Origin: Pseudothermotoga hypogea DSM 11164 = NBRC 106472
Lineage (GTDB): Bacteria > Thermotogota > Thermotogae > Thermotogales > DSM-5069
NCBI RefSeq assembly: GCF_000816145.1
Contig: NZ_CP007141.1
Coordinates: 248,001 to 312,000, forward strand
Direction of reading: 5' to 3'
Length of the DNA: 64,000 nt
A model generated the notes under the pieces. It worked only from the letters and a program-made list of their open reading frames with translations, ran no database searches and was not told the DNA's origin. The translations under genes and the position numbers were made by a program. Positions 1 through 64,000 of this stretch are shown piece after piece (the first letter of the stretch is position 1; every line of letters starts with the position of its first letter).

Positions 1-98
1 ATGGTCACCAACCCCACGAATCTCACGTCCGATATGACAATACCAAAGAGAAGCAATCCCAGGATCGATGAGAGCAACAACGTGAGAACCCTCTTCAT
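1..98 (-). CDS. 5' part of a membrane or exported protein (cut by window edge)
   Basis: Only the first 32 codons are inside the window. The ATG at 98 follows a GGAGG site and overlaps the TGA of the upstream ATPase gene (ATGA, 95-98), so it is the next gene of the same operon. The visible N-terminus has two basic residues followed by a long run of Leu, Ile, Val and Phe. It reads as a signal peptide or first membrane helix. The family cannot be judged from this much. Confidence 0.6.
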   Translation of the reverse strand, partial: MKRVLTLLLSSILGLLLFGIVISDVRFVGLVT

Positions 99-655
99 TT
101 CGATACCTCCCCTTCGAACAAGCTCTTCTCCAGTTGATCGATAACATCGTACAAGGAACTGATCACGATCGGAGAGGAAAGATCAGAAAAGATCTCGATC
201 AACCGCGACGTCGATATCTCATAGCACGCATCCTCGTAGCACCTCTCTATGCACAATTCTACACCCTCTGGTGTCCCAGTCAGCAACGTGACCAAACAAC
301 CCACGAGATCACCCACTTCCTGGCAGTCGACATGTGAGGTGTTGAAACATGCCGTCAGTTTCGTGCCTTTGCCTTTTTCGCTCTCAAGCTTTACGAACCC
401 ACCAGTGGCCTCACACGCCTGTTTCAAGAACGGAAGGCCCAATCCAACCCTCCTAACTTTTGGATCGCGAGTCGTGTAAAAAGGATCAAAAACCCTGTTC
501 AGTTCATCCTGTGTCATCCCTGTCCCGTCGTCTTCCACAGTGAAACAGAAGGTATCGCGCGTTTGAGAGATCTTCAGATGCACGTTTCTGGCCCCCGCCT
601 TGAAAGAATTCTGAACTATGTCCATCACGTGATCAACGATCGTTCTCAGTCCCAT
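95..655 (-). CDS. HATPase-domain protein (histidine-kinase-like ATPase) of a hydrogenase-type signalling cassette
   Basis: A 186-residue protein that is almost entirely a GHKL/HATPase_c fold. Visible elements are the N-box near residues 10-25 (HVMDIVQNSFKAGA), the G1 box EDDGTGM near 42, the FDPFYTT segment near 57 and the VGLGLP loop near 70. It has no sensor, dimerisation or transmembrane region, so it is a stand-alone ATPase module rather than a complete histidine kinase. It is translationally coupled to the PHP gene upstream (10-nt overlap) and the unknown gene downstream. Such modules occur beside DRTGG, PHP and CBS-HATPase genes in FeFe-hydrogenase regions of Clostridia and Thermotogota. 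The hydrogenase itself is not in view. Phospho-acceptor or binding partner is unknown. Confidence 0.8.
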   Translation of the reverse strand: MGLRTIVDHVMDIVQNSFKAGARNVHLKISQTRDTFCFTVEDDGTGMTQDELNRVFDPFYTTRDPKVRRVGLGLPFLKQACEATGGFVKLESEKGKGTKLTACFNTSHVDCQEVGDLVGCLVTLLTGTPEGVELCIERCYEDACYEISTSRLIEIFSDLSSPIVISSLYDVIDQLEKSLFEGEVSK

Positions 656-1359
656 ATCGTCAACACCTTGCTTGGGTCAGGATTTTTCAAGAAATCGAAG
701 AATTCCTCTATACTCAACGCGTCGAGATCAAAACGTGTGAACCTGCAACCAATTTCGTCCGGTCTGTGTGCATCGGAGTTGGTCAAAGGCACATAGCCTG
801 ACCTTAAGACTTTTTGCCATCCTTCCTTCGTTCTGACCTCAGCCATCCTCACACGATCGTTTGTTGGAAAGATACCCAGCTGGTACAGCACACCGAACTG
901 CCTATCGACGTGCGCATAAACTGGAACGCCATCGAAAGCGAAAATCAGTTCCACGATCTTCTCCAGACTCATATCGACAGCTATGTGCAGGTATCCTTCT
1001 TCCATGGCTATGAACTCGTCGTTTTCGTTCACTAAGAGCTGATAACCCAGCGTTTCCGGATCGAACTCGACCTTCAGTCGGTGCCGTTTCAAAACTTCAC
1101 AGAACGTGTTTGCCACCTCGATTGAACGAAAATACGCAAGCACGTGGACTTCTTCTTGAGACGTGATCTCTATACCCCCTAACACGGGCACATCACACGC
1201 TTTTGTGAAAGATTCTAAGTTCTCGCAGCTGTTGTGATCACAGATAGCTATGATGTCGAGTCGCTTCTCTTTTGCTTTTGAACACACCACACTGGGAACC
1301 ATGGTTATATCGGCGCAGGGCGAAAGACAAGAATGTACATGAAGATCAGCTTTGATCAC
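646..1359 (-). CDS. PHP-domain metal-dependent phosphoesterase-like protein
   Basis: A 237-residue PHP (polymerase and histidinol phosphatase) domain protein. The metal-binding motifs are visible: DLHVHS at the N-terminus, DHN near residue 42, GIEIT near 61, AHVD near 146 and NSDAH near 195. The family hydrolyses phosphoesters with a di- or trinuclear metal centre; the substrate here is unknown. I start it at GTG 1359, which overlaps the TGA of the upstream DRTGG gene. That choice puts the first PHP motif four residues from the N-terminus, whereas a longer frame adds an unconserved basic extension. It lies in the middle of the ATPase/DRTGG/CBS cassette. Confidence 0.82.
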   Translation of the reverse strand: MIKADLHVHSCLSPCADITMVPSVVCSKAKEKRLDIIAICDHNSCENLESFTKACDVPVLGGIEITSQEEVHVLAYFRSIEVANTFCEVLKRHRLKVEFDPETLGYQLLVNENDEFIAMEEGYLHIAVDMSLEKIVELIFAFDGVPVYAHVDRQFGVLYQLGIFPTNDRVRMAEVRTKEGWQKVLRSGYVPLTNSDAHRPDEIGCRFTRFDLDALSIEEFFDFLKNPDPSKVLTIWD

Positions 1360-1688
1360 GGCTCTATGCCCATCCCGTACAACCTTCCTACGATTTCGAA
1401 AGGACTCTTGTCCGTCCTCAGTAAACAAACGCCCTCGGCCTTTGCTTTTTCAATTGTCTCGTTTGAAAAGCTGTGAGCGTTGCAGAGGACGATCGCACGT
1501 ATTCCCGTGATCACCGAAACGGCGATGATGTTGACGTGCGACTGGACCGTGACCCATATCGAGTCCGATTTGGCGTGTGCCATCACTTCACTCAGAAGGT
1601 CCCCCACACAGCCGTAGCGCACGTCGACCTCGCAGTTGCCACAACAAATTTCCAAGTTCAAGGTTTTAACAATCTCAGAAAGCTTCAT
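1356..1688 (-). CDS. DRTGG-domain protein (first copy)
   Basis: A 110-residue protein with the short alpha/beta DRTGG fold. It resembles the second copy at 2636-2989 along its length: a MKLSEIV/MKLAEIL start, the D-L-L/M-SEV segment, a central hydrophobic strand, and a C-terminal R-L-Y-GMGI or AKGI ending. The start is ATG 1688 behind AGGAGGG. DRTGG domains also occur with CBS domains in pyrophosphatases and phosphotransacetylases, where they act as regulatory nucleotide-sensing modules. A ligand-sensing role here is inference. It is Cys-rich near residues 15-27, unlike the second copy. It overlaps the CBS-HATPase gene by 4 nt. Confidence 0.75.
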   Translation of the reverse strand: MKLSEIVKTLNLEICCGNCEVDVRYGCVGDLLSEVMAHAKSDSIWVTVQSHVNIIAVSVITGIRAIVLCNAHSFSNETIEKAKAEGVCLLRTDKSPFEIVGRLYGMGIEP

Positions 1689-2632
1689 CTGCTTCCCTCC
1701 TTGTTTCTGCGAAATTCCATCTCCACGACTACTCCCGCACCAACTTTGGAGACAACCATCAAATTGTCCGAACATCTCTTCATGTTTGTGAAACCCATCC
1801 CCGCACCGAAACCCAATTCTCGCACGTAATCCGGTGCGGTCGAGTAACCTTCCTTCATGGCAAGCTCAACGTTGTCGATGCCCTTTCCTGTGTCCTCGAC
1901 ACGCACGAAGATGCTGTCAGGCTTTATGAAGCAGTAGATCGCACCCGTGCTTCCACTGTGTATCACGACGTTGGTCTCCGCCTCGTAGGTAGCGATCGCC
2001 ACCCTTCTCGCCGTCTCAGGATCGACACCCTTAGAAAGTAGAAACTGTCTCAGTTTCGACGCACCCACACCTGCAAGATTGATGTCGTAATAATCTATGG
2101 GAAAGAAAAAATCGGCCCCGCTCTTGTCGAGGCTCTCGCCAGTGATCAACGATCTACCGAAATAGTCAGGGCTCTCGAGCACCTCTTTCCTTCGTTCATC
2201 GTGCAGATAGACCAGTCCAAGCTTCGCGAGTAGTGCCATCATCACGTCGTTCTTCGTGATGATACCCAGCACTCTGTTGTTCTCGTCCACGACGGGGAAG
2301 CGTCCATAAGAATACTTTTCGAACGTCTCTATTACCTCCTTCAGGGTGTCTGAGCTCTTCAGGCACACAACGTTCTTCGTCATATGATCCTGAACCTTTT
2401 CGTCGATGTAGCCGCCCTCGAGGGCCTTTATGATATCTTCGATGCTTACTATTCCAACGATCTTTCTCTCGGAATCAACGACCGGCACACCGGAGATGCG
2501 TTTTATCCTCAGTATCTCCTTGACCTGCCGAAGCGTTCTATCCGGACGTACCGAAATAACATTCGGATTCATCACTTCAAGCACCGGCATGTCCAAAAAG
2601 AAACTTTGAACATGATCGAGAACCTTTTCCAT
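1685..2632 (-). CDS. Tandem CBS domains fused to an anti-sigma-type HATPase
   Basis: A 315-residue protein. Two CBS domains occupy about residues 18-70 and 82-135; each has the usual G-x-P-V-V-D segment (SGVPVVD, GRFPVVD). A linker with a second alpha/beta segment spans about 150-195. From about 200 it is an RsbW/serine-kinase-like HATPase with an N-box (TYEAETNVVIHS), the motif EDTGKGI and the loop GFGAGMGF. CBS pairs bind adenine nucleotides, so an energy-sensing switch controlling the ATPase domain is a reasonable inference. Its neighbours are DRTGG genes on both sides. The architecture recurs in hydrogenase regulatory neighbourhoods. Confidence 0.83.
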   Translation of the reverse strand: MEKVLDHVQSFFLDMPVLEVMNPNVISVRPDRTLRQVKEILRIKRISGVPVVDSERKIVGIVSIEDIIKALEGGYIDEKVQDHMTKNVVCLKSSDTLKEVIETFEKYSYGRFPVVDENNRVLGIITKNDVMMALLAKLGLVYLHDERRKEVLESPDYFGRSLITGESLDKSGADFFFPIDYYDINLAGVGASKLRQFLLSKGVDPETARRVAIATYEAETNVVIHSGSTGAIYCFIKPDSIFVRVEDTGKGIDNVELAMKEGYSTAPDYVRELGFGAGMGFTNMKRCSDNLMVVSKVGAGVVVEMEFRRNKEGSR

Positions 2633-2635
2633 CGT

Positions 2636-2989
2636 TCACACTTCCCAGATAGGTCTGATGCCCTTTGCGTACAATCTTCCACACGCTTCGAACATGGACA
2701 TCTTGGTTGCGGCAAGCACAATGCCAGCAACCTCTGCCATTTCGACCGTTTCAGACGGCAGGCTTTCTCTTCTCACGACTATCACCGCCGGTATACCAAC
2801 CACCTCGGCCGTCCTGACGACCTGCGGTGTACACAGACCGGTGATCAAAATCACGTCAGGTTTGGCAATTGCCAGGACTTCGCTCATGAGATCGGAAGCA
2901 GCCGCATGTTCGAACTGCATCTGATCCACTTTGTGCGCGTTGGCCAGGACCTTGGCCTTCAGCTCTGCCAAGATCTCCGCGAGTTTCAT
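2636..2989 (-). CDS. DRTGG-domain protein (second copy)
   Basis: A 117-residue DRTGG-fold protein, a paralogue of the one at 1356-1688. It starts at ATG 2989 with GGGGTGA upstream, which is better placed than a codon nine nucleotides earlier. The core includes the DLMSEV segment near residue 32, the strand PDVILITG, a TPQVVRTAEVVGIPAV segment and the C-terminal GRLYAKGI. Two paralogues flanking the CBS-HATPase gene suggest a small sensory complex, but no ligand can be read from the sequence. It lies 5 nt downstream of thyX. Confidence 0.75.
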   Translation of the reverse strand: MKLAEILAELKAKVLANAHKVDQMQFEHAAASDLMSEVLAIAKPDVILITGLCTPQVVRTAEVVGIPAVIVVRRESLPSETVEMAEVAGIVLAATKMSMFEACGRLYAKGIRPIWEV

Positions 2990-2994
2990 TCGGC

Positions 2995-3624
2995 TCACCC
3001 CTTCAGAAGATCACCCCTGTAGGTGTACCTCACAAACGCCTCGTAGCTTTTCGGACAGATTGATTTGAAAATCTGTGCAACCGCGAGAGCGTACTGCTGC
3101 ATTTCCCACTGTGCGTGCGAATCGGCGCGGAGAGACAAAAAGTTCATCAAGCTTCTCGCGTTGACCGTCCAGACGAACTGCGTGTACAGTGCGACGGGGA
3201 GCACCATTCGGGCGATCTCCCTACGCACTCCAGAAGCTATCAGTTCCTGATAGGTTTCATAAGCGAGTCTGTAGGTCTTCTCGATCTTCTCTATCGATTT
3301 CTCATCGAGCCTGTCCTTACCTGGAACATAGAACTCATCCTCGTACTCACTGTAACGGCCGCTCAACTCGTTGTAGGAAGCGATCCTGTGTCTCATCCAC
3401 TGCCTGGCAACGAAGATAGGGCATTTGATATGGAAGGTGAACGTCACGTGCTCAAAAGGAGTTTCGTGCCTGTTCTTCATTAGGAACTCGATCAACTGTC
3501 TGTCGCGTTCCTCGTCGCCAGGCTGGGATGCATGACATATCCTTGCAGCTCTCACCACGGAAGTGTCGTCACCCATGTGATCGACCAGCTCTACAAAGCC
3601 GTGATCCAGGACATCGATGCGCAT
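2995..3624 (-). CDS. thyX: Flavin-dependent thymidylate synthase ThyX
   Basis: ThyX methylates dUMP to dTMP using methylenetetrahydrofolate, FAD and NADPH. The 209-residue protein carries the family signature RHRxxSxNExSxRY, seen as [14 protein letters not shown] near residue 78, and an RADSHAQWE segment near 175. The start is ATG 3624, seven bases after AAGGAGG; an earlier ATG at 3630 sits on the ribosome site itself. It is close to the family's usual 210-230 residues. No thyA is visible. It is downstream of folE2 and queD in one transcription unit, which groups pterin and folate-dependent functions. Confidence 0.96.
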
Positions 3625-3626
3625 TT

Positions 3627-4403
3627 TCATTCCTCCTTGTACTTCGTCACGCACGCATAAGCGTTGTGAGCGTGTATAGATTCGAAACTCTCCACTTCAA
3701 CCCGGTACCAGAAGATCCTCTCGTCCGCGTTCAGCTTCAACGCAATTTCCCTGGCTACATCCTCGACGAAACGAGGATTCTCGTAAGCCCTCTCGGTGAT
3801 GTACTTCTCGTCCGACCTCTTGAGTATAGTATAGACCGGCGCACTCGCGGCTTGTTCTGCATATTCGATGAGCTCCTCGAACCAGACAAGTTTCCTGGAT
3901 CTTATGTTTATCCATGCAACGGCACGCTGGTTGTGCGCACCGTATTCGCTTATTTCCTTTGAACAGGGACATAGCGTGAGTATGGGAACACCCACACCCA
4001 CGAGGAAATCGTACTTTTCAAAGGTTTTTTGCCCTTCGATTCTGCATGTGTAACTGAGAAAACTCTTCTGACCAGAAACCGGGGCTTCTTTCACCAAGAA
4101 ATATGGAAACTCTATCTCGACCCTTGCAGTGGACGCTTTCAACTTGGTTCTGAGCTCTTCGAGCATCTGTCTGATCAGTTTAGGATCGATTCCCAAACGA
4201 TATTTATTCAGCACCTCCACGAACCTGCTCATGTGCGTGCCACGGAAATGCTCCGGCAGGTCCACGTACATGTTGATCTTCGCCACGGTGTCTTGATAAC
4301 CGTTAGTCTTGTCCATCACCGTTATGGGGTAGGAAAGGTTCCTTATGCCTACCCTCTGAAGATAAACGTTCCTGTCATCCTTCTGATTCTGCACATCTTT
4401 CAT
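3627..4403 (-). CDS. folE2: GTP cyclohydrolase FolE2 (type IB)
   Basis: FolE2 converts GTP to 7,8-dihydroneopterin triphosphate, the entry to folate and to queuosine. The 258-residue protein has the family's LCPCSKEIS motif near residue 147 with the conserved Cys, the EYGAHNQRA segment just after it, and the N-terminal GIRNLSYPI and [10 protein letters not shown] segments. Type IB enzymes work with metals other than zinc, and in some bacteria they are used when zinc is scarce. The gene overlaps queD by 29 nt and is separated from thyX by 2 nt. A metal ABC transporter pair lies upstream in the same operon. Confidence 0.95.
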
Positions 4404-4764
4404 CGTTCGATCCCCTGTACGTGACGAAAGAGTCCGCAGTTTCCCAGACCGTCACTTCGTAGAGTTTCCTTCTCTCATTCTTCAGTAGTGGTTCAAGCTT
4501 GTTCCAGACCCATCTGGCTATGTTTTCAGCCGTTGGCTGGGGGATGATCTGGTTCAAATAATTATGATCCAGCAAAGAGATCACCTGTTCGTGCACCAGA
4601 CGTTTGAGCTCCACAAAATCCATGATCATGCCTTCTTCGTCTGGAAGTCCAACCAACGTGACGCGCAAACGGTAGGTATGACCGTGGAGATTTTCACACT
4701 TGCCTTTGTATTTGTCCAGTCTATGTGCTGCATCGAATACGAACTCCTTTGACAGGAAGAACAT
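4375..4764 (-). CDS. queD: 6-carboxy-5,6,7,8-tetrahydropterin synthase QueD
   Basis: QueD makes 6-carboxytetrahydropterin from the FolE2 product for queuosine/preQ0 synthesis. This 129-residue member of the 6-pyruvoyl-tetrahydropterin synthase family shows the zinc ligands (FDAAHRL near residue 11, then ENLHGHTY near 25 with two His), the active-site Cys at KGKCENLH, the DF substrate segment (MIMDFVEL) and a C-terminal VWET with the catalytic Glu. A GTG at 4767 precedes the ATG at 4764; AAGGTGA lies just upstream. A pterin synthase role in another pathway cannot be fully excluded, since no queC or queE is in view. Confidence 0.92.
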   Translation of the reverse strand: MFFLSKEFVFDAAHRLDKYKGKCENLHGHTYRLRVTLVGLPDEEGMIMDFVELKRLVHEQVISLLDHNYLNQIIPQPTAENIARWVWNKLEPLLKNERRKLYEVTVWETADSFVTYRGSNDERCAESEG

Positions 4765-4768
4765 CACA

Positions 4769-5551
4769 TCACCTTCTCACAAATAACGCTGTAAAGAACA
4801 TCACACCCTGAATGAGAACTGTGAGTGCCCCGGGCGGCGCATCGATGACAAGAGATAGAAACAATCCCAGAACTACACTGATCGAAGAGATCAACGGAGC
4901 AAAGATGAAGGCCCAGCGGTAATCTTTGAAGGACATCGTTGCCGTCGAAGCTGGGATAATGAGGAAAGCCGAAACGAGTATCACGCCAACCGTTCGAACG
5001 CCCACAACCACGCTGATGGCAAGGATCGCTAAGAACAGCTGGTAGACAACATCTATCTTGGGATGCATGAGCCTGGTGAAGTCTTCATCGAAGGTGAAAT
5101 GGATCAACGCGTCCCTGAAGACGACGTTGAAGAGAATGACGATGCCTGTCACGATCGAAAGGTGCAACAGATCGCTCTTGGTTACAGTCAGAACATCTCC
5201 GAAGAGGTACGCTGTCAGGCTTCGCTGTTTCTTCGCAACAGAGAAGAGGACGATGCCGACAGCCATGGTCAGCGAAAAGAGAACGCCGATCGCCGCATCT
5301 TCGCTCACGCTTTTTCGAGAGAGCTTTCCCAGCAAGAGGGAAACCAACACGGACAAAACAACTGCGCTGAAGAAACTCGAGAAACCTAAGATCACTCCGA
5401 TCGCCGCCGCGGCGAACGCAACGTGAGCGATCGCATCCCCAAAGAAGGCCATCCTTCTGAACACGACATGAACACCCATGATAGCAGTCGAAATGGCCGT
5501 CAGGATCCCAGCCAGGAGCGATTTTTGATAAATTTCAAAAAGGCCTGTCAT
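4769..5551 (-). CDS. znuB: Metal ABC transporter permease (ZnuB/MntB family)
   Basis: A 260-residue polytopic membrane protein of the ABC-3 permease family, which imports Zn2+, Mn2+ or Fe2+ with a ZnuA-type binding protein. Family features are the N-terminal RRMAFFGDAIAHVAFA segment near residues 32-48, the central VVGVRTVGVILVSAFLIIPA region near 180-200 and about eight hydrophobic helices. It overlaps its ATPase gene by 4 nt. No solute-binding protein gene is adjacent on either side, so the metal cannot be assigned. Co-operonic folE2 and queD make zinc the most natural guess. Confidence 0.88.
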   Translation of the reverse strand: MTGLFEIYQKSLLAGILTAISTAIMGVHVVFRRMAFFGDAIAHVAFAAAAIGVILGFSSFFSAVVLSVLVSLLLGKLSRKSVSEDAAIGVLFSLTMAVGIVLFSVAKKQRSLTAYLFGDVLTVTKSDLLHLSIVTGIVILFNVVFRDALIHFTFDEDFTRLMHPKIDVVYQLFLAILAISVVVGVRTVGVILVSAFLIIPASTATMSFKDYRWAFIFAPLISSISVVLGLFLSLVIDAPPGALTVLIQGVMFFTALFVRR

Positions 5552-6276
5552 TCGCCTTCACCGTGCCTGTGTGTCAAGGGTTTGACCCCGTAACCGTAGA
5601 GCTTCACCAAGAAGGAGTCCATCGAAAATTTTTCCTGTGCAGAAACGTGGCAGACGAGCGTTCTGTTTATGCAGAATATCTGATCGCTGAAATCCATTGC
5701 GAAACCAACATCATGAGTTACCATCAAGACCGTGGTCCCATCTTGAACGAGGGATTTGATCAACAGATAAAACTCGTTCTGACTCTCATAATCGAGTCCC
5801 GTGACAGGTTCATCCAGGACCAGTAATTTTGGATGTGAAACGATGGCCCTTGCGATGAGCACCCTTTGCTGTTGTCCCCCACTCAGGGTCGAAAAGTTAG
5901 CCTGAGAAAACTGGCGCATACCGACCTTCTCCAGAGCCGCCAGGACCAGATCCTTTTCGTTCTTCCCCTCTCGTAGGCCCATTTTCACAACATCATAGAC
6001 CCTTATCGGGAAAGACCTTCTGAAACTCGAACGTTGAGGCAGATAACCGACGACGTTTCTCTGAAGGTATTCATGGTTGGGTTGATCAAAGATGTGGATA
6101 CTGCCAGAAGAAGGCTTCAGAAGGTTCATGATCGTCTTCACGAGGGTGGTCTTCCCACCGCCGTTGGGCCCAACGATCACGTACAAACCTTCCTTCTTTA
6201 TTGAAAAACTCACATCTTTGATCACTTCCTGTCCGTTCAGAACAACCGTAACGTTCTCCACTCTCAGTGGCTCCAA
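5548..6276 (-). CDS. znuC: Metal ABC transporter ATP-binding protein (ZnuC family)
   Basis: A 242-residue ABC ATPase with Walker A (GPNGGGKTT), the signature LSGGQQQR, Walker B (LLVLDEP) and a switch His (TVLMVTHD). It energises the ZnuB-like permease whose gene overlaps its stop. I start it at TTG 6276, eight bases after GGAGGA. An ATG at 6297 is in frame but has no ribosome site and lies inside the TAAAAT promoter element, so the longer start is less likely. The gene begins the leftward operon and is divergent from mrp. Confidence 0.88.
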   Translation of the reverse strand: MEPLRVENVTVVLNGQEVIKDVSFSIKKEGLYVIVGPNGGGKTTLVKTIMNLLKPSSGSIHIFDQPNHEYLQRNVVGYLPQRSSFRRSFPIRVYDVVKMGLREGKNEKDLVLAALEKVGMRQFSQANFSTLSGGQQQRVLIARAIVSHPKLLVLDEPVTGLDYESQNEFYLLIKSLVQDGTTVLMVTHDVGFAMDFSDQIFCINRTLVCHVSAQEKFSMDSFLVKLYGYGVKPLTHRHGEGE

Positions 6277-6342
6277 GATTCGTTCCTCCGAATTCATTTT
6301 ATCATCAAGACTTTGTGTACAATAAAAAGAGAGGTGATCTGG

Positions 6343-7170
6343 ATGGAAACCAGCAAGCGCTTCGAGCAAGTCAGAGAAAGACAAAAAAGACTGGAAGAAA
6401 ACATGGCACGCATCAAGCACAAGTTAGCCATTCTGAGCGGTAAAGGCGGCGTAGGAAAAACGACCGTCGCTGTGAACACTGCGGTCGCGCTCGCCGAAGA
6501 AGGTTTCAAGGTGGCACTCCTCGATCTGGACCTTCACGGACCGAACGTGCCTCGTATGCTGGGAATCGAGGACGCTCCGTCTGCACGCGATGGTTTGATC
6601 GTGCCCGTGAAATACGGACCCAACATGTTAGTTCTGTCCATCGGCATGATCGTTGAGCCCGAGCAAGCAGTGGCGTGGAGAGGGCCGCTGAAGCATTCTG
6701 CGATAATGCAGTTCCTGGCAGACACAGACTGGGGAGATCTCGATTTCATGATCTTTGATCTGCCACCTGGGACTGGCGATGAAGCTATGAGCCTGATGCA
6801 GCTGGTAAAGCTGGACGGGATCGTTCTGGTGACAACGCCACAGAGGGTGGCCGTGGACGACGTTCTGCGCGCCATGCACTTCAGCCAGGAAATGGGCCAT
6901 CGGGTGCTTGGCTTCGTCAACAACATGGCCTATTTGATATGCCCGCATTGTGGTAAGAGAATAGAAACCTTTGGTGATGATTCTTCCAGCGTGCTTTCAC
7001 AGCTTCTGGGTCTGGAGTGTCTCGCAACGATACCTTTGGAACCAAGGCTGGCAAAGTTTCTCGATGAGGGAAAGACCGCTCTGATGTACATGAGGGGTAC
7101 TGAAGTCGAAAAAGCCTTCAGGGAGTTAGCAGCGAACATACTTTCAAGGCTCGGAGGTGAACGCGCATAA
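6343..7170 (+). CDS. mrp: Mrp/NBP35-family iron-sulfur cluster carrier ATPase
   Basis: A 275-residue P-loop NTPase of the Mrp/NBP35/ApbC family, which carries and delivers [4Fe-4S] clusters. It has the deviant Walker A GKGGVGKTT near residue 31, switch I DLHGPN, the GVPR-like RMLGIED segment, DLPPGTGDE near 140 and the CPHC cluster-binding pair near 205. The N-terminal 25 residues form a charged helix. The start ATG 6343 follows GAGAGGTGATC. It heads a rightward operon with an MFS transporter. The intergenic stretch 6277-6342 must carry promoters for both directions: a TACAAT-like element on + and a TAAAAT-like element on -. Confidence 0.93.
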   Translation: METSKRFEQVRERQKRLEENMARIKHKLAILSGKGGVGKTTVAVNTAVALAEEGFKVALLDLDLHGPNVPRMLGIEDAPSARDGLIVPVKYGPNMLVLSIGMIVEPEQAVAWRGPLKHSAIMQFLADTDWGDLDFMIFDLPPGTGDEAMSLMQLVKLDGIVLVTTPQRVAVDDVLRAMHFSQEMGHRVLGFVNNMAYLICPHCGKRIETFGDDSSSVLSQLLGLECLATIPLEPRLAKFLDEGKTALMYMRGTEVEKAFRELAANILSRLGGERA

Positions 7171-8306
7171 ACCTTCTGGCCGTTGTGTCACATTTCATAA
7201 CCGATTTCTTCGTTTCTTTTCTCAACCCACTCGCACCTTTCTTCATGCGAAAGTTCGACATCGGAGTGAAAGAAATAGCACTGCTCATAACATCGATCAG
7301 TTTCTTTTCTTCCATCTTCCAAATCGTTTTTGGCATGATCGCCTCCAGACTCGAGAGCCTGAAGCGCGGCCTGCTTGCGAGCATGTTGCTCACGGTCGGT
7401 TCGATGGCACTGGTGGGTTTCTCACGGAACATCGTCGTTTTACTCTTGCTCTTTCTGATGGCATATTTCGGTAACTCGGCCTTTCATCCAATAGGCGCCG
7501 TGATGGCGCGAGGAAGCAGTCCCTATTCTCTATCAATTTTCGTGGCTGCGGGAACATTGGGAACAGCACTTGGGCCAGTTTTTGTAACGCAGTTCGTTTC
7601 TCGCTATGACTTCGAAAAGCTCTGGATCGTTTCGATTGTGAGTGTTGTGACCTTTTTGATGCTGTACATGAGACAGCCAGAGAAGGTGAACGCGAGCAAA
7701 GTCAAAGATCACACCAGGTTCAGAGACAATCTGCAGGGACTCAGGAGAATAATCGTGCTTTGGTTCGTTGTGACCGTGAGGACCCTGGTGATCACCTTGT
7801 CGAACACTTATGGACCAATAATAGCAAGTAAGAGAGGGCTCCCCCTGACTTTTGGAGGACTCTTGTTGACACTGGGGGTTGGGCTTGGTGTGGCCACAAC
7901 GATGGTGGGTACATGGATGAGCGAAAGATTCGGCAACCACATCACGAATCTGGTCAGTTTCGCTGGAATGGCGATCGGTGTTCTGATCCTTGCCCAGCCA
8001 GTGTCTGCGTTGATGCTGGTTGTGGGTTATCTGCTTGTCAACGGTTGTGGTTATCTGACCATGTCCACGAACGTTGCACACGCACAACAGTTGATGCCCG
8101 AGAACGCGGCGCTCGCATCTTCAACGGTGATGGGTTTCGCGTGGGCGTGCGGCGTCGCACTCAGGTATCTTTTGATACTCCCGTTTGGGGAGAACATAAT
8201 GGCGCAGCTGATTGTGCTCTTTGTCATTTCGATCGTCATGGTACCAATCTCCGTGCTGAAAATCGAAAGAAATCACACGGTTCTGAACGGGAGGGGAGGC
8301 TATTGA
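7167..8306 (+). CDS. MFS transporter (fosmidomycin-resistance-like), probable AUA start
   Basis: A 12-helix major facilitator protein of about 379 residues, similar in pattern to the Fsr/YfnC-type sugar-phosphate or drug exporters: the N-terminal SHFITDFF motif, paired halves separated near residue 190, and GWG-type loops. The substrate is unknown. The first ordinary start in frame is GTG 7185, which lies 27 nt past the strong GGAGGTGA site at 7153-7160. An ATA at 7167 is nine bases after that site, is in frame and overlaps the mrp stop as ATAA, exactly as ATGA couplings do elsewhere here. It also adds NLLAVV, completing the first helix. Start confidence is moderate. Confidence 0.85.
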   Translation: MNLLAVVSHFITDFFVSFLNPLAPFFMRKFDIGVKEIALLITSISFFSSIFQIVFGMIASRLESLKRGLLASMLLTVGSMALVGFSRNIVVLLLLFLMAYFGNSAFHPIGAVMARGSSPYSLSIFVAAGTLGTALGPVFVTQFVSRYDFEKLWIVSIVSVVTFLMLYMRQPEKVNASKVKDHTRFRDNLQGLRRIIVLWFVVTVRTLVITLSNTYGPIIASKRGLPLTFGGLLLTLGVGLGVATTMVGTWMSERFGNHITNLVSFAGMAIGVLILAQPVSALMLVVGYLLVNGCGYLTMSTNVAHAQQLMPENAALASSTVMGFAWACGVALRYLLILPFGENIMAQLIVLFVISIVMVPISVLKIERNHTVLNGRGGY

Positions 8307-9313
8307 AGGAAAGAAATGTCGCCCTCTATTACACGTTGCTCTACACAGCTATTGTGATGTTTCTGTGGATCGTTTTCAAGCCGTTCTTTCAGATATGTCT
8401 CTTCAGCTTCATCCTCGTGATGCTCGTTGATGCGATCGCGAGTCTTCTGAAAAAGTTTTTCAGGTTGAAACGCAAAAGAATTGCCACGATCTTGGCCATG
8501 GTTGTGTTCTTTTTTCTCTTTGCTTGGGCGCTCGTCGAAGTTCTACCGAAGGCGTTCACACAGCTTGCCGATTTTTATAACTTGGTGTCAAAGGTGATCC
8601 GTGAGAAGGCTTGGCAAGAATACCTTGCTCAGCAGGAGGGTCTTGCAAAACTGTTGAACGATCTGGCCGACTTTTTGGTACCGTATCTGGATAAGTTGTT
8701 GGAGTTCGTTTTGAAGTGGATCGCAGCGAATGTTCCGAATTTCCTCGTTGTCACCTTTTTCACGATTCTATGCGGTATCTACGCTTCCTTCCACGCTGGT
8801 GCGATTGCTCGGTTCATCCCTAATCTATACCCGGCGACCTGTAGAAGCTTTGTAGACGGGTTCGTGAACGATTTCAAGGTGAGCATGAGAAGGTTCATAG
8901 GTGTGTTGGTGCTGAACGCGATGATAGTTGGTCTGGCTTTTGGCGTCCTTTTTACGTTTTTGAGTCCACGCTACGCTCCGCTGATCGGGATATGGGCCTT
9001 CGTGACGAATCTCATCCCCATAGTTGGTGTCCCGCTTGAACTGGTACCGATTCTTTTGTTTTCTCTCACCTTAGGCCTCGGAACACTACTGTGGGTTTTC
9101 GTATTTGCTTTCATAGTGCATCTTTTTGTATTCGTGTTATTTTTCGAGGTAACGAAGACCACGATGCGAGTCAATCCGGTTTTGATGATCCTGTCCATCG
9201 CGTTAGGAGGCATGTTGTTCGGTTTCGCAGGAGTGTTCGTCGGTGCACCCATGGCGGCATACGCCACGATCTTCTACAAACACTTTTTGAAGGCAAGGTT
9301 TGAGGAAACATGA
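8303..9313 (+). CDS. AI-2E family transporter / UPF0118 membrane protein
   Basis: A 336-residue polytopic membrane protein of the AI-2E (UPF0118) family. It has two or three N-terminal helices, a large soluble middle segment rich in charged residues (about 70-150), and a C-terminal block of helices containing the conserved LIPIVGVPLELVP and FVGAPMAAY segments. Members have been proposed to export autoinducer-2 or to exchange ions; the role here is open. It starts at TTG 8303, overlapping the MFS stop as TTGA behind GAGGGGAGG. Reading frames that extend further upstream lie inside the MFS gene and are not used. Confidence 0.85.
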   Translation: MKERNVALYYTLLYTAIVMFLWIVFKPFFQICLFSFILVMLVDAIASLLKKFFRLKRKRIATILAMVVFFFLFAWALVEVLPKAFTQLADFYNLVSKVIREKAWQEYLAQQEGLAKLLNDLADFLVPYLDKLLEFVLKWIAANVPNFLVVTFFTILCGIYASFHAGAIARFIPNLYPATCRSFVDGFVNDFKVSMRRFIGVLVLNAMIVGLAFGVLFTFLSPRYAPLIGIWAFVTNLIPIVGVPLELVPILLFSLTLGLGTLLWVFVFAFIVHLFVFVLFFEVTKTTMRVNPVLMILSIALGGMLFGFAGVFVGAPMAAYATIFYKHFLKARFEET

Positions 9314-10455
9314 CTGTGAAAAGCTTTCTTCTGATTGTTTTGCTCCTCTTCGTCCTGAATATACTCGCGCAAAGTTTGGAAGAACTCGAGAAGAATTGGG
9401 ACGAACTGCTGCAGAGGATATTGCGTGAACCAGAGTCGGACCAGCTCATAGAACTTGGTAAAAAGCTCTCCGCCAAGAGAAGACTTGCGCAACTGGAAAG
9501 CTTGAGAGACTCAGTTCTTGAGGAGAAGCTTGACAAGTTCGTCAGAGACCTTTCCGAAATGAGTGAGACGAGAGAGGATCTTTTGGACGAATGCTTCGTG
9601 CTCTTTCCGAAATTGAAGGAAGATGTTGCGAACTTTGAGCATGGTGATTTTTTGAAACTGAACAGCGTTTCTGCCCTATGGAAGCTCGGATACAGAGCGA
9701 TTCTGCCACAGGGTTTTGCCGAATGGCTGGTCCAGAGGTTCCTGAGTGACCCCTTCCTGGTGGACTGGAACTTAGTGTTCCTTCTGAAGAATTCGCTGAA
9801 CAAAAACGACGTTGCTCGACAGATCAGGCAAGAATGTGAAAAATTAAAGGACAAAGAGGAAAGTTATTCGGCTCTGTACAGGTTGATGGTCCTGGCAAAA
9901 CAGCTCGATGGACTTGATTCGCAATTCGAAAACGAGCTGAGCAGGTACATAGAGCTCATGACAGCTTTGGAAAGACTTCCAGCAGAGCGTTTTTCTGAGG
10001 AAGAGTTCGAGAAGTTCTCCAGGGCGATCGACGCGTTGAACTTGAAGAAAGACAACTTGAAGGCGATCCTGTCGCACCTTGCAGAAAGATCTGGCATCCA
10101 GGACGCTGTGATGAGAGAGCTTGGAAATGACCGCAGCAACCTGCAGAGAGTCGTGGCGCGTTGGAAATTCCGTGTTGATTTGATGATCCTGGTCGTTTCA
10201 GCATTTTTCGTAACGTTATTCCTGTTACCCAGAAAATTGAAAATATCGTTTTTCGCTTTCTTCAAGGCTTACAGAATCGCTATATGGCTCTGTCAGAAGG
10301 AACTCAGCAAGGACCCCACCGACATACGCTTGAGGACTCAGCTCGCCATGTTCTACGAGCGCATCGGTGAGAACGAGAAAGCTTTTCAGCAGTACAAAAT
10401 CGTGCGTGACCTGTCACGTATGGTTAAGAAAGATCGGATCCTCCCACGTGCGTGA
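9310..10455 (+). CDS. Unknown protein with signal peptide, helical domain, one TM and TPR-like tail
   Basis: I do not recognise a family. The 381-residue protein starts with a signal-peptide-like stretch (MTVKSFLLIVLLLFVLNILAQ), continues with about 270 residues of charged, Leu-rich helical sequence, has one strong membrane helix near residues 293-312, and ends with a basic segment that resembles a single TPR repeat (AMFYERIGENEKAFQQY). The layout suggests an exported helical domain anchored by the C-terminal helix with a cytoplasmic TPR tail. It overlaps the AI-2E gene by 4 nt and the convergent MATE gene by 32 nt. Confidence 0.8.
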   Translation: MTVKSFLLIVLLLFVLNILAQSLEELEKNWDELLQRILREPESDQLIELGKKLSAKRRLAQLESLRDSVLEEKLDKFVRDLSEMSETREDLLDECFVLFPKLKEDVANFEHGDFLKLNSVSALWKLGYRAILPQGFAEWLVQRFLSDPFLVDWNLVFLLKNSLNKNDVARQIRQECEKLKDKEESYSALYRLMVLAKQLDGLDSQFENELSRYIELMTALERLPAERFSEEEFEKFSRAIDALNLKKDNLKAILSHLAERSGIQDAVMRELGNDRSNLQRVVARWKFRVDLMILVVSAFFVTLFLLPRKLKISFFAFFKAYRIAIWLCQKELSKDPTDIRLRTQLAMFYERIGENEKAFQQYKIVRDLSRMVKKDRILPRA

Positions 10456-11860
10456 CCTTCGAAGACACCTTCATCGCCATCTTTTCCCACGAACCCGACA
10501 TGTAGAATAGAAGTTTGACCACACTCCTGAAGCTCATGTCGATCATCATACCGAGCCACGCACCCAGAAGTCCCAAACCCAGCTTCACTGAGAAGAGGTA
10601 CGCCAGAGGCAATCTGATGGCCCACATCGAGACAGTGGAAACGATCATACCGAAAGTCGTGTTCCCGGTTGCCCTCAGTACCCCGTTCATACTGGACTCC
10701 AGCGCGAGGAAAATCTGAAAGAGTCCAACCAGTCGCACGGGTATCTTCGCAAGTTGAAGAATCTCAGCTTGATTCGTGAAGAGGTTTATCAGAAGCTCAG
10801 GGAACAGAAAGATGAACACGCCCACCGAGACCTGTATCAGCGCAGCTATTATGAAACCCTGCCTTGCCACCGCCGTGACTTTGTCGAGCCGTCTTCTACC
10901 GTTGTACTGACCCGCCAGCGTGGTGACCGCCACCGAGATGCCCCAACCCGGCATGAAAGACAGTGACTCAATGCTGATACCGATCCTGTGACCCGCGTAG
11001 GCCATTGGACCAGACGCCAAGAGTATGCTCGCAAAAATCAACAGGCCCGAAGAGAACATGAAGTTTTCCCCTGCGGCTGGTAAACCCACCGAAACGATGT
11101 CCCTGAAGTTTGCCAGATCCAGTTTTATAGCCCTCCTAACATCTTCGTTGAGATGTGGATTTTTCATGATGGCGAGCAAGAGCATGAACGATCCCACGAA
11201 CCTCGAAATGACTGTGGCCAACGCTGCACCAAAGACTTCCATCCTTGGGAAACCAAACTTACCGTAGATCATTGCATAGTCCAAAAATACGTTGAGCGAA
11301 TTCGCAATTCCTGTAACAAACATGGGAGTTTTCGTATCGCCCGAACCGCGCAGGGCAGCACCCAGCACTGCCATCATCGCCATGCTCGGCATGCCAAACA
11401 GTATCGTCTTCAAATAAGTGGAAGCGTAGTCAAACACAACACTGTCGACGTTGCCAAAGATTTTCAAGAAATTAGAAGAGAAAGGTGCAAGTATCATGAG
11501 AGCGGCTGACCACAGCAGGCACAGATGAACCCCGTTCCACAGCGAACCACTCGCCTTGTGTTTGTTGCCCACACCTGTCGCGTTCGAAACGATGACGTTC
11601 ACGCCCACAGCCGCTGCCACGACTACGACCTGGAAAACGAAAATCAACTGGTTCGCCAATCCAGCTCCGCTCATTGCCTGCCATGACAGATGTCCAAGGA
11701 AGGCCGTATCGACCATCCCAAAGAGCATTTGAAGCAAATTCTCAGCCATCGAAGGGATGGCAAGCTTCAAGAGTTGCTTCGAAATGAACCTCAGTTCGCT
11801 CCCACGAACAGAATGTTTCAGCAGAGAATATTTCAATTGTTTCCACCCAAGAATACTCAT
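10424..11860 (-). CDS. MATE-family multidrug/cation efflux protein
   Basis: A 478-residue protein with 12 predicted helices and the two-fold MATE repeat. The N-terminal LAIPSMAENLLQMLFGMVDTAFLGHLS segment is the typical family start, and the second half begins near residue 265 with the matching GLPAAGENFMFSSG. Members exchange Na+ or H+ for cationic drugs or metabolites. The 25 residues before LLKLAIPS are basic and unconserved, and the ATG at 11860 has no clear ribosome site, so the true start may be a little downstream. It is divergent from the methyltransferase-like gene. Confidence 0.88.
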   Translation of the reverse strand: MSILGWKQLKYSLLKHSVRGSELRFISKQLLKLAIPSMAENLLQMLFGMVDTAFLGHLSWQAMSGAGLANQLIFVFQVVVVAAAVGVNVIVSNATGVGNKHKASGSLWNGVHLCLLWSAALMILAPFSSNFLKIFGNVDSVVFDYASTYLKTILFGMPSMAMMAVLGAALRGSGDTKTPMFVTGIANSLNVFLDYAMIYGKFGFPRMEVFGAALATVISRFVGSFMLLLAIMKNPHLNEDVRRAIKLDLANFRDIVSVGLPAAGENFMFSSGLLIFASILLASGPMAYAGHRIGISIESLSFMPGWGISVAVTTLAGQYNGRRRLDKVTAVARQGFIIAALIQVSVGVFIFLFPELLINLFTNQAEILQLAKIPVRLVGLFQIFLALESSMNGVLRATGNTTFGMIVSTVSMWAIRLPLAYLFSVKLGLGLLGAWLGMMIDMSFRSVVKLLFYMSGSWEKMAMKVSSKVTHVGGSDLS

Positions 11861-11936
11861 AGCAGAAGTGGGTTGCGAAATTGGTTCGCATAGTTAACTT
11901 TTTGCGAAGTGGATTCTGTTATACTCAATTGGTGTC

Positions 11937-12512
11937 ATGGGAGGTTATTACAGTTTAAAGGATCAGACTCTGAGGATCACATCAGAAGTGAATGGTCAGC
12001 GCGTGATCGTCATCAACACGGGCGCGGAGGATGTGTTCACGAAGCTCCTGCTCGATAGGGCTGTCTTCGTAACAACGGATGAGGAATTCTTGAAGCTCGC
12101 CGATCCAAGATCGATCAGGCTGGTGATGAATCCTACGAAGCTGTCATTCGCCCCAGAGACCTTTGACGCTGCGGTCCTCTTCTTCACGTTCTTCTATTTG
12201 CCCAAACACGAAGCGATCATCGAGAACGTCAATCGTGTCCTGAAGAAATGGGGGAAACTCTACATCTGGGACGCGGTAATACCGAAGAAGATGGCGCACA
12301 AGAGTTTCTTCGTGGTACCTCTGCTGATGGACACGGGGCAGGAGCTGATCAGGACAGTCCATGTCACTAAGTGGAGGCGGGAACAGCCCGTTGGCTTAGT
12401 GAAGAAGATTGCGAGAGAAAGGGGGTTCAAAGTGACGAAAGAAGAATTATACGATCAGATCTTCCACCTCGAAATGGTGAAGATTGCATCACTCAAACAG
12501 CAAAAATTCTGA
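11937..12512 (+). CDS. Methyltransferase-like protein, SAM motif degenerate
   Basis: A 191-residue protein that resembles class I SAM-dependent methyltransferases in its second half: APETFDAAVLFFTFFYLP, then ENVNRVLKKWGKLYIWD, is the usual motif IV to motif V pattern of the Methyltransf_11 group. The first half lacks the glycine-rich motif I; where GxGxG is expected there is VIVINTGAEDVF. It may be a divergent enzyme or a non-catalytic relative. A -10-like TATACT lies about 20 nt upstream. It stops 2 nt before the convergent fliI stop. Confidence 0.6.
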   Translation: MGGYYSLKDQTLRITSEVNGQRVIVINTGAEDVFTKLLLDRAVFVTTDEEFLKLADPRSIRLVMNPTKLSFAPETFDAAVLFFTFFYLPKHEAIIENVNRVLKKWGKLYIWDAVIPKKMAHKSFFVVPLLMDTGQELIRTVHVTKWRREQPVGLVKKIARERGFKVTKEELYDQIFHLEMVKIASLKQQKF

Positions 12513-12514
12513 AC

Positions 12515-13831
12515 TCACATCGAGGCGAGCTTCACAAGCGTGCTCACCGTTTCCTCAAAGGACGGTTTTTCCCCAATATCCTGCTTTAGAAAGGCATCCA
12601 GCAGACTTTTCATCTTTATGGCCTTGTCTATCAATTCGTTCGAACCCGGTTTGTACGCACCCACGTCTATAAGATCCTTTGCCTCCTGATAGGCCGCCAT
12701 GAGGCTTCTCAGCGTTCTACTGGCCTTCAAGTGTTCCTCACTCACCACATCTATCATGAGCCTGCTTATGCTCGCCAAGACGTCTATCGCCGGATAGTGA
12801 TTCAACTCCGCCAGTCTTCTCGAAAGCACTATGTGCCCATCAACGATGCTCCTCACCGTGTCGGAGATCGGTTCGTTGAAATCGTCTGCCTCCACCAGGA
12901 CGGTGTATATGCCCGTAATGCTCCCCTTGTCAGAGTTTCCTGCCCTTTCGAGGATACTGGGTAAACCTGCAAAAACGCTCGGAGGATATCCCCTCGATGT
13001 GGGCGGTTCACCTATCGCCAGGCCGATCTCCCTCTGTGCCATCGCCCAGCGCGTGAGTGAATCCACCATCAGAAGGACGTTGTATCCCAGATCTCGAAAG
13101 AATTCAGCGATGCTCGTGGCAGTGTAAAGAGCCTTGGCTCTCAACAATGCAGGTTGATCGGACGTTGAAACAACTACGACAGACCTTTTGAGCCCTTCCC
13201 CGAGGTCCTTCTCGATGAACTCTCTCACTTCCCTTCCACGCTCTCCGATCAGAGCGATAACGTTGACATCGGCGATCGTGTTTCTCGCGATCATGCCGAG
13301 CAAGGTACTCTTTCCGACACCGCTGCCGGCGAAGATACCGATCCTTTGACCTTTCCCGATCGTGATAAAACCATCGATGGCGCGTACTCCAACGGGAAGG
13401 GGTTCCGTGATGCGCATCCTTTTCAGTGGGTGCGGGGCGTTTCTCAACAAAGGATATCTTTTTGACGTGGTCAAAGGCCTGCCGTCTATTGGACGCCCGA
13501 GCCCATCCAGGATCCTGCCGAGCATGTCTTCACCCACGGCCACACCCAGCTGCCTGGACGTACCGAAGACCAGAGTGCCATGCTTGGCACCAGAAATGTT
13601 CTCGAGGGGCATCAAGAGGACACGTCCGTCTTTAAAGCCAACAACCTCACAGAGCGCCTTCCTCGATTCGAGGTCAACCTCACAAACTTCGCCCAGAAAC
13701 GCATCCGGACCAATGGATTCAACGGTCAAGCCCACGATCCTGACAATCTTTCCGTTGTACTTTGGAAACTCAGTGCTGTTGAGTTTCTCTTTGAACTGTC
13801 TGAGAAACTTCGCTGGTTCCGACAGGGCCAA
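12515..13831 (-). CDS. fliI: Flagellar export ATPase FliI
   Basis: FliI is the hexameric ATPase of the flagellar type III export apparatus. The 438-residue protein has Walker A (GIFAGSGVGKST near 162), ALIGERGREVREF, Walker B (VLLMVDSLTRWA near 243) and EPPTSRGYPPSVF. The start is TTG 13831 following GAGGAGG; the gene overlaps the fliH end by 62 nt, a longer overlap than elsewhere in the operon. It is last in a fliF-fliG-fliH-fliI unit. The order matches other flagellated bacteria, with fliJ missing from this position. Confidence 0.96.
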   Translation of the reverse strand: MALSEPAKFLRQFKEKLNSTEFPKYNGKIVRIVGLTVESIGPDAFLGEVCEVDLESRKALCEVVGFKDGRVLLMPLENISGAKHGTLVFGTSRQLGVAVGEDMLGRILDGLGRPIDGRPLTTSKRYPLLRNAPHPLKRMRITEPLPVGVRAIDGFITIGKGQRIGIFAGSGVGKSTLLGMIARNTIADVNVIALIGERGREVREFIEKDLGEGLKRSVVVVSTSDQPALLRAKALYTATSIAEFFRDLGYNVLLMVDSLTRWAMAQREIGLAIGEPPTSRGYPPSVFAGLPSILERAGNSDKGSITGIYTVLVEADDFNEPISDTVRSIVDGHIVLSRRLAELNHYPAIDVLASISRLMIDVVSEEHLKASRTLRSLMAAYQEAKDLIDVGAYKPGSNELIDKAIKMKSLLDAFLKQDIGEKPSFEETVSTLVKLASM

Positions 13832-14483
13832 AGACCTCCTCTATCAGCTTCTCCACTAACATGACGGCTGCCCTTTTGGTTCCATTGAGGACTCCAAGTT
13901 CCGTATCTACGAGCACCTCTCCTGGTTTCAAAGATGAGGATCGAACGACCTCGAAACCCATTTCTTCGCACTGCTTCAGAATTTCTGGAAAACTCTCTGC
14001 GTCTTTTTCACTGAGTATCACTTTGGCGTTTTTGACCTCGGATAATTTCGCAAAAATCCTGTTCATCTTCTGTCGGAAATCAACCTCGTCGAGAGACTTG
14101 AAAGCGATCTTTTCTATCAGGATTCTCAGCACATCGATCAGCTCTTTGAATATTTCTTCCCTCTCGTCTTCAAGCTGCTTTTGAAAGTTCGACATTAAGA
14201 TGTTGAGCCGCTGAGAAAGTTCTCCTAAATGTTTTTTAAACTGCTGTCTCTCGAGTTCCATCTCCTGGATCATCTTCTGTCTCTTCTCTTTCGCTTCGTT
14301 CAACAGCTTGAACGCTTCGGCTTCAGCCTGGCGAAGAATCTCGTCGGCCTTAGCCTTAGCTTCTTCCAATATTCTTGCCACAGTCGCGGGATCGAACGCG
14401 TTGTTTGAATCGTTGCTCTGCCGTTCTTTCCTTCCAATGATACAGGGAGCATCTATGAGGAGCTGTTTCTTCTTGATGATCAT
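13770..14483 (-). CDS. fliH: Flagellar assembly protein FliH
   Basis: FliH is the stator-like regulator of FliI. The 237-residue protein has a short N-terminal segment, a long charged coiled coil at about residues 35-105 (AKADEILRQAEAEAFKLLNE and following), and a C-terminal FliH/V-ATPase-E domain with LKPGEVLVDTELG near 190. The N-terminus lacks an obvious tryptophan-containing export-gate contact. It overlaps fliG as ATGA at 14480-14483 and runs 62 nt into fliI. The assignment rests on domain pattern and operon position. Confidence 0.9.
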   Translation of the reverse strand: MIIKKKQLLIDAPCIIGRKERQSNDSNNAFDPATVARILEEAKAKADEILRQAEAEAFKLLNEAKEKRQKMIQEMELERQQFKKHLGELSQRLNILMSNFQKQLEDEREEIFKELIDVLRILIEKIAFKSLDEVDFRQKMNRIFAKLSEVKNAKVILSEKDAESFPEILKQCEEMGFEVVRSSSLKPGEVLVDTELGVLNGTKRAAVMLVEKLIEEVFGPVGTSEVSQTVQRETQQH

Positions 14484-15490
14484 ACGATCAGTTCCTCACC
14501 GCCACCACGCGCAATGACGATCTCTCCAGCTTCTTCGAGTCTTCTGATGACGTTTATGATTTTCTGCTGTGCTTCTTCAACGTCCTTCAACCTGACCGGT
14601 CCCATGTACTCGAGTTCGTCCTGCAGGAGTTGTGCAGCCCTCTTGGATATGTTCTTGAAGATCTTCTGCTTGACTTCCTCGGATGCGCCCTTGAGTGCGA
14701 GTGCCAGATCACGCGTCTCGACCTCTCTGAGCACGATCTGCACCGATCTATCGTCCAGTTTGACAATGTCTTCGAACACGAACATTCTTCTGCGTATCTC
14801 CTCTGCGAGCTCCGGAGAATCGTAAGACAGCTTCTCCATGATCTTCCTCTCGGAACTTCTGTCTATGCTGTTCATGATCTCCGCTGCGGTGTCCACGCCA
14901 CCGACCTGGCTGAAAGTCTGCATGACGAAACCTGACAGCTTACGCTCGAGATTTTTCTCTATGTCTCTTATCACGTCCGGGGAAGTACGCTCGAGCAGCG
15001 CGATCCTCTTTATTACTTCGATCTGCAGTTCTTCTGGAAACGCCGAGAGGATCTTACCTGCGAGCTGAGGTTCGAGATAGCTCAGTATCACCGCAATGGT
15101 TTGCGGATGCTCGTTCTGAAGGAAGTTCACCAACTGCAGAGGGTCCGCCTGTCTCAAGAAATCGAACGGCTTCACCTGAAGGTTCGAAACGAGCCGTTCT
15201 ATGATCTTCATCGCCTTCTCGGGTCCAAACGCCTTTTGAAGCACCTCTTTCGCGTACTCTATTCCGCCCTGGGCGATCATCTGCCTTGCGTTTGCGATAT
15301 CTTGGAACTCTGTCAAAACCTGCTTTTTCTCTTCGTCCGTTATCTTACCGAGGTTCGCTATCTCGATCGTGAGCTGCTCCACGTCGGACTCATCGAGATG
15401 TTTCAAAACCAAAGCGGCCTTTTCCGGACCAAGCATGACTAACAGGATTGCGGCTTTCCTTTTTCCAGTGAGCTGCTTCTTTTCTGGCAC
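14480..15490 (-). CDS. fliG: Flagellar motor switch protein FliG
   Basis: FliG is the rotor protein that contacts MotA and transmits torque. The 336-residue protein shows the N-terminal domain (KAAILLVMLGPEKAA), the middle domain EHPQTIAVILSYL near 132 (EHPQ motif), and the C-terminal torque domain with MFVFEDIVKLDDRS and the charged helix near 285. I start it at GTG 15490, seven bases after GAGGG and just past the fliF stop. An in-frame TTG at 15508 would lie inside fliF without a good site. Confidence 0.96.
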   Translation of the reverse strand: MPEKKQLTGKRKAAILLVMLGPEKAALVLKHLDESDVEQLTIEIANLGKITDEEKKQVLTEFQDIANARQMIAQGGIEYAKEVLQKAFGPEKAMKIIERLVSNLQVKPFDFLRQADPLQLVNFLQNEHPQTIAVILSYLEPQLAGKILSAFPEELQIEVIKRIALLERTSPDVIRDIEKNLERKLSGFVMQTFSQVGGVDTAAEIMNSIDRSSERKIMEKLSYDSPELAEEIRRRMFVFEDIVKLDDRSVQIVLREVETRDLALALKGASEEVKQKIFKNISKRAAQLLQDELEYMGPVRLKDVEEAQQKIINVIRRLEEAGEIVIARGGGEELIV

Positions 15491-15491
15491 C

Positions 15492-17114
15492 TCAGGTCCC
15501 TCTTTCAACCAGCCAAAGCTTTATCACGCTGGCAACCTCCTCGGGATCTTGTTTGAAAACCTTTTCCAAATTCTCCCTCAACTCTTGCAAAGCCTTCTCC
15601 TCGGGTGACAACGGCACTTCCTTCACCTTCTCCTCTTCGAGCATTCGTTTCAGCTCCTCTTCCATCTTCACTTTCCTTGTCTCTATTGCCTTTCTCGCCT
15701 TCACACGTCTGACTTGCAGGATGATCAAATAGATCAGCAAGAACGACAGGCCTGCGAGCAAAGACAGACCGAGCATCATCGCGGTGTATCTCCTACGCTG
15801 TTCCAGTTCGAGTTGACTCTTTCTGAATTCTTCTTCCAAGCTTCTGTCGAATGGAAGAAAAGCCACGGAGACAGACAGATTCTGCTCTGAAGAACTTGCC
15901 CCTATGCCTTTCTCCACGAGATCGGAAACGATCCTGGCCCACCTATTCATCTCGGTCTCGTTGAAGCCACTGAAAACGCTCGATGAAGCGTCGATGATGA
16001 CCGATAACGACACAGATCTTATTTCACCCTCTTTGTTCTGAACTAAGTTCTCGACGATTGAGCTCAGTTCATAGTTGGTGATCGTTCTTGTCCTTTCGTA
16101 CGTGGCCGTACCCTGCGGTGTTAAACTGGGGTAGGTTGGGGGAATGTTCGCCTCGGTACCCACAGGACCACCAGTGGGGGGTATGTTAACACTCTTTTCG
16201 CTTTCTTGTTCCTGACTTCTGATCAGGCCACCCTGTCTGGTGATTGGCTCGTACTTGGTGATCTGACGCTCGATTTTTTCCCAATCGAGCTTGATGTCCG
16301 GTATCACCTCAACTCTTCCAGCACCAAAAACGGCCTCAAGCGTTTGCTTGATCTTCTTGGCGTAATAGCTCTCCAAATTCATCTTCAGTTCTGTCCTGTC
16401 GGCAGCAACAAGCATTTCAGCGGAACTCGTGACCCTGTCGCTCAGAACACGTGAATACTGATCGATCACACGAACGTTTTCGAGCTTCAATCCTTCCACC
16501 GCTCCCGCAACGAGTTGCATGATACCCTTGATCTGAGTCTGACTGAGATCTTTGCCAGGCTCCAAGACCACGAGGACTGATGCCCTGGGCTCGACCATTT
16601 CACCACGCACGTAGTAGGTGTACTTCGGAAGCGTTAAATGAACGCGCGCGCTCTTCACACCAGAGATCGTCATGATGCTCCTCTCGAGTTCTCCCTGAAG
16701 TGCGATTTGGTAACGCACCTGTCTGTCAAAACTTGTGGCACCAAGGCTCTGCTGGTCCAAAATTTCAAAACCCCGCGTCATTGGGCCCAAAATCCCCGCA
16801 GAGGCGAGCCTCATGCGCAGTTCGTAGACGTTGTAGCGTTTGGAGACCAGTATCCTTCCAGGCTCGACCCTGTATTTGATACCCATCGCATCGAGCTGCT
16901 GCGCTATGTAACCAGCTTGCTCCTCAGTGAGACCACTCACCAGAGGCACATACCCAGGCGCAGCCAACACAATAGCCATGATCACGATCACAACGATGAT
17001 CGAAACAACGATACCGCCAAACAAGATCTTGCTTGCGGTCGGCAGGCCTTTCCATTTATCGAGGAGCTTGGAGAAAAATTCCTTAAGCCTCCCGAGAAAA
17101 TCCAGAAGGACCAC
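15492..17114 (-). CDS. fliF: Flagellar MS-ring protein FliF
   Basis: FliF forms the membrane MS ring. The 540-residue protein has a membrane helix near residues 30-52, the ring-building motifs (SGLTEEQAGYIAQQLDAMGIKY, then PGRILV) near 60-85, ARVHLTLP near 162, a disordered Pro/Gly-rich part near 310-340, a second membrane helix near 445-465 and a C-terminal tail near 500-540 that binds FliG. The GTG at 17114 directly abuts CAGGAG, so the exact start is uncertain by a few codons. It heads the operon; the 143-bp gap to yceD holds the divergent promoters. Confidence 0.95.
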   Translation of the reverse strand: MVLLDFLGRLKEFFSKLLDKWKGLPTASKILFGGIVVSIIVVIVIMAIVLAAPGYVPLVSGLTEEQAGYIAQQLDAMGIKYRVEPGRILVSKRYNVYELRMRLASAGILGPMTRGFEILDQQSLGATSFDRQVRYQIALQGELERSIMTISGVKSARVHLTLPKYTYYVRGEMVEPRASVLVVLEPGKDLSQTQIKGIMQLVAGAVEGLKLENVRVIDQYSRVLSDRVTSSAEMLVAADRTELKMNLESYYAKKIKQTLEAVFGAGRVEVIPDIKLDWEKIERQITKYEPITRQGGLIRSQEQESEKSVNIPPTGGPVGTEANIPPTYPSLTPQGTATYERTRTITNYELSSIVENLVQNKEGEIRSVSLSVIIDASSSVFSGFNETEMNRWARIVSDLVEKGIGASSSEQNLSVSVAFLPFDRSLEEEFRKSQLELEQRRRYTAMMLGLSLLAGLSFLLIYLIILQVRRVKARKAIETRKVKMEEELKRMLEEEKVKEVPLSPEEKALQELRENLEKVFKQDPEEVASVIKLWLVERGT

Positions 17115-17218
17115 TCCTGTGAAACTATTTTACCATCGACAGGGCCGTGCCGTTCAAGTTGCTTTCCAGATCTCTCGAAACAATTTTGTAATGATCCGAA
17201 CCGAGAAAGCCTTTAAAA

Positions 17219-17248
17219 TTGCTTGGAAGATCTTCGCGGGTGTAAAAT
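17219..17248 (+). promoter_or_regulatory. Promoter of the yceD-rpmF-plsX-glmS-rsfS operon
   Basis: TTGCTT at 17219-17224 and TAAAAT at 17243-17248 are separated by 18 nt and lie just ahead of yceD. This is the only sigma70-like pair in the short gap between fliF and yceD on the + strand. Initiation would fall close to 17255, giving a very short leader and slightly favouring a yceD start at TTG 17267. Confidence 0.55.
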
Positions 17249-17257
17249 GGAGTTGGA

Positions 17258-17809
17258 GTGAGTGCGTTGGATTGGACTATAAGTGTGGAAGACGTGTTGT
17301 TGAAGAAAAGATTGATCATCCAGGGTATCTTTGAGACCGAGTACGTGGACGCTCCTAACGCCCGTTGCAGAGTGATCGAACCCATAGAGGTGAAGATCGT
17401 GGTGGTTGCGGCGCGTGATGGCATAGCGATCGGAGGATATGCCAGAACGACGATCGAGCATCCTTGTGACAGGTGTTTGAAGCCAGTTCTTTTACCGATC
17501 AACGGCACGATAGAGGCGCTGTATAAACCCGTTTCAGAGATGCCCGTAAGTGATCAAGAGGAGTTGAAGTCTCTCAGGAACGTGCTATACTACGATTCGG
17601 ACCGGATCGATCTGACAGACAGGATAATTGAAGCGATCGTGGTCGAAATACCCATGAAGGTCCTGTGTAGTGACGACTGCAAAGGACTGTGCCCTTACTG
17701 CGGGGCCGATCTGAACGAGGAAAAGGACCACAAGTGCACTGAGGAAAGCGTCGATCCGAGGTGGAAAAAACTTTTCCTTGTGAAGCAGAACCTGACGAAG
17801 GAGGGCTGA
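17258..17809 (+). CDS. yceD: YceD/DUF177 family protein
   Basis: A 183-residue DUF177 (YceD) protein, typically encoded just upstream of rpmF. It has two Cys pairs: EHPCDRCLK near residue 69, and a zinc-ribbon-like CSDDCKGLCPYCGADLNE near 138-155. In plants and bacteria DUF177 members are connected to 23S rRNA accumulation; a ribosome-related role is likely but not proven. The start is either GTG 17258 or TTG 17267; both have weak GGAG-like sites. Confidence 0.88.
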   Translation: MSALDWTISVEDVLLKKRLIIQGIFETEYVDAPNARCRVIEPIEVKIVVVAARDGIAIGGYARTTIEHPCDRCLKPVLLPINGTIEALYKPVSEMPVSDQEELKSLRNVLYYDSDRIDLTDRIIEAIVVEIPMKVLCSDDCKGLCPYCGADLNEEKDHKCTEESVDPRWKKLFLVKQNLTKEG

Positions 17810-17812
17810 ACC

Positions 17813-17995
17813 ATGGCGAATCCAAAACAAAAGAGGTCAAGGTCGAGAACGCACATGAAGAGGGCCAAGATCTACAGACCCATAAGTGTCCCGATGGCTG
17901 TCTGCCCCAACTGTGGTCAACCCAAATTGCCGCATAGAGTCTGTCTGCATTGTGGTTATTACAACGGCAAACAAATCCTCGAAGTAGCGGAGTGA
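17813..17995 (+). CDS. rpmF: 50S ribosomal protein L32
   Basis: The 60-residue protein has the basic L32 N-terminus (MANPKQKRSRSRTHMKRA) and a zinc ribbon of the C+ type with CPNCG and CLHCG pairs. It lies between yceD and plsX, 3 nt from each, the arrangement found in many bacteria. It is a structural protein of the large ribosomal subunit. Confidence 0.98.
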   Translation: MANPKQKRSRSRTHMKRAKIYRPISVPMAVCPNCGQPKLPHRVCLHCGYYNGKQILEVAE

Positions 17996-17998
17996 GGC

Positions 17999-18988
17999 AT
18001 GCCGAGAATAGGTCTCGACGTCATGGGAGGGGACAAGGCGCCTGTCGAGATCGTTGAGGGCGCCAGGCAGTTTCTTGCGGATGGAAAAGCTGAACTGATA
18101 CTGGTCGGAACAAAACAGGCGCTCAAGGATATAGATAACGTTGAAAAAGTGGAAGTGAACGACTTCCTTCCCATGGACGTAAGGCCCACCGAAGTGTTGC
18201 GCAGGAAGAACTCCTCCATGTACGTGGGCCTGCAACTCCTCAAAGAGAAAAAGATAGACGCCTTCGTGAGCGCCGGGAATACCGGTGCTCTTTTTGCTGG
18301 AGCAACGTTCGTGCTCGGTAGAATCGAGCATGTGGATAGACCAGCGCTGGCCGTTCCAGTTCCATCTCTCAAAGATTTCACGATCTTGATAGATGCCGGC
18401 GCAAACGTTCGTGTGAGGGCCGAACATCTTCTGGATTTCGCAGTCATGGGTCTTGCGTACGCGAAGGTCCTGGGGAAGGATCGGGCAAAACTTGGATTGC
18501 TCAACGTGGGAGAAGAAGAGAACAAAGGTGACGAGACCACGAAGGAGGCCTACGAACTTCTCAGGACTCACCTCGCCGAAAATTTCGCTGGTAACGTTGA
18601 GGGACACGACATAAACGCTGGAAAGGTAGATGTGGTCGTATGCGATGGCTTTTCTGGTAACGTGGCGATGAAAACTATGGAAGGCACAGCGAAGATGATC
18701 GTTACGATTCTCAAGGAACAAATAAAGCGTTCGTCTTTCTTTGCAAAATTGGGTGCATTGATGCTGTCGCGAACGCTGAGAAAAATGATGGAAAAACTCG
18801 ATCCAAGAACCTACGGTGGAGGTTTCATACTGGGCGTCAACGGATTGGTCATTAAGGCGCACGGTTCCTCCGACAGGAAGGCGATAAAAAACGCGCTGGA
18901 AGTTGCACTGAAAGGTGTTCAGATGAATCTCGTTGAGAAGATTGCGGGGGAGATCGCTCGTGTGCGGGATAGTGGGGCTGGTAGGTGA
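17999..18988 (+). CDS. plsX: Phosphate acyltransferase PlsX
   Basis: PlsX makes acyl-phosphate from acyl-ACP for the first acylation of glycerol-3-phosphate. The 329-residue protein begins with the diagnostic RIGLDVMGGDKAP and has SAGNTGALFAGAT near 91, NVGEEENKGDE near 170 and VCDGFSGNVAMKTMEG near 213. It follows rpmF by 3 nt. Its end overlaps glmS by 29 nt. No fapR or fabH is present nearby. Confidence 0.97.
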   Translation: MPRIGLDVMGGDKAPVEIVEGARQFLADGKAELILVGTKQALKDIDNVEKVEVNDFLPMDVRPTEVLRRKNSSMYVGLQLLKEKKIDAFVSAGNTGALFAGATFVLGRIEHVDRPALAVPVPSLKDFTILIDAGANVRVRAEHLLDFAVMGLAYAKVLGKDRAKLGLLNVGEEENKGDETTKEAYELLRTHLAENFAGNVEGHDINAGKVDVVVCDGFSGNVAMKTMEGTAKMIVTILKEQIKRSSFFAKLGALMLSRTLRKMMEKLDPRTYGGGFILGVNGLVIKAHGSSDRKAIKNALEVALKGVQMNLVEKIAGEIARVRDSGAGR

Positions 18989-20780
18989 GATCGTCGTTTC
19001 TGACCTCATAGAAGGCCTTGAGAAACTCGAATACAGAGGTTACGATTCGGCGGGTGTAGCTTTCCTTCGAGACTCTTCTTTATGTGTTGAGAAAAACAAG
19101 GGCAGGGTTGCCTCGCTGAAGGAAAAGCTTTCCGAACTGCTCAACGAAAGGATCACACTGGGTATCGCGCACACGCGCTGGGCAACACATGGAGAACCAA
19201 ATGACATCAACGCACATCCGCACACGGATTGCCAATCAAAACTTTGTGTTGTACACAACGGAATCATAGAGAACTTCAAAGAGCTCAAAAAGAGACTTGA
19301 GGAAGTTGGCCACAGGTTCGTCTCCGACACCGACACCGAAGTGATTCCACACCTCATCGAAGAGTACTACACAACAGACCTCGTGGAAGCTGTGAGGAAA
19401 GCCGTGAAACTGCTCGAAGGTAGCTTCGCAATAGCCGTCATCCACGTTGATCATCCGGACATCATCGTGGGTACAAGGAAGGGTTCTCCCTTGATCTTGA
19501 CCGTTGGCAACGGAGTCGCAGGAATAGCTTCGGATGTGACACCTTTACTGAAGTACTCTAAGGACATGGTTTTTCTCGAAGATGGAGACATTTTCTGCGT
19601 CTCGAAGGGTGGTTTCGAAGTTTTCGACGTGGTCGGACGCAAGAAAGAGAGAAAGCCAACACACATCGACTGGACGTACGAGACGGCACAGAAGTCTGGC
19701 TACAAACATTACATGTTGAAGGAGATCTTCGAAGAACCATCCTGTGTTGCCGCGACATTGTCCGGAAGGATCAAATCTGCGAAGGTACATTTGCCGGAAA
19801 TCGAAGAGCTACAGGATCTGCTCGCGAGTTCGAAAACGTTGAAAGTTGTTGCCTGTGGAACGAGCAGCTACGCGGCGCTTTCCTTCAAGTATTTTCTCGA
19901 GAATCTGAGCGACGTGTGTGTCGATGTGGAAGTTTCTTCCGAATTCAGATACAAAAGGCCGAACTTTGACGAAAACACTGTTTTGGTTGCCGTTTCACAA
20001 TCTGGAGAGACTGCGGACACTCTGGAATCCGTGAGACTGGCAAAGTCGAAAGGTGCGAAGGTCCTGGCGATCACCAACGTCGTGGGTTCAACTCTGATGA
20101 GAGAATCGGATCACACGCTGTTGCTCAACGCAGGGCCTGAGATAAGTGTTGCGGCAACGAAAAGTTACGTGACGCAACTGGTGCTGTTGTACCTGCTTGG
20201 GCTGAAGATAGTTGAGCTGAGAGATCAGTGGAACGAGCGTTGCACAAAGCTGATCGATAGTTTGCTGAGGCTTCCCGAAGTTCTGGATGCAACGTTGAGC
20301 AGGGCAGAACACATAAAGGAGGTCGCCTTGAAGTACAAGGATTTTCAGCATTTCATGTACATAGGAAGGGGTTTGGGCTATCCAACGGCACTCGAAGGAG
20401 CGCTGAAGCTCAAAGAGATAAGTTACATCCATGCGACTGCGTACCCTGCAGGTGAGTTGAAGCACGGGCCAATCGCACTGCTTGGGCCAGAATTTCCGGT
20501 TTTCGCGATCGCGCCATTCGATGCGCTGTATGCCAAAATGAAGAACAACATGATCGAATGCAAGGCTCGAAAGACGAAGCTTGTAGTGCTAACCAGCGAT
20601 GACTGTGAAGATGTCCGTGAGATCGCGGACGATGTGCTGAGTGTGAACTCGTTTTCTGAGCAGTTGTATCCCGTACTCATGGCACCAGTGATCCAGCTTT
20701 TTGCCTACTACATCGCCGATGCCCTTGGACATGATCCGGACAAACCAAAAAATTTGGCGAAGAGCGTGACGGTGGAGTGA
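18960..20780 (+). CDS. glmS: Glutamine-fructose-6-phosphate aminotransferase GlmS
   Basis: GlmS makes glucosamine-6-phosphate from fructose-6-phosphate and glutamine for peptidoglycan precursors. The 606-residue protein fits the family length only when started at GTG 18960. That codon is followed directly by the catalytic Cys (M-C-G-I-V-G) and preceded by GGGGGAGA. The glutaminase domain covers about 1-235, with HTRWATHG near 70. Two SIS domains follow, with ACGTSSYA and SQSGETADT. The protein ends with NLAKSVTVE. No GlmS ribozyme can fit, because the start lies inside plsX. Confidence 0.97.
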   Translation: MCGIVGLVGEIVVSDLIEGLEKLEYRGYDSAGVAFLRDSSLCVEKNKGRVASLKEKLSELLNERITLGIAHTRWATHGEPNDINAHPHTDCQSKLCVVHNGIIENFKELKKRLEEVGHRFVSDTDTEVIPHLIEEYYTTDLVEAVRKAVKLLEGSFAIAVIHVDHPDIIVGTRKGSPLILTVGNGVAGIASDVTPLLKYSKDMVFLEDGDIFCVSKGGFEVFDVVGRKKERKPTHIDWTYETAQKSGYKHYMLKEIFEEPSCVAATLSGRIKSAKVHLPEIEELQDLLASSKTLKVVACGTSSYAALSFKYFLENLSDVCVDVEVSSEFRYKRPNFDENTVLVAVSQSGETADTLESVRLAKSKGAKVLAITNVVGSTLMRESDHTLLLNAGPEISVAATKSYVTQLVLLYLLGLKIVELRDQWNERCTKLIDSLLRLPEVLDATLSRAEHIKEVALKYKDFQHFMYIGRGLGYPTALEGALKLKEISYIHATAYPAGELKHGPIALLGPEFPVFAIAPFDALYAKMKNNMIECKARKTKLVVLTSDDCEDVREIADDVLSVNSFSEQLYPVLMAPVIQLFAYYIADALGHDPDKPKNLAKSVTVE

Positions 20781-20784
20781 TGCA

Positions 20785-21117
20785 ATGGAATTTTTAAAGA
20801 AACTGTTCGACCTCATGAACGAAAAGGAAGCAATCAACACTGTGGTGCTTGACATGAGAAAAACACCGATGCCAGCGGATTTCTTCGTGATCGCCACTGC
20901 GAACTCTCAAACACACATGGGTACTCTGAGAAATGCAGTGGTCGAGTTCTTTTTGACCAACGGTCACTCGCTCATCTACTACGACAAGGGAGAAGGCTAC
21001 GACTGGCTGTTGATAGACGCTGGAGACATCGTTGTGCACATCTTCACTACACGCGGCAGAGAATTCTACGATCTTGAAGGTCTATGGAGCGATGCGGTCA
21101 AGCTCTTTCAAGCTTGA
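20785..21117 (+). CDS. rsfS: Ribosomal silencing factor RsfS
   Basis: A 110-residue RsfS/Iojap protein, which binds L14 on the large subunit and blocks subunit joining during starvation. It has ADFFVIATANSQTHMGTL near residue 30 and EGYDWLLIDAGDIVVHIF near 70, both typical. It sits 4 nt after glmS and overlaps the convergent fba end by 10 nt. Several bases after the glmS stop supply only a weak ribosome site. Confidence 0.95.
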   Translation: MEFLKKLFDLMNEKEAINTVVLDMRKTPMPADFFVIATANSQTHMGTLRNAVVEFFLTNGHSLIYYDKGEGYDWLLIDAGDIVVHIFTTRGREFYDLEGLWSDAVKLFQA

Positions 21118-22040
21118 CCGCTGCAACCAAGAACGTTCCTCATCTTGTGCTTGACAAGTTGCTTTATCGCTTCGCGCGCAGGTCCAAGGTATTTTCTCGG
21201 ATCGAACTCCTCAGGATGCAGTGCGAACACTTCTCGTATCGTGGCGGTCATCGCAAGCCTCAAGTCCGTGTCGATGTTGACCTTGCATATACCCATCGTT
21301 GTGGCTTTCCTTATCATGTCTTCAGGTACACCTTGAGCGCCTTCGACCTTTCCACCGTATTTGTTTATCTTCTCGACGAACTCCGGCAAAACGCTCGAAG
21401 CTCCATGAAGGACCAACGGAAAGTTGGGTAACCTATTTGCAATCTCTCTCAGGCGATCGAAATCGAGTTTCGCTTCGCCCTTGAACTTGTAAGCGCCGTG
21501 ACTGGTTCCAATCGCTATGGCAAGTGAATCGACATTCGTCCTCTCCACAAACTCCACAGCCTTGTCCGAGTCGGTCATAAAAGCTTCTCTCTCGCTGACC
21601 ACGACGTGCTCCTCAATCCCCACAAGCCTCCCGAGTTCTCCTTCCACCACGACCCCTCGCGGGTGTGCGTAGTCAACGACCTGTTTGGTGAGCTTGACGT
21701 TCTCCTCGAACGGAAGGTGCGAGCCATCGATCATAACCGAAGTGAAGAAGCCGGTGTCGATTACCGCCTTGCAGAGCTCGAACGAATCTCCATGGTCCAA
21801 GTGCACACATATGGGAATGTCCGGAGCATCTTCTAAGGCTGCTTGAATGAGCTTGATCAAATAAACCTGCTTCGCGTACTTGCGGGCGCCCGCGGAGATT
21901 TGCAGTATCACGGGTGCCCTTTCCTCCTTCGCTGCTTCAATGACGCCCTGAAGAATCTCCATGTTGTTGACGTTGAAGGCCCCTATGGCGTACTTACCGT
22001 AAGCCTTCTCGAACATTCCTTTCGAGCTGACGAGTGGCAT
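21108..22040 (-). CDS. fba: Class II fructose-1,6-bisphosphate aldolase
   Basis: The enzyme cleaves fructose-1,6-bisphosphate in glycolysis using Zn2+. The 310-residue protein has the class II motifs: CVHLDHGDSFE near residue 79 with the two metal His, VEGELG near 132, AIAIGTSHG near 172, LVLHGASS near 208 and CKVNIDTDLR near 251. It starts at ATG 22040 behind GGGAGG. A longer frame would run through the tRNA gene. No terminator is seen between tRNA-Ser and this start, so the two may share a transcript. Confidence 0.96.
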   Translation of the reverse strand: MPLVSSKGMFEKAYGKYAIGAFNVNNMEILQGVIEAAKEERAPVILQISAGARKYAKQVYLIKLIQAALEDAPDIPICVHLDHGDSFELCKAVIDTGFFTSVMIDGSHLPFEENVKLTKQVVDYAHPRGVVVEGELGRLVGIEEHVVVSEREAFMTDSDKAVEFVERTNVDSLAIAIGTSHGAYKFKGEAKLDFDRLREIANRLPNFPLVLHGASSVLPEFVEKINKYGGKVEGAQGVPEDMIRKATTMGICKVNIDTDLRLAMTATIREVFALHPEEFDPRKYLGPAREAIKQLVKHKMRNVLGCSGQA

Positions 22041-22071
22041 ACGCAGACCTCCCAATTGGTGTATTGAAAGC

Positions 22072-22161
22072 TGGCGGAGGCGGTGGGACTCGAACCCACA
22101 AGGGGGCTTCACCCCCACCGATTTTCAAGACCGGCTCCTTAGCCAGTTCGGACACGCCTCC
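22072..22161 (-). tRNA. tRNA-Ser (anticodon UGA)
   Basis: A class II tRNA of 90 nt including an encoded CCA at 22072-22074. The acceptor stem GGAGGCG pairs with CGCCTCC, the anticodon loop is CTTGAAAA with TGA, a long variable arm (GGGGGTGAAGCCCCC) is present, and the T arm GTGGGTTCGAGTCCCAC is standard. Confidence 0.97.
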
Positions 22162-22168
22162 ATTTCAT

Positions 22169-22196
22169 ATTATACTCGCAAGTGGAGCCGTTGAAA
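22169..22196 (-). promoter_or_regulatory. Promoter of tRNA-Ser (and possibly fba)
   Basis: On the - strand a TTTCAA element (22196-22191) is followed after 16 nt by TATAAT (22174-22169), placing the start of transcription at about the tRNA 5' end (22161). The -35 region overlaps the ribosome site of the divergent kinase gene. Confidence 0.65.
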
Positions 22197-22209
22197 AGGA
22201 GGTGCACAA

Positions 22210-23064
22210 ATGCTGGTACTCGGACTGGACGGTGGTGGAACGAGTCTCAAAGCCACGCTTGCAAAGGATGGCAGGGCAATCAAAAGAAAGATCTTCGAAA
22301 AGGGTGTCAACATAAGCGCAGTGAGCGCTGAGGAGCTTGAAAGAACGATCAAAGAAGTGAGAGGTTGGTCTGGACCGGTGGATGAAGTGAGGGCGGCATT
22401 TTCTGGCGCGGGTGATCCCGAGCGGAAGGCAGTCTTGACAGCTGTTCTGGAGAAGTTCTTTGCAAAGTCGTCTCGCATGATTCTATCGGACGCCGAGGCC
22501 CTAATCGCTTGCCTGTACGAGGGAAAACCTTTGACGATCGCGATCGCAGGCACCGGTTCGATAGTGGTCGGTATCGATGAAAATGGCAGGTTCGTTCGTG
22601 CAGGTGGCTGGGGTCATCTCTTCGATGACGAAGCGAGTGCGTTCAGCATCGTGAAAAGTATCATAGTGGAGGCACTACTACACGTGGACGGGCTTGTTGG
22701 TCACGATCCAGTTTTCCACGAGCTGCTGAACTACTATGGTTTTGACAAGCTCGAACAGCTGGCAAACTTACAAAGGTTCAGCGATTTCAAAGAAAAGATT
22801 GCCTCCTTCGCCAGAGTGATGCCAAACACCCAACTGGTGAAGAGAATTATGAAGAAAGAACTGAAACTCTTCACGGACAGGGTCCGTCAGGTGCTTGCCC
22901 TAACGAATGCCGACAGAGTGCTCGGTTTCGGTGGAATGTTCCTTAACGAAGAGTACAGAAACATCTTTTGCTCGATGCTGAGAGACGTGGAATTCGAGCA
23001 TCTAAAACTCCATCTGGACGAAGCGCTCGCTACCAAGACCAATTTGAAGGTCGGGTTCAAATAA
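22210..23064 (+). CDS. BadF/GlcNAc-kinase-type sugar kinase
   Basis: A 284-residue ASKHA-fold kinase of the BadF/BadG/BcrA/BcrD family, in the branch that contains N-acetylglucosamine kinase. It has the phosphate-1 loop GLDGGGTSLKAT, phosphate-2 AIAGTGSI near 116, the GGWGHLFDDEASA signature near 134 and GFGGMF near 238. It lacks the paired Cys of dehydratase activases, so a sugar kinase is preferred. Substrate could be GlcNAc, glucosamine or a related amino sugar. The ATG follows AAGGAGGTGC. A second family member lies at 53994-54956. Confidence 0.82.
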   Translation: MLVLGLDGGGTSLKATLAKDGRAIKRKIFEKGVNISAVSAEELERTIKEVRGWSGPVDEVRAAFSGAGDPERKAVLTAVLEKFFAKSSRMILSDAEALIACLYEGKPLTIAIAGTGSIVVGIDENGRFVRAGGWGHLFDDEASAFSIVKSIIVEALLHVDGLVGHDPVFHELLNYYGFDKLEQLANLQRFSDFKEKIASFARVMPNTQLVKRIMKKELKLFTDRVRQVLALTNADRVLGFGGMFLNEEYRNIFCSMLRDVEFEHLKLHLDEALATKTNLKVGFK

Positions 23065-23067
23065 AAT

Positions 23068-23144
23068 TGGTCGGGGCGACTGGACTTGAACCAGCGACCT
23101 CCTGCTCCCAAGGCAGGCGCGCTTGCCGTCTGCGCTACGCCCCG
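23068..23144 (-). tRNA. tRNA-Pro (anticodon UGG)
   Basis: A 77-nt cloverleaf with encoded CCA (23068-23070). The acceptor CGGGGCG pairs with CGCCCCG. The anticodon arm is CCTGC-CTTGGGA-GCAGG, so the anticodon is TGG. The T arm has GCTGGTTCAAGTCCAGT. It lies 3 nt past the kinase stop, on the opposite strand. Confidence 0.97.
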
Positions 23145-23212
23145 ACCACGTTAAAAATCATACCATCACGGAAAATTCTTTTCAAGACCCTTCGGCCACT
23201 TCTTTCTCGATT

Positions 23213-24544
23213 TCACGCAGTCTTCGAAGTGAAGTTGAACTGCTGGACCTTCATGTACGGTGCGATCTGTGGAAAGTACTCCGAGGCGACGGTCTCGATC
23301 TCTTTGGAGATCGCCTCTATGTTCTGAGTGAACTCGAAGAACTTGACGTTGAATCTCATGTTCTTCACGGCTTTGGTGAGTTGCCCGTTCTCGATGAGGA
23401 ACGTTCCGTCTCGCGTCATACCCGTGAAGATAGCCTCTTGCGGATCGACGATGTTCATGTAATGGAATCTGTTCACGTAGATCCCGCTTTTCGTATTGCT
23501 GAGTATCTCTTCGACGGGCGTATTGGCTGCGTCCACAACCAGGTTCACAGGCACACTGTTGTCCAGATCGTCCAAGCTGAACGTGTGGCCTGTAGGCTTC
23601 TTGTTGAACCTCAATGCCGCACCATGCGCGTACAACACGTTTTTGAACACACCGTTTTCTATGATCGCCATCTTCTCTCTCTTCTTTCCGCATAGATCGT
23701 AGACGAACGGCAGCTGCAGCGGATGTGTGGGGTCGTCGTAGACGTTTAACTCGCTCGGACCTATCTTGGTGCCCAGATACTTCGCAGAAGGGCTTATTTT
23801 GAGTTCATGCGTGTATCCGTTGGTGCAGAGCCAGCCAAAGTACATGAACAGATCACTCACCGCCTCCGGACCGAGTATAACGGTGTAGCTTCCGGGGTCT
23901 ATCTCCACAGGATTCTTTGACATCTTCGCGAACCTCACAGCACGTTCGACCTTCTCATCCACGCTCAATTCCTCGTAACTTTTTGCTACTCCAGAGGCAT
24001 AGCCGCTCGCTGAATCGCACATCGCAACAACGTTGAAGGAAACACCACCGAAAGATTGGTACAGGAACGTTCCGTTCGAACTCATGATGACGTTCTCAGT
24101 CACGTTATCGCTCACATAACCAAAGAGTTGAACGTCATTCGGCGCGATCTTGAGCATTCGATCAAAGACGCTGGCTCTTTGCTCTGCGAAAACTTTCTTG
24201 AGCGATTCGGCCACGTTTTCCACGGGATAACCCACAGAAACTTCTGGAAGACTGAACTCGTAATCGAGAGGTGTTGCGAATTCAAGCATCGTTTCAAGCT
24301 TCTCTTTCAAGGCCTTCAAACCCGGAACGGTCAAATCGTTGCTCGTTGCAAGTGCGATTTTGTTGCCTCTGGTAGCCAGGACTGAAAGTGAAGCTTTGCG
24401 TTCTGCCACGTTCTGATGGATCCTACTGTTGGCAAAGCGCGTCAGCGCCTGATCCTGTTCCCAAACAACCGCAAGAAACTTCAAACCGATGAAGTGTTCG
24501 TTCATGAGCCTGAACAGGTTCCTGTAGAACGCTTCGCCCCTCAT
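23213..24544 (-). CDS. pmbA: TldE/PmbA-type protease subunit
   Basis: The inactive-site partner of the TldD/TldE metalloprotease, which degrades modified or unfolded peptides. The 443-residue protein lacks an HExxxH motif and has TldE-like features: a VILGPEAVSDLF segment near 228, HPLQLPFVYD near 275 and a C-terminal GMTRDGTFLIENG segment near 378. It overlaps tldD as ATGA at 24541-24544. The bicistronic tldD-tldE layout is the common form. Confidence 0.92.
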   Translation of the reverse strand: MRGEAFYRNLFRLMNEHFIGLKFLAVVWEQDQALTRFANSRIHQNVAERKASLSVLATRGNKIALATSNDLTVPGLKALKEKLETMLEFATPLDYEFSLPEVSVGYPVENVAESLKKVFAEQRASVFDRMLKIAPNDVQLFGYVSDNVTENVIMSSNGTFLYQSFGGVSFNVVAMCDSASGYASGVAKSYEELSVDEKVERAVRFAKMSKNPVEIDPGSYTVILGPEAVSDLFMYFGWLCTNGYTHELKISPSAKYLGTKIGPSELNVYDDPTHPLQLPFVYDLCGKKREKMAIIENGVFKNVLYAHGAALRFNKKPTGHTFSLDDLDNSVPVNLVVDAANTPVEEILSNTKSGIYVNRFHYMNIVDPQEAIFTGMTRDGTFLIENGQLTKAVKNMRFNVKFFEFTQNIEAISKEIETVASEYFPQIAPYMKVQQFNFTSKTA

Positions 24545-25986
24545 CTTCTAACACCTACCTTAACCCTTCTGAACCTGGCTGGAGATGTTCCATGTCCCAC
24601 GTGCATCACCTGCATGGGCTGACCCTTACCGCAGTTCGGAACACCCCATACGTGCCAGTAGGACTCATTGGCAATTCCATCACACTTGTTCCAGAAGTTC
24701 GGTGTGATGTCGTAATAAACTGGGTTCTTGAAGATTTTGCCAGTGAGTTTGCCACCCTTTATTTCGTAAGCGATCTCGGTGGCGAACTGGAAGTTCAGTC
24801 TGAGATCGTCTATCGACCAGCTCTTGTTTGTGTCCAGTAAAAAGCCATAATCGATCCCGGCGATCAGTTCTTCAAGCGTGCAATTGCCTGGCAGTAAGTT
24901 TATGTTCGTCATCCTTATGATGGGTGGATGAGACCAGCTGTCGGCCCTGGCAGCACCGTTGGACCTCAGACCCAGCTCAGCCGCAGTTTGCCTGTCCATC
25001 AAATAACCGACGAACAAGCCGTTTTGCACGATGTAGCTCTTCTGCGCTTCGACACCTTCGTCATCGAATCCAAAACTCCCCAGTCCTCCAGCGATCGTAG
25101 CATCTGCCGTGATGTTTACGTGTTCACTACCGTACTTGAGCTTTCCAAGCTTGTCAAGCGTGAGGAAACTTCCACCTGCAAAGCTCAACTCAGAACCCAT
25201 CACTCTGTCAAGTTCACTGGGATGGCCACACGATTCGTGTATTTGTAGTGCAAGTTGATTGCCAGAGATGATCACATCGTACTCTCCAGGTTCTATCTCC
25301 GGTGCGTCCACAAGCATGGCCGCCTCCTCGGCTACTTTTGGTGCGTGATCCAGCAATTTCATCTCCTCGATGAACTCCCAACCTCTCGTGGCATGATCGC
25401 CCCCAAAGCTCGCTGGATAGGATCTCCTTTGGAAACCGGCTTCTCCAAGCGCATCCGCCTCGATCCCAGCGCCCGTTACGTATATTTCCTGGTATATCAC
25501 AGAACCTTCCGTGTTCAGAAACAGTTTATCGATCTTTCGGAAACTCATCGAACCCGTGGCACGAACCACTCTTGGATTTTCCTTCATCTTCAAGGTCGCC
25601 GACTTGAGCAGTTCGATTTTTTCGTTGTCACTGATCAGAAAAGGATCTTTCATCACCCAGGATTTAAACGCAGCCCTGTGGACTGGCTCCGGTGCCAGTT
25701 TGACTTCTTTGTTCGCCCTCTTGTTAGAAGCTATAGCGATTTCCAGGGCCTTCAGTGCTGTCCGCTCAAGCGCTGAGTCACCTCGTTCATCGGTTGCTGC
25801 GAATCCCCAACCGTTCTCGTACAGAACTCTTACGCCTGTTCCTACGTCGACGGAATGTGTGAAGCTCTTGAGAACTCCGTTCTCGACAAAAAGCTCCTGC
25901 CTTGCATGTTCCTCGTAACGGACATCTGCGTACCGAGCACCCTTGCTCACCAAAAAGTTCAGCAATTTTTCCAGCTTCTCCTGCAT
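24541..25986 (-). CDS. tldD: TldD-type metalloprotease subunit
   Basis: The catalytic subunit of TldD/TldE. The 481-residue protein has the zinc motif HESCGH (HExxxH) near residue 253 in LALQIHESCGHPSELDR, plus the N-terminal RYADVRYEE and GTGVRVL segments. Later Cys residues near the C-terminus (WGVPNCGKGQP) match the family's third zinc ligand. The ATG 25986 has GGGAGGTAGGTGA upstream. A 14-bp hairpin at 26011-26042 separates it from the small gene upstream. Confidence 0.94.
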   Translation of the reverse strand: MQEKLEKLLNFLVSKGARYADVRYEEHARQELFVENGVLKSFTHSVDVGTGVRVLYENGWGFAATDERGDSALERTALKALEIAIASNKRANKEVKLAPEPVHRAAFKSWVMKDPFLISDNEKIELLKSATLKMKENPRVVRATGSMSFRKIDKLFLNTEGSVIYQEIYVTGAGIEADALGEAGFQRRSYPASFGGDHATRGWEFIEEMKLLDHAPKVAEEAAMLVDAPEIEPGEYDVIISGNQLALQIHESCGHPSELDRVMGSELSFAGGSFLTLDKLGKLKYGSEHVNITADATIAGGLGSFGFDDEGVEAQKSYIVQNGLFVGYLMDRQTAAELGLRSNGAARADSWSHPPIIRMTNINLLPGNCTLEELIAGIDYGFLLDTNKSWSIDDLRLNFQFATEIAYEIKGGKLTGKIFKNPVYYDITPNFWNKCDGIANESYWHVWGVPNCGKGQPMQVMHVGHGTSPARFRRVKVGVRR

Positions 25987-26010
25987 TCACCTACCTCCCT
26001 TCACAACAAC

Positions 26011-26042
26011 GAAGAAAGCAGGGACTAATCCCTGCTTTCTTC
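26011..26042 (-). terminator. Hairpin terminator between the small ORF and tldD
   Basis: A perfect 14-bp inverted repeat (left arm 26011-26024, right arm 26029-26042) with a 4-nt loop. On the - strand it is followed by TTTCTTCGTTGTT, a moderately U-rich run. The TAG stop of the small ORF lies in the loop, so translation of that ORF runs through the first arm. Confidence 0.7.
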
Positions 26043-26222
26043 CTCGTCATCGCTGAGTATCTGTTTGAGTGCTCTTTCTATGTTTTCTTCGCTCATCTTC
26101 TGTCCAGACTGGAGTATCATCAGAGCTGCTTTGATCACAACGATTCGAGGATAGTGTTTCATGAGTCTTTGGATCGGGTCGGGTTTCAGGGTCTTCGTTT
26201 CCAAGGTGATCACCGTCCTCAT
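26025..26222 (-). CDS. Small helical protein of unknown function
   Basis: A 65-residue open frame starting at ATG 26222. It has a mixed N-terminus, a hydrophobic helix (PRIVVIKAALMILQSG) and an acidic C-terminal helix ending in DDEEESRD. I do not recognise a family. Codon use resembles the neighbours, and it sits in the same direction as tldD, divergent from tRNA-Met. Its stop lies inside a terminator loop. There is no ribosome site better than GGGCATGA-like bases, so it remains tentative. Confidence 0.5.
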   Translation of the reverse strand: MRTVITLETKTLKPDPIQRLMKHYPRIVVIKAALMILQSGQKMSEENIERALKQILSDDEEESRD

Positions 26223-26226
26223 GCCC

Positions 26227-26255
26227 TTGACACGAACAAGGGCTCGCTGTATAAT
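26227..26255 (+). promoter_or_regulatory. Perfect consensus sigma70 promoter for tRNA-Met
   Basis: TTGACA at 26227-26232, a 17-nt spacer, and TATAAT at 26250-26255: exact consensus at both elements and optimal spacing. It is placed 13 nt before the tRNA. Confidence 0.92.
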
Positions 26256-26268
26256 GAACTGTGGTTAC

Positions 26269-26344
26269 GGGCTCGTAGCTCAGTAGGTAGAGCGCCCGGC
26301 TCATAACCGGGTGGTCGGGGGTTCGAAGCCTCCCGAGCCCACCA
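26269..26344 (+). tRNA. tRNA with CAU anticodon (elongator Met or Ile2)
   Basis: A 76-nt cloverleaf with encoded CCA. The acceptor GGGCTCG pairs with CGAGCCC; the anticodon loop is CTCATAA. The anticodon stem is CCCGG/CCGGG, so the three G-C pairs diagnostic of the initiator are absent, and the first acceptor pair is a normal G-C. It is therefore elongator tRNA-Met or a lysidine-modified tRNA-Ile; sequence alone does not decide. Confidence 0.95.
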
Positions 26345-26346
26345 AG

Positions 26347-26369
26347 AAGGGAGCGAATAGCTCCCTTTT
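26347..26369 (+). terminator. Terminator of the tRNA(CAU) transcript
   Basis: An 8-bp stem AAGGGAGC / GCTCCCTT with a 5-nt loop, starting 3 nt after the tRNA and followed by TTC TTATC. Confidence 0.75.
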
Positions 26370-26389
26370 CTTATCTGAATTTTACCACC

Positions 26390-26890
26390 GAATCTGGTTT
26401 TTGTAAAGATGTATAAACTGAGCAAATCTCGCGCAGCCACTAATCCGATGCATATGTAAATGATAAAGAGCAACGCATTCGACGCCTCATGAATTGACCT
26501 TGAAATGGAAAGGCGCACCGACCAAGATCCCGAACAGGTCAAACGCAATCTGGGATAGGTCTATTCCGTCATGGTTCAGCTCATGATCTCGAGCATAGGT
26601 TGAAGTTATGAACATTCGTATGGGGAATCGATTCAACTGATAAGCAGAGTAGAGAGCTGGAAAGGTTCCTGGCAAATGCTGAAGCTCATGGGTTATACTT
26701 CAAGCCTTCGAACTCTGCTGTGATGTACATGAACAAAGTGTTGATCTTCCCAACTGAAAGGATCTTAAACAACGAATGAGTGAACATCGAACTTGAAACA
26801 CAACCTGATTTACAGCGAGATGTGCTGGAAATCATCGAGAATCACAAAAAAACATTTCTTTCGTTTCGAAAAAGATGCTTCCATCACTCA
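26390..26890. other. Gene-free stretch with possible decayed coding
   Basis: About 500 bp between tRNA(CAU) and the CoA-transferase terminator holds no intact gene. On the + strand a frame is open from 26612 to a TGA at 26777 and then continues from GTG 26780. The peptide on both sides looks protein-like (for example ANAEAHGLYFKPSNS and ETQPDLQRDVLEIIENHKK), but it has no usable start and one internal stop. On the - strand two short frames (about 26675-26487 and 26548-26350) are partly hydrophobic and switch frame near 26490. These may be remnants of one or two inactivated genes; the family is not recognised. Confidence 0.35.
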
Positions 26891-26897
26891 AATGAAA

Positions 26898-26917
26898 AGG
26901 CGGGCGTTTGCCCGCCT
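26898..26917 (-). terminator. Terminator of the ato operon
   Basis: An 8-bp GC-rich stem (AGGCGGGC 26898-26905, GCCCGCCT 26910-26917) with a 4-nt loop. On the - strand it follows the atoA stop by about 20 nt and is succeeded by TTTCATTT. Confidence 0.8.
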
Positions 26918-26937
26918 CTATTGTTTTTCAAAACTTT

Positions 26938-27612
26938 TTACAGATCTATCGGCATCGTGGGAATGTTCTCTGGAACGATCAAGCTTGCCGCGGTGTAATT
27001 GAGTACTTCGTCCAGAGTCGTCTGTGGCGCTATCTCTTTCAAGAGCAAGCCTTTTTCCGTCACTTCGATGACCGCCATGTCCGTGACAATGAGATCGACC
27101 CTCCTAACGGATGTCAAAGGAAGCGTGCACTTCTTGACTATCTTGGAAACCCCATTCTTCTCAATGTGTGTCATCGCCACGATGACTTTTTTCGCACCAG
27201 TGACAAGGTCCATCGCTCCACCCATGCCAGGTATGAGTTTGCCAGGAATCATCCAGTTCGCAAGATGACCCTCTTCATCCACTTGAAGTCCGCCGAGAAC
27301 GGTTATGTCGACGTGTCCACCACGAATCAGCCCAAATGAGGTCGCAGAATCGAAGGCCGCAGCTCCCGGTAGAAACGTCACTGGACCTCCACCGGCGTTG
27401 GTCAAGTTTGGATGTTCGTATCCAGGTTCCGGCGCTGGACCCATGCCAAGGATACCGTTCTCTGACTGGAAGAACACCGTCACACCCTTCGGTATGTAGT
27501 TTGCCACCAAGGTGGGAATGCCTATACCCAGGTTGACGATGTCACCGTCTTTCAACTCGAGCGCCACTCTCTTTGCTATGACAGTTCTTGCGATCTTGGG
27601 ATCCTGGATCAT
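26938..27612 (-). CDS. atoA: Acetoacetate/butyrate CoA-transferase, beta subunit
   Basis: The beta subunit of a two-subunit 3-oxoacid (butyrate-acetoacetate) CoA-transferase. The 224-residue protein has the N-terminal NLGIGIPTLVANY, the active-site Glu in QSENGILGMGP near residue 51, and the GGHVDITVLGGLQVD and PGMGGAMDLV segments. It overlaps the alpha-subunit gene as ATGA at 27609-27612. It is the last gene of the atoE-thiolase-atoD-atoA operon. Activity depends on the alpha subunit, which carries a frameshift in this sequence. Confidence 0.93.
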   Translation of the reverse strand: MIQDPKIARTVIAKRVALELKDGDIVNLGIGIPTLVANYIPKGVTVFFQSENGILGMGPAPEPGYEHPNLTNAGGGPVTFLPGAAAFDSATSFGLIRGGHVDITVLGGLQVDEEGHLANWMIPGKLIPGMGGAMDLVTGAKKVIVAMTHIEKNGVSKIVKKCTLPLTSVRRVDLIVTDMAVIEVTEKGLLLKEIAPQTTLDEVLNYTAASLIVPENIPTMPIDL

Positions 27613-28267
27613 TTCGCATTCCCCCTCACGATGTAATCCACAACTGCGTGTGGCACCTGAACTTCGTTCGGATCAATGCCGCCCACGGGAACAAGTTCCT
27701 CAACTTCGACGATCGTCACGTTTCCGGCGAAGGCCATGAGCGGGTTGAAATTGCGCGCCGTGTAATTGAAACCAAATTACCCAGAAAATCTGCTTTCTTA
27801 GCTTTGATGAGTGCGAAATCTGCTTTCAAAGCCGTCTCAACAAGAAACTCCTTGCCGTCTATGGTGATCTTCTGTTTCCCATTTTCCACCACTGTTCCCA
27901 CACCGGTGGGTGTGAGAATACCACCGAGGCCAAAACCTCCAGCTCTGACACGCTCGGCAAGTGTTCCCTGTGGTACGAGCTCGACTTCAAGTGTACCCTC
28001 GATCATCTGCTTCTGGGTTTCAGGGTTTGTGCCGATGTGCGACACGATCACTTTCTTGACCAGTTTGTTCACGATGAGCTTGCCAATGCCCCTGTCGGGA
28101 AAGGCCGTATCGTTGGCTATTACAGTCAAGTTCTTCTTACCAGCCTTGATCAGGCCATCAACGAGAAGTTCGGGCGTACCGTCACCCAGAAAACCTCCGA
28201 TCATGAGCACGGCACCGTCCGGTATCATCTCGATCGCTTGCTCGACACTGATGAGTTTGTTTTTCAT
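27609..28267 (-). pseudogene. atoD: CoA-transferase alpha subunit, broken by one frameshift near 27769
   Basis: The first 167 codons from ATG 28267 encode a normal alpha subunit ([18 protein letters not shown] near the start, [16 protein letters not shown] near residue 113). After FLGNLV at 27770 the frame is lost and would run out into nonsense. In the next frame the family C-terminus resumes immediately ([17 protein letters not shown], then VEELVPVGGIDPNEVQVP) and ends at TGA 27609, coupled to atoA. The coding strand reads GTT-TC-AAT, one base short; restoring a T in the TTT run would give V-F-N-Y-T-A-R. It is either a real mutation or a homopolymer sequencing error. Confidence 0.88.
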
Positions 28268-28281
28268 ACACTGAAACCTCC

Positions 28282-29484
28282 TCAAACGTTTTTGATGATT
28301 ATGGCTGTTCCCATGCCTCCACCTATACACAGGCTCGCCAGTCCAAGCTCAACACCGCGTTTCTTCATCTCGTACAGCAGGGTCACAACGATCCTGTTTC
28401 CACTGGCACCTATTGGATGGCCAAGTGCGATGGCACCACCGTTGACGTTCACGCGCTCTTCGAGCCATTCATCGCTGACACCATGTTCTTTTTTGACGTC
28501 CCTCAGAACGGCGATCGACTGCGCAGCGAAGGCCTCGTTCAGTTCGATCAGGGAAATATCGGTGAGTTTCATCTTTGCTTTTGCGAGCGCTTTGGATATG
28601 GCGCCAACCGGACCTATGCCCATGATTGCCGGATCAACGCCATGTTGAGCGAAGGAGACGATTTCCGCCATGGGTTTGAGCCCATATTTTTTCACAGCAT
28701 CCTCCGAAGCGAGTATCACAGCGGATGCGCCATCGTTGATACCAGAAGCGTTACCTGCAGTTACGGTTCCGTTAGGTTTGAAAGCAGGTTTGAGCTTTGC
28801 GAGCGCTTCAAGCGTCGTGTCAAACCTTGGATGTTCGTCGGTATCGAAGATCTTCTCACCTTTCTTTTCCTTGATGACCACAGGCACGATCTCGTCTTTG
28901 AACCTTCCACTTTCGATCGCTTTCTTTGCCTTCATCTGGCTCTTGTAAGCAAAGAGATCTTGCTCTTCTCTGCTTATGCCGTACTTTTCGACCAGATTCT
29001 CTGCGGTCACACCCATGTGGTACATGTTGAACACATCCGTGAGGCCATCGTAAACCATGTGATCGACGATCTCACCGTTGCCAAGCCTGTAGCCAAACCT
29101 TGCCTTTTGAAGCAAGTACGGTGCCATGGACATGTTTTCCATACCGGCTGCAAGAACTATCTCTGCTTCGTTCATCATGATGTCTGTGGCTCCAATCATG
29201 ATGGCTTTCATTCCAGAACCGCAGAGCATGTTCACCGTATAACCGGGTTTCTCCGCGGGAATACCTGCGTATATCCCAACCTGCCTACCTGGACCCATGC
29301 CCTGGCCAGCCATGAGGATGTTACCTACGATGGTTTCGTCAATCCATTCAGGTTTAACATTCGCCTGTTCCATCGCAGCCTTTGCTGCAGTGACGGCGAG
29401 CTGTACTGCGGGTACGTCCTTCAAACTTCCTCCAAAGGTTCCTATTGCGGTTCTCTTTGCTCCAACGATGTAGACCTTTCTCAT
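28282..29484 (-). CDS. Acetyl-CoA C-acetyltransferase (thiolase)
   Basis: A 400-residue thiolase II that interconverts acetoacetyl-CoA and two acetyl-CoA. The acylated Cys is in [10 protein letters not shown] near residue 88, His in [10 protein letters not shown] near 355 and the second Cys in CIGGGMGTA near 385. It lies between atoE and atoD, 14 nt from the alpha subunit start. The gene is intact, unlike its two neighbours. With AtoAD and AtoE it would complete uptake and cleavage of acetoacetate or butyrate-derived acetoacetyl-CoA. Confidence 0.95.
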
Positions 29485-29499
29485 GGGATCACCTCCAGA

Positions 29500-30829
29500 T
29501 CAAAGAATGAGGAGCAGGATGCTTGTGACGATACCGCTCCAAATCAGTGCCATTACGCAGTAACCCATTATGTCCCTTATTTCCAACTTTGCAACCGAGA
29601 GCAGCGGAAGAGCCCAGAAAGGTTGAATCATGTTCGTCCATGCATCACCCCAAGCGACGCCCATGACCACCTTCGGTACGGACGCGCCTATTTTCATCGC
29701 CGCATCGACCATGATTGGACCCTGAACAGACCACTGACCTCCACCGGATGGTACGAACAGGTTGATGAGACCCGCGCTCCAGTAGCTGTAAAGAGGAAGC
29801 GTTTTTGCCGTGGAGAACGACGCAAACCAGTTCGCAATCGTTGCGGCCAGACCCGATTTGACCATCATACCCATAATACCCGCGTAAAACGGGAACTGGA
29901 TCACAATGCCCCACACAGTTTTACCGGCTTCAATGGCCGCATCGATGAAGTTCCTCGGTGTCCCATGTAGCAGGATACCCAACATGAGGAAGATGAAGTT
30001 GAGTATGTTGAGATCCAGAGAACCTTTTTTTGACGAAGAAATAGTAGAAGACGTATATCAAGCCGATGATGGCGATTATCAAAGACAAAACCATGCTGTT
30101 TTCCATTCTCTCGGCGGGCGTCATCTGTGATGGATCTTTCTTTGGTTTTTCCTTCTTCTCAGCAAACACTGATGGATCAACTTCTATGACCTGCTCTTTC
30201 TTCGGATGCATTGCGGCCATGATGAACGGCAGAGTGACCAACAACACCAGCACCGGAACGTAACCGATAGGTGAAAAGATCGTTTGGGAGACGGGTATCA
30301 AGCCAATCTTGGATTCCAGAAAGTGACCTTTCGTGTTCACCAACAACGGTGCGGATGCTGAAAAACCAGCGTGCCAAACGAGAAAACCAGAGTAAGCAGA
30401 GGCAACCAGCAACGGATAGTGTAAGCCTTTGCCTTTCATGTTCTTGGCGATTTCTATGGCCAGCAGGGAAGTGAATATGAGTCCAAAGCCCCAGTTCAGA
30501 TAACTCGTGACGATCATCACAACACACGCGAGTGCGACAGCTTTGAACGGTGTGTTCGCAGCCTTGGCGATCGTCTTCAAAACAGCAGCCATCGGCTTTG
30601 TTTGGGCAAGAATGTGTCCTGTCATGAGCACGAGACACATCTGCATTGCGAACGCCAGCAAGCTCCAGAACCCATCGCCCATGTACACGATCATGTCGAT
30701 GGGGCTCTTCTTCTGGATGACTATTCCGAGGATGAAGGTGATGAGAGTGAGGATCATCGCGAAGATCAGAGCATCTGGCAGGTACTTTTTAGCAAACTTT
30801 GAAAAAGCATCACCGAGAACCCTTAGCAC
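29500..30829 (-). pseudogene. atoE: Short-chain fatty acid transporter AtoE, broken by one frameshift in an A7 run
   Basis: AtoE-family permeases import short-chain fatty acids. From GTG 30829 (behind GGAGGGATCGGT) the frame encodes about 268 residues of the family, including SYLNWGFGLIFTSLLA and SGFLVWHAGFSASAPL. At a run of seven A on the coding strand (T7 at 30025-30031) the frame shifts. Dropping one A continues K-K-G-S-L-D-L-N into the intact C-terminal part, which has FVPSGGGQWSVQGPIM and AWGDAWTNMIQPFWALP and ends at 29500. The rejoined protein is about 440 residues, the family length. The cause is a +1 insertion or sequencing error; slippage rescue is conceivable. Confidence 0.88.
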
Positions 30830-30911
30830 ACCGATCCCTCCTATGTGAGATTTTTCTCATGGGTTAAAGTAACATTTTTCAGAGTATGAAATCAAGTAGA
30901 CAGACGTTGCA

Positions 30912-30940
30912 TTGACAACGAGACTGTCATAGTGTAATAT
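30912..30940 (+). promoter_or_regulatory. Promoter of the GntR-ABC operon
   Basis: TTGACA at 30912-30917 and TAATAT at 30935-30940 with a 17-nt spacer. The predicted start of transcription, near 30947, falls after the first GTG codons at 30945 and 30948, which supports GTG 30957 as the regulator's start. Confidence 0.8.
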
Positions 30941-30944
30941 TACA
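30933..30944. promoter_or_regulatory. 12-bp palindrome overlapping the -10 element: candidate GntR operator
   Basis: TGTAATATTACA is a perfect 12-bp palindrome that covers the -10 of the gntR promoter. YtrA-type GntR regulators bind such short palindromes in their own promoters, so autorepression is a reasonable inference. Confidence 0.55.
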
Positions 30945-30956
30945 GTGGTGAGAAGT

Positions 30957-31358
30957 GTGTGGTTCAAGATAGACTTCACGTCCCACGTTCCTGTGTACAA
31001 ACAAATAAAGGAAAAACTTAAACTGCTGATACTCACAGGTGAGTTGAAACCAGGTGATTTCGTTCCATCCATAAGAACGCTCGCCGACGACTTGAAGGTG
31101 AACGTCAACACCGTTGCGAGGGCGTACAGAGAGCTCGCCATGGAAGGTGTGCTGGAACCTGTGCGTGGAGAAGGTTACCTTGTCAGACAGTTGAACGGAG
31201 AAGGGTTCATACGCTCCAACATCGAGAACTTCATTGACGCCGTTGAGAGGTGTAAGGAAGTTGGGATAGGAATTGAACGTTTGATGTCGCTACTGAAAGA
31301 GATCTATGGGAGGCGGGACGATGGTTCTGAGCGTGAAGAACTTGGTGAAGAGCTATAG
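30957..31358 (+). CDS. GntR family transcriptional regulator, YtrA subfamily
   Basis: A 133-residue regulator with a GntR winged helix-turn-helix at residues 8-75 (VPVYKQIKEKLKLLILTGEL, PSIRTLADDLKVNVNTVARAYREL, GYLVRQ) and a short C-terminal helical segment, the size typical of the YtrA subfamily. These regulators usually sit first in an operon with ABC exporter genes that they repress, as here: the stop overlaps the ATPase gene by 38 nt. It is divergent from atoE, and the shared 115-bp gap could let it act on both. The effector is unknown. Confidence 0.9.
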   Translation: MWFKIDFTSHVPVYKQIKEKLKLLILTGELKPGDFVPSIRTLADDLKVNVNTVARAYRELAMEGVLEPVRGEGYLVRQLNGEGFIRSNIENFIDAVERCKEVGIGIERLMSLLKEIYGRRDDGSEREELGEEL

Positions 31359-32106
31359 GAACAAACGCGCTGTCGAAGGTGTTTCTTTCGACGTCGAAAA
31401 GGGTCAGATCTTCGCTTTGCTCGGTCCAAACGGCGCGGGCAAGACAACGACCATGAAATGTGTCCTCGGACTCAGGAAAGCAGATTCCGGTGAGATAACG
31501 ATCAACGGTTCGTACTCGTATTTGCCCGAGCAAAAAGAGCTTTATCGATATCTAACTGTGGAAAAGATGGTTCGCACCAACAACAGGATCAATCGGAGGT
31601 TCGATGCAAAGAAGGCTCTCGACCTGCTCGAAGAGTTTCAGATACCTTTGAAGGAGAAGATCGCGAACCTCTCACATGGCATGAACACGCTCGCTTACCT
31701 TTCTCTGGTACTTGCGGAAGACGTCGATCTTTACCTCATGGATGAACCCACCTGGGGACTCGATCCACTGATGCGAAACAGGGTGCTCGAGCTCGTCAGA
31801 ACGATGCCACAAAGTGGAAAGAGCGTTCTTTACACGAGCCACATTTTATCCGAAGTTGAGAAGATCGCAGACATTGTAGCAATCATGGTGAAGGGCAGAA
31901 TCGTGGAAATGGACAACCTGGACAACCTGAAAGAGAAGTACGTCGCGTGCGTCGTACCAAAAGGCGAGAAATTGAACGGCTACCTCTACAGATCCACAAA
32001 GGAGGAAGACGTGTACATTGTAAAAAGGAGTGAAGCAAACGGGAAGATTCAGCCCGCGGATTTTGACATGATCTTCGAAGCTTTAGTGAAAGGAGTGAAA
32101 ATATGA
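31321..32106 (+). CDS. ABC transporter ATP-binding protein
   Basis: A 261-residue ABC-2-type ATPase with Walker A (GPNGAGKTT near 37), a signature that deviates to LSHGM near 122, Walker B (LYLMDEP near 144) and a switch His (YTSHILSE). A 60-residue C-terminal extension follows the nucleotide-binding domain. The start ATG 31321 follows GGGAGGCGGGACG. It pairs with the membrane gene downstream (4-nt overlap) and is controlled by the YtrA-type regulator upstream. Export of a drug, lipid or peptide is likely; no substrate can be assigned. Confidence 0.9.
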   Translation: MVLSVKNLVKSYRNKRAVEGVSFDVEKGQIFALLGPNGAGKTTTMKCVLGLRKADSGEITINGSYSYLPEQKELYRYLTVEKMVRTNNRINRRFDAKKALDLLEEFQIPLKEKIANLSHGMNTLAYLSLVLAEDVDLYLMDEPTWGLDPLMRNRVLELVRTMPQSGKSVLYTSHILSEVEKIADIVAIMVKGRIVEMDNLDNLKEKYVACVVPKGEKLNGYLYRSTKEEDVYIVKRSEANGKIQPADFDMIFEALVKGVKI

Positions 32107-32867
32107 TACACAAGGAACTTGCCGATATGAAACTCAGATCCATAGTGATATTCTTCCTCGGTGCAGGCCTCTTTTTCTTTGTCGCACCGTTTCATAGACT
32201 GACACTTGAAATGCTGAACGAATACACACAGCTGGAGAACATGCCAAAGTTGCTCGAAAGATTTGTTCCCAAGAATTTCGTTGAGAGACTCTCCGACTGG
32301 AGCTTTTACATCTATACGCAGTGGTTCGGAAAGAATCTGGGCCAGTTTGTTCCCATTCTCGCAATCATTATAGCCTTTCCGCTTTTTGCAAGAGAGACAG
32401 AGAACGGAACCATGGAGTTCTTGCTGGCTCGGAGCAGTAGAAAAAAAGTGTTTTGGTCGAAATCATGCATCGCAATAGCTGTCCTGACCGTTGAGATGCT
32501 CGTGTTTTCTTTACTCCCAGGCATTTACTCTTTGCTCGCCTCCAAAGATCTCAAGTACGAATTACTCGGTGCTTACACGATCCACACGCTCGTCGGCGCA
32601 CTGTTTTGGTTCACACTCACAATGTTGTTTTCCGTGATGTACGACGATCAGGTCAAGCCCATCCTTACTGCGGTGGGAATCCTCGCAAGCAGCACCGTGA
32701 TAGGAATTTTTAAACCCCTCAGGTTCATGAACACCTATTCCTACATACTGGGAAGCAAGATCATCTCCACAGGAAAAATGGATGTCATCTACACGGTCAG
32801 CCTGCTGACAGTGATTGCTGTCATCTTGCTGTCGAGTTATGCCATATTTTTGAAGAAGGAATTCTGA
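32103..32867 (+). CDS. ABC-2 type transporter permease
   Basis: A 254-residue membrane protein with about six helices: one at residues 13-30, one near 85-105 followed by the ABC-2 segment FARETENGTMEFLLARSSRK, then further helices near 120-140, 155-175, 185-205 and 225-247. The extracytoplasmic loop after helix 1 is large. It works with the ATPase encoded just upstream. Confidence 0.87.
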   Translation: MIHKELADMKLRSIVIFFLGAGLFFFVAPFHRLTLEMLNEYTQLENMPKLLERFVPKNFVERLSDWSFYIYTQWFGKNLGQFVPILAIIIAFPLFARETENGTMEFLLARSSRKKVFWSKSCIAIAVLTVEMLVFSLLPGIYSLLASKDLKYELLGAYTIHTLVGALFWFTLTMLFSVMYDDQVKPILTAVGILASSTVIGIFKPLRFMNTYSYILGSKIISTGKMDVIYTVSLLTVIAVILLSSYAIFLKKEF

Positions 32868-32879
32868 GGAGGTGTCAGC

Positions 32880-33200
32880 ATGATTCTAACAACAACGGAG
32901 AAGCTCGAGGGTTACGAAGTTGTAGAAACGCTTGGACTGGTGATGGGCAACGTGGTTTATTCGAAGCACCTTGGCAAAGACATCGCTGCAGCCTTCAAGA
33001 CATTGGCTGGAGGTGAGATCAAGTCCTACACGGAGTTACTCACCGAGGCAAGGAACATAGCTCTGCAGAGAATGATAGCCGAAGCTGAAAAACTCAATGC
33101 CGATGCGGTGATTGGCCTTAGATTTGGAGGTTCCTCGATCATGCAATCGGCCGCCGAGGTACTCGCCTACGGTACGGCCGTCAAGCTGAGGAAACTCTGA
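32880..33200 (+). CDS. YbjQ/UPF0145 (DUF74) family protein
   Basis: A 106-residue YbjQ-like protein that assembles into a pentameric beta-rich ring in solved homologues. It has the family's TTTEKLEGYEV start, LGLVMGNVVYSKHLGKDI and the LNADAVIGLRF segment. Function is unknown. It lies 12 nt after the permease behind GGAGGTGTCAGC, probably in the same operon, and overlaps the convergent lysA end by 20 nt. Confidence 0.92.
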   Translation: MILTTTEKLEGYEVVETLGLVMGNVVYSKHLGKDIAAAFKTLAGGEIKSYTELLTEARNIALQRMIAEAEKLNADAVIGLRFGGSSIMQSAAEVLAYGTAVKLRKL

Positions 33201-34338
33201 AACCTGTTTCCTTGCTGTACAGGATCTCGGGTGCTCTTCTCAGCAAGTTGTAGTGTGAGGACATCACGTAGCCGTACGCACCGACGTCTCTTATGATTAG
33301 AAGTTCTCCCTCTTGTGGTTCGGGGAGTTCAAGATTTTTCGCAAAAGTATCGGCACTCTCGCACACCGGGCCGACCACGTCCGCAACGATGGTGGGCCTA
33401 TCTTTTTGCTCGTAGAGCGGTTCTATCCTGTGTTTTGCACCGTAAAGTGCTGGCCTGATCAAATGCGACATGCCCGCGTCGATCACGATGAAGTTTTTGT
33501 TCTTCGTCTTCTTCACGTACTCAACCTTCGAAATCAGATAACCCGCTGGACCTACGATCCATCTTCCGAGCTCGAGAACAATTCTGCAGTTGAAGTCCTC
33601 AAGTATTGGAAATACGTTTCTTCGATACTCTTCCAGATCGAGCTGTTTTCCATCTCCATAGTCTATGCCCCATCCGCCACCGAGGTTGACGAGCTCGAGC
33701 TGAAGATTCAACTTCGAGGCGAAGTCCCTCATGGACTCGAAGGCCTGCCGATAAGGATCAACCTCGACGATCTGAGAGCCTATGTGACAGTGCAAGCCCA
33801 CGAGTCGAACGAACCTGCTTCTGGAGATGATCTGAATCATTCTTTCCGCAGTGTCGTAATCCACCCCAAACTTGTTCTCTTTCAAACCCGTTGCGATGTG
33901 GTGGTGCGTCTTTGGATCGACATCTGGATTGACCCTTATCGCAACCCTCACGGGTCTGTCCGCGATGGATTCAAGTCTCAGCAGTTCTTCAAGACTGTCG
34001 AGGTTGATGCAATAGACAGAATCTTCAACGTACTTTTTCAGTTCTCCTACACTCTTGCAGTTCCCGTTCACGACGATCCTCTCGGGAGTAAAACCAGCCT
34101 TCCTTACGCGCTCGTACTCACCGAAAGAGACTACATCCACCATAGTACCGAGCTCGTTGAGCATGGAGAGGATTTCAAAGTTGAAGTTGGCCTTCACTGC
34201 GTAGGCGAGGTGAAAGTCGAACTGGTTGAAAAAGTCGTAGACCTTCCTGACTCTGTCACGAATGAAGTCCAGATCGTAGAAATAAAAAGGCGTGCCGAAT
34301 ACTTCGGCTGCAGAAAGGAGAATGGAAGAATCGATCAT
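33181..34338 (-). CDS. lysA: Diaminopimelate decarboxylase
   Basis: LysA converts meso-diaminopimelate to lysine using PLP. The 385-residue alanine-racemase-fold protein has the PLP lysine in AYAVKANFN near residue 46, HCHIGSQI near 187, NLGGGWGIDY near 218, ELGRW near 258 and the C-terminal CESADT and GAYGYVMSSHYN segments from the second subunit site. The ATG 34338 overlaps AGGAGTGG. It is the last gene of the trpXYZ transcription unit, 20 nt after the ATPase stop, which is an unusual pairing. Confidence 0.95.
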   Translation of the reverse strand: MIDSSILLSAAEVFGTPFYFYDLDFIRDRVRKVYDFFNQFDFHLAYAVKANFNFEILSMLNELGTMVDVVSFGEYERVRKAGFTPERIVVNGNCKSVGELKKYVEDSVYCINLDSLEELLRLESIADRPVRVAIRVNPDVDPKTHHHIATGLKENKFGVDYDTAERMIQIISRSRFVRLVGLHCHIGSQIVEVDPYRQAFESMRDFASKLNLQLELVNLGGGWGIDYGDGKQLDLEEYRRNVFPILEDFNCRIVLELGRWIVGPAGYLISKVEYVKKTKNKNFIVIDAGMSHLIRPALYGAKHRIEPLYEQKDRPTIVADVVGPVCESADTFAKNLELPEPQEGELLIIRDVGAYGYVMSSHYNLLRRAPEILYSKETGFRVSSA

Positions 34339-34358
34339 TCACCAACCACTCCTCATCG

Positions 34359-35105
34359 TCAGGTTGTCGCTGTTAGTTTGGATTTTATCATCGACTTGAG
34401 CTGGCTCGCTTGGACTTTTTGTTTCGATTTGTCGATACGTGCGATGATCTTCCCATCCTCCATGACGATCACGGTGTCACCGTACTGTTCGGCGATGTTC
34501 ATATCGTGCGTGATCATGAGGATCGTGGTACCGAGTGTCTTGTTTATCCTGTCGGTGAGTTCCATGATCTTCTCGGTGCTCTTGGGATCCAGCGAAGCTG
34601 TGTGCTCGTCGAGCAGGAGCAGCTTGGGGTTTGAAGAGACGGCCATCACCATGGCGAGAGCCTGTTTTTGACCCCCAGAAAGCTTGGAGGCCTTTTTCTT
34701 TAAATTCTCCTCCAGTCCAAGTTCACAGGACCTGAGCAGTTCGATCGCCCTCGGATCCACACGACCGAAGCTCAAACCCCTGAAGCCTTTCTTTCTGGCG
34801 AGCATGAGGTTCTCTTCGATACTCAAATTCGGAAAGATTCCCAAATTTGGATCCTGACAGACTATGCTGCCACACTTAAAAATCTTCTCTTCTCTGAGTA
34901 CTTGCCCCATGATGCGGCAGACTCCGAAGGTCGGTTTGACCTCTCCAACCACCACTTTCATGAGCGTGCTCTTACCCGCACCGTTCGCGCCAACGATCAC
35001 CACGAACTGGCCTTCTTCCACCAAAAGATCGACGTTCTTCAGTGCGACCTTCTCATCGAGAGTGCCTCTGTTGTAGATCACGGTGACACGCTCGAGCTGT
35101 ATCAT
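34359..35105 (-). CDS. trpZ: Tryptophan-type ABC transporter ATP-binding protein (TrpZ)
   Basis: A 248-residue ABC ATPase with Walker A (GANGAGKST near residue 40), signature KLSGGQKQALAM, Walker B (LLLLDEHTASLDP) and switch His (LMITHDMN). The Glu-His after Walker B replaces the usual Glu-Pro. The start ATG 35105 overlaps the permease stop as ATGA; a longer frame upstream is not used. It belongs with a DUF534-type binding protein and a single permease, the trpXYZ layout. Confidence 0.88.
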   Translation of the reverse strand: MIQLERVTVIYNRGTLDEKVALKNVDLLVEEGQFVVIVGANGAGKSTLMKVVVGEVKPTFGVCRIMGQVLREEKIFKCGSIVCQDPNLGIFPNLSIEENLMLARKKGFRGLSFGRVDPRAIELLRSCELGLEENLKKKASKLSGGQKQALAMVMAVSSNPKLLLLDEHTASLDPKSTEKIMELTDRINKTLGTTILMITHDMNIAEQYGDTVIVMEDGKIIARIDKSKQKVQASQLKSMIKSKLTATT

Positions 35106-36064
35106 ACGGTCACCTCGCTCTTCTTGAGTCTTCTCGCAGCTATGACACTGACGACGAACATCGCGGTGAGCAACTTCATGTCGCTTGGTTTGAAGCCGAT
35201 CCGATAACCGTACTTCATCGCGAGTGTCAACAGGATTTGATATACCACTGCACCCACGATGGGAAAGAACAATCCGTATGCAACTTCTCTGGAACCGAAG
35301 ATGATCTCTCCCAGGATCACCGAAGCCAAACACACCACGACCATGCCGGTGCCCATGTTCACATCCGCAAATCCGCTGTACATACTGAACAAAGCCCCCG
35401 ACAAACCCACAAGAAAGTTCGCAACGGTCAGACCCATGAGTGCGAAGAGGTTAGGATTCACACCGAGCACCTTGACGGCAAACCTGTTGCGGCCGTAACC
35501 TCTCAGCATCGTGCCGAGTTCGGTGCGCAAAAAGAGCCAGAACAGGAAACTGATGAACAGAAGCAAGGAAGCGATGAGAATCAGATCATGGCCATCAGCC
35601 TTGTTGTTGAACGGTACTGTCACCGCCTTCATACCCTGACTCTCATACTGCAGATTTCCAATCCCTCCGAGTATGTCGTCCAGGGGAGTTTTTCCAACGA
35701 CCTGTTCATAAGAAAGGATCTTTTCGGTACTGAAACGGGGGATCGGTAGATTCGGAGCGTTCATGACCCTTATCGCGACCGAGTAAAGACCCGTCATCAC
35801 CATGATGGAAGCCAGGAGCGTATGGATTCTGAAACGCGTGCTGATCAAAGCGGTGATGAACCCAGCTGCGCCGGCGGCGAGCGCAGCCAGGAGTGTTGCA
35901 CTTACCCACCCATGACCGGAGCGGAGAAGAACCACCGCGACGGCCCCTCCAACGATGTAGGAACCGTCGGGCGTCAGATCAGGAAGATCAACGAGTCGAA
36001 ACGATATGTAAACACCCATGGCGGCCAGGGCGAGCAGTAATCCCTGTTCGAGGATCGCTATCAT
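35102..36064 (-). CDS. trpY: Tryptophan-type ABC transporter permease (TrpY)
   Basis: A 320-residue branched-chain-type ABC permease with eight to nine helices and the family's conserved segments: RLVDLPDLTPDGSYIVGG near residue 23, LRGYGRNRFAVKVLGVNP near 190, and ANFLVGLSGALFSMYSGFADVNMG near 218. It is one subunit, presumably homodimeric. Overlaps on both sides are ATGA, so the three transporter genes are coupled. Confidence 0.9.
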   Translation of the reverse strand: MIAILEQGLLLALAAMGVYISFRLVDLPDLTPDGSYIVGGAVAVVLLRSGHGWVSATLLAALAAGAAGFITALISTRFRIHTLLASIMVMTGLYSVAIRVMNAPNLPIPRFSTEKILSYEQVVGKTPLDDILGGIGNLQYESQGMKAVTVPFNNKADGHDLILIASLLLFISFLFWLFLRTELGTMLRGYGRNRFAVKVLGVNPNLFALMGLTVANFLVGLSGALFSMYSGFADVNMGTGMVVVCLASVILGEIIFGSREVAYGLFFPIVGAVVYQILLTLAMKYGYRIGFKPSDMKLLTAMFVVSVIAARRLKKSEVTV

Positions 36065-37041
36065 CTTTTCACCTCTTGACCGTTTTGAACGATGATGTCC
36101 GCCCTGTCAATGAGTTCCTGTGGAATACTCACGTTCAACTCTTTCGCCAGATCGAGGTTGATGAAAAGCATCAGCGATTCGGGTCCGAGCAAGTGTGACT
36201 CGAGCTCGCTGGGTTTTTTGCCTTTCAAGATCTCGACAACCAACTTCCCCGTCTCGACTCCCACTTGGAAGTAGTTGAAACCAAAGCCTATCAATCCTCC
36301 TTGACGGGCGATGTCGATGTCGGCAGCCACGATTGGTTTCTTCAATCTGAGAGCTGCCGCTCCTATGGCCTGCATCGAAGAAGCCGCGGTGTTATCGGTT
36401 CCTATGTAGATCACATCGACATCCGGTCCTACGCTGTTCACCGCCGCGACCATTTCGCTCGCGTTGGTACCCGTCATGTCCAAGATGGTGAGTGCGAGCG
36501 ATGGAGCAGCGGCTTTCGCCATGTTGGTGAGCGTAACGGAGTTCGCCTCTCCCGGATTGTAGAGCACCCCTACCTTCTTTGCGTTTGGAAAGACCGCCTT
36601 GATGAGTTTCAGATGGGTCGAGACCGGCACCATGTCAGAGATACCAACAACGTTCGACTCGTTTTTCCCCAACTGCTTGATCAAGCCTGCTCCCACCGGA
36701 TCTGTCACCGCGGAGAAGATCACGGGCCTGTCGGTGATCACTTGAACGCAAGCCTGGGCGCTCGGAGTCGCGATAGCAACAACGATGTCGACTCTCTCAC
36801 TTGCGAACTTTCGTGCGATCGCCGCAGCGTTCTGCACGCTACCTTGGGCGTTCTGTCTGTCGATGACCACGTCAGTGCCGACTTTGAACCCTGCATCCTC
36901 GATTGCCTTGATGATACCGTCGAAAACTGCGTTGAGTGCCGGATGGTCTACGATCTGCGTGATACCGATCTTCACGGTTCCGAAGCTCAGAACTGACACG
37001 ATCAGCAAAGCTACCACGGCGGCTAAAGATTTGCTCAACAT
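36061..37041 (-). CDS. trpX: ABC transporter substrate-binding protein, DUF534/TrpX family
   Basis: A 326-residue exported solute-binding protein with a signal peptide (about residues 1-21; no lipobox Cys). The DUF534 features include KIGITQIVDHPALNAVFDGI near the mature N-terminus, IATPSAQAC, PVIFSAVTDPVGAGL, KVGVLYNPGEANS and DVIYIGTDN. In Firmicutes the trpXYZ genes with such proteins are preceded by tryptophan-specific T-boxes. Here a leader-peptide attenuator takes that place. ATG 37041 is preceded by GGAGGTGTGGGT; a GTG at 37047 is less well spaced. Confidence 0.9.
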   Translation of the reverse strand: MLSKSLAAVVALLIVSVLSFGTVKIGITQIVDHPALNAVFDGIIKAIEDAGFKVGTDVVIDRQNAQGSVQNAAAIARKFASERVDIVVAIATPSAQACVQVITDRPVIFSAVTDPVGAGLIKQLGKNESNVVGISDMVPVSTHLKLIKAVFPNAKKVGVLYNPGEANSVTLTNMAKAAAPSLALTILDMTGTNASEMVAAVNSVGPDVDVIYIGTDNTAASSMQAIGAAALRLKKPIVAADIDIARQGGLIGFGFNYFQVGVETGKLVVEILKGKKPSELESHLLGPESLMLFINLDLAKELNVSIPQELIDRADIIVQNGQEVKR

Positions 37042-37069
37042 ACCCACACCTCCACGCTTTGGATTGTTT

Positions 37070-37102
37070 AAAAAAAGAGGGCATCCTTTTTTGGATGCCC
37101 TC
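37070..37102 (-). terminator. Intrinsic terminator (attenuator) of trpXYZ
   Basis: In the - strand transcript the 5' arm is 37102-37093, the loop is A6 and the 3' arm is 37086-37077. This is a perfect 10-bp stem (GGAUGCCCUC is the 3' copy of the inverted repeat on the + strand), followed by seven U (37076-37070). It ends about 30 nt before the trpX start, so it must be bypassed for expression. Confidence 0.92.
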
Positions 37103-37180
37103 TTCCTTTCTGTTAAGATTCCCCTCTATGTACCAAGTGGTTTGGGGGGAATCCCGGAAGAGGGCTTTCCCCTAAACCAC
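37097..37180 (-). promoter_or_regulatory. Mutually exclusive leader hairpin and antiterminator
   Basis: Hairpin 1 (37180-37137) pairs GUGGUUU-A-GGGGAA, which begins in the Trp codons, with UUCCCC-CC-AAACCAC: 13 pairs around a 1x2 internal loop. Its apical part holds GCCCUCUUCC (37165-37156). That decamer is exactly complementary to GGAAGAGGGC (37106-37097), which includes part of the terminator's 5' arm. A ribosome halted at the Trp codons would open hairpin 1 and favour the antiterminator. Confidence 0.82.
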
Positions 37181-37230
37181 CAATAAGCGTATGCAAATTC
37201 ACCAAACCTGAGATCTTTTTTTACGTCCAT
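37126..37230 (-). CDS. Leader peptide with tandem Trp codons (34 aa)
   Basis: The short frame starts at ATG 37230, about 30 nt after the predicted transcription start, and stops at TAG 37126. Residues 17-18 are Trp-Trp, preceded by Tyr-Ala-Tyr and followed by Phe-Arg-Gly, so a run of aromatic codons (AYAYWWF) ends in two UGG codons. The stop codon falls between hairpin 1 and the terminator, as in classical trp leaders. The upstream bases GGGGG make a modest ribosome site. No function of the peptide itself is implied; its translation rate is the sensor. Confidence 0.85.
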   Translation of the reverse strand: MDVKKDLRFGEFAYAYWWFRGKPSSGIPPKPLGT

Positions 37231-37267
37231 AGTAACCCCCGCTCGCACTGTTTTGATCTTTGCCAAA

Positions 37268-37296
37268 AGTATATCACTCATCCCCGGACGTGTCAA
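37268..37296 (-). promoter_or_regulatory. Promoter of the trp leader-trpXYZ-lysA operon
   Basis: On the - strand TTGACA (37296-37291) is followed after 17 nt by TATACT (37273-37268). This near-consensus pair places the transcript start about 30 nt upstream of the leader peptide. Confidence 0.88.
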
Positions 37297-37359
37297 GCGG
37301 GAAAATTGCTCTTTGCGATCGAAGAAGACTGAAGATGCGTTTTTTGGACCGCAAAAAGG

Positions 37360-37965
37360 TCAGACCAAAGGTTTGATCATTCTGCAGAAGTTCAGGCTAT
37401 GATCTTTCGAGAGTTTCGTCTGGAATTTTTCTACCACTTCAAACCCAAGTTTTCTGTATAAACTCAGAGCGATAGTATTGCTCTCCTCGACCTCGAGAAC
37501 CAGTCTTCTCGATCCAATTTTTTTGGCATCTTCTTCCGCCTTTTCCATCAAAAGTCTGCCGATACCAATTCCTCTGAACCTGGGATACACCGCAAGATTG
37601 CTTATGTAGTAATCACTTTCGGCAAGTTTACAAAGCTCTGCGTTTAATCGGAGCAAAACACGGAAAATTCGAAGCATCTTGAAACCCAGCACTCTGAAAA
37701 ACAAATGGCCCGTTCTGAGATACTCCTTTCGGTGTGTTTCCCAACTGTAGGAAAGTATCATGCCAGCGATCTGTCCATCAATTTCGGCAAAACAGACATG
37801 CTGAAAAGAAAACAGATTTCTTGGTGAGACAAAAAGATTTTTCAAAACTCTCTTCGTATCATCCTTGAACAGCTCAACAAAAAATGGTGCCGAAATCAAG
37901 AAGAGTTCACTGAAGTCGGGCCCATCTTCTGGTTGAGCCTGTCGGAGAGAGAACGATGGATCCAT
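37360..37965 (-). CDS. GNAT-family N-acetyltransferase
   Basis: A 201-residue GNAT protein. The acetyl-CoA binding motif A is YPRFRGIGIGRLLMEKAEEDA near residue 128 (Q/RxxGxG/A seen as RFRGIGIG), preceded by the strand YYISNLAV and followed by SNTIALSLYRKLGFEVVEKF. It resembles RimI-type enzymes but carries an N-terminal 60-residue extension, so the acceptor is unknown. ATG 37965 follows AAGGGGGCGTGAAG. It lies 24 nt downstream of tRNA-Leu on the same strand, with no terminator between, and may be co-transcribed. Confidence 0.88.
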   Translation of the reverse strand: MDPSFSLRQAQPEDGPDFSELFLISAPFFVELFKDDTKRVLKNLFVSPRNLFSFQHVCFAEIDGQIAGMILSYSWETHRKEYLRTGHLFFRVLGFKMLRIFRVLLRLNAELCKLAESDYYISNLAVYPRFRGIGIGRLLMEKAEEDAKKIGSRRLVLEVEESNTIALSLYRKLGFEVVEKFQTKLSKDHSLNFCRMIKPLV

Positions 37966-37989
37966 CTTCACGCCCCCTTGAAACAAAAA

Positions 37990-38080
37990 TGGTGCCGGGG
38001 ATCGGATTCGAACCGACACGGGGCCTCGCCCCAGCGGATTTTAAGTCCGCAGCGTCTGCCTGTTCCGCCACCCCGGCACC
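37990..38080 (-). tRNA. tRNA-Leu (anticodon UAA)
   Basis: A class II tRNA of 91 nt. Acceptor GGTGCCG pairs with CGGCACC, the discriminator is A, the anticodon arm is GCGGA-CTTAAAA-TCCGC, a long variable arm (TGGGGCGAGGCCCCG) is present, and the T arm is GTCGGTTCGAATCCGAT. The 3' CCA is not encoded: the bases after the discriminator are TTT. A TTGACT element with an 18-nt spacer to TAGACT lies directly upstream. Confidence 0.97.
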
Positions 38081-38126
38081 ATAAACAGTCTACAACGTTA
38101 TGGTGATGTCAGTCAAGTGTAGAACC

Positions 38127-39680
38127 TTAGGGCACGCCTATGACCGTGCCTTCCCTCCTCGGATCCGCACCACCATAGATCTTTCCAGTCTCCAGATCGA
38201 TCACTATACTCTGAACACTTCCCATGATTCTCGGTGCATCCGCGATCTTGTGCCCGCGAAGCTCCAGTTCTTTTTTCACGTGTTCGGGTAGACCCGCCTC
38301 CCACTGAACGGTTGGATAGCTCGAACTGAAGATACGAGGTGCGTTTATGGCTTCTTGTACACTCATACCATGATCGATCATGTTCATGATCACCTGCATG
38401 ACGGTGGTTATGATCCTTGCCCCGCCGGGCGAACCGACACTGAAGACAGGTTTGCCATCTTTGAACACGATCGTGGGCGTCATGCTGCTCCTTGGACGCT
38501 TGCCGGGCTGTACCTCGTTGGCACCACCCGGAACAAAGTCGAAGTCCGTCATTTCGTTGTTCAACATGAACCCGTAGCCTGGAACCATGATCCCAGAACC
38601 GAACACGTCCTCGATGGTCGTCGTGCAAGCGACCAAGTTGCCCCATTTGTCTATCACAGTGTAGTGGGTTGTCTGAGATGTCTCGTTTTCGTTGACCATC
38701 GCGAAAACGTTCTTCAACTGGGACGCAGGACAGGTCGGGCTTCCCTCATAGAACCAAGGATCGCCCGCCTTGATGTTGGGATTGGCCTTCTGCCAATCTA
38801 TCAGAGCGCGTCTCTCTTCGATGTACTTCTCGTCGAAATAACCTTTGAAGGGTATCTTCACAAAATCGGAGTCTCCGAGGTACTTTCCCCTGTCTGCGTA
38901 GGCTAATCTCATGGTTTCGATCATCAAATGCAGAGTCTGGGTCGTGTTGTGGCCAAGCGCCTTGATGTCGAATCCTTCAAGTATTTTCAGCATCTGAATG
39001 AGCGTGAGGCCGCCAGAGCTCGGAGGTGGCATGGAGACAATTTCGTAGCCTCTGTAAGTCCCACGGATCGGTTCTCGGAACTTGACTTCGTAGTTTTTCA
39101 AATCTTCCAGAGTCATAGTACCTCCTCTGGCTTGGACAACTTCGACTATCGCTTGAGCTATCTCACCGGTGTAGAAGACATCCACTCCGCGTTCTTTGAT
39201 CAACCTGAAGGTCTTTGCCAGGTCCGGCTGGACCAAGAGTGCCCCTTCTGGCAGAGGTTGACCGTTGGGTGCAAAAACTTGCTTGGCCGCGTCGTTGAAT
39301 TTGTACATGCTATCAACAATGGACTGAGCAAGAACTTTGTTCACCATGATTCCCTTCTCAGCAAGCTCGATTGCTGGTTCAATGACTTGCGCGAGGCTCA
39401 TCGTGCCAAAGTTCTCCAGTGCAGTCGCCACACCCTTCAAAGTGCCAGGTATGCCGACGGCATGCCCAGTCTGAATAGCTGTTCTGAACGGCAGCGGTTT
39501 TCCTTCGGCATCGAGGAACATCGTTGGTTTTGCACCAGCCGGTGCTTGTTCACGATAATCGAGTACGACGATCTTGTTCTCCTTGGCAAGGTAAATCATC
39601 ATGAAGCCTCCGCCACCGATGCCGGACATCATCGGTTCAACGACGTTCAGTGCGAACTGGATCGCCACCGCCGTTCTCAT
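38127..39680 (-). CDS. ggt: Gamma-glutamyltransferase, lacking the usual N-terminal ~70 residues
   Basis: GGT transfers or hydrolyses gamma-glutamyl groups of glutathione-like peptides and matures by self-cleavage. The 517-residue frame has the Arg of the substrate pocket (LDYREQAPAG near residue 43), IPGTLKG, PPPSSGG near 218, the nucleophile Thr337 in QTTHYTV, NEMTDFD and the SPGG-type GSPGGARII. It begins at AVAIQFALNVVEP, deep inside the small subunit. The signal peptide and the helix ending in GGNAVDAA are absent, and the 93 bp before the start cannot encode them. GGGGGG is well placed before ATG 39680. It may be a truncated, cytoplasmic form. Confidence 0.88.
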   Translation of the reverse strand: MRTAVAIQFALNVVEPMMSGIGGGGFMMIYLAKENKIVVLDYREQAPAGAKPTMFLDAEGKPLPFRTAIQTGHAVGIPGTLKGVATALENFGTMSLAQVIEPAIELAEKGIMVNKVLAQSIVDSMYKFNDAAKQVFAPNGQPLPEGALLVQPDLAKTFRLIKERGVDVFYTGEIAQAIVEVVQARGGTMTLEDLKNYEVKFREPIRGTYRGYEIVSMPPPSSGGLTLIQMLKILEGFDIKALGHNTTQTLHLMIETMRLAYADRGKYLGDSDFVKIPFKGYFDEKYIEERRALIDWQKANPNIKAGDPWFYEGSPTCPASQLKNVFAMVNENETSQTTHYTVIDKWGNLVACTTTIEDVFGSGIMVPGYGFMLNNEMTDFDFVPGGANEVQPGKRPRSSMTPTIVFKDGKPVFSVGSPGGARIITTVMQVIMNMIDHGMSVQEAINAPRIFSSSYPTVQWEAGLPEHVKKELELRGHKIADAPRIMGSVQSIVIDLETGKIYGGADPRREGTVIGVP

Positions 39681-39773
39681 CGAAAGTACCCCCCTTGCTG
39701 TGTATTGTACCATGTGTTGTGGTAAGATCATGATGAAATACGTTCAGATCCTCACTACAGGGGGGTGGTGCAA

Positions 39774-41069
39774 GTGAAAAGGAGATTTCTTTGGGTGTTA
39801 CTCTTTGTTCTTGGCACGTTTGTGGTTGCTCAGAGTTCCGGTAACGTTCACGGTACGACCTCTTATGATCCTTTCGCCTACACTCAGCACCCACTGGGAA
39901 CGGTATGGGGTGATCCCTTACCGGACGCACCAGCACTCGCAGCGAGGGGGAAGTTCATGGTAGGTGTGCGAACGCTTCAGCTGTTCAATCCCAACCAAAT
40001 CGACGTGATCAACACTCTCACCAGCGATTCGACGATCGTCTATGACAGACCACTCATCGTTGAAGTGTGGTACCCCGCGATCCTTGAACCTGGACAAGTT
40101 CAGTTGACGATCTACACAGATTTCCTTGGTCGGTCCGATAAGCCTGGCTCGTTGAGACCGTACACGTTCTTGGGACGGGCGACGCGAGACGCGCGTCCAA
40201 ACACCACGGATGGTCCCTATCCACTCGTGGTGGTCTCGCACGGCTATCCAGGTTCACGCTATCTACTCGCGTATCTCTGTGAGAACCTCGCTTCCAAGGG
40301 ATACGTTGTGGCTTCGATCGATCACACCGATTCGACTTACAGGGACGTTGCAAGTTTTGTCAGCACGGTCGTCAATAGATCTCTGGACCAGAGGTTCGTG
40401 GCTCGTGAGATACTCAAAATGCCTATCTGGAAGGATCTCTGCGATCCCAACGCTGTGGGTATCATCGGTTACTCGATGGGAGCTTTCGGGGCGTTGAGAA
40501 CCCTTGGTGCGGGTCTTGAGGAAAACGATATCGTCAAGAGATACTTTGGAAGGTTCACCCCAATGATTGTTGCGAAACCCTCGGATGAACCTGATCCTCT
40601 CTTCAAAGCTGCGGTACTGTTCGCCCCCTGGGGAGGTGCTGTCGGGACGAGTCCCACCGGTGTATGGAACAAGGAGTCACTCGCGAAGATAAACGTTCCA
40701 ACCTTGTGGATCGCAGGTTCTCAAGACGATGTAGCGGGTTACAGAGGTATCGTGAATCTCTTCGAATCCGCCGTTAATTCGAAACGCTATTTGCTCACCT
40801 ACCTAAACGCCCTGCACAACGTGGCACCACATCCTGCACCACCGATCGCAAAGGAATTCGACGATTATTATCGCTTCGCCGATCCAGTTTGGGACATCTG
40901 GAGAATAAACAACATCAACCAACATTTTGTCACTGCATTTTTCGACTATTACCTCAAGCGAGACGAGAATGCCAAAACTTATCTCGAGGTGACACCCACG
41001 AGCTGGCCGGGGTTCAAACCAAGAACGACGGTTGGATTGGAGTTTCTAACTGTCGATCCTCGAGAATGA
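39774..41069 (+). CDS. Exported alpha/beta hydrolase, PAF-acetylhydrolase/dienelactone hydrolase-like
   Basis: A 431-residue protein with a signal peptide (MKRRFLWVLLFVLGTFVVAQS, start GTG 39774, AGGGGGG upstream). The hydrolase core shows the oxyanion segment VVVSHGYPGSRY near 141, the nucleophile elbow GYSMGAFGA near 225, an acid near NVPTLWIAGSQDDVAGY and a His near NALHNVAPH. It resembles the platelet-activating-factor acetylhydrolase group, so a secreted lipase or esterase is likely. It is divergent from ggt, with a 93-bp shared gap. Confidence 0.85.
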   Translation: MKRRFLWVLLFVLGTFVVAQSSGNVHGTTSYDPFAYTQHPLGTVWGDPLPDAPALAARGKFMVGVRTLQLFNPNQIDVINTLTSDSTIVYDRPLIVEVWYPAILEPGQVQLTIYTDFLGRSDKPGSLRPYTFLGRATRDARPNTTDGPYPLVVVSHGYPGSRYLLAYLCENLASKGYVVASIDHTDSTYRDVASFVSTVVNRSLDQRFVAREILKMPIWKDLCDPNAVGIIGYSMGAFGALRTLGAGLEENDIVKRYFGRFTPMIVAKPSDEPDPLFKAAVLFAPWGGAVGTSPTGVWNKESLAKINVPTLWIAGSQDDVAGYRGIVNLFESAVNSKRYLLTYLNALHNVAPHPAPPIAKEFDDYYRFADPVWDIWRINNINQHFVTAFFDYYLKRDENAKTYLEVTPTSWPGFKPRTTVGLEFLTVDPRE

Positions 41070-41201
41070 TGGGTTCTTAAAGTCTGTAAAATCAAGAGCC
41101 GCTGAAACGAGAACAACAGCAGCCCTTACGTTGTGCCACTTTTGGACTGCAAAGGATCGATGTTTGTGTCCAAAGAAGTTTTCTTCAAAGGAACAAAACT
41201 A
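41070..41201. other. Convergent gap, no feature seen
   Basis: The 130 bp between the hydrolase stop and the fliE stop contain no clear hairpin terminator, promoter or ORF. Confidence 0.6.
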
Positions 41202-41495
41202 TCACAACTGCATGCGCATGATCTCTCTGTAAGCTTCGACGATCCTGTTTCGAACTTCTGTGGTGAGTCTCAGCGCGATCGTGGCCTTCTCCGCCTCGAT
41301 GATGACTTCATGGATGTTGCTTATCTTACCCAACGCAAAATCTGAAGCCATCTGCTCGGCGTTCTTCTGAACCTGGTTGACTTTGTCGAAGGCCTCTTTC
41401 AGTATTTCAGCAAAATCAGGAGCTTTCTTCAACGTCTTATCCTGTTGCAGCCTTTGAACGTTGGATGGACCGACCCCGCTGATCCCATCTATCAT
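41202..41495 (-). CDS. fliE: Flagellar hook-basal body protein FliE
   Basis: A 97-residue FliE, which joins the MS ring to the rod. It has the helical segment [19 protein letters not shown] and the conserved C-terminal [20 protein letters not shown]. It is 5 nt after flgC. The flgB-flgC-fliE set is apart from fliFGHI at 12.5-17.1 kb. Confidence 0.95.
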
Positions 41496-41500
41496 TCAAA

Positions 41501-41908
41501 TCAACCCCTTCCGATCTGCAACGCACTGTTTATCATCGATTTGGTAACGTTGAAAGCCGAAACGTTCGCCTCATAAGATCTCTGAGCGTTGATGAGATCC
41601 ACCATCTCTCTGAGCACGTTCACATTGGGATAACTCACATAGCCGTTCTCATCGGCGTCCGGGTGCGACGGATCATAAACAAGCCTGAAAGGTGAAGGAT
41701 CTTCTTCTATTCGCACGACCTTCACCGCCGAAGTACGATTCTTGTCTAAAAGGTGCTCGGCGAAGATCGGAACCCTTCTTCTGTAAGGTCCTCCACGCTC
41801 CGTTCTCGTGGTCTCAGAATTCGCTATGTTGCTCGCAATAACGTCGAGCCTTAGACGTTGAGCCGTCATGCCCGAAGCGCTGACGCTGAATATCGTGAAC
41901 TCGCTCAT
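41501..41908 (-). CDS. flgC: Flagellar rod protein FlgC
   Basis: A 135-residue proximal-rod protein with the N-terminal rod motif (SASGMTAQRLRLDVIASNIANSET) and a C-terminal NVNVLREMVDLINAQRSYEAN, which form the coiled-coil arms. It starts at ATG 41908, seven bases after GAGAGG, and lies between flgB and fliE. Confidence 0.96.
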   Translation of the reverse strand: MSEFTIFSVSASGMTAQRLRLDVIASNIANSETTRTERGGPYRRRVPIFAEHLLDKNRTSAVKVVRIEEDPSPFRLVYDPSHPDADENGYVSYPNVNVLREMVDLINAQRSYEANVSAFNVTKSMINSALQIGRG

Positions 41909-41909
41909 A

Positions 41910-42287
41910 TTATACACCTCTCAAAACGGTGTTGTAGTATTCGATGTTCTTGGACATGAGTCTGGCGAGCACCTCGTATCTCAAGCCATTGGCGACCATC
42001 TGTGTGACCTCGTAGTCTACGTCGACACCGTTCTGATCGTTCCTGTAAAAAGCTTGCTTGTCCAATTCGATCCTTGCTCGCGGTAGAGATTGGCTCGAGG
42101 GTATGTGTCTCTCGTGCGTTGTGGCAAGTCTGATCCTCGAGGCTTCCTTGAGCAGTTCTTCGAATACAACGTACTTTCTTTTGTAGCCTGGCGTTTCAGC
42201 GTTCGCTATGTTCTGAGCGTGAACGCTCTGTCTGAGCATCGAAACATCCATCGCAACCTTCAGAGTTTGAAAGTTCGTGTTGAACAT
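41910..42287 (-). CDS. flgB: Flagellar rod protein FlgB
   Basis: A 125-residue proximal-rod protein with the characteristic SMLRQSVHAQNIANAETPGYKRK near residue 16 and the C-terminal NGLRYEVLARLMSKNIEYYNTVLRG. ATG 42287 follows GGGAGGCGGAGC. It is the first gene of the three-gene rod unit and is divergent from sua5. Confidence 0.96.
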   Translation of the reverse strand: MFNTNFQTLKVAMDVSMLRQSVHAQNIANAETPGYKRKYVVFEELLKEASRIRLATTHERHIPSSQSLPRARIELDKQAFYRNDQNGVDVDYEVTQMVANGLRYEVLARLMSKNIEYYNTVLRGV

Positions 42288-42373
42288 GCTCCGCCTCCCG
42301 ATGAACTTTTCTACACGAATGTGCGTCAGTCCTAAGGTAGAATCGACTTGATAAACTGAGAGGGGTGTTCGAG

Positions 42374-43387
42374 TTGAGCATGATACTGAAGGTCGATCCG
42401 ATCAATCCGGCTGCAGAGGTGATGAAACGAGCAGCCGAGGTGATAAAGAAAGGAGGAACTGTCGCATTTCCTACCGAGACAGTCTACGGTCTTGGTGCGA
42501 ACTGTTTCGACAAATCAGCGGTTTTGCGCATATTCGAAATCAAGAGAAGACCGCCGGACAATCCCTTGATCGTGCACGTGTCCAGTTTGGCCCAGCTGGA
42601 TCTACTCATCGACGACAACGTTGAAAGAGCCGAAGCGATCATCGAAAAATTCTGGCCCGGACCGGTGACGCTCATATTCAAGAAGAAGGCTGAGGTTCCG
42701 AAAGAAGTCACCGGAGGTTTGGAAACGGTGGCGGTCAGGATGCCGAGCCATCCCGTGGCGAAGATGCTCATAGACTTGAGCAACGTACCCATCGCCGCAC
42801 CGAGTGCGAATCTTTCGGGTAGGCCAAGTCCGACGAACGCTCAGCACGTCATAGAAGACCTTTACGGAATGGTAGACGTGATCATCGATGCGGGAGAAAC
42901 TCCTTTGGGATTAGAATCTACGGTGATAGACCTTTCCAGAGACAGACCAACCCTGCTCAGGCCTGGACCCGCAACGGTTGAGGAAATACTACGGGTAGTT
43001 CCCGATCTGTACGTACCGGACTTTTTATTCGGGAAAGGTCAGGTCGAAAGACCTCTGTCACCGGGCATGATGTACAGGCACTACGCACCGAACAAACCGA
43101 TCATTCTTGTCTTAGACGAGAACAAGTTGGACATCGTGCTGATGAAATATCCCGACGCACCCATAGTGTGTCCCGAAGAGATGGTGCAGAATTTCTACGG
43201 CAGAAGGATCATCAACATGGGGAAGCTTTCAAAACCTTACACGATCGCGCAGAACCTCTTCAGGGTTCTCAGGTCCCTCGACACGTTAGTTGCTGACGTT
43301 GCCATTGTGGTGGGTTTACCAGAAAGGGGCATACTCTTTTCTGTGATGAACAGGTTGAGGAAGGCTGCGAGTCAGGTGATCGAATAG
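42374..43387 (+). CDS. sua5: L-threonylcarbamoyladenylate synthase (Sua5)
   Basis: Sua5 forms threonylcarbamoyl-AMP for the t6A37 tRNA modification. The 337-residue protein has the YrdC domain (KKGGTVAFPTETVYGLG near residue 26, KRRPPDNPLIVHV, SANLSGRPSPT, GLESTVIDL) and the C-terminal Sua5 domain that distinguishes it from short TsaC, beginning after the SPGMMYRHYAP linker. The start is TTG 42374, eight bases after AGGGG; an ATG at 42380 is the alternative. Confidence 0.93.
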   Translation: MSMILKVDPINPAAEVMKRAAEVIKKGGTVAFPTETVYGLGANCFDKSAVLRIFEIKRRPPDNPLIVHVSSLAQLDLLIDDNVERAEAIIEKFWPGPVTLIFKKKAEVPKEVTGGLETVAVRMPSHPVAKMLIDLSNVPIAAPSANLSGRPSPTNAQHVIEDLYGMVDVIIDAGETPLGLESTVIDLSRDRPTLLRPGPATVEEILRVVPDLYVPDFLFGKGQVERPLSPGMMYRHYAPNKPIILVLDENKLDIVLMKYPDAPIVCPEEMVQNFYGRRIINMGKLSKPYTIAQNLFRVLRSLDTLVADVAIVVGLPERGILFSVMNRLRKAASQVIE

Positions 43388-43468
43388 AACCTTCAAATTA
43401 TGTTCGTACGCAGTTCACAAACATTTTTGACCGGACATTGTATCATCGTGATCAAAGGAGGATGAGAA

Positions 43469-44038
43469 TTGGTCGAACTCTACGTTCCTAAGATCGAAGA
43501 GTACATGCCAGACAAGGTGGTATTCCTCGCGCGAATGAGGGCGCGCTACAAAAACATCGTTGGCGAGACGGATTTGCTCGTACGTTTCAACGAACTCTTC
43601 CTCCAAGGGCTGAAGATCTCAAGACCGATCGTTCACCATCGCGTTTGCCTCATCGAAGAACTCCCCAGCGCTTTGATACCCGACTCCTTCAGCGGTGTGA
43701 AGCAAGTCAGCCTCTTTCTCTCTACCCTGGGAAAAGACATAGACGAACTGATAAATTCACTCCTCGAAGAGGGTAAAACTCACGATGCAACCGTGCTCGA
43801 CGCGTGGGCTTCAGAAGCGCTCGAGGCACTGAACGAAGCTTTCGATAGAAGGTTGAGAGAAAGATTCGGCGATGGAACGATGCGCTTCTCTCCAGGTTAT
43901 GGCAACGTTGATGTGCGTTGGAACAAGTACATCGTGGAACTTCTGAACGTTGAAGGTATCGAAGTGCTGAGCAGTGGGATCATGCTTCCTCGAAAAACAA
44001 CGACGTGCATGATAGGGTGGTACGATGAGAAGAGATGA
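43469..44038 (+). CDS. Stand-alone methionine synthase activation-domain protein
   Basis: A 189-residue protein homologous to the C-terminal SAM-binding reactivation domain of cobalamin-dependent methionine synthase. It has MRFSPGYGN near residue 140 (RxSPGYG) and SSGIMLPRKTTTCMIGWYDEK at the C-terminus. In Thermotoga maritima the equivalent (TM0269) is separate from MetH (TM0268), as here. It would bind SAM and drive reductive remethylation of oxidised cobalamin. TTG 43469 follows AAGGAGGATGAGAA; its end overlaps metH by 14 nt. Confidence 0.92.
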   Translation: MVELYVPKIEEYMPDKVVFLARMRARYKNIVGETDLLVRFNELFLQGLKISRPIVHHRVCLIEELPSALIPDSFSGVKQVSLFLSTLGKDIDELINSLLEEGKTHDATVLDAWASEALEALNEAFDRRLRERFGDGTMRFSPGYGNVDVRWNKYIVELLNVEGIEVLSSGIMLPRKTTTCMIGWYDEKR

Positions 44039-46349
44039 ATTTCTGAAGCTTCTCGAAAAACGGGTGCTCTTTCTCGACGGAGCATACGGAACAGAATTGT
44101 TCAAGAGGGGCTTTCGGGGAAAGTTGGTCGAGGTTTTGAATCTGGAAAACCCCGAGATGGTCAGAGAACTTCAGTGTGACTACACGGGTGCGGGAGCGGA
44201 CATACTGCTGACGAACACGTTCAGTGCAAACAGAATGAAGCTGACTCAGTATGGACTTGCCGAGTTCATTGAACAAATCAACGCGAAGGCTGTGGAGATA
44301 GCAAAGTCCGCGTGCAAGACTGACCAACTCGTCTTCGGTGATATGTCTTCCACTGGAACATTCGTCAAACCCCTTGGGGAGATAGATTTCGATGAAGTTT
44401 ACACAATTTTCAAAGAACAAGCGCAAATTTTGATCGATTCTGGTGTGAACGGAATCATAATCGAGACGATGAGTGACTTGAAAGAACTCAAGGCGGCTGT
44501 GCTTGCGGTGCGTGACGTTTCACGAGACATTCCACTGATCGTTTCGATGACCTTCGAAGAAGACGGTAAATCGGTGACGGGAACGTCTGTGGAAATCTTT
44601 GCCACAGTCATGAACGATCTCGATGTGGATGTGGTTGGTATCAACTGCACGTTGGAACCAAAACAGATGCTTTCAGTCTTTTCGAAGCTTGCGAAGTACA
44701 GCAAAAAACCTCTCTGCGTGGAACCGAACGCGGGAAAACCCATGCTTGTCGGCAACAGGCTTGTTTACAGAACCAGTCCTGAGGAGTTCGCCATTTACAT
44801 GAGAGATTTCGTCGAGTTAGGCGCAAATATCGTCGGCGGTTGTTGCGGAACGGGCCCAGAGCACATAAAGCTGATGAGAAACTACATAGGAGAGAGAACT
44901 CCCGTACAGAGAGCCGTGACAAAAGAGCAGTTCATCGCTTCGAGAACTGTTTTGAAGCCAACCGAACCATTTCTGATCATTGGAGAACGCATCAACGCCA
45001 CGGGAAAGAAAAAGCTTCAGGAAGAGATAAGGCAGATGAACTTTTCACATTTGGTCAAGCTCGCGCAGGAGCAGGAACAAGAAGGCTGTGCTGCCATAGA
45101 CGTGAATTTGGGCCTTGAGAAAGTACTCAGCGAAGAGCATTTCCGAGGTGTGATCAACGAACTGGACAGATATGCGAGCTTACCGCTCTCGATAGATGTT
45201 CAAACACTCAATTTTCTCGAAATCTGCTTCAGAGAGTACGTAGGCAGAGCTGTTCTGAATTCGGCAACATGCGACGAGAAACACTTGCTTCCACGAATCG
45301 AGTTGATAAAGCGCTATGGTGGTATGCTGATCGTGCTGTGCATGGAGAAAGACATACCGGAACACAGTGAGGAGAGAGTGAAACTCGCAAAGAAGGCTGT
45401 GGAGATTTTGAAGGCGGAAGGAATCGAGCTGGAAAGGGTCTTCTTCGATCCGCTCGTTCTCCCAATCGGCGCCAAGAAGGACCATCGCGTCACGGTGGAA
45501 ACTGTCAGGAAGCTCAAAGAGCTGGGGTTGAAGACTTCCATAGGCCTTTCAAACCTGAGTTTCGGCTTACCAGAGCGAGAAAGCGTCAACGCGGCTTTTC
45601 TTTCACTCTGCGTGGATGCGGGTTTGAGTGCGGCCATCCTGAACAGCAAAGAGCAGACGACCATGAACGTGTTAAGAGGTGCGCTCACGCTGAAAGGTGA
45701 GCAGTTGGTGCAAATCGACCAGATCGAAGAGGAACCCTTGGTACAGTACATACTCAAGGGACAGCGCGAGCAAGTAATGAACCTGGTTCAAGAAATGTTG
45801 AAATATCGTGAACCGCTCGATGTGAGCCAGAACGTGCTGGCAAAAGCAATGGAGCGTGTTGGGCAACTCTACGCCACGGGCAAGATCTATTTACCACATC
45901 TGTTACTCGCTGCCGAGACGGTACAACCAGTGTTCGATCATCTGAACAGCTTGATTGCAACCGGTAAGAACAGGCTTGGAAAGGTGCTCCTGGCAACTGT
46001 TCAGGATGACATACACGACATAGGAAAGAAGATCGTCGCGACAGTCCTGAGGAGTGGGGGTTTCGAAGTCGTGGATCTTGGAAAGAACGTGCCGGCCGAA
46101 AGAGTTCTGGAAGCCGTGAAAGAGCTCAAACCCAACATAGTCGGCCTTTCGGCGATGATGACTACAACGGTGGGGTACGTGAAAGAAACGGCAGACCTGT
46201 TGAAAAAGAACGGTGTAGAAGTTTTCGTGATCGCTGGTGGGGCTTCGATGAACCAGCAGCTGGCACAGCAGTTCGGAGTTTATTACGCAAGAGATGCGCT
46301 CGAGGCACTCAAATTGTGTAAAGAGTTGCTCGGAGGTGAGAAAGCTTGA
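44025..46349 (+). CDS. metH: Cobalamin-dependent methionine synthase MetH (without activation domain)
   Basis: MetH moves a methyl group from methyltetrahydrofolate to homocysteine through cob(I)alamin. The 774-residue protein has the homocysteine domain (residues 1-295, zinc Cys in VGGCCGTGP near 270 and a third Cys at INCTLEP near 207), the pterin-binding domain (about 310-560, beginning with LIIGERINATG), the B12 cap (about 590-665), and the Rossmann B12 domain with VQDDIHDIGK (DxHxxG) near 663. It stops after that domain; the activation domain is encoded by the gene just upstream. Confidence 0.97.
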   Translation: MRRDEFLKLLEKRVLFLDGAYGTELFKRGFRGKLVEVLNLENPEMVRELQCDYTGAGADILLTNTFSANRMKLTQYGLAEFIEQINAKAVEIAKSACKTDQLVFGDMSSTGTFVKPLGEIDFDEVYTIFKEQAQILIDSGVNGIIIETMSDLKELKAAVLAVRDVSRDIPLIVSMTFEEDGKSVTGTSVEIFATVMNDLDVDVVGINCTLEPKQMLSVFSKLAKYSKKPLCVEPNAGKPMLVGNRLVYRTSPEEFAIYMRDFVELGANIVGGCCGTGPEHIKLMRNYIGERTPVQRAVTKEQFIASRTVLKPTEPFLIIGERINATGKKKLQEEIRQMNFSHLVKLAQEQEQEGCAAIDVNLGLEKVLSEEHFRGVINELDRYASLPLSIDVQTLNFLEICFREYVGRAVLNSATCDEKHLLPRIELIKRYGGMLIVLCMEKDIPEHSEERVKLAKKAVEILKAEGIELERVFFDPLVLPIGAKKDHRVTVETVRKLKELGLKTSIGLSNLSFGLPERESVNAAFLSLCVDAGLSAAILNSKEQTTMNVLRGALTLKGEQLVQIDQIEEEPLVQYILKGQREQVMNLVQEMLKYREPLDVSQNVLAKAMERVGQLYATGKIYLPHLLLAAETVQPVFDHLNSLIATGKNRLGKVLLATVQDDIHDIGKKIVATVLRSGGFEVVDLGKNVPAERVLEAVKELKPNIVGLSAMMTTTVGYVKETADLLKKNGVEVFVIAGGASMNQQLAQQFGVYYARDALEALKLCKELLGGEKA

Positions 46350-47698
46350 GCGTGTTCGTTGTCAAGTTCGGTGGTTCGAACTTGAAGAACAAAGAAGACC
46401 TTTTGAAGATCTTAGAAGTCGTGAGGATGTACAAGATGTACAACAAGAGTTTGATCATCGTGATCTCCGCCGCTTACAATGTAACGAACCAGTTAATAGA
46501 CGCCGTTGCTAAGATTGATCGACTGAACGTCGACGAATTCTTGACGTCTCTTTACGAACGTTATCGTTCTTTTCTTGGCAGAGATGATGAACAACTGAAA
46601 GAAAGGGTTTTCGAAATCAAGAACGTGCTTCTCGGTGCGAAACTCTTAGGAGAAGTTCCCGTGCAAGTCCAGGACCGTATCGTGAGTCACGGAGAACGAT
46701 GTTCCTCGCTGATGCTAACCAAGTTTCTGCAAGATCATGGATTTAACTGTGAAGAAGCTCTTCCAGAGCTGTTTGGGCTCGTGACGGACGGAAGATTTGG
46801 CAATGCAACTGTCGAATTGGAGACAAGCCGCAAGAACGCGATTTCGTTCTTCGAGCGGGGAAAAAACTACGTGGTTCCGGGTTTTTATGGCCTTCATGAG
46901 GGAAGAGTCACGATACTGGGCCGTGGTGGTAGCGACTACACCGCAACCTGTCTTGCGTATTGTCTGGACGCAGAGCGTGTCGATCTGTACAAGGATGTTT
47001 CGGGTTTCATGACCTGTGATCCGAAACACGTGAACAACGTCAAACCCGTACGATCTCTCTCCTACGATGAAGCTGCGGAGCTTTCTTATTTCGGAGCGAA
47101 GATACTACACCACGCGACCGTTGAACCTCTCAGAAAGAAGGGCATACCACTTTACATATTCAACATAAACAACTTCAAAAGCATCGATGAGCCTGACACG
47201 ATAATAACAGCGAACGGTTCGATGACAAAAGACGTGGTGAAAAGTATCTCCTTCACCGACGACATCGCCGTCATACAGTTCAAAGGTTCTAACGTGGGTC
47301 GTGTGCCCGGCCTGCTCGGACAGATAGCCTCCACCTTCGGTGCAGAGAACGTGAACATAAAATCAGTGATCACGGCTCAGACGAGTATAAACGTGCTCAT
47401 CTCTCGTCAGGATCTGGAAAAATCTCAAAAAATCGTTTCAAGAATCAAGATTGCTGAAGTCGAACAGATCGATTTCAAGACCAACATCTCGCTGATCGCG
47501 GCCGTTGGGAACGGTATCCTTCAGAGACACGGCATTGCGGCGAGGATTTTCACGGCCGTTTCAAAGGAAAAGATCAACGTGCTGATGATCTCCGCTGGCG
47601 CTTCAGAGGTAACAGTCTACTTCATCGTAAACCTTGAGGACCGAGACAGGGCCTTGAGGGCCATCCACGAAGAATTTTTTGGAGATGAAAGAGAATGA
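46346..47698 (+). CDS. lysC: Aspartokinase
   Basis: Aspartokinase phosphorylates aspartate as the first step to lysine, threonine, methionine and diaminopimelate. The 450-residue protein has the kinase domain with VVKFGGSNLKN at the N-terminus, VSHGERCSS near 112 and GRGGSDYTA near 193, followed by two ACT domains from about 305 onward (VPGLLGQIAST and the second repeat near 390). It starts at TTG 46346 overlapping the metH stop and behind GGAGGTGAG. Its place inside a methionine operon suggests it serves homoserine-independent homocysteine synthesis. Confidence 0.95.
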   Translation: MSVFVVKFGGSNLKNKEDLLKILEVVRMYKMYNKSLIIVISAAYNVTNQLIDAVAKIDRLNVDEFLTSLYERYRSFLGRDDEQLKERVFEIKNVLLGAKLLGEVPVQVQDRIVSHGERCSSLMLTKFLQDHGFNCEEALPELFGLVTDGRFGNATVELETSRKNAISFFERGKNYVVPGFYGLHEGRVTILGRGGSDYTATCLAYCLDAERVDLYKDVSGFMTCDPKHVNNVKPVRSLSYDEAAELSYFGAKILHHATVEPLRKKGIPLYIFNINNFKSIDEPDTIITANGSMTKDVVKSISFTDDIAVIQFKGSNVGRVPGLLGQIASTFGAENVNIKSVITAQTSINVLISRQDLEKSQKIVSRIKIAEVEQIDFKTNISLIAAVGNGILQRHGIAARIFTAVSKEKINVLMISAGASEVTVYFIVNLEDRDRALRAIHEEFFGDERE

Positions 47699-49017
47699 AG
47701 AGCGTTGAAGAGATCAACAAGAGAATCCTGAGTGGCGAAGCGGTGGTGCTCACCGCGGAAGAGGTCGTGAAGCTCGCAAAGGAAGAGGGCGTCAAGAGAG
47801 TGGCTGAAAAGGTCGATGTGGTGACGACAGCCACCTTTGCTCCGATGTGTTCAAGCGGTGCGTTTGTGAACTTCGGTCACACGAGGCCCCCGATGAGGAT
47901 GGAGAAGATAGAGATCGAAGGCGTGGAGGTCTACGGTGGCTTAGCAGCGGTGGATGGTTACATCGGCGCGACACAGGAGTCGAAGCACGACAAGAGTTTC
48001 GGAGGCGCGCACATCATAGAACTTTTGATCAAAGGGAAAAATTTGAGGTTCAAGGCCGAAGGAAAGGGGACAGATTGTTATCCCAGAAAGCAGTTCGAAG
48101 GTTTCATAAACAGAGACATGGTGAACGACTTCTTCATGTTCAACCCGAGGAATGCTTACCAGAATTATGCGGCGGCGACGAACAGTTCTGACAGAACTAT
48201 CTACACTTACATGGGCAAGCTGCTCCCACGTTTTGGCAACGTGACCTATTCCACATCTGGAGAGCTCAGTCCTTTGCTGAAGGATCCAAAGATGTTCACG
48301 ATCGGTCTCGGAACGAAGATATTCCTCTGTGGCACGGAAGGTTACATCGTCTGGCCCGGTACACAGTTTAGAAACGATGTAAAGTTGAACGAGCACGGTA
48401 TACCCATTTCTGCCGCAAGAACGCTGGCAGTCATTGGTGATGCGAAAAAGATGAATCCGCGATATTTGAGAGCCGCTTACTTCAAAAACTACGGAGTGAC
48501 GATCTTCATCGGGATAGGTGTGCCCATTCCTGTGCTGAACGAAGAGATCGCTTATTATGTGAGCAGATCGAACGAAGAAATAACAACGGAGCTCAGAGAT
48601 TACGGTAAAGCCGGAAGACCTGTCATCAGATTGACGAATTATGCGGAGCTGAGGTCCGGCTGGATTGAGATAGAGGGCAAGAAGGTGAAGACCTCTCCGA
48701 TCTCGAGTCTTGCGATGGCGAGAGAGATTGCGCAGCTTCTGAAAAAATGGATCGCCGAAGCTCGATTCACGCTTACCGTTCCTGCGAAGTTGTTCGATGA
48801 GCATCGCAGCCTGAAAGGGCTCGAGGAAGTGAAAGAAGCCGAAAAATTCGACATGGAAGAACCAACGTGTGTGAACTGCGGCATGTGTGTGAGTGTGTGT
48901 CCGTACGATGCGCTGAAGTTGGTGAACGACGAACTCTCTTTCGAAAAAGAGCTGTGCACAGAGTGTGGTCTGTGTAACGATGTGTGCCCTGTCGGGGTGA
49001 AATTGCCACCACTATGA
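47695..49017 (+). CDS. DUF39/COG1900 homocysteine biosynthesis protein fused to a 2x[4Fe-4S] ferredoxin domain
   Basis: A 440-residue protein. Residues 1-385 match the DUF39 (HcyBio) family, with TFAPMCSSGAFVNFGHTRPP near 46 containing the key Cys, GYIGATQ, and the segment KGTDCYPRK with a second Cys. Residues 390-440 are a dicluster ferredoxin with CVNCGMCVSVCP and CTECGLCNDVCP. In Methanosarcina a DUF39 protein (MA1821) and its ferredoxin partner (MA1822) were linked to homocysteine formation from aspartate semialdehyde and sulfide. Here both parts are one chain. Flanking lysC, metH, metF and asd give the same assignment. Confidence 0.88.
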   Translation: MKSVEEINKRILSGEAVVLTAEEVVKLAKEEGVKRVAEKVDVVTTATFAPMCSSGAFVNFGHTRPPMRMEKIEIEGVEVYGGLAAVDGYIGATQESKHDKSFGGAHIIELLIKGKNLRFKAEGKGTDCYPRKQFEGFINRDMVNDFFMFNPRNAYQNYAAATNSSDRTIYTYMGKLLPRFGNVTYSTSGELSPLLKDPKMFTIGLGTKIFLCGTEGYIVWPGTQFRNDVKLNEHGIPISAARTLAVIGDAKKMNPRYLRAAYFKNYGVTIFIGIGVPIPVLNEEIAYYVSRSNEEITTELRDYGKAGRPVIRLTNYAELRSGWIEIEGKKVKTSPISSLAMAREIAQLLKKWIAEARFTLTVPAKLFDEHRSLKGLEEVKEAEKFDMEEPTCVNCGMCVSVCPYDALKLVNDELSFEKELCTECGLCNDVCPVGVKLPPL

Positions 49018-49757
49018 AAAAGTTTTACAGGGAATGTTCTGAAGGCAGGTTTCAATCCTTCACTGTTCAGTACAGAGAGACAGACCTTTGGATTGGTGTG
49101 GACAGGTTCGATTCCACCATGCCAGACATGGTGCTCGAACTGGTTGAGAAACTCCACTGTGAACTGTACGAACTGGCGAAGGTTGCGCCGCAGTTCTTCT
49201 CATCGCTGGAGCCCGTGCAGCTGTTCGAAGGACCGAAGATCGCTTTGAAAATGGCACAGGCCGCAAATCGTGCCAACGTTGGCCCTACAGCGGCGGTGGC
49301 AGGAGCCATCGCCGATGAGGTTGGCCAGCTTCTGTTGAAAGAGTTCAAGTGTAACGAAGTTGTGGTGGAGAATGGGGGAGATATCTTCATCAACTGTGAG
49401 AGACCGATAACTTCGCTCATCTACGCTGGAAACTCTCCACTTTCCAACAAGATCGCGTTGAAGTTGCCATCGGGAACTTGGGGTGTGTGCACTTCCTCGG
49501 CAAAGTTGGGGCACTCTTTGAGCTTCGGCAACGCTGACGCCGTTACTGTGGTCTGCAGGAACGCAACGATCGCCGACGCATTCGCCACAGCTTACTGTAA
49601 CATGGTCAAGAACAAGAACGACGTCGAAGATTTGCTCAGGACCGCGATCAACGAAGACGTGCTGGGTGTAGTGGTGATCTTTGAAGATATGCTCGGTGTG
49701 AGAGGACAGTTCGAGATCGTCCTGTTGGATGGTGATGGCGATGAAACTCATCGATAA
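49014..49757 (+). CDS. UPF0280 (COG2122) family protein
   Basis: A 247-residue protein of the UPF0280 family, an ApbE-like fold. Family segments are FQVQYRETDLWIGVD-type near residue 20 (here FTVQYRETDLWIG), GPTAAVAGAIADEVG near 90, VENGGDIFI near 120 and the C-terminal AFATAYCN. MA1715 of Methanosarcina, which belongs to this group as I recall, was connected to sulfide assimilation. Its position between the DUF39-ferredoxin gene and metF supports a part in sulfur insertion. ATG 49014 overlaps the upstream stop; its ribosome site is weak, as expected for coupled translation. Confidence 0.85.
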   Translation: MKKFYRECSEGRFQSFTVQYRETDLWIGVDRFDSTMPDMVLELVEKLHCELYELAKVAPQFFSSLEPVQLFEGPKIALKMAQAANRANVGPTAAVAGAIADEVGQLLLKEFKCNEVVVENGGDIFINCERPITSLIYAGNSPLSNKIALKLPSGTWGVCTSSAKLGHSLSFGNADAVTVVCRNATIADAFATAYCNMVKNKNDVEDLLRTAINEDVLGVVVIFEDMLGVRGQFEIVLLDGDGDETHR

Positions 49758-50691
49758 GTTGAAGGAAGGACCGATTTTGTCGATAGAGGTACTACCACCA
49801 AGCAGGGGCCATGGTGTCGAGGAAATCTTCAGAACGATCGATCAGCTGATGGAGTTTCCGATAAGTTTCATCAACGTGACCAGACACGCACCAGAGCTGG
49901 CCTACGTTGAATCTGATGGCCAGATCGTCAAGGTTACGAAGGTGAAACGACCAGGCACGGTGGGTTTGGCTGCCGCACTCATGCACCGCTACAGAATAGA
50001 TGTTGTGCCGCACGTGATCTGTTACGGGATGGACAAGTACCAGATTGAGGATTTACTGATAGACTTGCATTTGATCGGCATAAGGAACGTGTTCGTGGTG
50101 AGGGGGGAGTACGAAAATCCTTTGAGCGAGCAACAGGATAGAAGCTCTTACAGGCACGCCGTTGAACTGGTTCAGCACATCGCAAACCTGAACAGGGGTG
50201 TTTACCTTTATCCCACCGAGGGAAGCGAGCCAACGGATTTCTGCATCGGCGTTGCGGGTTATCCGGAAAAACACTTCGAGGCACCCAACATGGAAGAGGA
50301 TTTGATGAACCTGAAAAGAAAAATTGACGCCGGAGCTCACTACGTTGTGACGCAGATGGTGTTCGATGTGGAGATCTACAAAAGATTTGTCCAGATGGCC
50401 AGAAGTTTTGGCATCCATGTTCCCATCATTCCGGGCGTGAAACCTGTAGTGAATTTGAAGAGCATTTATTCGATTCCCAAAAAGTTTTTCGTGACCATAC
50501 CGGCAAGCTTCGTATCGCAGATGCATCAGGCCAGCAGCAGTGAAGAAGAGTTCAGAATCGGTGTGAGGTTCGCCGCAAAACTCGCGGAAGATCTGCTCGC
50601 AGCAGGTGCTCCAGGGATTCACGTCTTCACCATGGGTAGGGCTAAGGCGACCAAAGCAATGTTGCAACTTTTGTATTCAAAACAAGTGTGA
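49741..50691 (+). CDS. metF: Methylenetetrahydrofolate reductase MetF
   Basis: MetF reduces methylenetetrahydrofolate to methyltetrahydrofolate, the methyl donor for MetH. The 316-residue FAD-type TIM barrel has the N-terminal SIEVLPPSRG (with the catalytic Glu), FINVTRH near 42, NVFVVRGEY near 107, the DFCIGVAGYPEKH segment near 165, DAGAHYVVTQMVFD near 200 and PIIPGVKPV near 226. Several ATG/GTG codons cluster at 49729-49741; I use the last. It overlaps the UPF0280 gene by 17 nt. Confidence 0.95.
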   Translation: MKLIDKLKEGPILSIEVLPPSRGHGVEEIFRTIDQLMEFPISFINVTRHAPELAYVESDGQIVKVTKVKRPGTVGLAAALMHRYRIDVVPHVICYGMDKYQIEDLLIDLHLIGIRNVFVVRGEYENPLSEQQDRSSYRHAVELVQHIANLNRGVYLYPTEGSEPTDFCIGVAGYPEKHFEAPNMEEDLMNLKRKIDAGAHYVVTQMVFDVEIYKRFVQMARSFGIHVPIIPGVKPVVNLKSIYSIPKKFFVTIPASFVSQMHQASSSEEEFRIGVRFAAKLAEDLLAAGAPGIHVFTMGRAKATKAMLQLLYSKQV

Positions 50692-50703
50692 GGGGTGTGG
50701 AGG

Positions 50704-51741
50704 ATGAAGAAGAGGAGAGTCGTGATCCTGGGTGCGACGGGTACGGTGGGACAGCGCTTCGTACAGTTGCTGGCAAACCATCCCTTCTTCGAGGTGGTCG
50801 CACTTGCTGCATCTGAAGCGTCCGCTGGAAAGAAATATGCAGAAGCGGTTCACTGGCATCTTCCCTGTGAGATTCCTGAAGACGTGCGCGACATGAAGAT
50901 CGTTGGCATGGACTCAACCTTCGAGTGTGATTACATCTTCTCCGCCTTGCCTTCCGATGTGGCTGGACCCATAGAAACGCGTCTGGTAGAACAAGGTTAC
51001 ATCGTGTTTTCGAACGCGGCGAGTCACAGAATGGACCAGGATGTGCCACTGTTGGTTCCTGAAGTGAACCTGGATCACATCAAACTTGTTGAGCGTCAGG
51101 AAACTTTGGGCAGGTTGATCACGAATCCAAACTGTTCCACCATTGGTCTGGTGATGGCACTCAAACCCATCATGGACCTTTTTGGAATCGAGTTCGTGAA
51201 CGTTGTGACCATGCAGGCTGTCTCAGGTGCAGGTTATCCTGGTGTGGCATCGCTCGATATACTTGACAACGTGATACCCTACATAAAGAACGAAGAAGAA
51301 AAGATGTGCAGTGAGCCAAAGAAGATCCTTGGAAGATTGACGGAAGATGGCGTCGATCTTGCGACGTTCGACGTCGTCGCTCAATGCAACAGGGTGCCCG
51401 TCCAAGACGGTCACATGATCAGTGCTTACGTCGAGACGAGTGAAAAGGTGGATCTGGACGAACTGATAAGAGCCATAGATAATTTCAACCCTCTGAAGGA
51501 TTACAAGCTTTTCACGGCCCCAGACAACCCTGTTGTGTACCTACCAGATAAAGATGCCCCACAACCACGGCTCCACAGAGATCTGGGTGGCGGCATGACG
51601 GTGAGCGTTGGAAGGTTAGTGAAGGTCTCGGAGCGTGCTTTGAGATTCGTCGCGCTGGTTCACAATACCATCAGAGGTGCTGCGGGATGTGCCGTGTTGA
51701 ACACAGAAATCTACGAATTTCTTTACGGCAGGGGCGTGTGA
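50704..51741 (+). CDS. asd: Aspartate-semialdehyde dehydrogenase (archaeal/fungal type)
   Basis: Asd reduces aspartyl phosphate to aspartate semialdehyde with NADPH. The 345-residue protein has the N-terminal GATGTVGQRFV, the catalytic Cys in TNPNCSTIGL near residue 143, QAVSGAGYPG near 172, and CNRVPVQDGH with the catalytic His near 228. These match the archaeal/fungal branch rather than the E. coli-type enzyme. ATG 50704 follows AGGGGTG. It closes the operon and supplies the probable substrate of the DUF39 protein encoded upstream. Confidence 0.95.
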   Translation: MKKRRVVILGATGTVGQRFVQLLANHPFFEVVALAASEASAGKKYAEAVHWHLPCEIPEDVRDMKIVGMDSTFECDYIFSALPSDVAGPIETRLVEQGYIVFSNAASHRMDQDVPLLVPEVNLDHIKLVERQETLGRLITNPNCSTIGLVMALKPIMDLFGIEFVNVVTMQAVSGAGYPGVASLDILDNVIPYIKNEEEKMCSEPKKILGRLTEDGVDLATFDVVAQCNRVPVQDGHMISAYVETSEKVDLDELIRAIDNFNPLKDYKLFTAPDNPVVYLPDKDAPQPRLHRDLGGGMTVSVGRLVKVSERALRFVALVHNTIRGAAGCAVLNTEIYEFLYGRGV

Positions 51742-52244
51742 GTTTCATCACGGTTCAGTTACTCATCTATTTGTTCGTTTCTCTGTGTTTCATTGCCATC
51801 GCGGGTATGTGTCTGAGCACGGTGATCACGCATTTCTTTCAGATCACGAAACGGTTGGAAGAAGACATCGATCTGATGATGGCGATCGATTTTCTCAGGT
51901 ACGATTTTTGGTTCAAATCGATCAGCACCGCACAGGTGAGCTCCTCCGCGATGAGTTTTTGGGAGAAGGTCGATGGCAAGGAGAAAAAAGTGTGGTACAG
52001 GGTGGAAATGGAACAAGGAGATTACGTGTTGAAAAGGGTTGCAAATGATGGCACCAACGTGGTCTACAGATCGAAAAAGCCAATCAGTTTTTACGAAGAA
52101 ACGGGGATCTGGGGTGTGAAGATCGGCGAGCTCTGTTTCGACATGGTGAACGCGACACCCTCGGACGTGAGGGTAAGATTGAACCTCAAACCAGGTGAGT
52201 TGCCATACTTTCTCAGGCCTAAACAGGTCGACGTCTCAGAATGA
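51738..52244 (+). CDS. Type IV pilin-like/pseudopilin-like protein
   Basis: A 168-residue protein whose N-terminus (SFITVQLLIYLFVSLCFIAIAGM) has the length and pattern of a type IV pilin helix, followed by a soluble domain of the PulJ/ComGF-like type (DLMMAIDFLRYDFWFKSI, then beta-rich sequence). The usual leader peptide and Gly at -1 are missing because the frame begins at GTG 51738, overlapping the asd stop. Gln stands where the conserved Glu5 would be. It is therefore a minor, perhaps unprocessed, pseudopilin at best. No other pilus genes are nearby. Confidence 0.55.
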   Translation: MSFITVQLLIYLFVSLCFIAIAGMCLSTVITHFFQITKRLEEDIDLMMAIDFLRYDFWFKSISTAQVSSSAMSFWEKVDGKEKKVWYRVEMEQGDYVLKRVANDGTNVVYRSKKPISFYEETGIWGVKIGELCFDMVNATPSDVRVRLNLKPGELPYFLRPKQVDVSE

Positions 52245-52746
52245 CGAGATCACTGTCACCGTAACTTCTCTCTTTCAGAACTTCGAGTTCTGTGGGGACG
52301 ATGATCTTTTCTCTCTTCGATTTTTCCACGACGATCGTTTCGGCAACCTTCTTTTCACTGAGCAGTCTTACCGCTTCATTCACGAAGCCAAGTTCGTACG
52401 GAGGATCGATGAAAGCTACATCGAAGCTTTCTGAGTTCTTCTCCAAGAACCTTCTGTAGTCCACGCACAGAACGGTCAACTGCACCCCCAGTTTCTCTGC
52501 GTTCTGTCTTGCAACCTTGGTGGCGAGTTTCGAAACGTCTACTGCGACGGCCTTCCTTGCACCCCTGCTGATGGCTTCGAGCGAGACCACTGCGCTGCCA
52601 CAGAACAGTTCTAAAAAGCTTTTATCGGTCACATCTACCATGCTGAAGAGTGCCTGGCGCACCATGGAGCTCGTGTAGCGTGTTCTTGGATCCGGCACAG
52701 GCTGCACTTTCCTGCCTTTCAAAAAGCCTCCAGTGATTTGGAGCAA
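52219..52746 (-). CDS. rsmD: 16S rRNA (guanine966-N2)-methyltransferase RsmD
   Basis: RsmD methylates G966 of 16S rRNA in the assembled small subunit. The 175-residue protein has the N-terminal ITGGFLKGRKV, the PDPRTRYTSSMVRQALFSMV segment, motif I FLELFCGSAVVSLEAISRGA and motif IV DVAFIDPPYE. The start TTG 52746 is eight bases after AAGGAG. A GTG at 52755 is too close to the site. It overlaps the convergent pilin-like gene end by 26 nt. Confidence 0.94.
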   Translation of the reverse strand: MLQITGGFLKGRKVQPVPDPRTRYTSSMVRQALFSMVDVTDKSFLELFCGSAVVSLEAISRGARKAVAVDVSKLATKVARQNAEKLGVQLTVLCVDYRRFLEKNSESFDVAFIDPPYELGFVNEAVRLLSEKKVAETIVVEKSKREKIIVPTELEVLKERSYGDSDLVILRRRPV

Positions 52747-52761
52747 GGACAGCACTCCTTT

Positions 52762-53997
52762 TCAAAGAAGCTCGAAGTACTCCCTGTTTGCCTGGCATAT
52801 CTCTTCCAGAAGTTCTCTCACGTTGTGCGATCTGGGACCGAGAGGGTGCAAAAGTAACGCCTTGATCGCCGTAGCCTTTGACTTTTTCAAATAGGCCTCG
52901 ATGGTGAGTCTTTCGTACATCTTGACGGTGTGGATTAAGCCAACGGCGAACGGATCGGCACTGCCCTCGGTGATGGGCAAAACTCTATTGGCTTTTGTCA
53001 AGCACGGCACTTCCAGCACGTAATCGTCCGGCAAGTTAGCGATCGCACCCATGTTTCTCGTGTTGACGATGTGCACGGAGTTGTTCGAGAGTGTTAGATC
53101 TCTTATCAACCTCGCCGCAGCGGTAGAATAGAGGCTTCCACCTCTTTGTGAAAGTTCTGCAGGTATCTCGTTCTCCGTTTCATATTTCCTGAAAAGCCGT
53201 TCTTCGATCTCGATAACCTTCTCTGCACGCGTGCCCTCTTCGTAAATCTTCTTGAACATTTGTTGTGTCGAGACGTAGTAGCGAAGGTACGGGTTCATCA
53301 GAAGCTTCGCAGAGAGGATCAACCAACTTGGAAGCTCGGGACTTTCGAACTTGGAAAGCATTTGAAAGACCTTTTCCGTAACATCTTCGTTGTTCATCCA
53401 GATCCTTTCAACGAAGCTCAAGTGGTTCAGACCATAGTACTTGACAAAAATTTCTTCCATCTCGCAGGAAAGAAGACTCGCGAGATGATTGAGAAAATTG
53501 ATCGGTACGTTGCACAGCCCGATGAATCGCTCGAAACCGAGATAGTTCAGGACAAACTCGGTCACATGACCAGACGGGTTCGTGAAGTTGATCACGATCG
53601 CTTCGCTGTGCTTGTCCACAGAGTCGACGTACCTCTCCATTATGGGGAATGCCCTCAACGCGGCTGCAAATCCACCAACGCCGGTTGTTTCTTGACCAAT
53701 CAAACCGTACTTGAGTGGGATCTCCTCGTCCAACTTGCGCGCCTTCAATCCACCCGGTCTGAACTGGAAGACCACGTAACTCGATTCTCTGACGGCCTCG
53801 ACGAAATCCTTCGTTTCGAACAACTTGAAACGGTTCTTCACCAATCTCTGACAGAAACCATACATAATCTGAAGTTTTCTCTCATCGATATCGTGCATCC
53901 AGACTTCTCGCAAATCGATCTGCTCGGAAACGTCCAAAAGACCAGAGATCAGTTCCGGCGTGTAACTGCTTCCAGCCCCGATGACCGCGATCTTCAT
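52762..53997 (-). CDS. GH4 family glycosidase (6-phospho-beta-glucosidase type)
   Basis: A 411-residue GH4 enzyme, which cleaves glycosides by NAD+ and Mn2+-dependent oxidation at C3. It has the Rossmann N-terminus KIAVIGAGSSYTPELI, NFTNPSGHVTEF near residue 138, the metal Cys in FIGLCNVPIN near 163 and the metal His in YYGLNHLSFV near 192. The pattern fits the 6-phospho-beta-glucosidase (BglT/CelF) branch. No PTS is nearby; the gene overlaps a BadF-type kinase gene by 4 nt, suggesting that the phosphosugar is made by that kinase. Confidence 0.9.
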   Translation of the reverse strand: MKIAVIGAGSSYTPELISGLLDVSEQIDLREVWMHDIDERKLQIMYGFCQRLVKNRFKLFETKDFVEAVRESSYVVFQFRPGGLKARKLDEEIPLKYGLIGQETTGVGGFAAALRAFPIMERYVDSVDKHSEAIVINFTNPSGHVTEFVLNYLGFERFIGLCNVPINFLNHLASLLSCEMEEIFVKYYGLNHLSFVERIWMNNEDVTEKVFQMLSKFESPELPSWLILSAKLLMNPYLRYYVSTQQMFKKIYEEGTRAEKVIEIEERLFRKYETENEIPAELSQRGGSLYSTAAARLIRDLTLSNNSVHIVNTRNMGAIANLPDDYVLEVPCLTKANRVLPITEGSADPFAVGLIHTVKMYERLTIEAYLKKSKATAIKALLLHPLGPRSHNVRELLEEICQANREYFELL

Positions 53998-54956
53998 GTT
54001 TGATCCCCCCAGAAACCTATCAATTTTTCAATCGCACGATCGGTGAAACTGCAACCCACCAACTCACTGGCCAAGAGCACCGCACCAACGACGGGCGGAT
54101 GTTTTGGAACGATCAAGCGATAATCTCTCCCCAGTGCACTACAGATCATGTTCAAGAGTATCGGATCTGCGTTCTTGAAGAAGCTTCCTTCGAGCACGAG
54201 TTTTATGGGAGGTGTGAAGTTCAACTTCTTTCTGAACGCTTCGACGATGCGGACAACCTCATCGACAATCTCGCACAGTATCTTCAAAGCAACGAAGTCG
54301 TGATCACGTGCAGCAGAATAGAGTGTTCTTATCAACAGAACAGCGTAGTCTCTCATTTTTTCATAGTCACCTTCGTATTCATAATGCATGATATCTTCAA
54401 TCTTTGAGGCAATTTGTGATTCGAACATTTCAACCATCACGGTGTTTTCGGACCTGCCATCCTTCGCCCTCACGATCGCGGAAGCCACTTTCCCCGCGAT
54501 GATGTAAGAGCCCAGGCGCTCGCCAAAGAAGGACGAAAAACCTCCGATCCTTTCCATCCTTTTCCCGTCGCACGCATAGTTGATGCCTCCTGTACCACAG
54601 CTTATCATGATGCCAACGTCGTCAAAAGTTCCAGATCTGAGGGCGATTCTACCATCGTTGTCGAAAGCGTATCTCTTCAGTCCGAGTCGCTCCAGTATGG
54701 ACCGAACTATTCTGTTTTCATACTCGAAGTCGGCACCAGCAACACCAAAGAAAGCCGCATCCAACTCATCAAGGCTCAAAGAGGCACTTTTCAAAGCTTT
54801 CTCAATCAATCGTTTCAGAGTCTGGTATGCTTTCTCAACACCAACTCCTTGATAGTTAGCTCCGGGACCTTCTTCAAAAACGATCACGTTGCCCAGTTCG
54901 TCCACGATCAAGATGTGCATCTTCGTCCCACCAACATCTACACCAAGAAGGCGCAT
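53994..54956 (-). CDS. BadF/GlcNAc-kinase-type sugar kinase (second copy)
   Basis: A 320-residue ASKHA kinase with phosphate-1 LGVDVGGTKMHI, phosphate-2 MISCGTGGINYA near 121, and IGGFSSFFGERLGSY near 140 in the place of the GGWG...DEGS signature. It differs clearly from the copy at 22210-23064 in length and in this motif. ATG 54956 follows TTGGAGTGATCC. Its stop overlaps the GH4 start, so it is co-translated with that glycosidase; a disaccharide or amino-sugar substrate is plausible. Confidence 0.82.
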   Translation of the reverse strand: MRLLGVDVGGTKMHILIVDELGNVIVFEEGPGANYQGVGVEKAYQTLKRLIEKALKSASLSLDELDAAFFGVAGADFEYENRIVRSILERLGLKRYAFDNDGRIALRSGTFDDVGIMISCGTGGINYACDGKRMERIGGFSSFFGERLGSYIIAGKVASAIVRAKDGRSENTVMVEMFESQIASKIEDIMHYEYEGDYEKMRDYAVLLIRTLYSAARDHDFVALKILCEIVDEVVRIVEAFRKKLNFTPPIKLVLEGSFFKNADPILLNMICSALGRDYRLIVPKHPPVVGAVLLASELVGCSFTDRAIEKLIGFWGDQT

Positions 54957-55022
54957 TCGGATCACTCCAACACAATAACAGTTGTATAATTTTCTCGAGA
55001 CCCCATCTTGGGAGCGATTGAG

Positions 55023-56543
55023 ATGAGACGCAAAATCACCGGCGTTTTATTCATATTGTTGGTTGTTCTCATGGCTTTTTTCACATTGATATTCTACTGG
55101 ATCGTGTTCATGTTTCCAAGATTGCAGAAAACTCTACTGAACTATCACATGAACAGCTTGACCCATCAGCTGGATCTGGCCATCTCCATGGTGAACATTC
55201 ACTATTCTAATTTCGTGCAAGGTTTAGAAGACGAATCGACCGCTAAACAAAACGCTATGAGACATCTGAAAAGCCTCTTCTACGGTCCTGAGGGGAAGGA
55301 CTATTTCTTCGTGCTGAATCTGGATGGAGTACTCCTGGTTCATCCGTACCGTTCAGACCTGGAAGGGCAGAACGCTTTCATGTCTGACGATGCGGTCTTC
55401 ACCAGTGCGATTCGAACCATCGTTGAGGGTGCAAAGGAAGGCAAGAAGTTTGTAGAGTACGATTGGTATCTTTACGGTGAAAAGAAGGTCGAAAAGAAAT
55501 TCTCTGCAATCAGAGTCTTCGAACCTTGGGGATGGATAATCGGAACCGGTCTTTACAGTGAAACTTTGATGGAACAGTCGAAAAAGATCGCGCGAGAGTT
55601 TCAGTCTGTGGCGATCCTTTTGATGACTATGTATTCGGCCATCGTTGCGTTCTTGCTGGTTTTGTTGAATCGTCAGTACAAAGAGAGGGAAAGACTTTTG
55701 ACGTTGCATTTGCAGGAAGGAGAAAGGCTGAAAACCATTCTCAGTTCGATCCCGCAACCTGTGGCTGTCTTGAAAGATTCGCAGATCATTTTCATGAACC
55801 AGTCCTTTGAGGAGACGTTCGTGCGAGAAGCTGAAAGTTCACCTGCGCTGAAAGAGAAGATCTCACAAGTGATCGAAGAAACCTTGAACGAGGTGAGAAA
55901 GACCAAGAAAGGCTTGGTCAAAGCGCTGGAGATCGCGTTGGGGCAAGAGAAGAAGTGGTTCGACGTACACGCCGTGCCCCTGTTCAGTGGTGAACGTGTC
56001 GTGGAAACTGTGTTGCTTTTTGTGGAGACGACACATCAGGTGAAACAGATTGAATTCTGGAGGTTCAGCGCAGAGACCGATCCGCTCACCGGTTTGGCCA
56101 ACAGGAACGTTCTTGACGTAATTTTGAGTGATCAACACGTACTCGGTGAGAAATTCTGTGTGATCATGCTCGATGTGGATGGTTTCAAAGAGATAAACGA
56201 CAGATACGGTCACAGCGTCGGTGATGAAGTGCTCAAAGAGTTCGCACGGAGACTCAGCAACAATGCCAGAAAAGACACCATCTTGGTGCGTTTCGGTGGT
56301 GATGAAATGCTTGTGATCGTTCCAAACGCCGACAGAGAAACCGGTTTGAAAATAGCTCAAAGGCTTCAAGAAGTGTTGAAGAAACCGCTTCACCTTGAGA
56401 ACCTGACCTTGAATTTGAGCGCCTCGATGGGGCTCTCAGAATTCCCAACCGACGGAAACGATCTTCGATCTCTGATAGACGTTGCAGACCGGCGACTGTA
56501 CAAAGCTAAGAGCTTGGGTAAGGGATCGCTGTGTGTGGATTGA
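55023..56543 (+). CDS. Membrane diguanylate cyclase with sCache and PAS-like regions (GGDEM)
   Basis: A 506-residue receptor-type protein. It has a membrane helix at about 9-30, an extracytoplasmic single-Cache domain at about 40-185 (DYFFVLNLDGVLLVHPYRSDLEGQN, FEPWGWIIGTGLY), a second membrane helix at about 197-217, a PAS-like segment at about 235-330, and a GGDEF domain at about 345-506. The active loop reads GGDEM rather than GGDEF/GGEEF. The metal Asp (MLDVDGFKEIND) is present. The RxxD inhibitory site is not seen. It is probably an active cyclase for c-di-GMP. ATG 55023 follows GGGAG by eight bases. Confidence 0.9.
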   Translation: MRRKITGVLFILLVVLMAFFTLIFYWIVFMFPRLQKTLLNYHMNSLTHQLDLAISMVNIHYSNFVQGLEDESTAKQNAMRHLKSLFYGPEGKDYFFVLNLDGVLLVHPYRSDLEGQNAFMSDDAVFTSAIRTIVEGAKEGKKFVEYDWYLYGEKKVEKKFSAIRVFEPWGWIIGTGLYSETLMEQSKKIAREFQSVAILLMTMYSAIVAFLLVLLNRQYKERERLLTLHLQEGERLKTILSSIPQPVAVLKDSQIIFMNQSFEETFVREAESSPALKEKISQVIEETLNEVRKTKKGLVKALEIALGQEKKWFDVHAVPLFSGERVVETVLLFVETTHQVKQIEFWRFSAETDPLTGLANRNVLDVILSDQHVLGEKFCVIMLDVDGFKEINDRYGHSVGDEVLKEFARRLSNNARKDTILVRFGGDEMLVIVPNADRETGLKIAQRLQEVLKKPLHLENLTLNLSASMGLSEFPTDGNDLRSLIDVADRRLYKAKSLGKGSLCVD

Positions 56544-56569
56544 CAGCTCGAACGGGCACGTGGTAAAAT
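56540..56569 (+). promoter_or_regulatory. Promoter of tRNA-Leu(GAG)
   Basis: TTGACA (56540-56545) and TAAAAT (56564-56569) with an 18-nt spacer, directly ahead of the tRNA. The -35 overlaps the stop codon of the GGDEF gene. Confidence 0.85.
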
Positions 56570-56581
56570 TTTATAGGGTCT

Positions 56582-56668
56582 GCCGAGGTGGTGGAATTGG
56601 CAGACACGCATGGTTGAGGGCCATGTGGGTTTCGGCCCGTGCGGGTTCAAGTCCCGCCCTCGGCACCA
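56582..56668 (+). tRNA. tRNA-Leu (anticodon GAG)
   Basis: A class II tRNA of 87 nt with encoded CCA (56666-56668). Acceptor GCCGAGG pairs with CCTCGGC, the anticodon arm is CATGG-TTGAGGG-CCATG, a variable arm is present, and the T arm is GCGGGTTCAAGTCCCGC. Confidence 0.97.
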
Positions 56669-56693
56669 GAGGGAGCGAAGGCTCCCTCTTTTT
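56669..56693 (+). terminator. Terminator after tRNA-Leu(GAG)
   Basis: An 8-bp stem GAGGGAGC / GCTCCCTC with a GAAG loop (56669-56688), followed by five T. Confidence 0.88.
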
Positions 56694-56717
56694 GTTATAC
56701 TTTGAAAGGTGATCTTC

Positions 56718-57560
56718 TTGATCAAACTCGTGTGCATAGACCTGGATGGAACGCTCTTGGACAGCGAGAAGCGCATCTCACAGCATAACATTGAGGCCAT
56801 CAGGCGTGTGGTCGAGTTGGGCGTGCACGTGACGATCTTCACAGGTAGAAGCTTCGGCTCCGCCGCACATTATGTGAGGGAGCTTGGCATCAAAATACCG
56901 GTAGTCTTTCAAAACGGTGCGCTGATAATCGATCCGGTGAGCATGAAGGTCTTTCGGAACATCGAACTTGAATCCGGTTTGGCGAGACATTTCGTAGAGG
57001 AGGCGCGAGAGAATTCAGTTTATCCAGTGGTCTATGAGTCATTCTTTTTTGAGAAGGACATGCTCGTCGAGGGACCATACGTGGGTGCCTTTGAAAGATA
57101 CTTCCAGTTGAACTCGCACCGCATCAGGATGGTTGAAGATCTGAGCAAAGAACTGAGCAAAAGGAAAAGCGTCGTAGAGGTTGCGCTCGTTGGGAAGATT
57201 GAGAACGTAAATCGCGTGATCGAGGAAGCGTCTGCAAAACTGAAAAATGGTTACACGGTCGTGGAGAACCAGAAGAGAGATACAGAAGCGTTCGTTGAGA
57301 TCTTTGGACCCGGTGTTGGAAAGGAAAGGGCGCTCGAATTCTTCCTCGAAATGTATGCCGTCACGCCGGAAGAGGTCATGTACGTAGGAGACAACCTCAA
57401 CGATGCGTCGATCATGCGCATGGTGGGAACCTCCGTGGCTATGATGAACGCACCCGACGAGATCAAGAGGATCGCCACACACGTTACCGACAGCAACGAC
57501 GAGTCCGGTGTCGCTAAAGCTTTGGAAAAACTCGTACTTCGGGAGCGTGTTGAAGAATGA
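56718..57560 (+). CDS. Cof-type HAD hydrolase
   Basis: A 280-residue HAD-superfamily phosphatase of the Cof/type IIB group. Motif I is CIDLDGTLLDS, motif II TIFTGRS near 40, motif III Lys near GVGKERALEFF and motif IV VGDNLNDASIMR near 220. The IIB cap lies between residues 85 and 190. Such enzymes dephosphorylate sugar phosphates, PLP or flavin phosphates. The start is TTG 56718, placed after AAAGGTGATC; GTG 56709 overlaps that site. It heads a HAD-lnt-deoB-dehydratase operon. Confidence 0.9.
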   Translation: MIKLVCIDLDGTLLDSEKRISQHNIEAIRRVVELGVHVTIFTGRSFGSAAHYVRELGIKIPVVFQNGALIIDPVSMKVFRNIELESGLARHFVEEARENSVYPVVYESFFFEKDMLVEGPYVGAFERYFQLNSHRIRMVEDLSKELSKRKSVVEVALVGKIENVNRVIEEASAKLKNGYTVVENQKRDTEAFVEIFGPGVGKERALEFFLEMYAVTPEEVMYVGDNLNDASIMRMVGTSVAMMNAPDEIKRIATHVTDSNDESGVAKALEKLVLRERVEE

Positions 57561-59053
57561 GTTTTCTCTTTCTCGTCCTTTCGAGTGTTGTCACGGCTCT
57601 CTCCATGCCAGGCTTTCTCTTTGGCTTCCTCGTTTGGTTCAGCTTGATCTTTCTTTTCATCGCTTTGGAAGAAAAGAACGTTCTCACAAGCACTCTTTAC
57701 GGTTTTCTGTACTTCTACTTCTTCAGCGCGATCAATTTGTACTGGGTCTTGCCCGTACTGGTGAAGAATTTGCCGAGGACTTTTTCAAGGTTTCCAGGCT
57801 GGCTGGGTTTCTTCGTTTTCTTACTCATGCTCACGATTGAAGCGCTGCCGTTCGCACTGTTTGGTCTGCTGTACTCGATCGGAAAAAACTCGATCAGAAA
57901 CCGTCCATGGCTGGACGCTCTGTTTGTGGCGTCACTCTACACTCTGATGGACTTTCTCAGGGGTATCGGTGAGATGGGTTTCACGGGAGGAACACTCGCA
58001 GACGCACTTTACAAAGATGTTGGATTGCTTCAACTTGCCCCGTTGATAGGTTCCTACGGTCTGACGTTTTTGATCGTTTTGACGAACAGGCTGCTCTACA
58101 CTATGATGAAGAAGAGTTCCAGATCCATCGAAAAGATAGCCTTCGTCGTTCTTGCGATCGTGCTCATATCGTACACGGTAGAACGTGCCTTACCATTTCC
58201 AGCGAAGGGTGAAACGAAACTCGTTGCTCTGCAAACTTACGTCAGACCGGAGGAAAAATACTCTTCTTCCTCGATAGATCTTTATTCGAAACTCGTAGAA
58301 CATCTGGAACAACATTCGAACGGGCTGATAATCCTTCCCGAGGACGTGTTTTTCACCGATCCAAGGAACAACGAAATTGGAGAATTGCTCCGAGAATTGA
58401 CAGAGAGAAGAAACATCAAGATTCTCCTCGGAGCGATATCAACAGACAGTGGGACGAAAAACAGCATCTTTCTCGCGGATGAATCGGGTGTGCGACGGGT
58501 GTATTCGAAGGTGAAACTCTTTCCTTTCGTAGAAATGTTGCCGTACGAAAGGATCTTTTCTGTGTTCAAATTCCTGCGGGGACTGGTCTATCTTCAACCC
58601 GGCGAAGGCTTCTTTCCTTTGAAGATTGAAGAATATCCCACACTCGGAATTCAGATATGCTTCGAGTCTTACTTCAGCGAGCCGTCGCGCCAACTTGCGA
58701 AAAAAGGTGCGGAAGTTCTCATAGTTTGTACGAACGACGGATGGTTCGATTACAACACCGCCCTGATTCAGCATTTTTCGAAATCCGTTTTCAGAGCGGT
58801 GGAGACGAGACGTCAGGTGATTCAGGTCTCCAACGCTGGCGTGACGGGAGCGGTGGATCCTTACGGAAGGATCGTCAAGACCCTGCCCGTGAAGAGGTAC
58901 GATTCCATGGAAATAGAGCTTCTTCCGAAAAAGAACGAGACGTTTTACACACGCTACGGTGATTTGATCGTCTGGTTCTGTCTCGGCGTTGTGTTGCTAA
59001 CACTACTGCTGCCGCGCGAGAAAAGCGTACGCGTGAGGAGGATCTGGAGATGA
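57557..59053 (+). CDS. lnt: Apolipoprotein N-acyltransferase Lnt
   Basis: Lnt N-acylates the lipid-modified Cys of lipoproteins in the cytoplasmic membrane. The 498-residue protein has about seven N-terminal helices (residues 1-210), a nitrilase domain at about 215-470 with catalytic Glu (IILPEDVFF near 256), Lys ([10 protein letters not shown] near 316) and Cys (IQICFESYF near 371), and a final helix. It overlaps the HAD gene and deoB by 4 nt each. Conserved residues are intact, so it should be active. Confidence 0.94.
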
Positions 59054-60225
59054 GGGTTATTGCGATCGTTCTCGACAGCGTCGGTATAGGAGAACTTCCT
59101 GATGCCCACCTCTATGGAGACGAGGGGAGCAACACTTTAGTCAACACGGCGAGGGCCGTCGGCGGGCTGAACCTGCCAAACCTGGCCAAGATGGGTTTGG
59201 GTAATCTGGACGAGATCATGGGTGTGCCCAAGATGGATGCAATCGGTGCTTACGGCATCATGATGGAAAAGAGCCCAGGAAAGGATTCAACCACCGGACA
59301 TTGGGAGCTTGCGGGTATCGTGCTCAAAAAACCGTTCGACCTTTTCCCGAACGGTTTTCCAAAAGAGCTGATAGAAGAGTTCGAACGAAGGACGAATAGA
59401 AAGGTGCTGGGCAACAAGCCTGCGTCCGGTACTGAGATCATCAAAGAACTCGGTTTGGAACATGAAAGAACGGGTGCTTTGATCGTGTACACCTCTGCAG
59501 ACAGCGTCTTTCAGATTGCAGCAAAGGAAGAAATCGTCCCAGTTGAAGAGCTCTACAGATACTGTGAGATCGCGAGAGGGTTGCTCGACGAAATGGGGTT
59601 CAAAGTGGCAAGGGTCATCGCAAGGCCCTTCACGGGTGAGTGGCCCAACTACGTGCGTACGCCTCGAAGACACGATTACTCACTGCCACCGGAAGGTCGA
59701 ACGCTTCTGGACATCTTGACGGACAGCGGGATCGCAGTGTACGCAGTGGGTAAGATTTACGATCTTTACGCAGGGAGGGGCATAACTGAGAGTTTCAAAA
59801 CCGAGGACAACATGGACGGGGTTGATAAAACAATCTGGGTGATGAGGAACAAAAGAGAAGATTGCATGATCTTCACCAACCTGGTCGATTACGACATGAA
59901 ATACGGTCACAGAAACGATGTGAAAGGCTATGCGAAAGCACTCGAAGAGTTCGATGCGAGGTTGCCCGAGATCTGGGACTCAATGGAACACGACGATGTG
60001 CTCTTCATAACCGCGGACCACGGGTGCGATCCCACAACGCCCTCGACGGATCACTCGAGGGAGAGAGTGCCCATCCTGGTGTGTGGTGAAAAAGTCTGTC
60101 GAAACGTGAACCTCGGCATTAGGGAATCTTTCGCTGATTTCGGTCAAACCGTGGCCGACATCTTCCAGGTTGAAAAGCTGGCTAACGGAGTTTCGTTCAA
60201 AGATCTTCTGTTCGGTTGTCCATGA
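59050..60225 (+). CDS. deoB: Phosphopentomutase DeoB
   Basis: DeoB interconverts ribose-1-phosphate and ribose-5-phosphate in nucleoside salvage. The 391-residue alkaline-phosphatase-superfamily protein has [14 protein letters not shown] at the N-terminus, the phosphorylated Thr in [10 protein letters not shown] near residue 79, [16 protein letters not shown] near 276 and [20 protein letters not shown] near 317 with the manganese ligands. Confidence 0.97.
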
Positions 60226-60226
60226 T

Positions 60227-61477
60227 ATGAGTAAGAAAAGTGTCGCGTACGGCAAGTTCGTCAGATTCTTCTGGAACAAACCAACGGTGGCACTAAATCT
60301 GCTCACTTTGGGATTGAAGCTCGAAAACACGAGACGCAAGGTGGTCGCAACCACCAGAAATGACTTTTCAAGCTGGGTGGACTTTGCGGCACTTTCCATC
60401 GTTGCGTCGGCATTCAGCGGTGAAGAGGTCGCTTTGGTGAATCTGTTCTTTCCGAGTGAGATCATGGCTGGTTTTGCTTTGAAGAGCGTTTCGGCAGAGG
60501 GATTGTCAGGAATGCTTGCGGCCATGCATTTGGAAGACTTCGCACTCGCGCGTGCCGAGTCGATCGGTGTTTCGAAGAACACTTGTTCTTTCCACAGGGC
60601 TGGGTTGGGTTTGAACCTGTTGAACATGATGAAAAACGTGAGAGCTGTTGCGGTAACAAACATGCTGTGCGATGGAAACGTACCGATTTTCAGAACGATC
60701 GCATCGCTGTACGGACTAAAGCTCATCGTTCTGGATGTTCCAAGAAATCTGGATGAATTCAACGTTGATTACGTTTCCCAACAGCTTGAACAAGCCGTTT
60801 ACGAACTTGAAAACCAGTTGAACAGGCGGTTCGATTGGAAGAAGTTCGAAGAACAGATGAAGATCGAGTCAGAGATCTTCGAAGCGCTGAGAGAACTCTA
60901 TCCAAAGCTGTGTGAAAAACCGATCAAGATGCATCTTTATCAGCATGTGAATCTGTTGTACACGATCCATGTCAGACCAGATTTTCACCTGCTGAAAGCC
61001 GTTAGAGCTCTCGAAAGGGATCTGAAAGCAGAAACGAGCGACGATGCTAAGAGAATCCTTTGGATGCATCTGAGCCCCTACTACGACAACGTTCTCAACG
61101 AGATCTTCTCCAAAGACAGTCCTCACACGGTGGTGGCGAGCGAACTTTGCTGGGATTGGCTCGATTGGAGAATAGATGTGCGACGTGGTTTCAAGAGCAT
61201 CGCTGAAAAGCTGTTGCTCAACCCCCTGCTCAACGATGCCAGAAAGAGGGCAGAGTTCGCGGTGAAGCTGGCCAAAGATTTCAGAGTCAACGGGGTGATA
61301 CACTTCAACCAATTCGGTTGTAAACAGTCCTCAGGCTCCATCGAGCTGATCAAGGGTGTCTTCGACGAATTGAAAATTCCTTTTCTCTCTCTGGACGGAG
61401 ACTGCGTCGATCACACCAGCAGTTCGTCAGAGCAGTTCAAAACCAGAGTCCAAGCCTTTCTGGAGATGATCGAATGA
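60227..61477 (+). CDS. 2-hydroxyacyl-CoA dehydratase/double-cubane-type protein (HgdB/BcrC-like)
   Basis: A 416-residue member of the 2-hydroxyglutaryl-CoA dehydratase D-component family. Three Cys typical of the cluster ligands are visible: KNTCSFHRAG near residue 121, TNMLCDG near 143 and HFNQFGCKQSSG near 364, with the ending LDGDCVDHTSSSSEQFKTRVQAFLEM. Relatives reduce CoA thioesters by low-potential electron transfer; others (double-cubane proteins) reduce small molecules. It has no CoA-transferase gene beside it. It overlaps the activase gene by 4 nt. Confidence 0.85.
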   Translation: MSKKSVAYGKFVRFFWNKPTVALNLLTLGLKLENTRRKVVATTRNDFSSWVDFAALSIVASAFSGEEVALVNLFFPSEIMAGFALKSVSAEGLSGMLAAMHLEDFALARAESIGVSKNTCSFHRAGLGLNLLNMMKNVRAVAVTNMLCDGNVPIFRTIASLYGLKLIVLDVPRNLDEFNVDYVSQQLEQAVYELENQLNRRFDWKKFEEQMKIESEIFEALRELYPKLCEKPIKMHLYQHVNLLYTIHVRPDFHLLKAVRALERDLKAETSDDAKRILWMHLSPYYDNVLNEIFSKDSPHTVVASELCWDWLDWRIDVRRGFKSIAEKLLLNPLLNDARKRAEFAVKLAKDFRVNGVIHFNQFGCKQSSGSIELIKGVFDELKIPFLSLDGDCVDHTSSSSEQFKTRVQAFLEMIE

Positions 61478-63156
61478 TCGTTTACAACTGTCCTCTGGTA
61501 CCCTTCGAGTTCTTCCATGCACTCAGAATTCCATTCAAAAGGATCGAACCCATCTCGATTGAGTTTCAGAAGCTCCATCCAAACGTCTGCTCTTTTTGTA
61601 GGAGCGCTGTTTGCTCCGTGAAGCCCACCGACGTTTTGGTTTGGACCGATTCGTGTGATTCGATGCGCCGGGCATACGATTTCTTGAGCCAGAACGTATC
61701 GTTCTATCTGCACATACCTGTGAAGAACGATGAACTCGCCGTGCTGTCACTTTCGAGAGATTTGAAGAGACTCTGGGAGTTTCTCAAAACCGTTTTCAAC
61801 AGCGAAGTGCCTCTGAGCGAACTTGAAAGAGTGCACAGGTGGTTCATTGAGAAGTCGATCCATCTGGAAAGGCTCATCGAGAAAGATTTGAACGAAGCGA
61901 AAACGATCTTTGAAGAGTTATCGAACCAAGAGTGGGTAGGTTCAGTTGCCAGGAAAGGTAAATCTGTTTTGTTGCTCGGTTCTTGGGCGAACAGCAAGTT
62001 GGTGGAGATCGTGGAGAAGGCGGGAGGTTTCGCACTCAATGCGACATGTTCTGGGCCGTACAGTTTGATCTTTGAGGCAGAACCAGCTCGAGACATCTTC
62101 GAATCCATCGCGAGAAGAATCTTGAACAAGAGGCTTCCCTGCGGAAGGTTCGCTTCAACCAGGGAATTGAAGATGCTGATAGAACGATTCAGACCGGAAG
62201 CGATCGTCTTGCACACGGCGAAGTTCTGTGATTTTTACCATTTTGATGAGCGACTCTTGAGAGAATTGAAAATTCCGTTCGTTACGATCGAAAACGATTT
62301 CACCAACGCCTTAGAACAAGCCAGAACCAGAATAGAGGCACTTCTCGAGGACACAAAAGACAGACCACGAGTTTCCGTCAAGGCCTTTCACTTTGTTGGG
62401 ATCGACAGTGGTTCTACCAGCACGAAGATAGTGGTTGTGAACAATCGCGGCGATATCTTATTCGAACAGGTGTGCAGGACGGGCGCAGATCCAAAAGAAT
62501 CAGCAAAGCGGTTGATGATTCAGGCTATGAAACATCTGAAATTCGATCCGCAGGAGAGCTTTGTAGTTGCCACGGGCTACGGACGTGACGCGATCGATTT
62601 CGCACACGCAAGAGTCACAGAACTGACTTGCCACGCCGTCGGAGTGAAACATTTGTATCCAGACGTTAGAACGATCATAGACGTCGGTGGTCAGGACAGC
62701 AAGGTGATGAGAATCGAAGAGGGCAAGATCGTCGACTTCGTCATGAACGACAAGTGCGCCGCTGGAACTGGGAGGTTTCTGGAGATCGTTTCCTCGATAC
62801 TCGAAACACCTTTACAGATCATGGGCAAAGAATCTCTGAAAGCGAAAACTCAGTTGAGTATCAGTAGTGTTTGTGCGGTTTTCGCCGAAAGCGAGATCAT
62901 CTGTCTACGAAGCAAGGGCTACAGTAAGCAAGAGATTCTGTGGGCTGCTCACAACGCAATTGCAAGAAGGCTCGTGACCATGTACGAAAGGGTAAAAGGA
63001 CGTCCACCAGTTGTACTCACGGGTGGCGTGGCGCTCAACGAGGGACTGAAGCGTGCTCTCGAAGAATTGCTCAAAGTAGAGATCATCGTCCCGAAAAATC
63101 CCGTCACGACCGGCGCGCTCGGTGCGGCACTGATGGGGCTTCAACAGAAACTATAG
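61474..63156 (+). CDS. Dehydratase-like domain fused to an ATP-dependent activase (HgdC/BcrA-like)
   Basis: A 560-residue fusion. Residues 1-300 resemble the dehydratase component family: CSFCRSAVC near 38 at the N-terminus, a CGRF-type LPCGRFAST near 215 and HTAKFCDFYHF near 248. Residues 307-560 are an ASKHA activase with GIDSGSTSTKIVVV, VATGYGRD, DVGGQDSKVM, the cluster Cys in DKCAAGTGRFLE near 429, a second Cys in SSVCAVFAESE, and GGVALNEG. Activases use ATP to push electrons into the partner's [4Fe-4S] cluster. One chain thus carries acceptor-like and activator parts; the 60227-61477 product is the likely partner. Confidence 0.87.
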   Translation: MIVYNCPLVPFEFFHALRIPFKRIEPISIEFQKLHPNVCSFCRSAVCSVKPTDVLVWTDSCDSMRRAYDFLSQNVSFYLHIPVKNDELAVLSLSRDLKRLWEFLKTVFNSEVPLSELERVHRWFIEKSIHLERLIEKDLNEAKTIFEELSNQEWVGSVARKGKSVLLLGSWANSKLVEIVEKAGGFALNATCSGPYSLIFEAEPARDIFESIARRILNKRLPCGRFASTRELKMLIERFRPEAIVLHTAKFCDFYHFDERLLRELKIPFVTIENDFTNALEQARTRIEALLEDTKDRPRVSVKAFHFVGIDSGSTSTKIVVVNNRGDILFEQVCRTGADPKESAKRLMIQAMKHLKFDPQESFVVATGYGRDAIDFAHARVTELTCHAVGVKHLYPDVRTIIDVGGQDSKVMRIEEGKIVDFVMNDKCAAGTGRFLEIVSSILETPLQIMGKESLKAKTQLSISSVCAVFAESEIICLRSKGYSKQEILWAAHNAIARRLVTMYERVKGRPPVVLTGGVALNEGLKRALEELLKVEIIVPKNPVTTGALGAALMGLQQKL

Positions 63157-63947
63157 AGTCCCGAATGTTCGCGCAATGCAAAGACGCAGCAACCTGTGCC
63201 AGTCAACTGAGCAACGATCGGATCAGTACTCCACGCTTGAGCTAAAGCTGTTTTGATTTCCGGATAGACCTCACACACTATGGTTTGAAAGACGTTGTAA
63301 GACATACGCAGGATCACTTCATGCTCATGTTTCACGTAGGCCTCATACAGTCTTTCGATCGGCCTTGGTCCCTTTTTGAAGTCCGTTTCCTTCAGCATGC
63401 TGTAAGCCTTCGCTGTGCTCACACTCACACCCGGACAGAAAAGATCGACCGTGTAACCACTTATTTGTGGTAGTGGCGTGACTTTCTCACCTTTTCCTTC
63501 AACGATCGCCGTGCCACCAATGAGAAAGAAAGGCACATCCGAGCCCACTTCCGCAGCGATCTCAAGAATGTCCGAATGCGGTATCCCACACCTTTGCGCA
63601 AGGAACCTGAGCGTGGCAGCAGCATCTGAACTGGCACCACCCAGGCCCGATCCCATTGGTATACGCTTTTTCAGAACCGCCTTGAGTCCGAAATCGACAG
63701 GGTAAAACTCCTTGAATTTTCTGAAGGCTCTTTCCACGAGGTTCTGACCTTCGATGGGAACATTCGATTCTACAACGATTTGGCCAACGTCTTCAGTCTG
63801 AATGAAAAACAGTTCATCGTACATGTCTATCGTCTGGAACAGACCCACTATGTCGTGGTAACCATCAGAACGTTTGCCGACCACGTCGAGATAGAGGTTC
63901 AATTTGGCATAAGCTTTTTCAGAAAATCCAGCGCCAACTTCGACCAT
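63141..63947 (-). CDS. ispE: 4-diphosphocytidyl-2-C-methyl-D-erythritol kinase IspE
   Basis: IspE is the ATP-dependent kinase of the MEP isoprenoid pathway. The 268-residue GHMP kinase has KAYAKLNLYLDVVGKRSDGYHDI near the N-terminus with the substrate-binding His, the ATP loop PMGSGLGGASSDAA near residue 95, GSDVPFFLIGGTA near 134 and the C-terminal TGTGCCVFAL. The start ATG 63947 lies 49 nt inside the upstream frame. Its end overlaps the convergent activase by 16 nt. Confidence 0.95.
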   Translation of the reverse strand: MVEVGAGFSEKAYAKLNLYLDVVGKRSDGYHDIVGLFQTIDMYDELFFIQTEDVGQIVVESNVPIEGQNLVERAFRKFKEFYPVDFGLKAVLKKRIPMGSGLGGASSDAAATLRFLAQRCGIPHSDILEIAAEVGSDVPFFLIGGTAIVEGKGEKVTPLPQISGYTVDLFCPGVSVSTAKAYSMLKETDFKKGPRPIERLYEAYVKHEHEVILRMSYNVFQTIVCEVYPEIKTALAQAWSTDPIVAQLTGTGCCVFALREHSGLYSFC

Positions 63948-64000
63948 CCTTCCAGTTCTTCCCTTCGCTGTTCTATCTCTTTCAGATCCATGAACCAGAA
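63899..64000 (-). CDS. C-terminal end of an upstream gene (cut by window edge)
   Basis: A frame open from the window edge to TGA at 63899 encodes 33 residues, highly charged and helical (DLKEIEQRREELEGW), and runs 49 nt into ispE. It looks like the tail of the gene preceding ispE in the operon. The family cannot be told from this much. Confidence 0.4.
   Translation of the reverse strand, partial: FWFMDLKEIEQRREELEGWSKLALDFLKKLMPN

Follow-up and report, generated by a model that had tools for sequence, protein, structure and literature searches.

A ribosome-mediated transcription attenuator that senses charged tRNA for the aromatic amino acids very probably controls an ABC importer for these amino acids in Pseudothermotoga hypogea. 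It lies in the window, by which we mean the whole stretch of 64,000 nucleotides that was analysed, and every element of the attenuator and of the importer operon is on the minus strand. An earlier note on this DNA had put forward ribosome-mediated attenuation of an uptake operon in Thermotogota, and this proposal is strongly supported by 47 of 47 leaders and by the lack of any T-box in the genome.

Organization of the leader and the importer operon

The elements upstream of the importer, and the three genes of the importer itself, are as follows.

37268..37296, minus strand: promoter TTGACA-N17-TATACT (TTGACA 37296-37291, TATACT 37273-37268), 11 of 12 consensus matches
37236..37242, minus strand: putative ribosome binding site of the leader ORF, purine-rich, GCGGGGG; most relatives have a G-rich stretch about as far from their start codon
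37126..37230, minus strand: leader ORF of 34 codons, MDVKKDLRFGEFAYAYWWFRGKPSSGIPPKPLGT and stop (ATG 37230-37228, TAG 37128-37126), predicted
37174..37197, minus strand: control-codon patch F-A-Y-A-Y-W-W-F, codons 12-19, six of eight aromatic
37137..37180, minus strand: hairpin 1, the sequestering hairpin (37180-37162 with 37155-37137), with the antiterminator strand in its tip
37156..37165, minus strand: antiterminator 5' strand, decamer GCCCTCTTCC, exact complement of GGAAGAGGGC at 37106-37097
37146..37153, minus strand: second antiterminator helix, 5' strand GATTCCCC, pairing with GGGGAATC at 37124-37117
37117..37124, minus strand: second antiterminator helix, 3' strand GGGGAATC, pairing with GATTCCCC at 37153-37146
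37097..37106, minus strand: strand GGAAGAGGGC, shared by the two structures as the 3' side of the antiterminator and the 5' arm of the terminator
37070..37104, minus strand: intrinsic terminator, 12-bp stem (37104-37093 with 37086-37075), A6 loop and T-run 37076-37070
36061..37041, minus strand: TrpX-type substrate-binding protein (ABC_sub_bind, PF04392), ATG at 37041, preceded by GGAGG
35102..36064, minus strand: permease (BPD_transp_2, PF02653), by Pfam match
34359..35105, minus strand: ABC ATPase (PF00005), ATG at 35105

The promoter, the 34-codon frame with Trp17 and Trp18 (37182-37180 and 37179-37177) and the decamer at 37156-37165 complementary to 37097-37106 were all present exactly as the earlier note had described them, the peptide containing GEFAYAYWWFRGKPSSG. 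The hairpin that begins at the Trp codons and the terminator built on the shared strand were also found, each with a stem differing in length from that reported: hairpin 1, with its 5' arm at the Trp codons, has 16 pairs with small interruptions rather than 13 pairs, and the stem of the terminator, which had been described as a perfect 10 bp followed by U7, has 12 pairs. The promoter score is weak when taken alone, as shuffled sequences also averaged one promoter per region; comparable −35/−10 pairs lie upstream of the leaders of close relatives. The control-codon patch, with six aromatic codons of eight, has a binomial P of 1.6e-5 against a background of 9.4%, and the antiterminator duplex, which the second helix within it (GATTCCCC with GGGGAATC), absent from the earlier note, extends, has a calculated energy of −23.2 kcal/mol, a value that none of 500 shuffles equalled.

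In a combined search for a terminator, an antiterminator 8-mer and at least five aromatic codons of eight in an open frame, this site was the sole match in the window; in 291 Mb of dinucleotide-shuffled sequence the same search, whose criteria were set only after the site was known and were then modified once, gave 703 terminators, of which 4 had an antiterminator strand and none had a codon patch. We concluded that the leader is real and far beyond what chance would produce. A DNA-similarity search of the genome, a single contig of 2.17 Mb that is 99.97% complete, gave no further copy of it. The importer operon is followed by lysA. Upstream of the leader and on the same strand lie tRNA-Leu(TAA) and a GNAT acetyltransferase gene (37360-38077), and in close relatives tRNA-Leu is immediately upstream of the leader promoter. 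Among named relatives the closest is a Pseudothermotoga MAG, with a TrpX 94% identical to that of the host.

Conservation across Thermotogota

A search of 103 Thermotogota genomes showed the importer in 40 of them, with 47 TrpX-type gene copies, and the upstream regions of all 47 were inspected, 8 leaders being assigned by hand and the remainder by script. Every one of the 47 genes is preceded by a short ORF in which codons for Phe, Tyr and/or Trp are densely clustered, by an antiterminator strand that starts 0-11 nt downstream of the last aromatic codon, and by an intrinsic terminator located before the importer gene. Orthologues lacking the short frame or its codons, which the earlier note had named as grounds for giving up the idea, were looked for and none was found. 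Different families have stems of unrelated sequence, as illustrated by the terminator 5' arms GAGGGCATCC, GGGTGTCTAC, GGTGGATGCC and GAGGACGTT; the position of the stop codon ranges from 16 nt before to 35 nt after the end of the antiterminator strand; the C-terminal half of the peptide is variable outside the close family; and among the 47 leaders there is no sequence common to all families that might be an aptamer.

When TrpX-type genes of other phyla were searched by script, no comparable leader was found, except for one candidate. On a Candidatus Bipolaricaulis contig (L098:4714-4862) a leader ORF ending in PTFYGYWFA and stop, followed by a terminator, precedes a TrpX-type gene; its antiterminator is unclear. 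It is possible that this is a case outside Thermotogota.

Mutually exclusive pairings and ribosome position

The earlier note had looked to a cross-genome alignment of the leaders for conserved tandem Trp codons and for compensatory changes in the stems. What proved to be conserved was an aromatic patch, in 47 of 47 leaders; the compensatory changes in close clades were not above those in shuffles, the stems varying too little. Within these clades 93-98% of alignment cells pair, as compared to 35-70% with the partners slid. Because the close clades were too invariant for covariation, we used a cross-family swap test, in which the 45 nt following the patch were paired with the terminator arm in 18 diverse leaders. 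The antiterminator of each leader matched its own terminator better than swapped ones, with an own-partner mean of −17.7 kcal/mol that none of 20000 permutations reached. Assayed against dinucleotide shuffles, 42 of the 47 duplexes gave P values of 0.02 or less; the poor fits included G099b (P 0.146) and G057a, G057c and G078 (about 0.06).

We then modelled the ribosome by partition function, placing its leading edge 14 nt past the first base of the A-site codon, an assumed footprint. With the modelled ribosome in the patch the antiterminator formed, and it was lost near the end of the patch, in the 47 leaders; the last permissive codon was at most one codon from the last aromatic codon in 38 of them and at most three in all 47. 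For the leader in the window, the fold calculation predicted that a ribosome on any codon of the patch leaves the antiterminator free and that one on the next codons does not. This modelled outcome follows in part from the spacing itself, but it is the spacing that is conserved.

An equilibrium calculation for 14 leaders, with no ribosome present and with the shared strand made but not yet the 3' arm of the terminator, favoured the antiterminator over hairpin 1 in these leaders; in many leaders hairpin 1 does fold in the pre-terminator RNA. Since the antiterminator wins at equilibrium, the off state would need kinetic trapping by hairpin 1, formed first during transcription, and we infer such a kinetic step.

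We propose that when Phe, Tyr or Trp is scarce, Trp probably having the strongest effect, the ribosome would stall on FAYAYWWF and mask the 5' arm of hairpin 1, leaving the decamer just downstream free; the free decamer would pair with the terminator 5' arm, so that the terminator would be blocked and the importer transcribed. With enough charged tRNA, the ribosome would move on, covering first the decamer and later reaching the stop codon, and after its passage hairpin 1 would capture the decamer and the terminator would form.

Amino acids probably sensed by the leader

The leader had been described as a tryptophan attenuator. The Trp codons are indeed present, and Trp alone is too narrow a description, the patch being rich in Phe, Tyr and Trp codons and some paralogues having leaders with only Phe or only Tyr codons. 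The specificity of the attenuator should, from its codons, be for aromatic amino acids, wider than Trp, and any of the three may dominate. We consider it unlikely, while giving it some weight, that the attenuator responds to Trp only, with Phe and Tyr codons that are incidental to the patch, and serves a Trp-specific importer. A ribosome stalled at the tandem Trp codons would be best placed to mask hairpin 1, Trp makes up as little as 0.9% of residues, the patch has Trp close to its 3' end in most Thermotogota leaders, and homologous systems of Streptococcus import Trp (PMC9382623), all of which such a reading would explain. Against it, Phe and Tyr codons recur in the patches of diverged and otherwise unrelated leaders (FAYAYWWF, YFYFWYW, FYFYYFWW, YYYWY), and true WWW leaders do exist, both before biosynthetic operons and before two of the importer paralogues.

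Copies of the importer that arose by duplication have leaders with altered control codons. Two related genomes (G045 and G057) each have three importer copies in one cluster, and the patches of these are Phe-only (FVFAF / FAFAF), mixed (YYFWY / YGFWY) and Tyr-dominated (FVYAYY / YAYY). In G099 the copies have patches WWW, FSFF and FSFYFYYW, and the leaders with the last two have their first 15 residues in common (MIKDNNKNLINIFSF) and split exactly at the control codons; in G081 the patches are FYFYYFWW and WWW. The trp biosynthetic operons of Thermotogota have Trp-only leaders (WWW or WW) of the same layout. These patterns suggest that function corresponds to the codons more closely than to the peptide or the RNA sequence. 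Leaders upstream of trpE (L136, L153, L137, L138, L147, L152) read INWWWHLG, TWWWHL, NCWWHRERPSS and NGWWYRARC and have the same antiterminator/terminator layout; that of L152 includes TGGTGGTACCGCG, which resembles T-box core sequence and reads as leader codons Trp-Trp-Tyr-Arg, and Rfam shows no T-box at L152.

Searches for biosynthetic genes, which were positive in 14 of 14 control genomes, found no trpE, no prephenate dehydratase and no chorismate synthase in the host genome (99.97% complete), and only a weak partial match to trpD. With these genes missing, the host is probably an auxotroph for all three aromatic amino acids and needs Phe, Tyr and Trp to be imported; that it is unable to make Phe either is a further point against sensing of Trp alone.

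The binding protein did not behave as the trpXYZ-type Trp transporter component that the earlier note had named: it belongs to the same Pfam family (PF04392) and scored 253 bits against the TrpX equivalog (NF041285), below the cut-off of 390 bits. Of the solved homologues, VC_1101 binds Phe, CD0873 Tyr and SP1069 Trp, and two residues have been proposed to set substrate choice; at the position of CD0873 Tyr-279, Gln in the pneumococcal homologue permits Trp, and Tyr is said to hinder it (PMC6816091). In Thermotogota this Trp-permitting Gln is absent, replaced by Tyr in 40 of 40 proteins aligned. At the position of CD0873 Glu-263, which is linked to Tyr selectivity, there is Asp in every aligned copy whose patch has Tyr codons, and Asp is kept in G099a and G099b; the copies with Phe there are the two with Phe leaders, from G045/G057, and the one of G081 with the WWW leader (L157, L031, L032). 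The association of this pocket residue with the leader codons (Fisher P 0.001) is a lead only, because it comprises just two independent events and was noticed post hoc. Our judgment is evenly divided on whether there is one modular, re-codable attenuator for aromatic uptake, whose common form reads Phe, Tyr and Trp jointly and in which duplication was followed by rewriting of the codons to the single amino acid that is the new substrate, together with a change in the pocket. Transport of all three aromatic amino acids by the importer in the window would fit the codons of its leader.

Other readings of the leader

A nascent-peptide sensor of the TnaC type, in which the near-complete peptide would stall the ribosome when free Trp is abundant, was considered for the Trp-containing peptide, which in the close family has a Pro-rich C-terminus, PPKPLGT. 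It was rejected as very improbable: the C-terminal half is not kept beyond the close family and stop positions vary between families, the aromatic residues swap between paralogues in a way that fits codons and not contacts of a peptide with the tunnel, and the importer would be induced when the amino acid was plentiful. Just as improbable, in our estimate, is an RNA switch that binds a ligand or protein (riboswitch, T-box or TRAP-like), with the short ORF as a by-product. Its terminator/antiterminator architecture is common to such switches, and the trpXYZ operon of Streptococcus suis is controlled by a Trp T-box (PMC9382623). The T-box covariance model (RF00230), however, had no match at the locus or in the whole host genome, and no Rfam family reached threshold at the locus, where Trp_leader (RF00513) was unlisted at E values up to 10 and Phe_leader (RF01859) scored 19 bits against 55; moreover, no aptamer-like sequence is conserved across families, and what all of the leaders have in common is the aromatic-codon frame and its spacing from the antiterminator. 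A chance ORF before an ordinary terminator, which might for example insulate the importer from the tRNA-Leu and GNAT genes upstream on the same strand, is effectively refuted by conservation of the leader before 47 of 47 genes despite differing sequences and upstream neighbours, and had no match in the 291 Mb of shuffled sequence.

Significance and comparison with known systems

Most descriptions of leader-peptide attenuation concern biosynthetic operons of Proteobacteria and Actinobacteria. The attenuator described here is of a known mechanistic kind, and for its phylum and its uptake target we found no earlier report in the literature searched, a search that reached few subscription papers. 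In Thermotogota it is a phylum-wide rule for this importer, in a mostly thermophilic phylum and a host genome without a T-box, which raises the question of whether the mechanism is old or has arisen repeatedly. The paralogues constitute a natural experiment in which Phe, Tyr and Trp control codons differ while the architecture stays constant, and if the re-coding reading is true, leader codons would predict the substrates of transporters that are now just called TrpX-like.

The trp, pheA and pheST leader-peptide attenuators of Proteobacteria act by a ribosome-mediated mechanism. The Thermotogota leader resembles these, and the actinobacterial trp attenuators, in having a short ORF with control codons, a codon hairpin, one strand shared by antiterminator and terminator, and a U-run; it differs from them in its phylum, its lack of any sequence relation, its ABC importer target and its mixed Phe/Tyr/Trp codons, and, unlike E. 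coli trpL, its stop codon position is not conserved. Trp leader-peptide attenuators are known in Corynebacterium and Streptomyces (PMC1262725), and a 2013 survey considered the Rfam amino acid attenuators probably gamma-proteobacterial in origin, with targets that are mostly biosynthetic operons (PMC3766115). As would be expected of this class, the predicted short ORF, which has a start codon and a putative ribosome binding site, lies between promoter and terminator; the control codons fit the operon, with an aromatic patch in 47 of 47 leaders and homologous proteins that bind aromatic amino acids (PMC6816091); antiterminator and terminator are mutually exclusive, having one strand in common; and in the model a stall at the control codons, and not beyond them, frees the antiterminator.

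Outside Proteobacteria and Actinobacteria, where according to one survey leader-peptide attenuators are mainly found, His leader peptides precede hisS/hisZ paralogues in bacilli, and ABC-leaders were also described (Naville and Gautheret 2010, PMC2965389); the text of that survey does not mention Thermotoga. The Thermotogota leaders are like these in lying outside the two phyla and on duplicated genes and ABC transporters, whereas the His leaders of bacilli concern a single amino acid and synthetase genes, and a paralogue-specific change of control codons is not described there. With the S. suis Trp T-box they share a homologous importer operon and the sensing of tRNA charging through transcription attenuation, the T-box binding tRNA directly and the Thermotogota leader presumably using a translating ribosome as the sensor. 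Finally, T-box specifiers change between paralogues of Firmicutes (PMC3766115) and have been used in transporter prediction (PMC2494555). There, as proposed here for Thermotogota, a codon in an RNA leader predicts amino acid specificity after duplication; in Firmicutes that codon is the T-box specifier, whereas in Thermotogota it would be a set of translated control codons.
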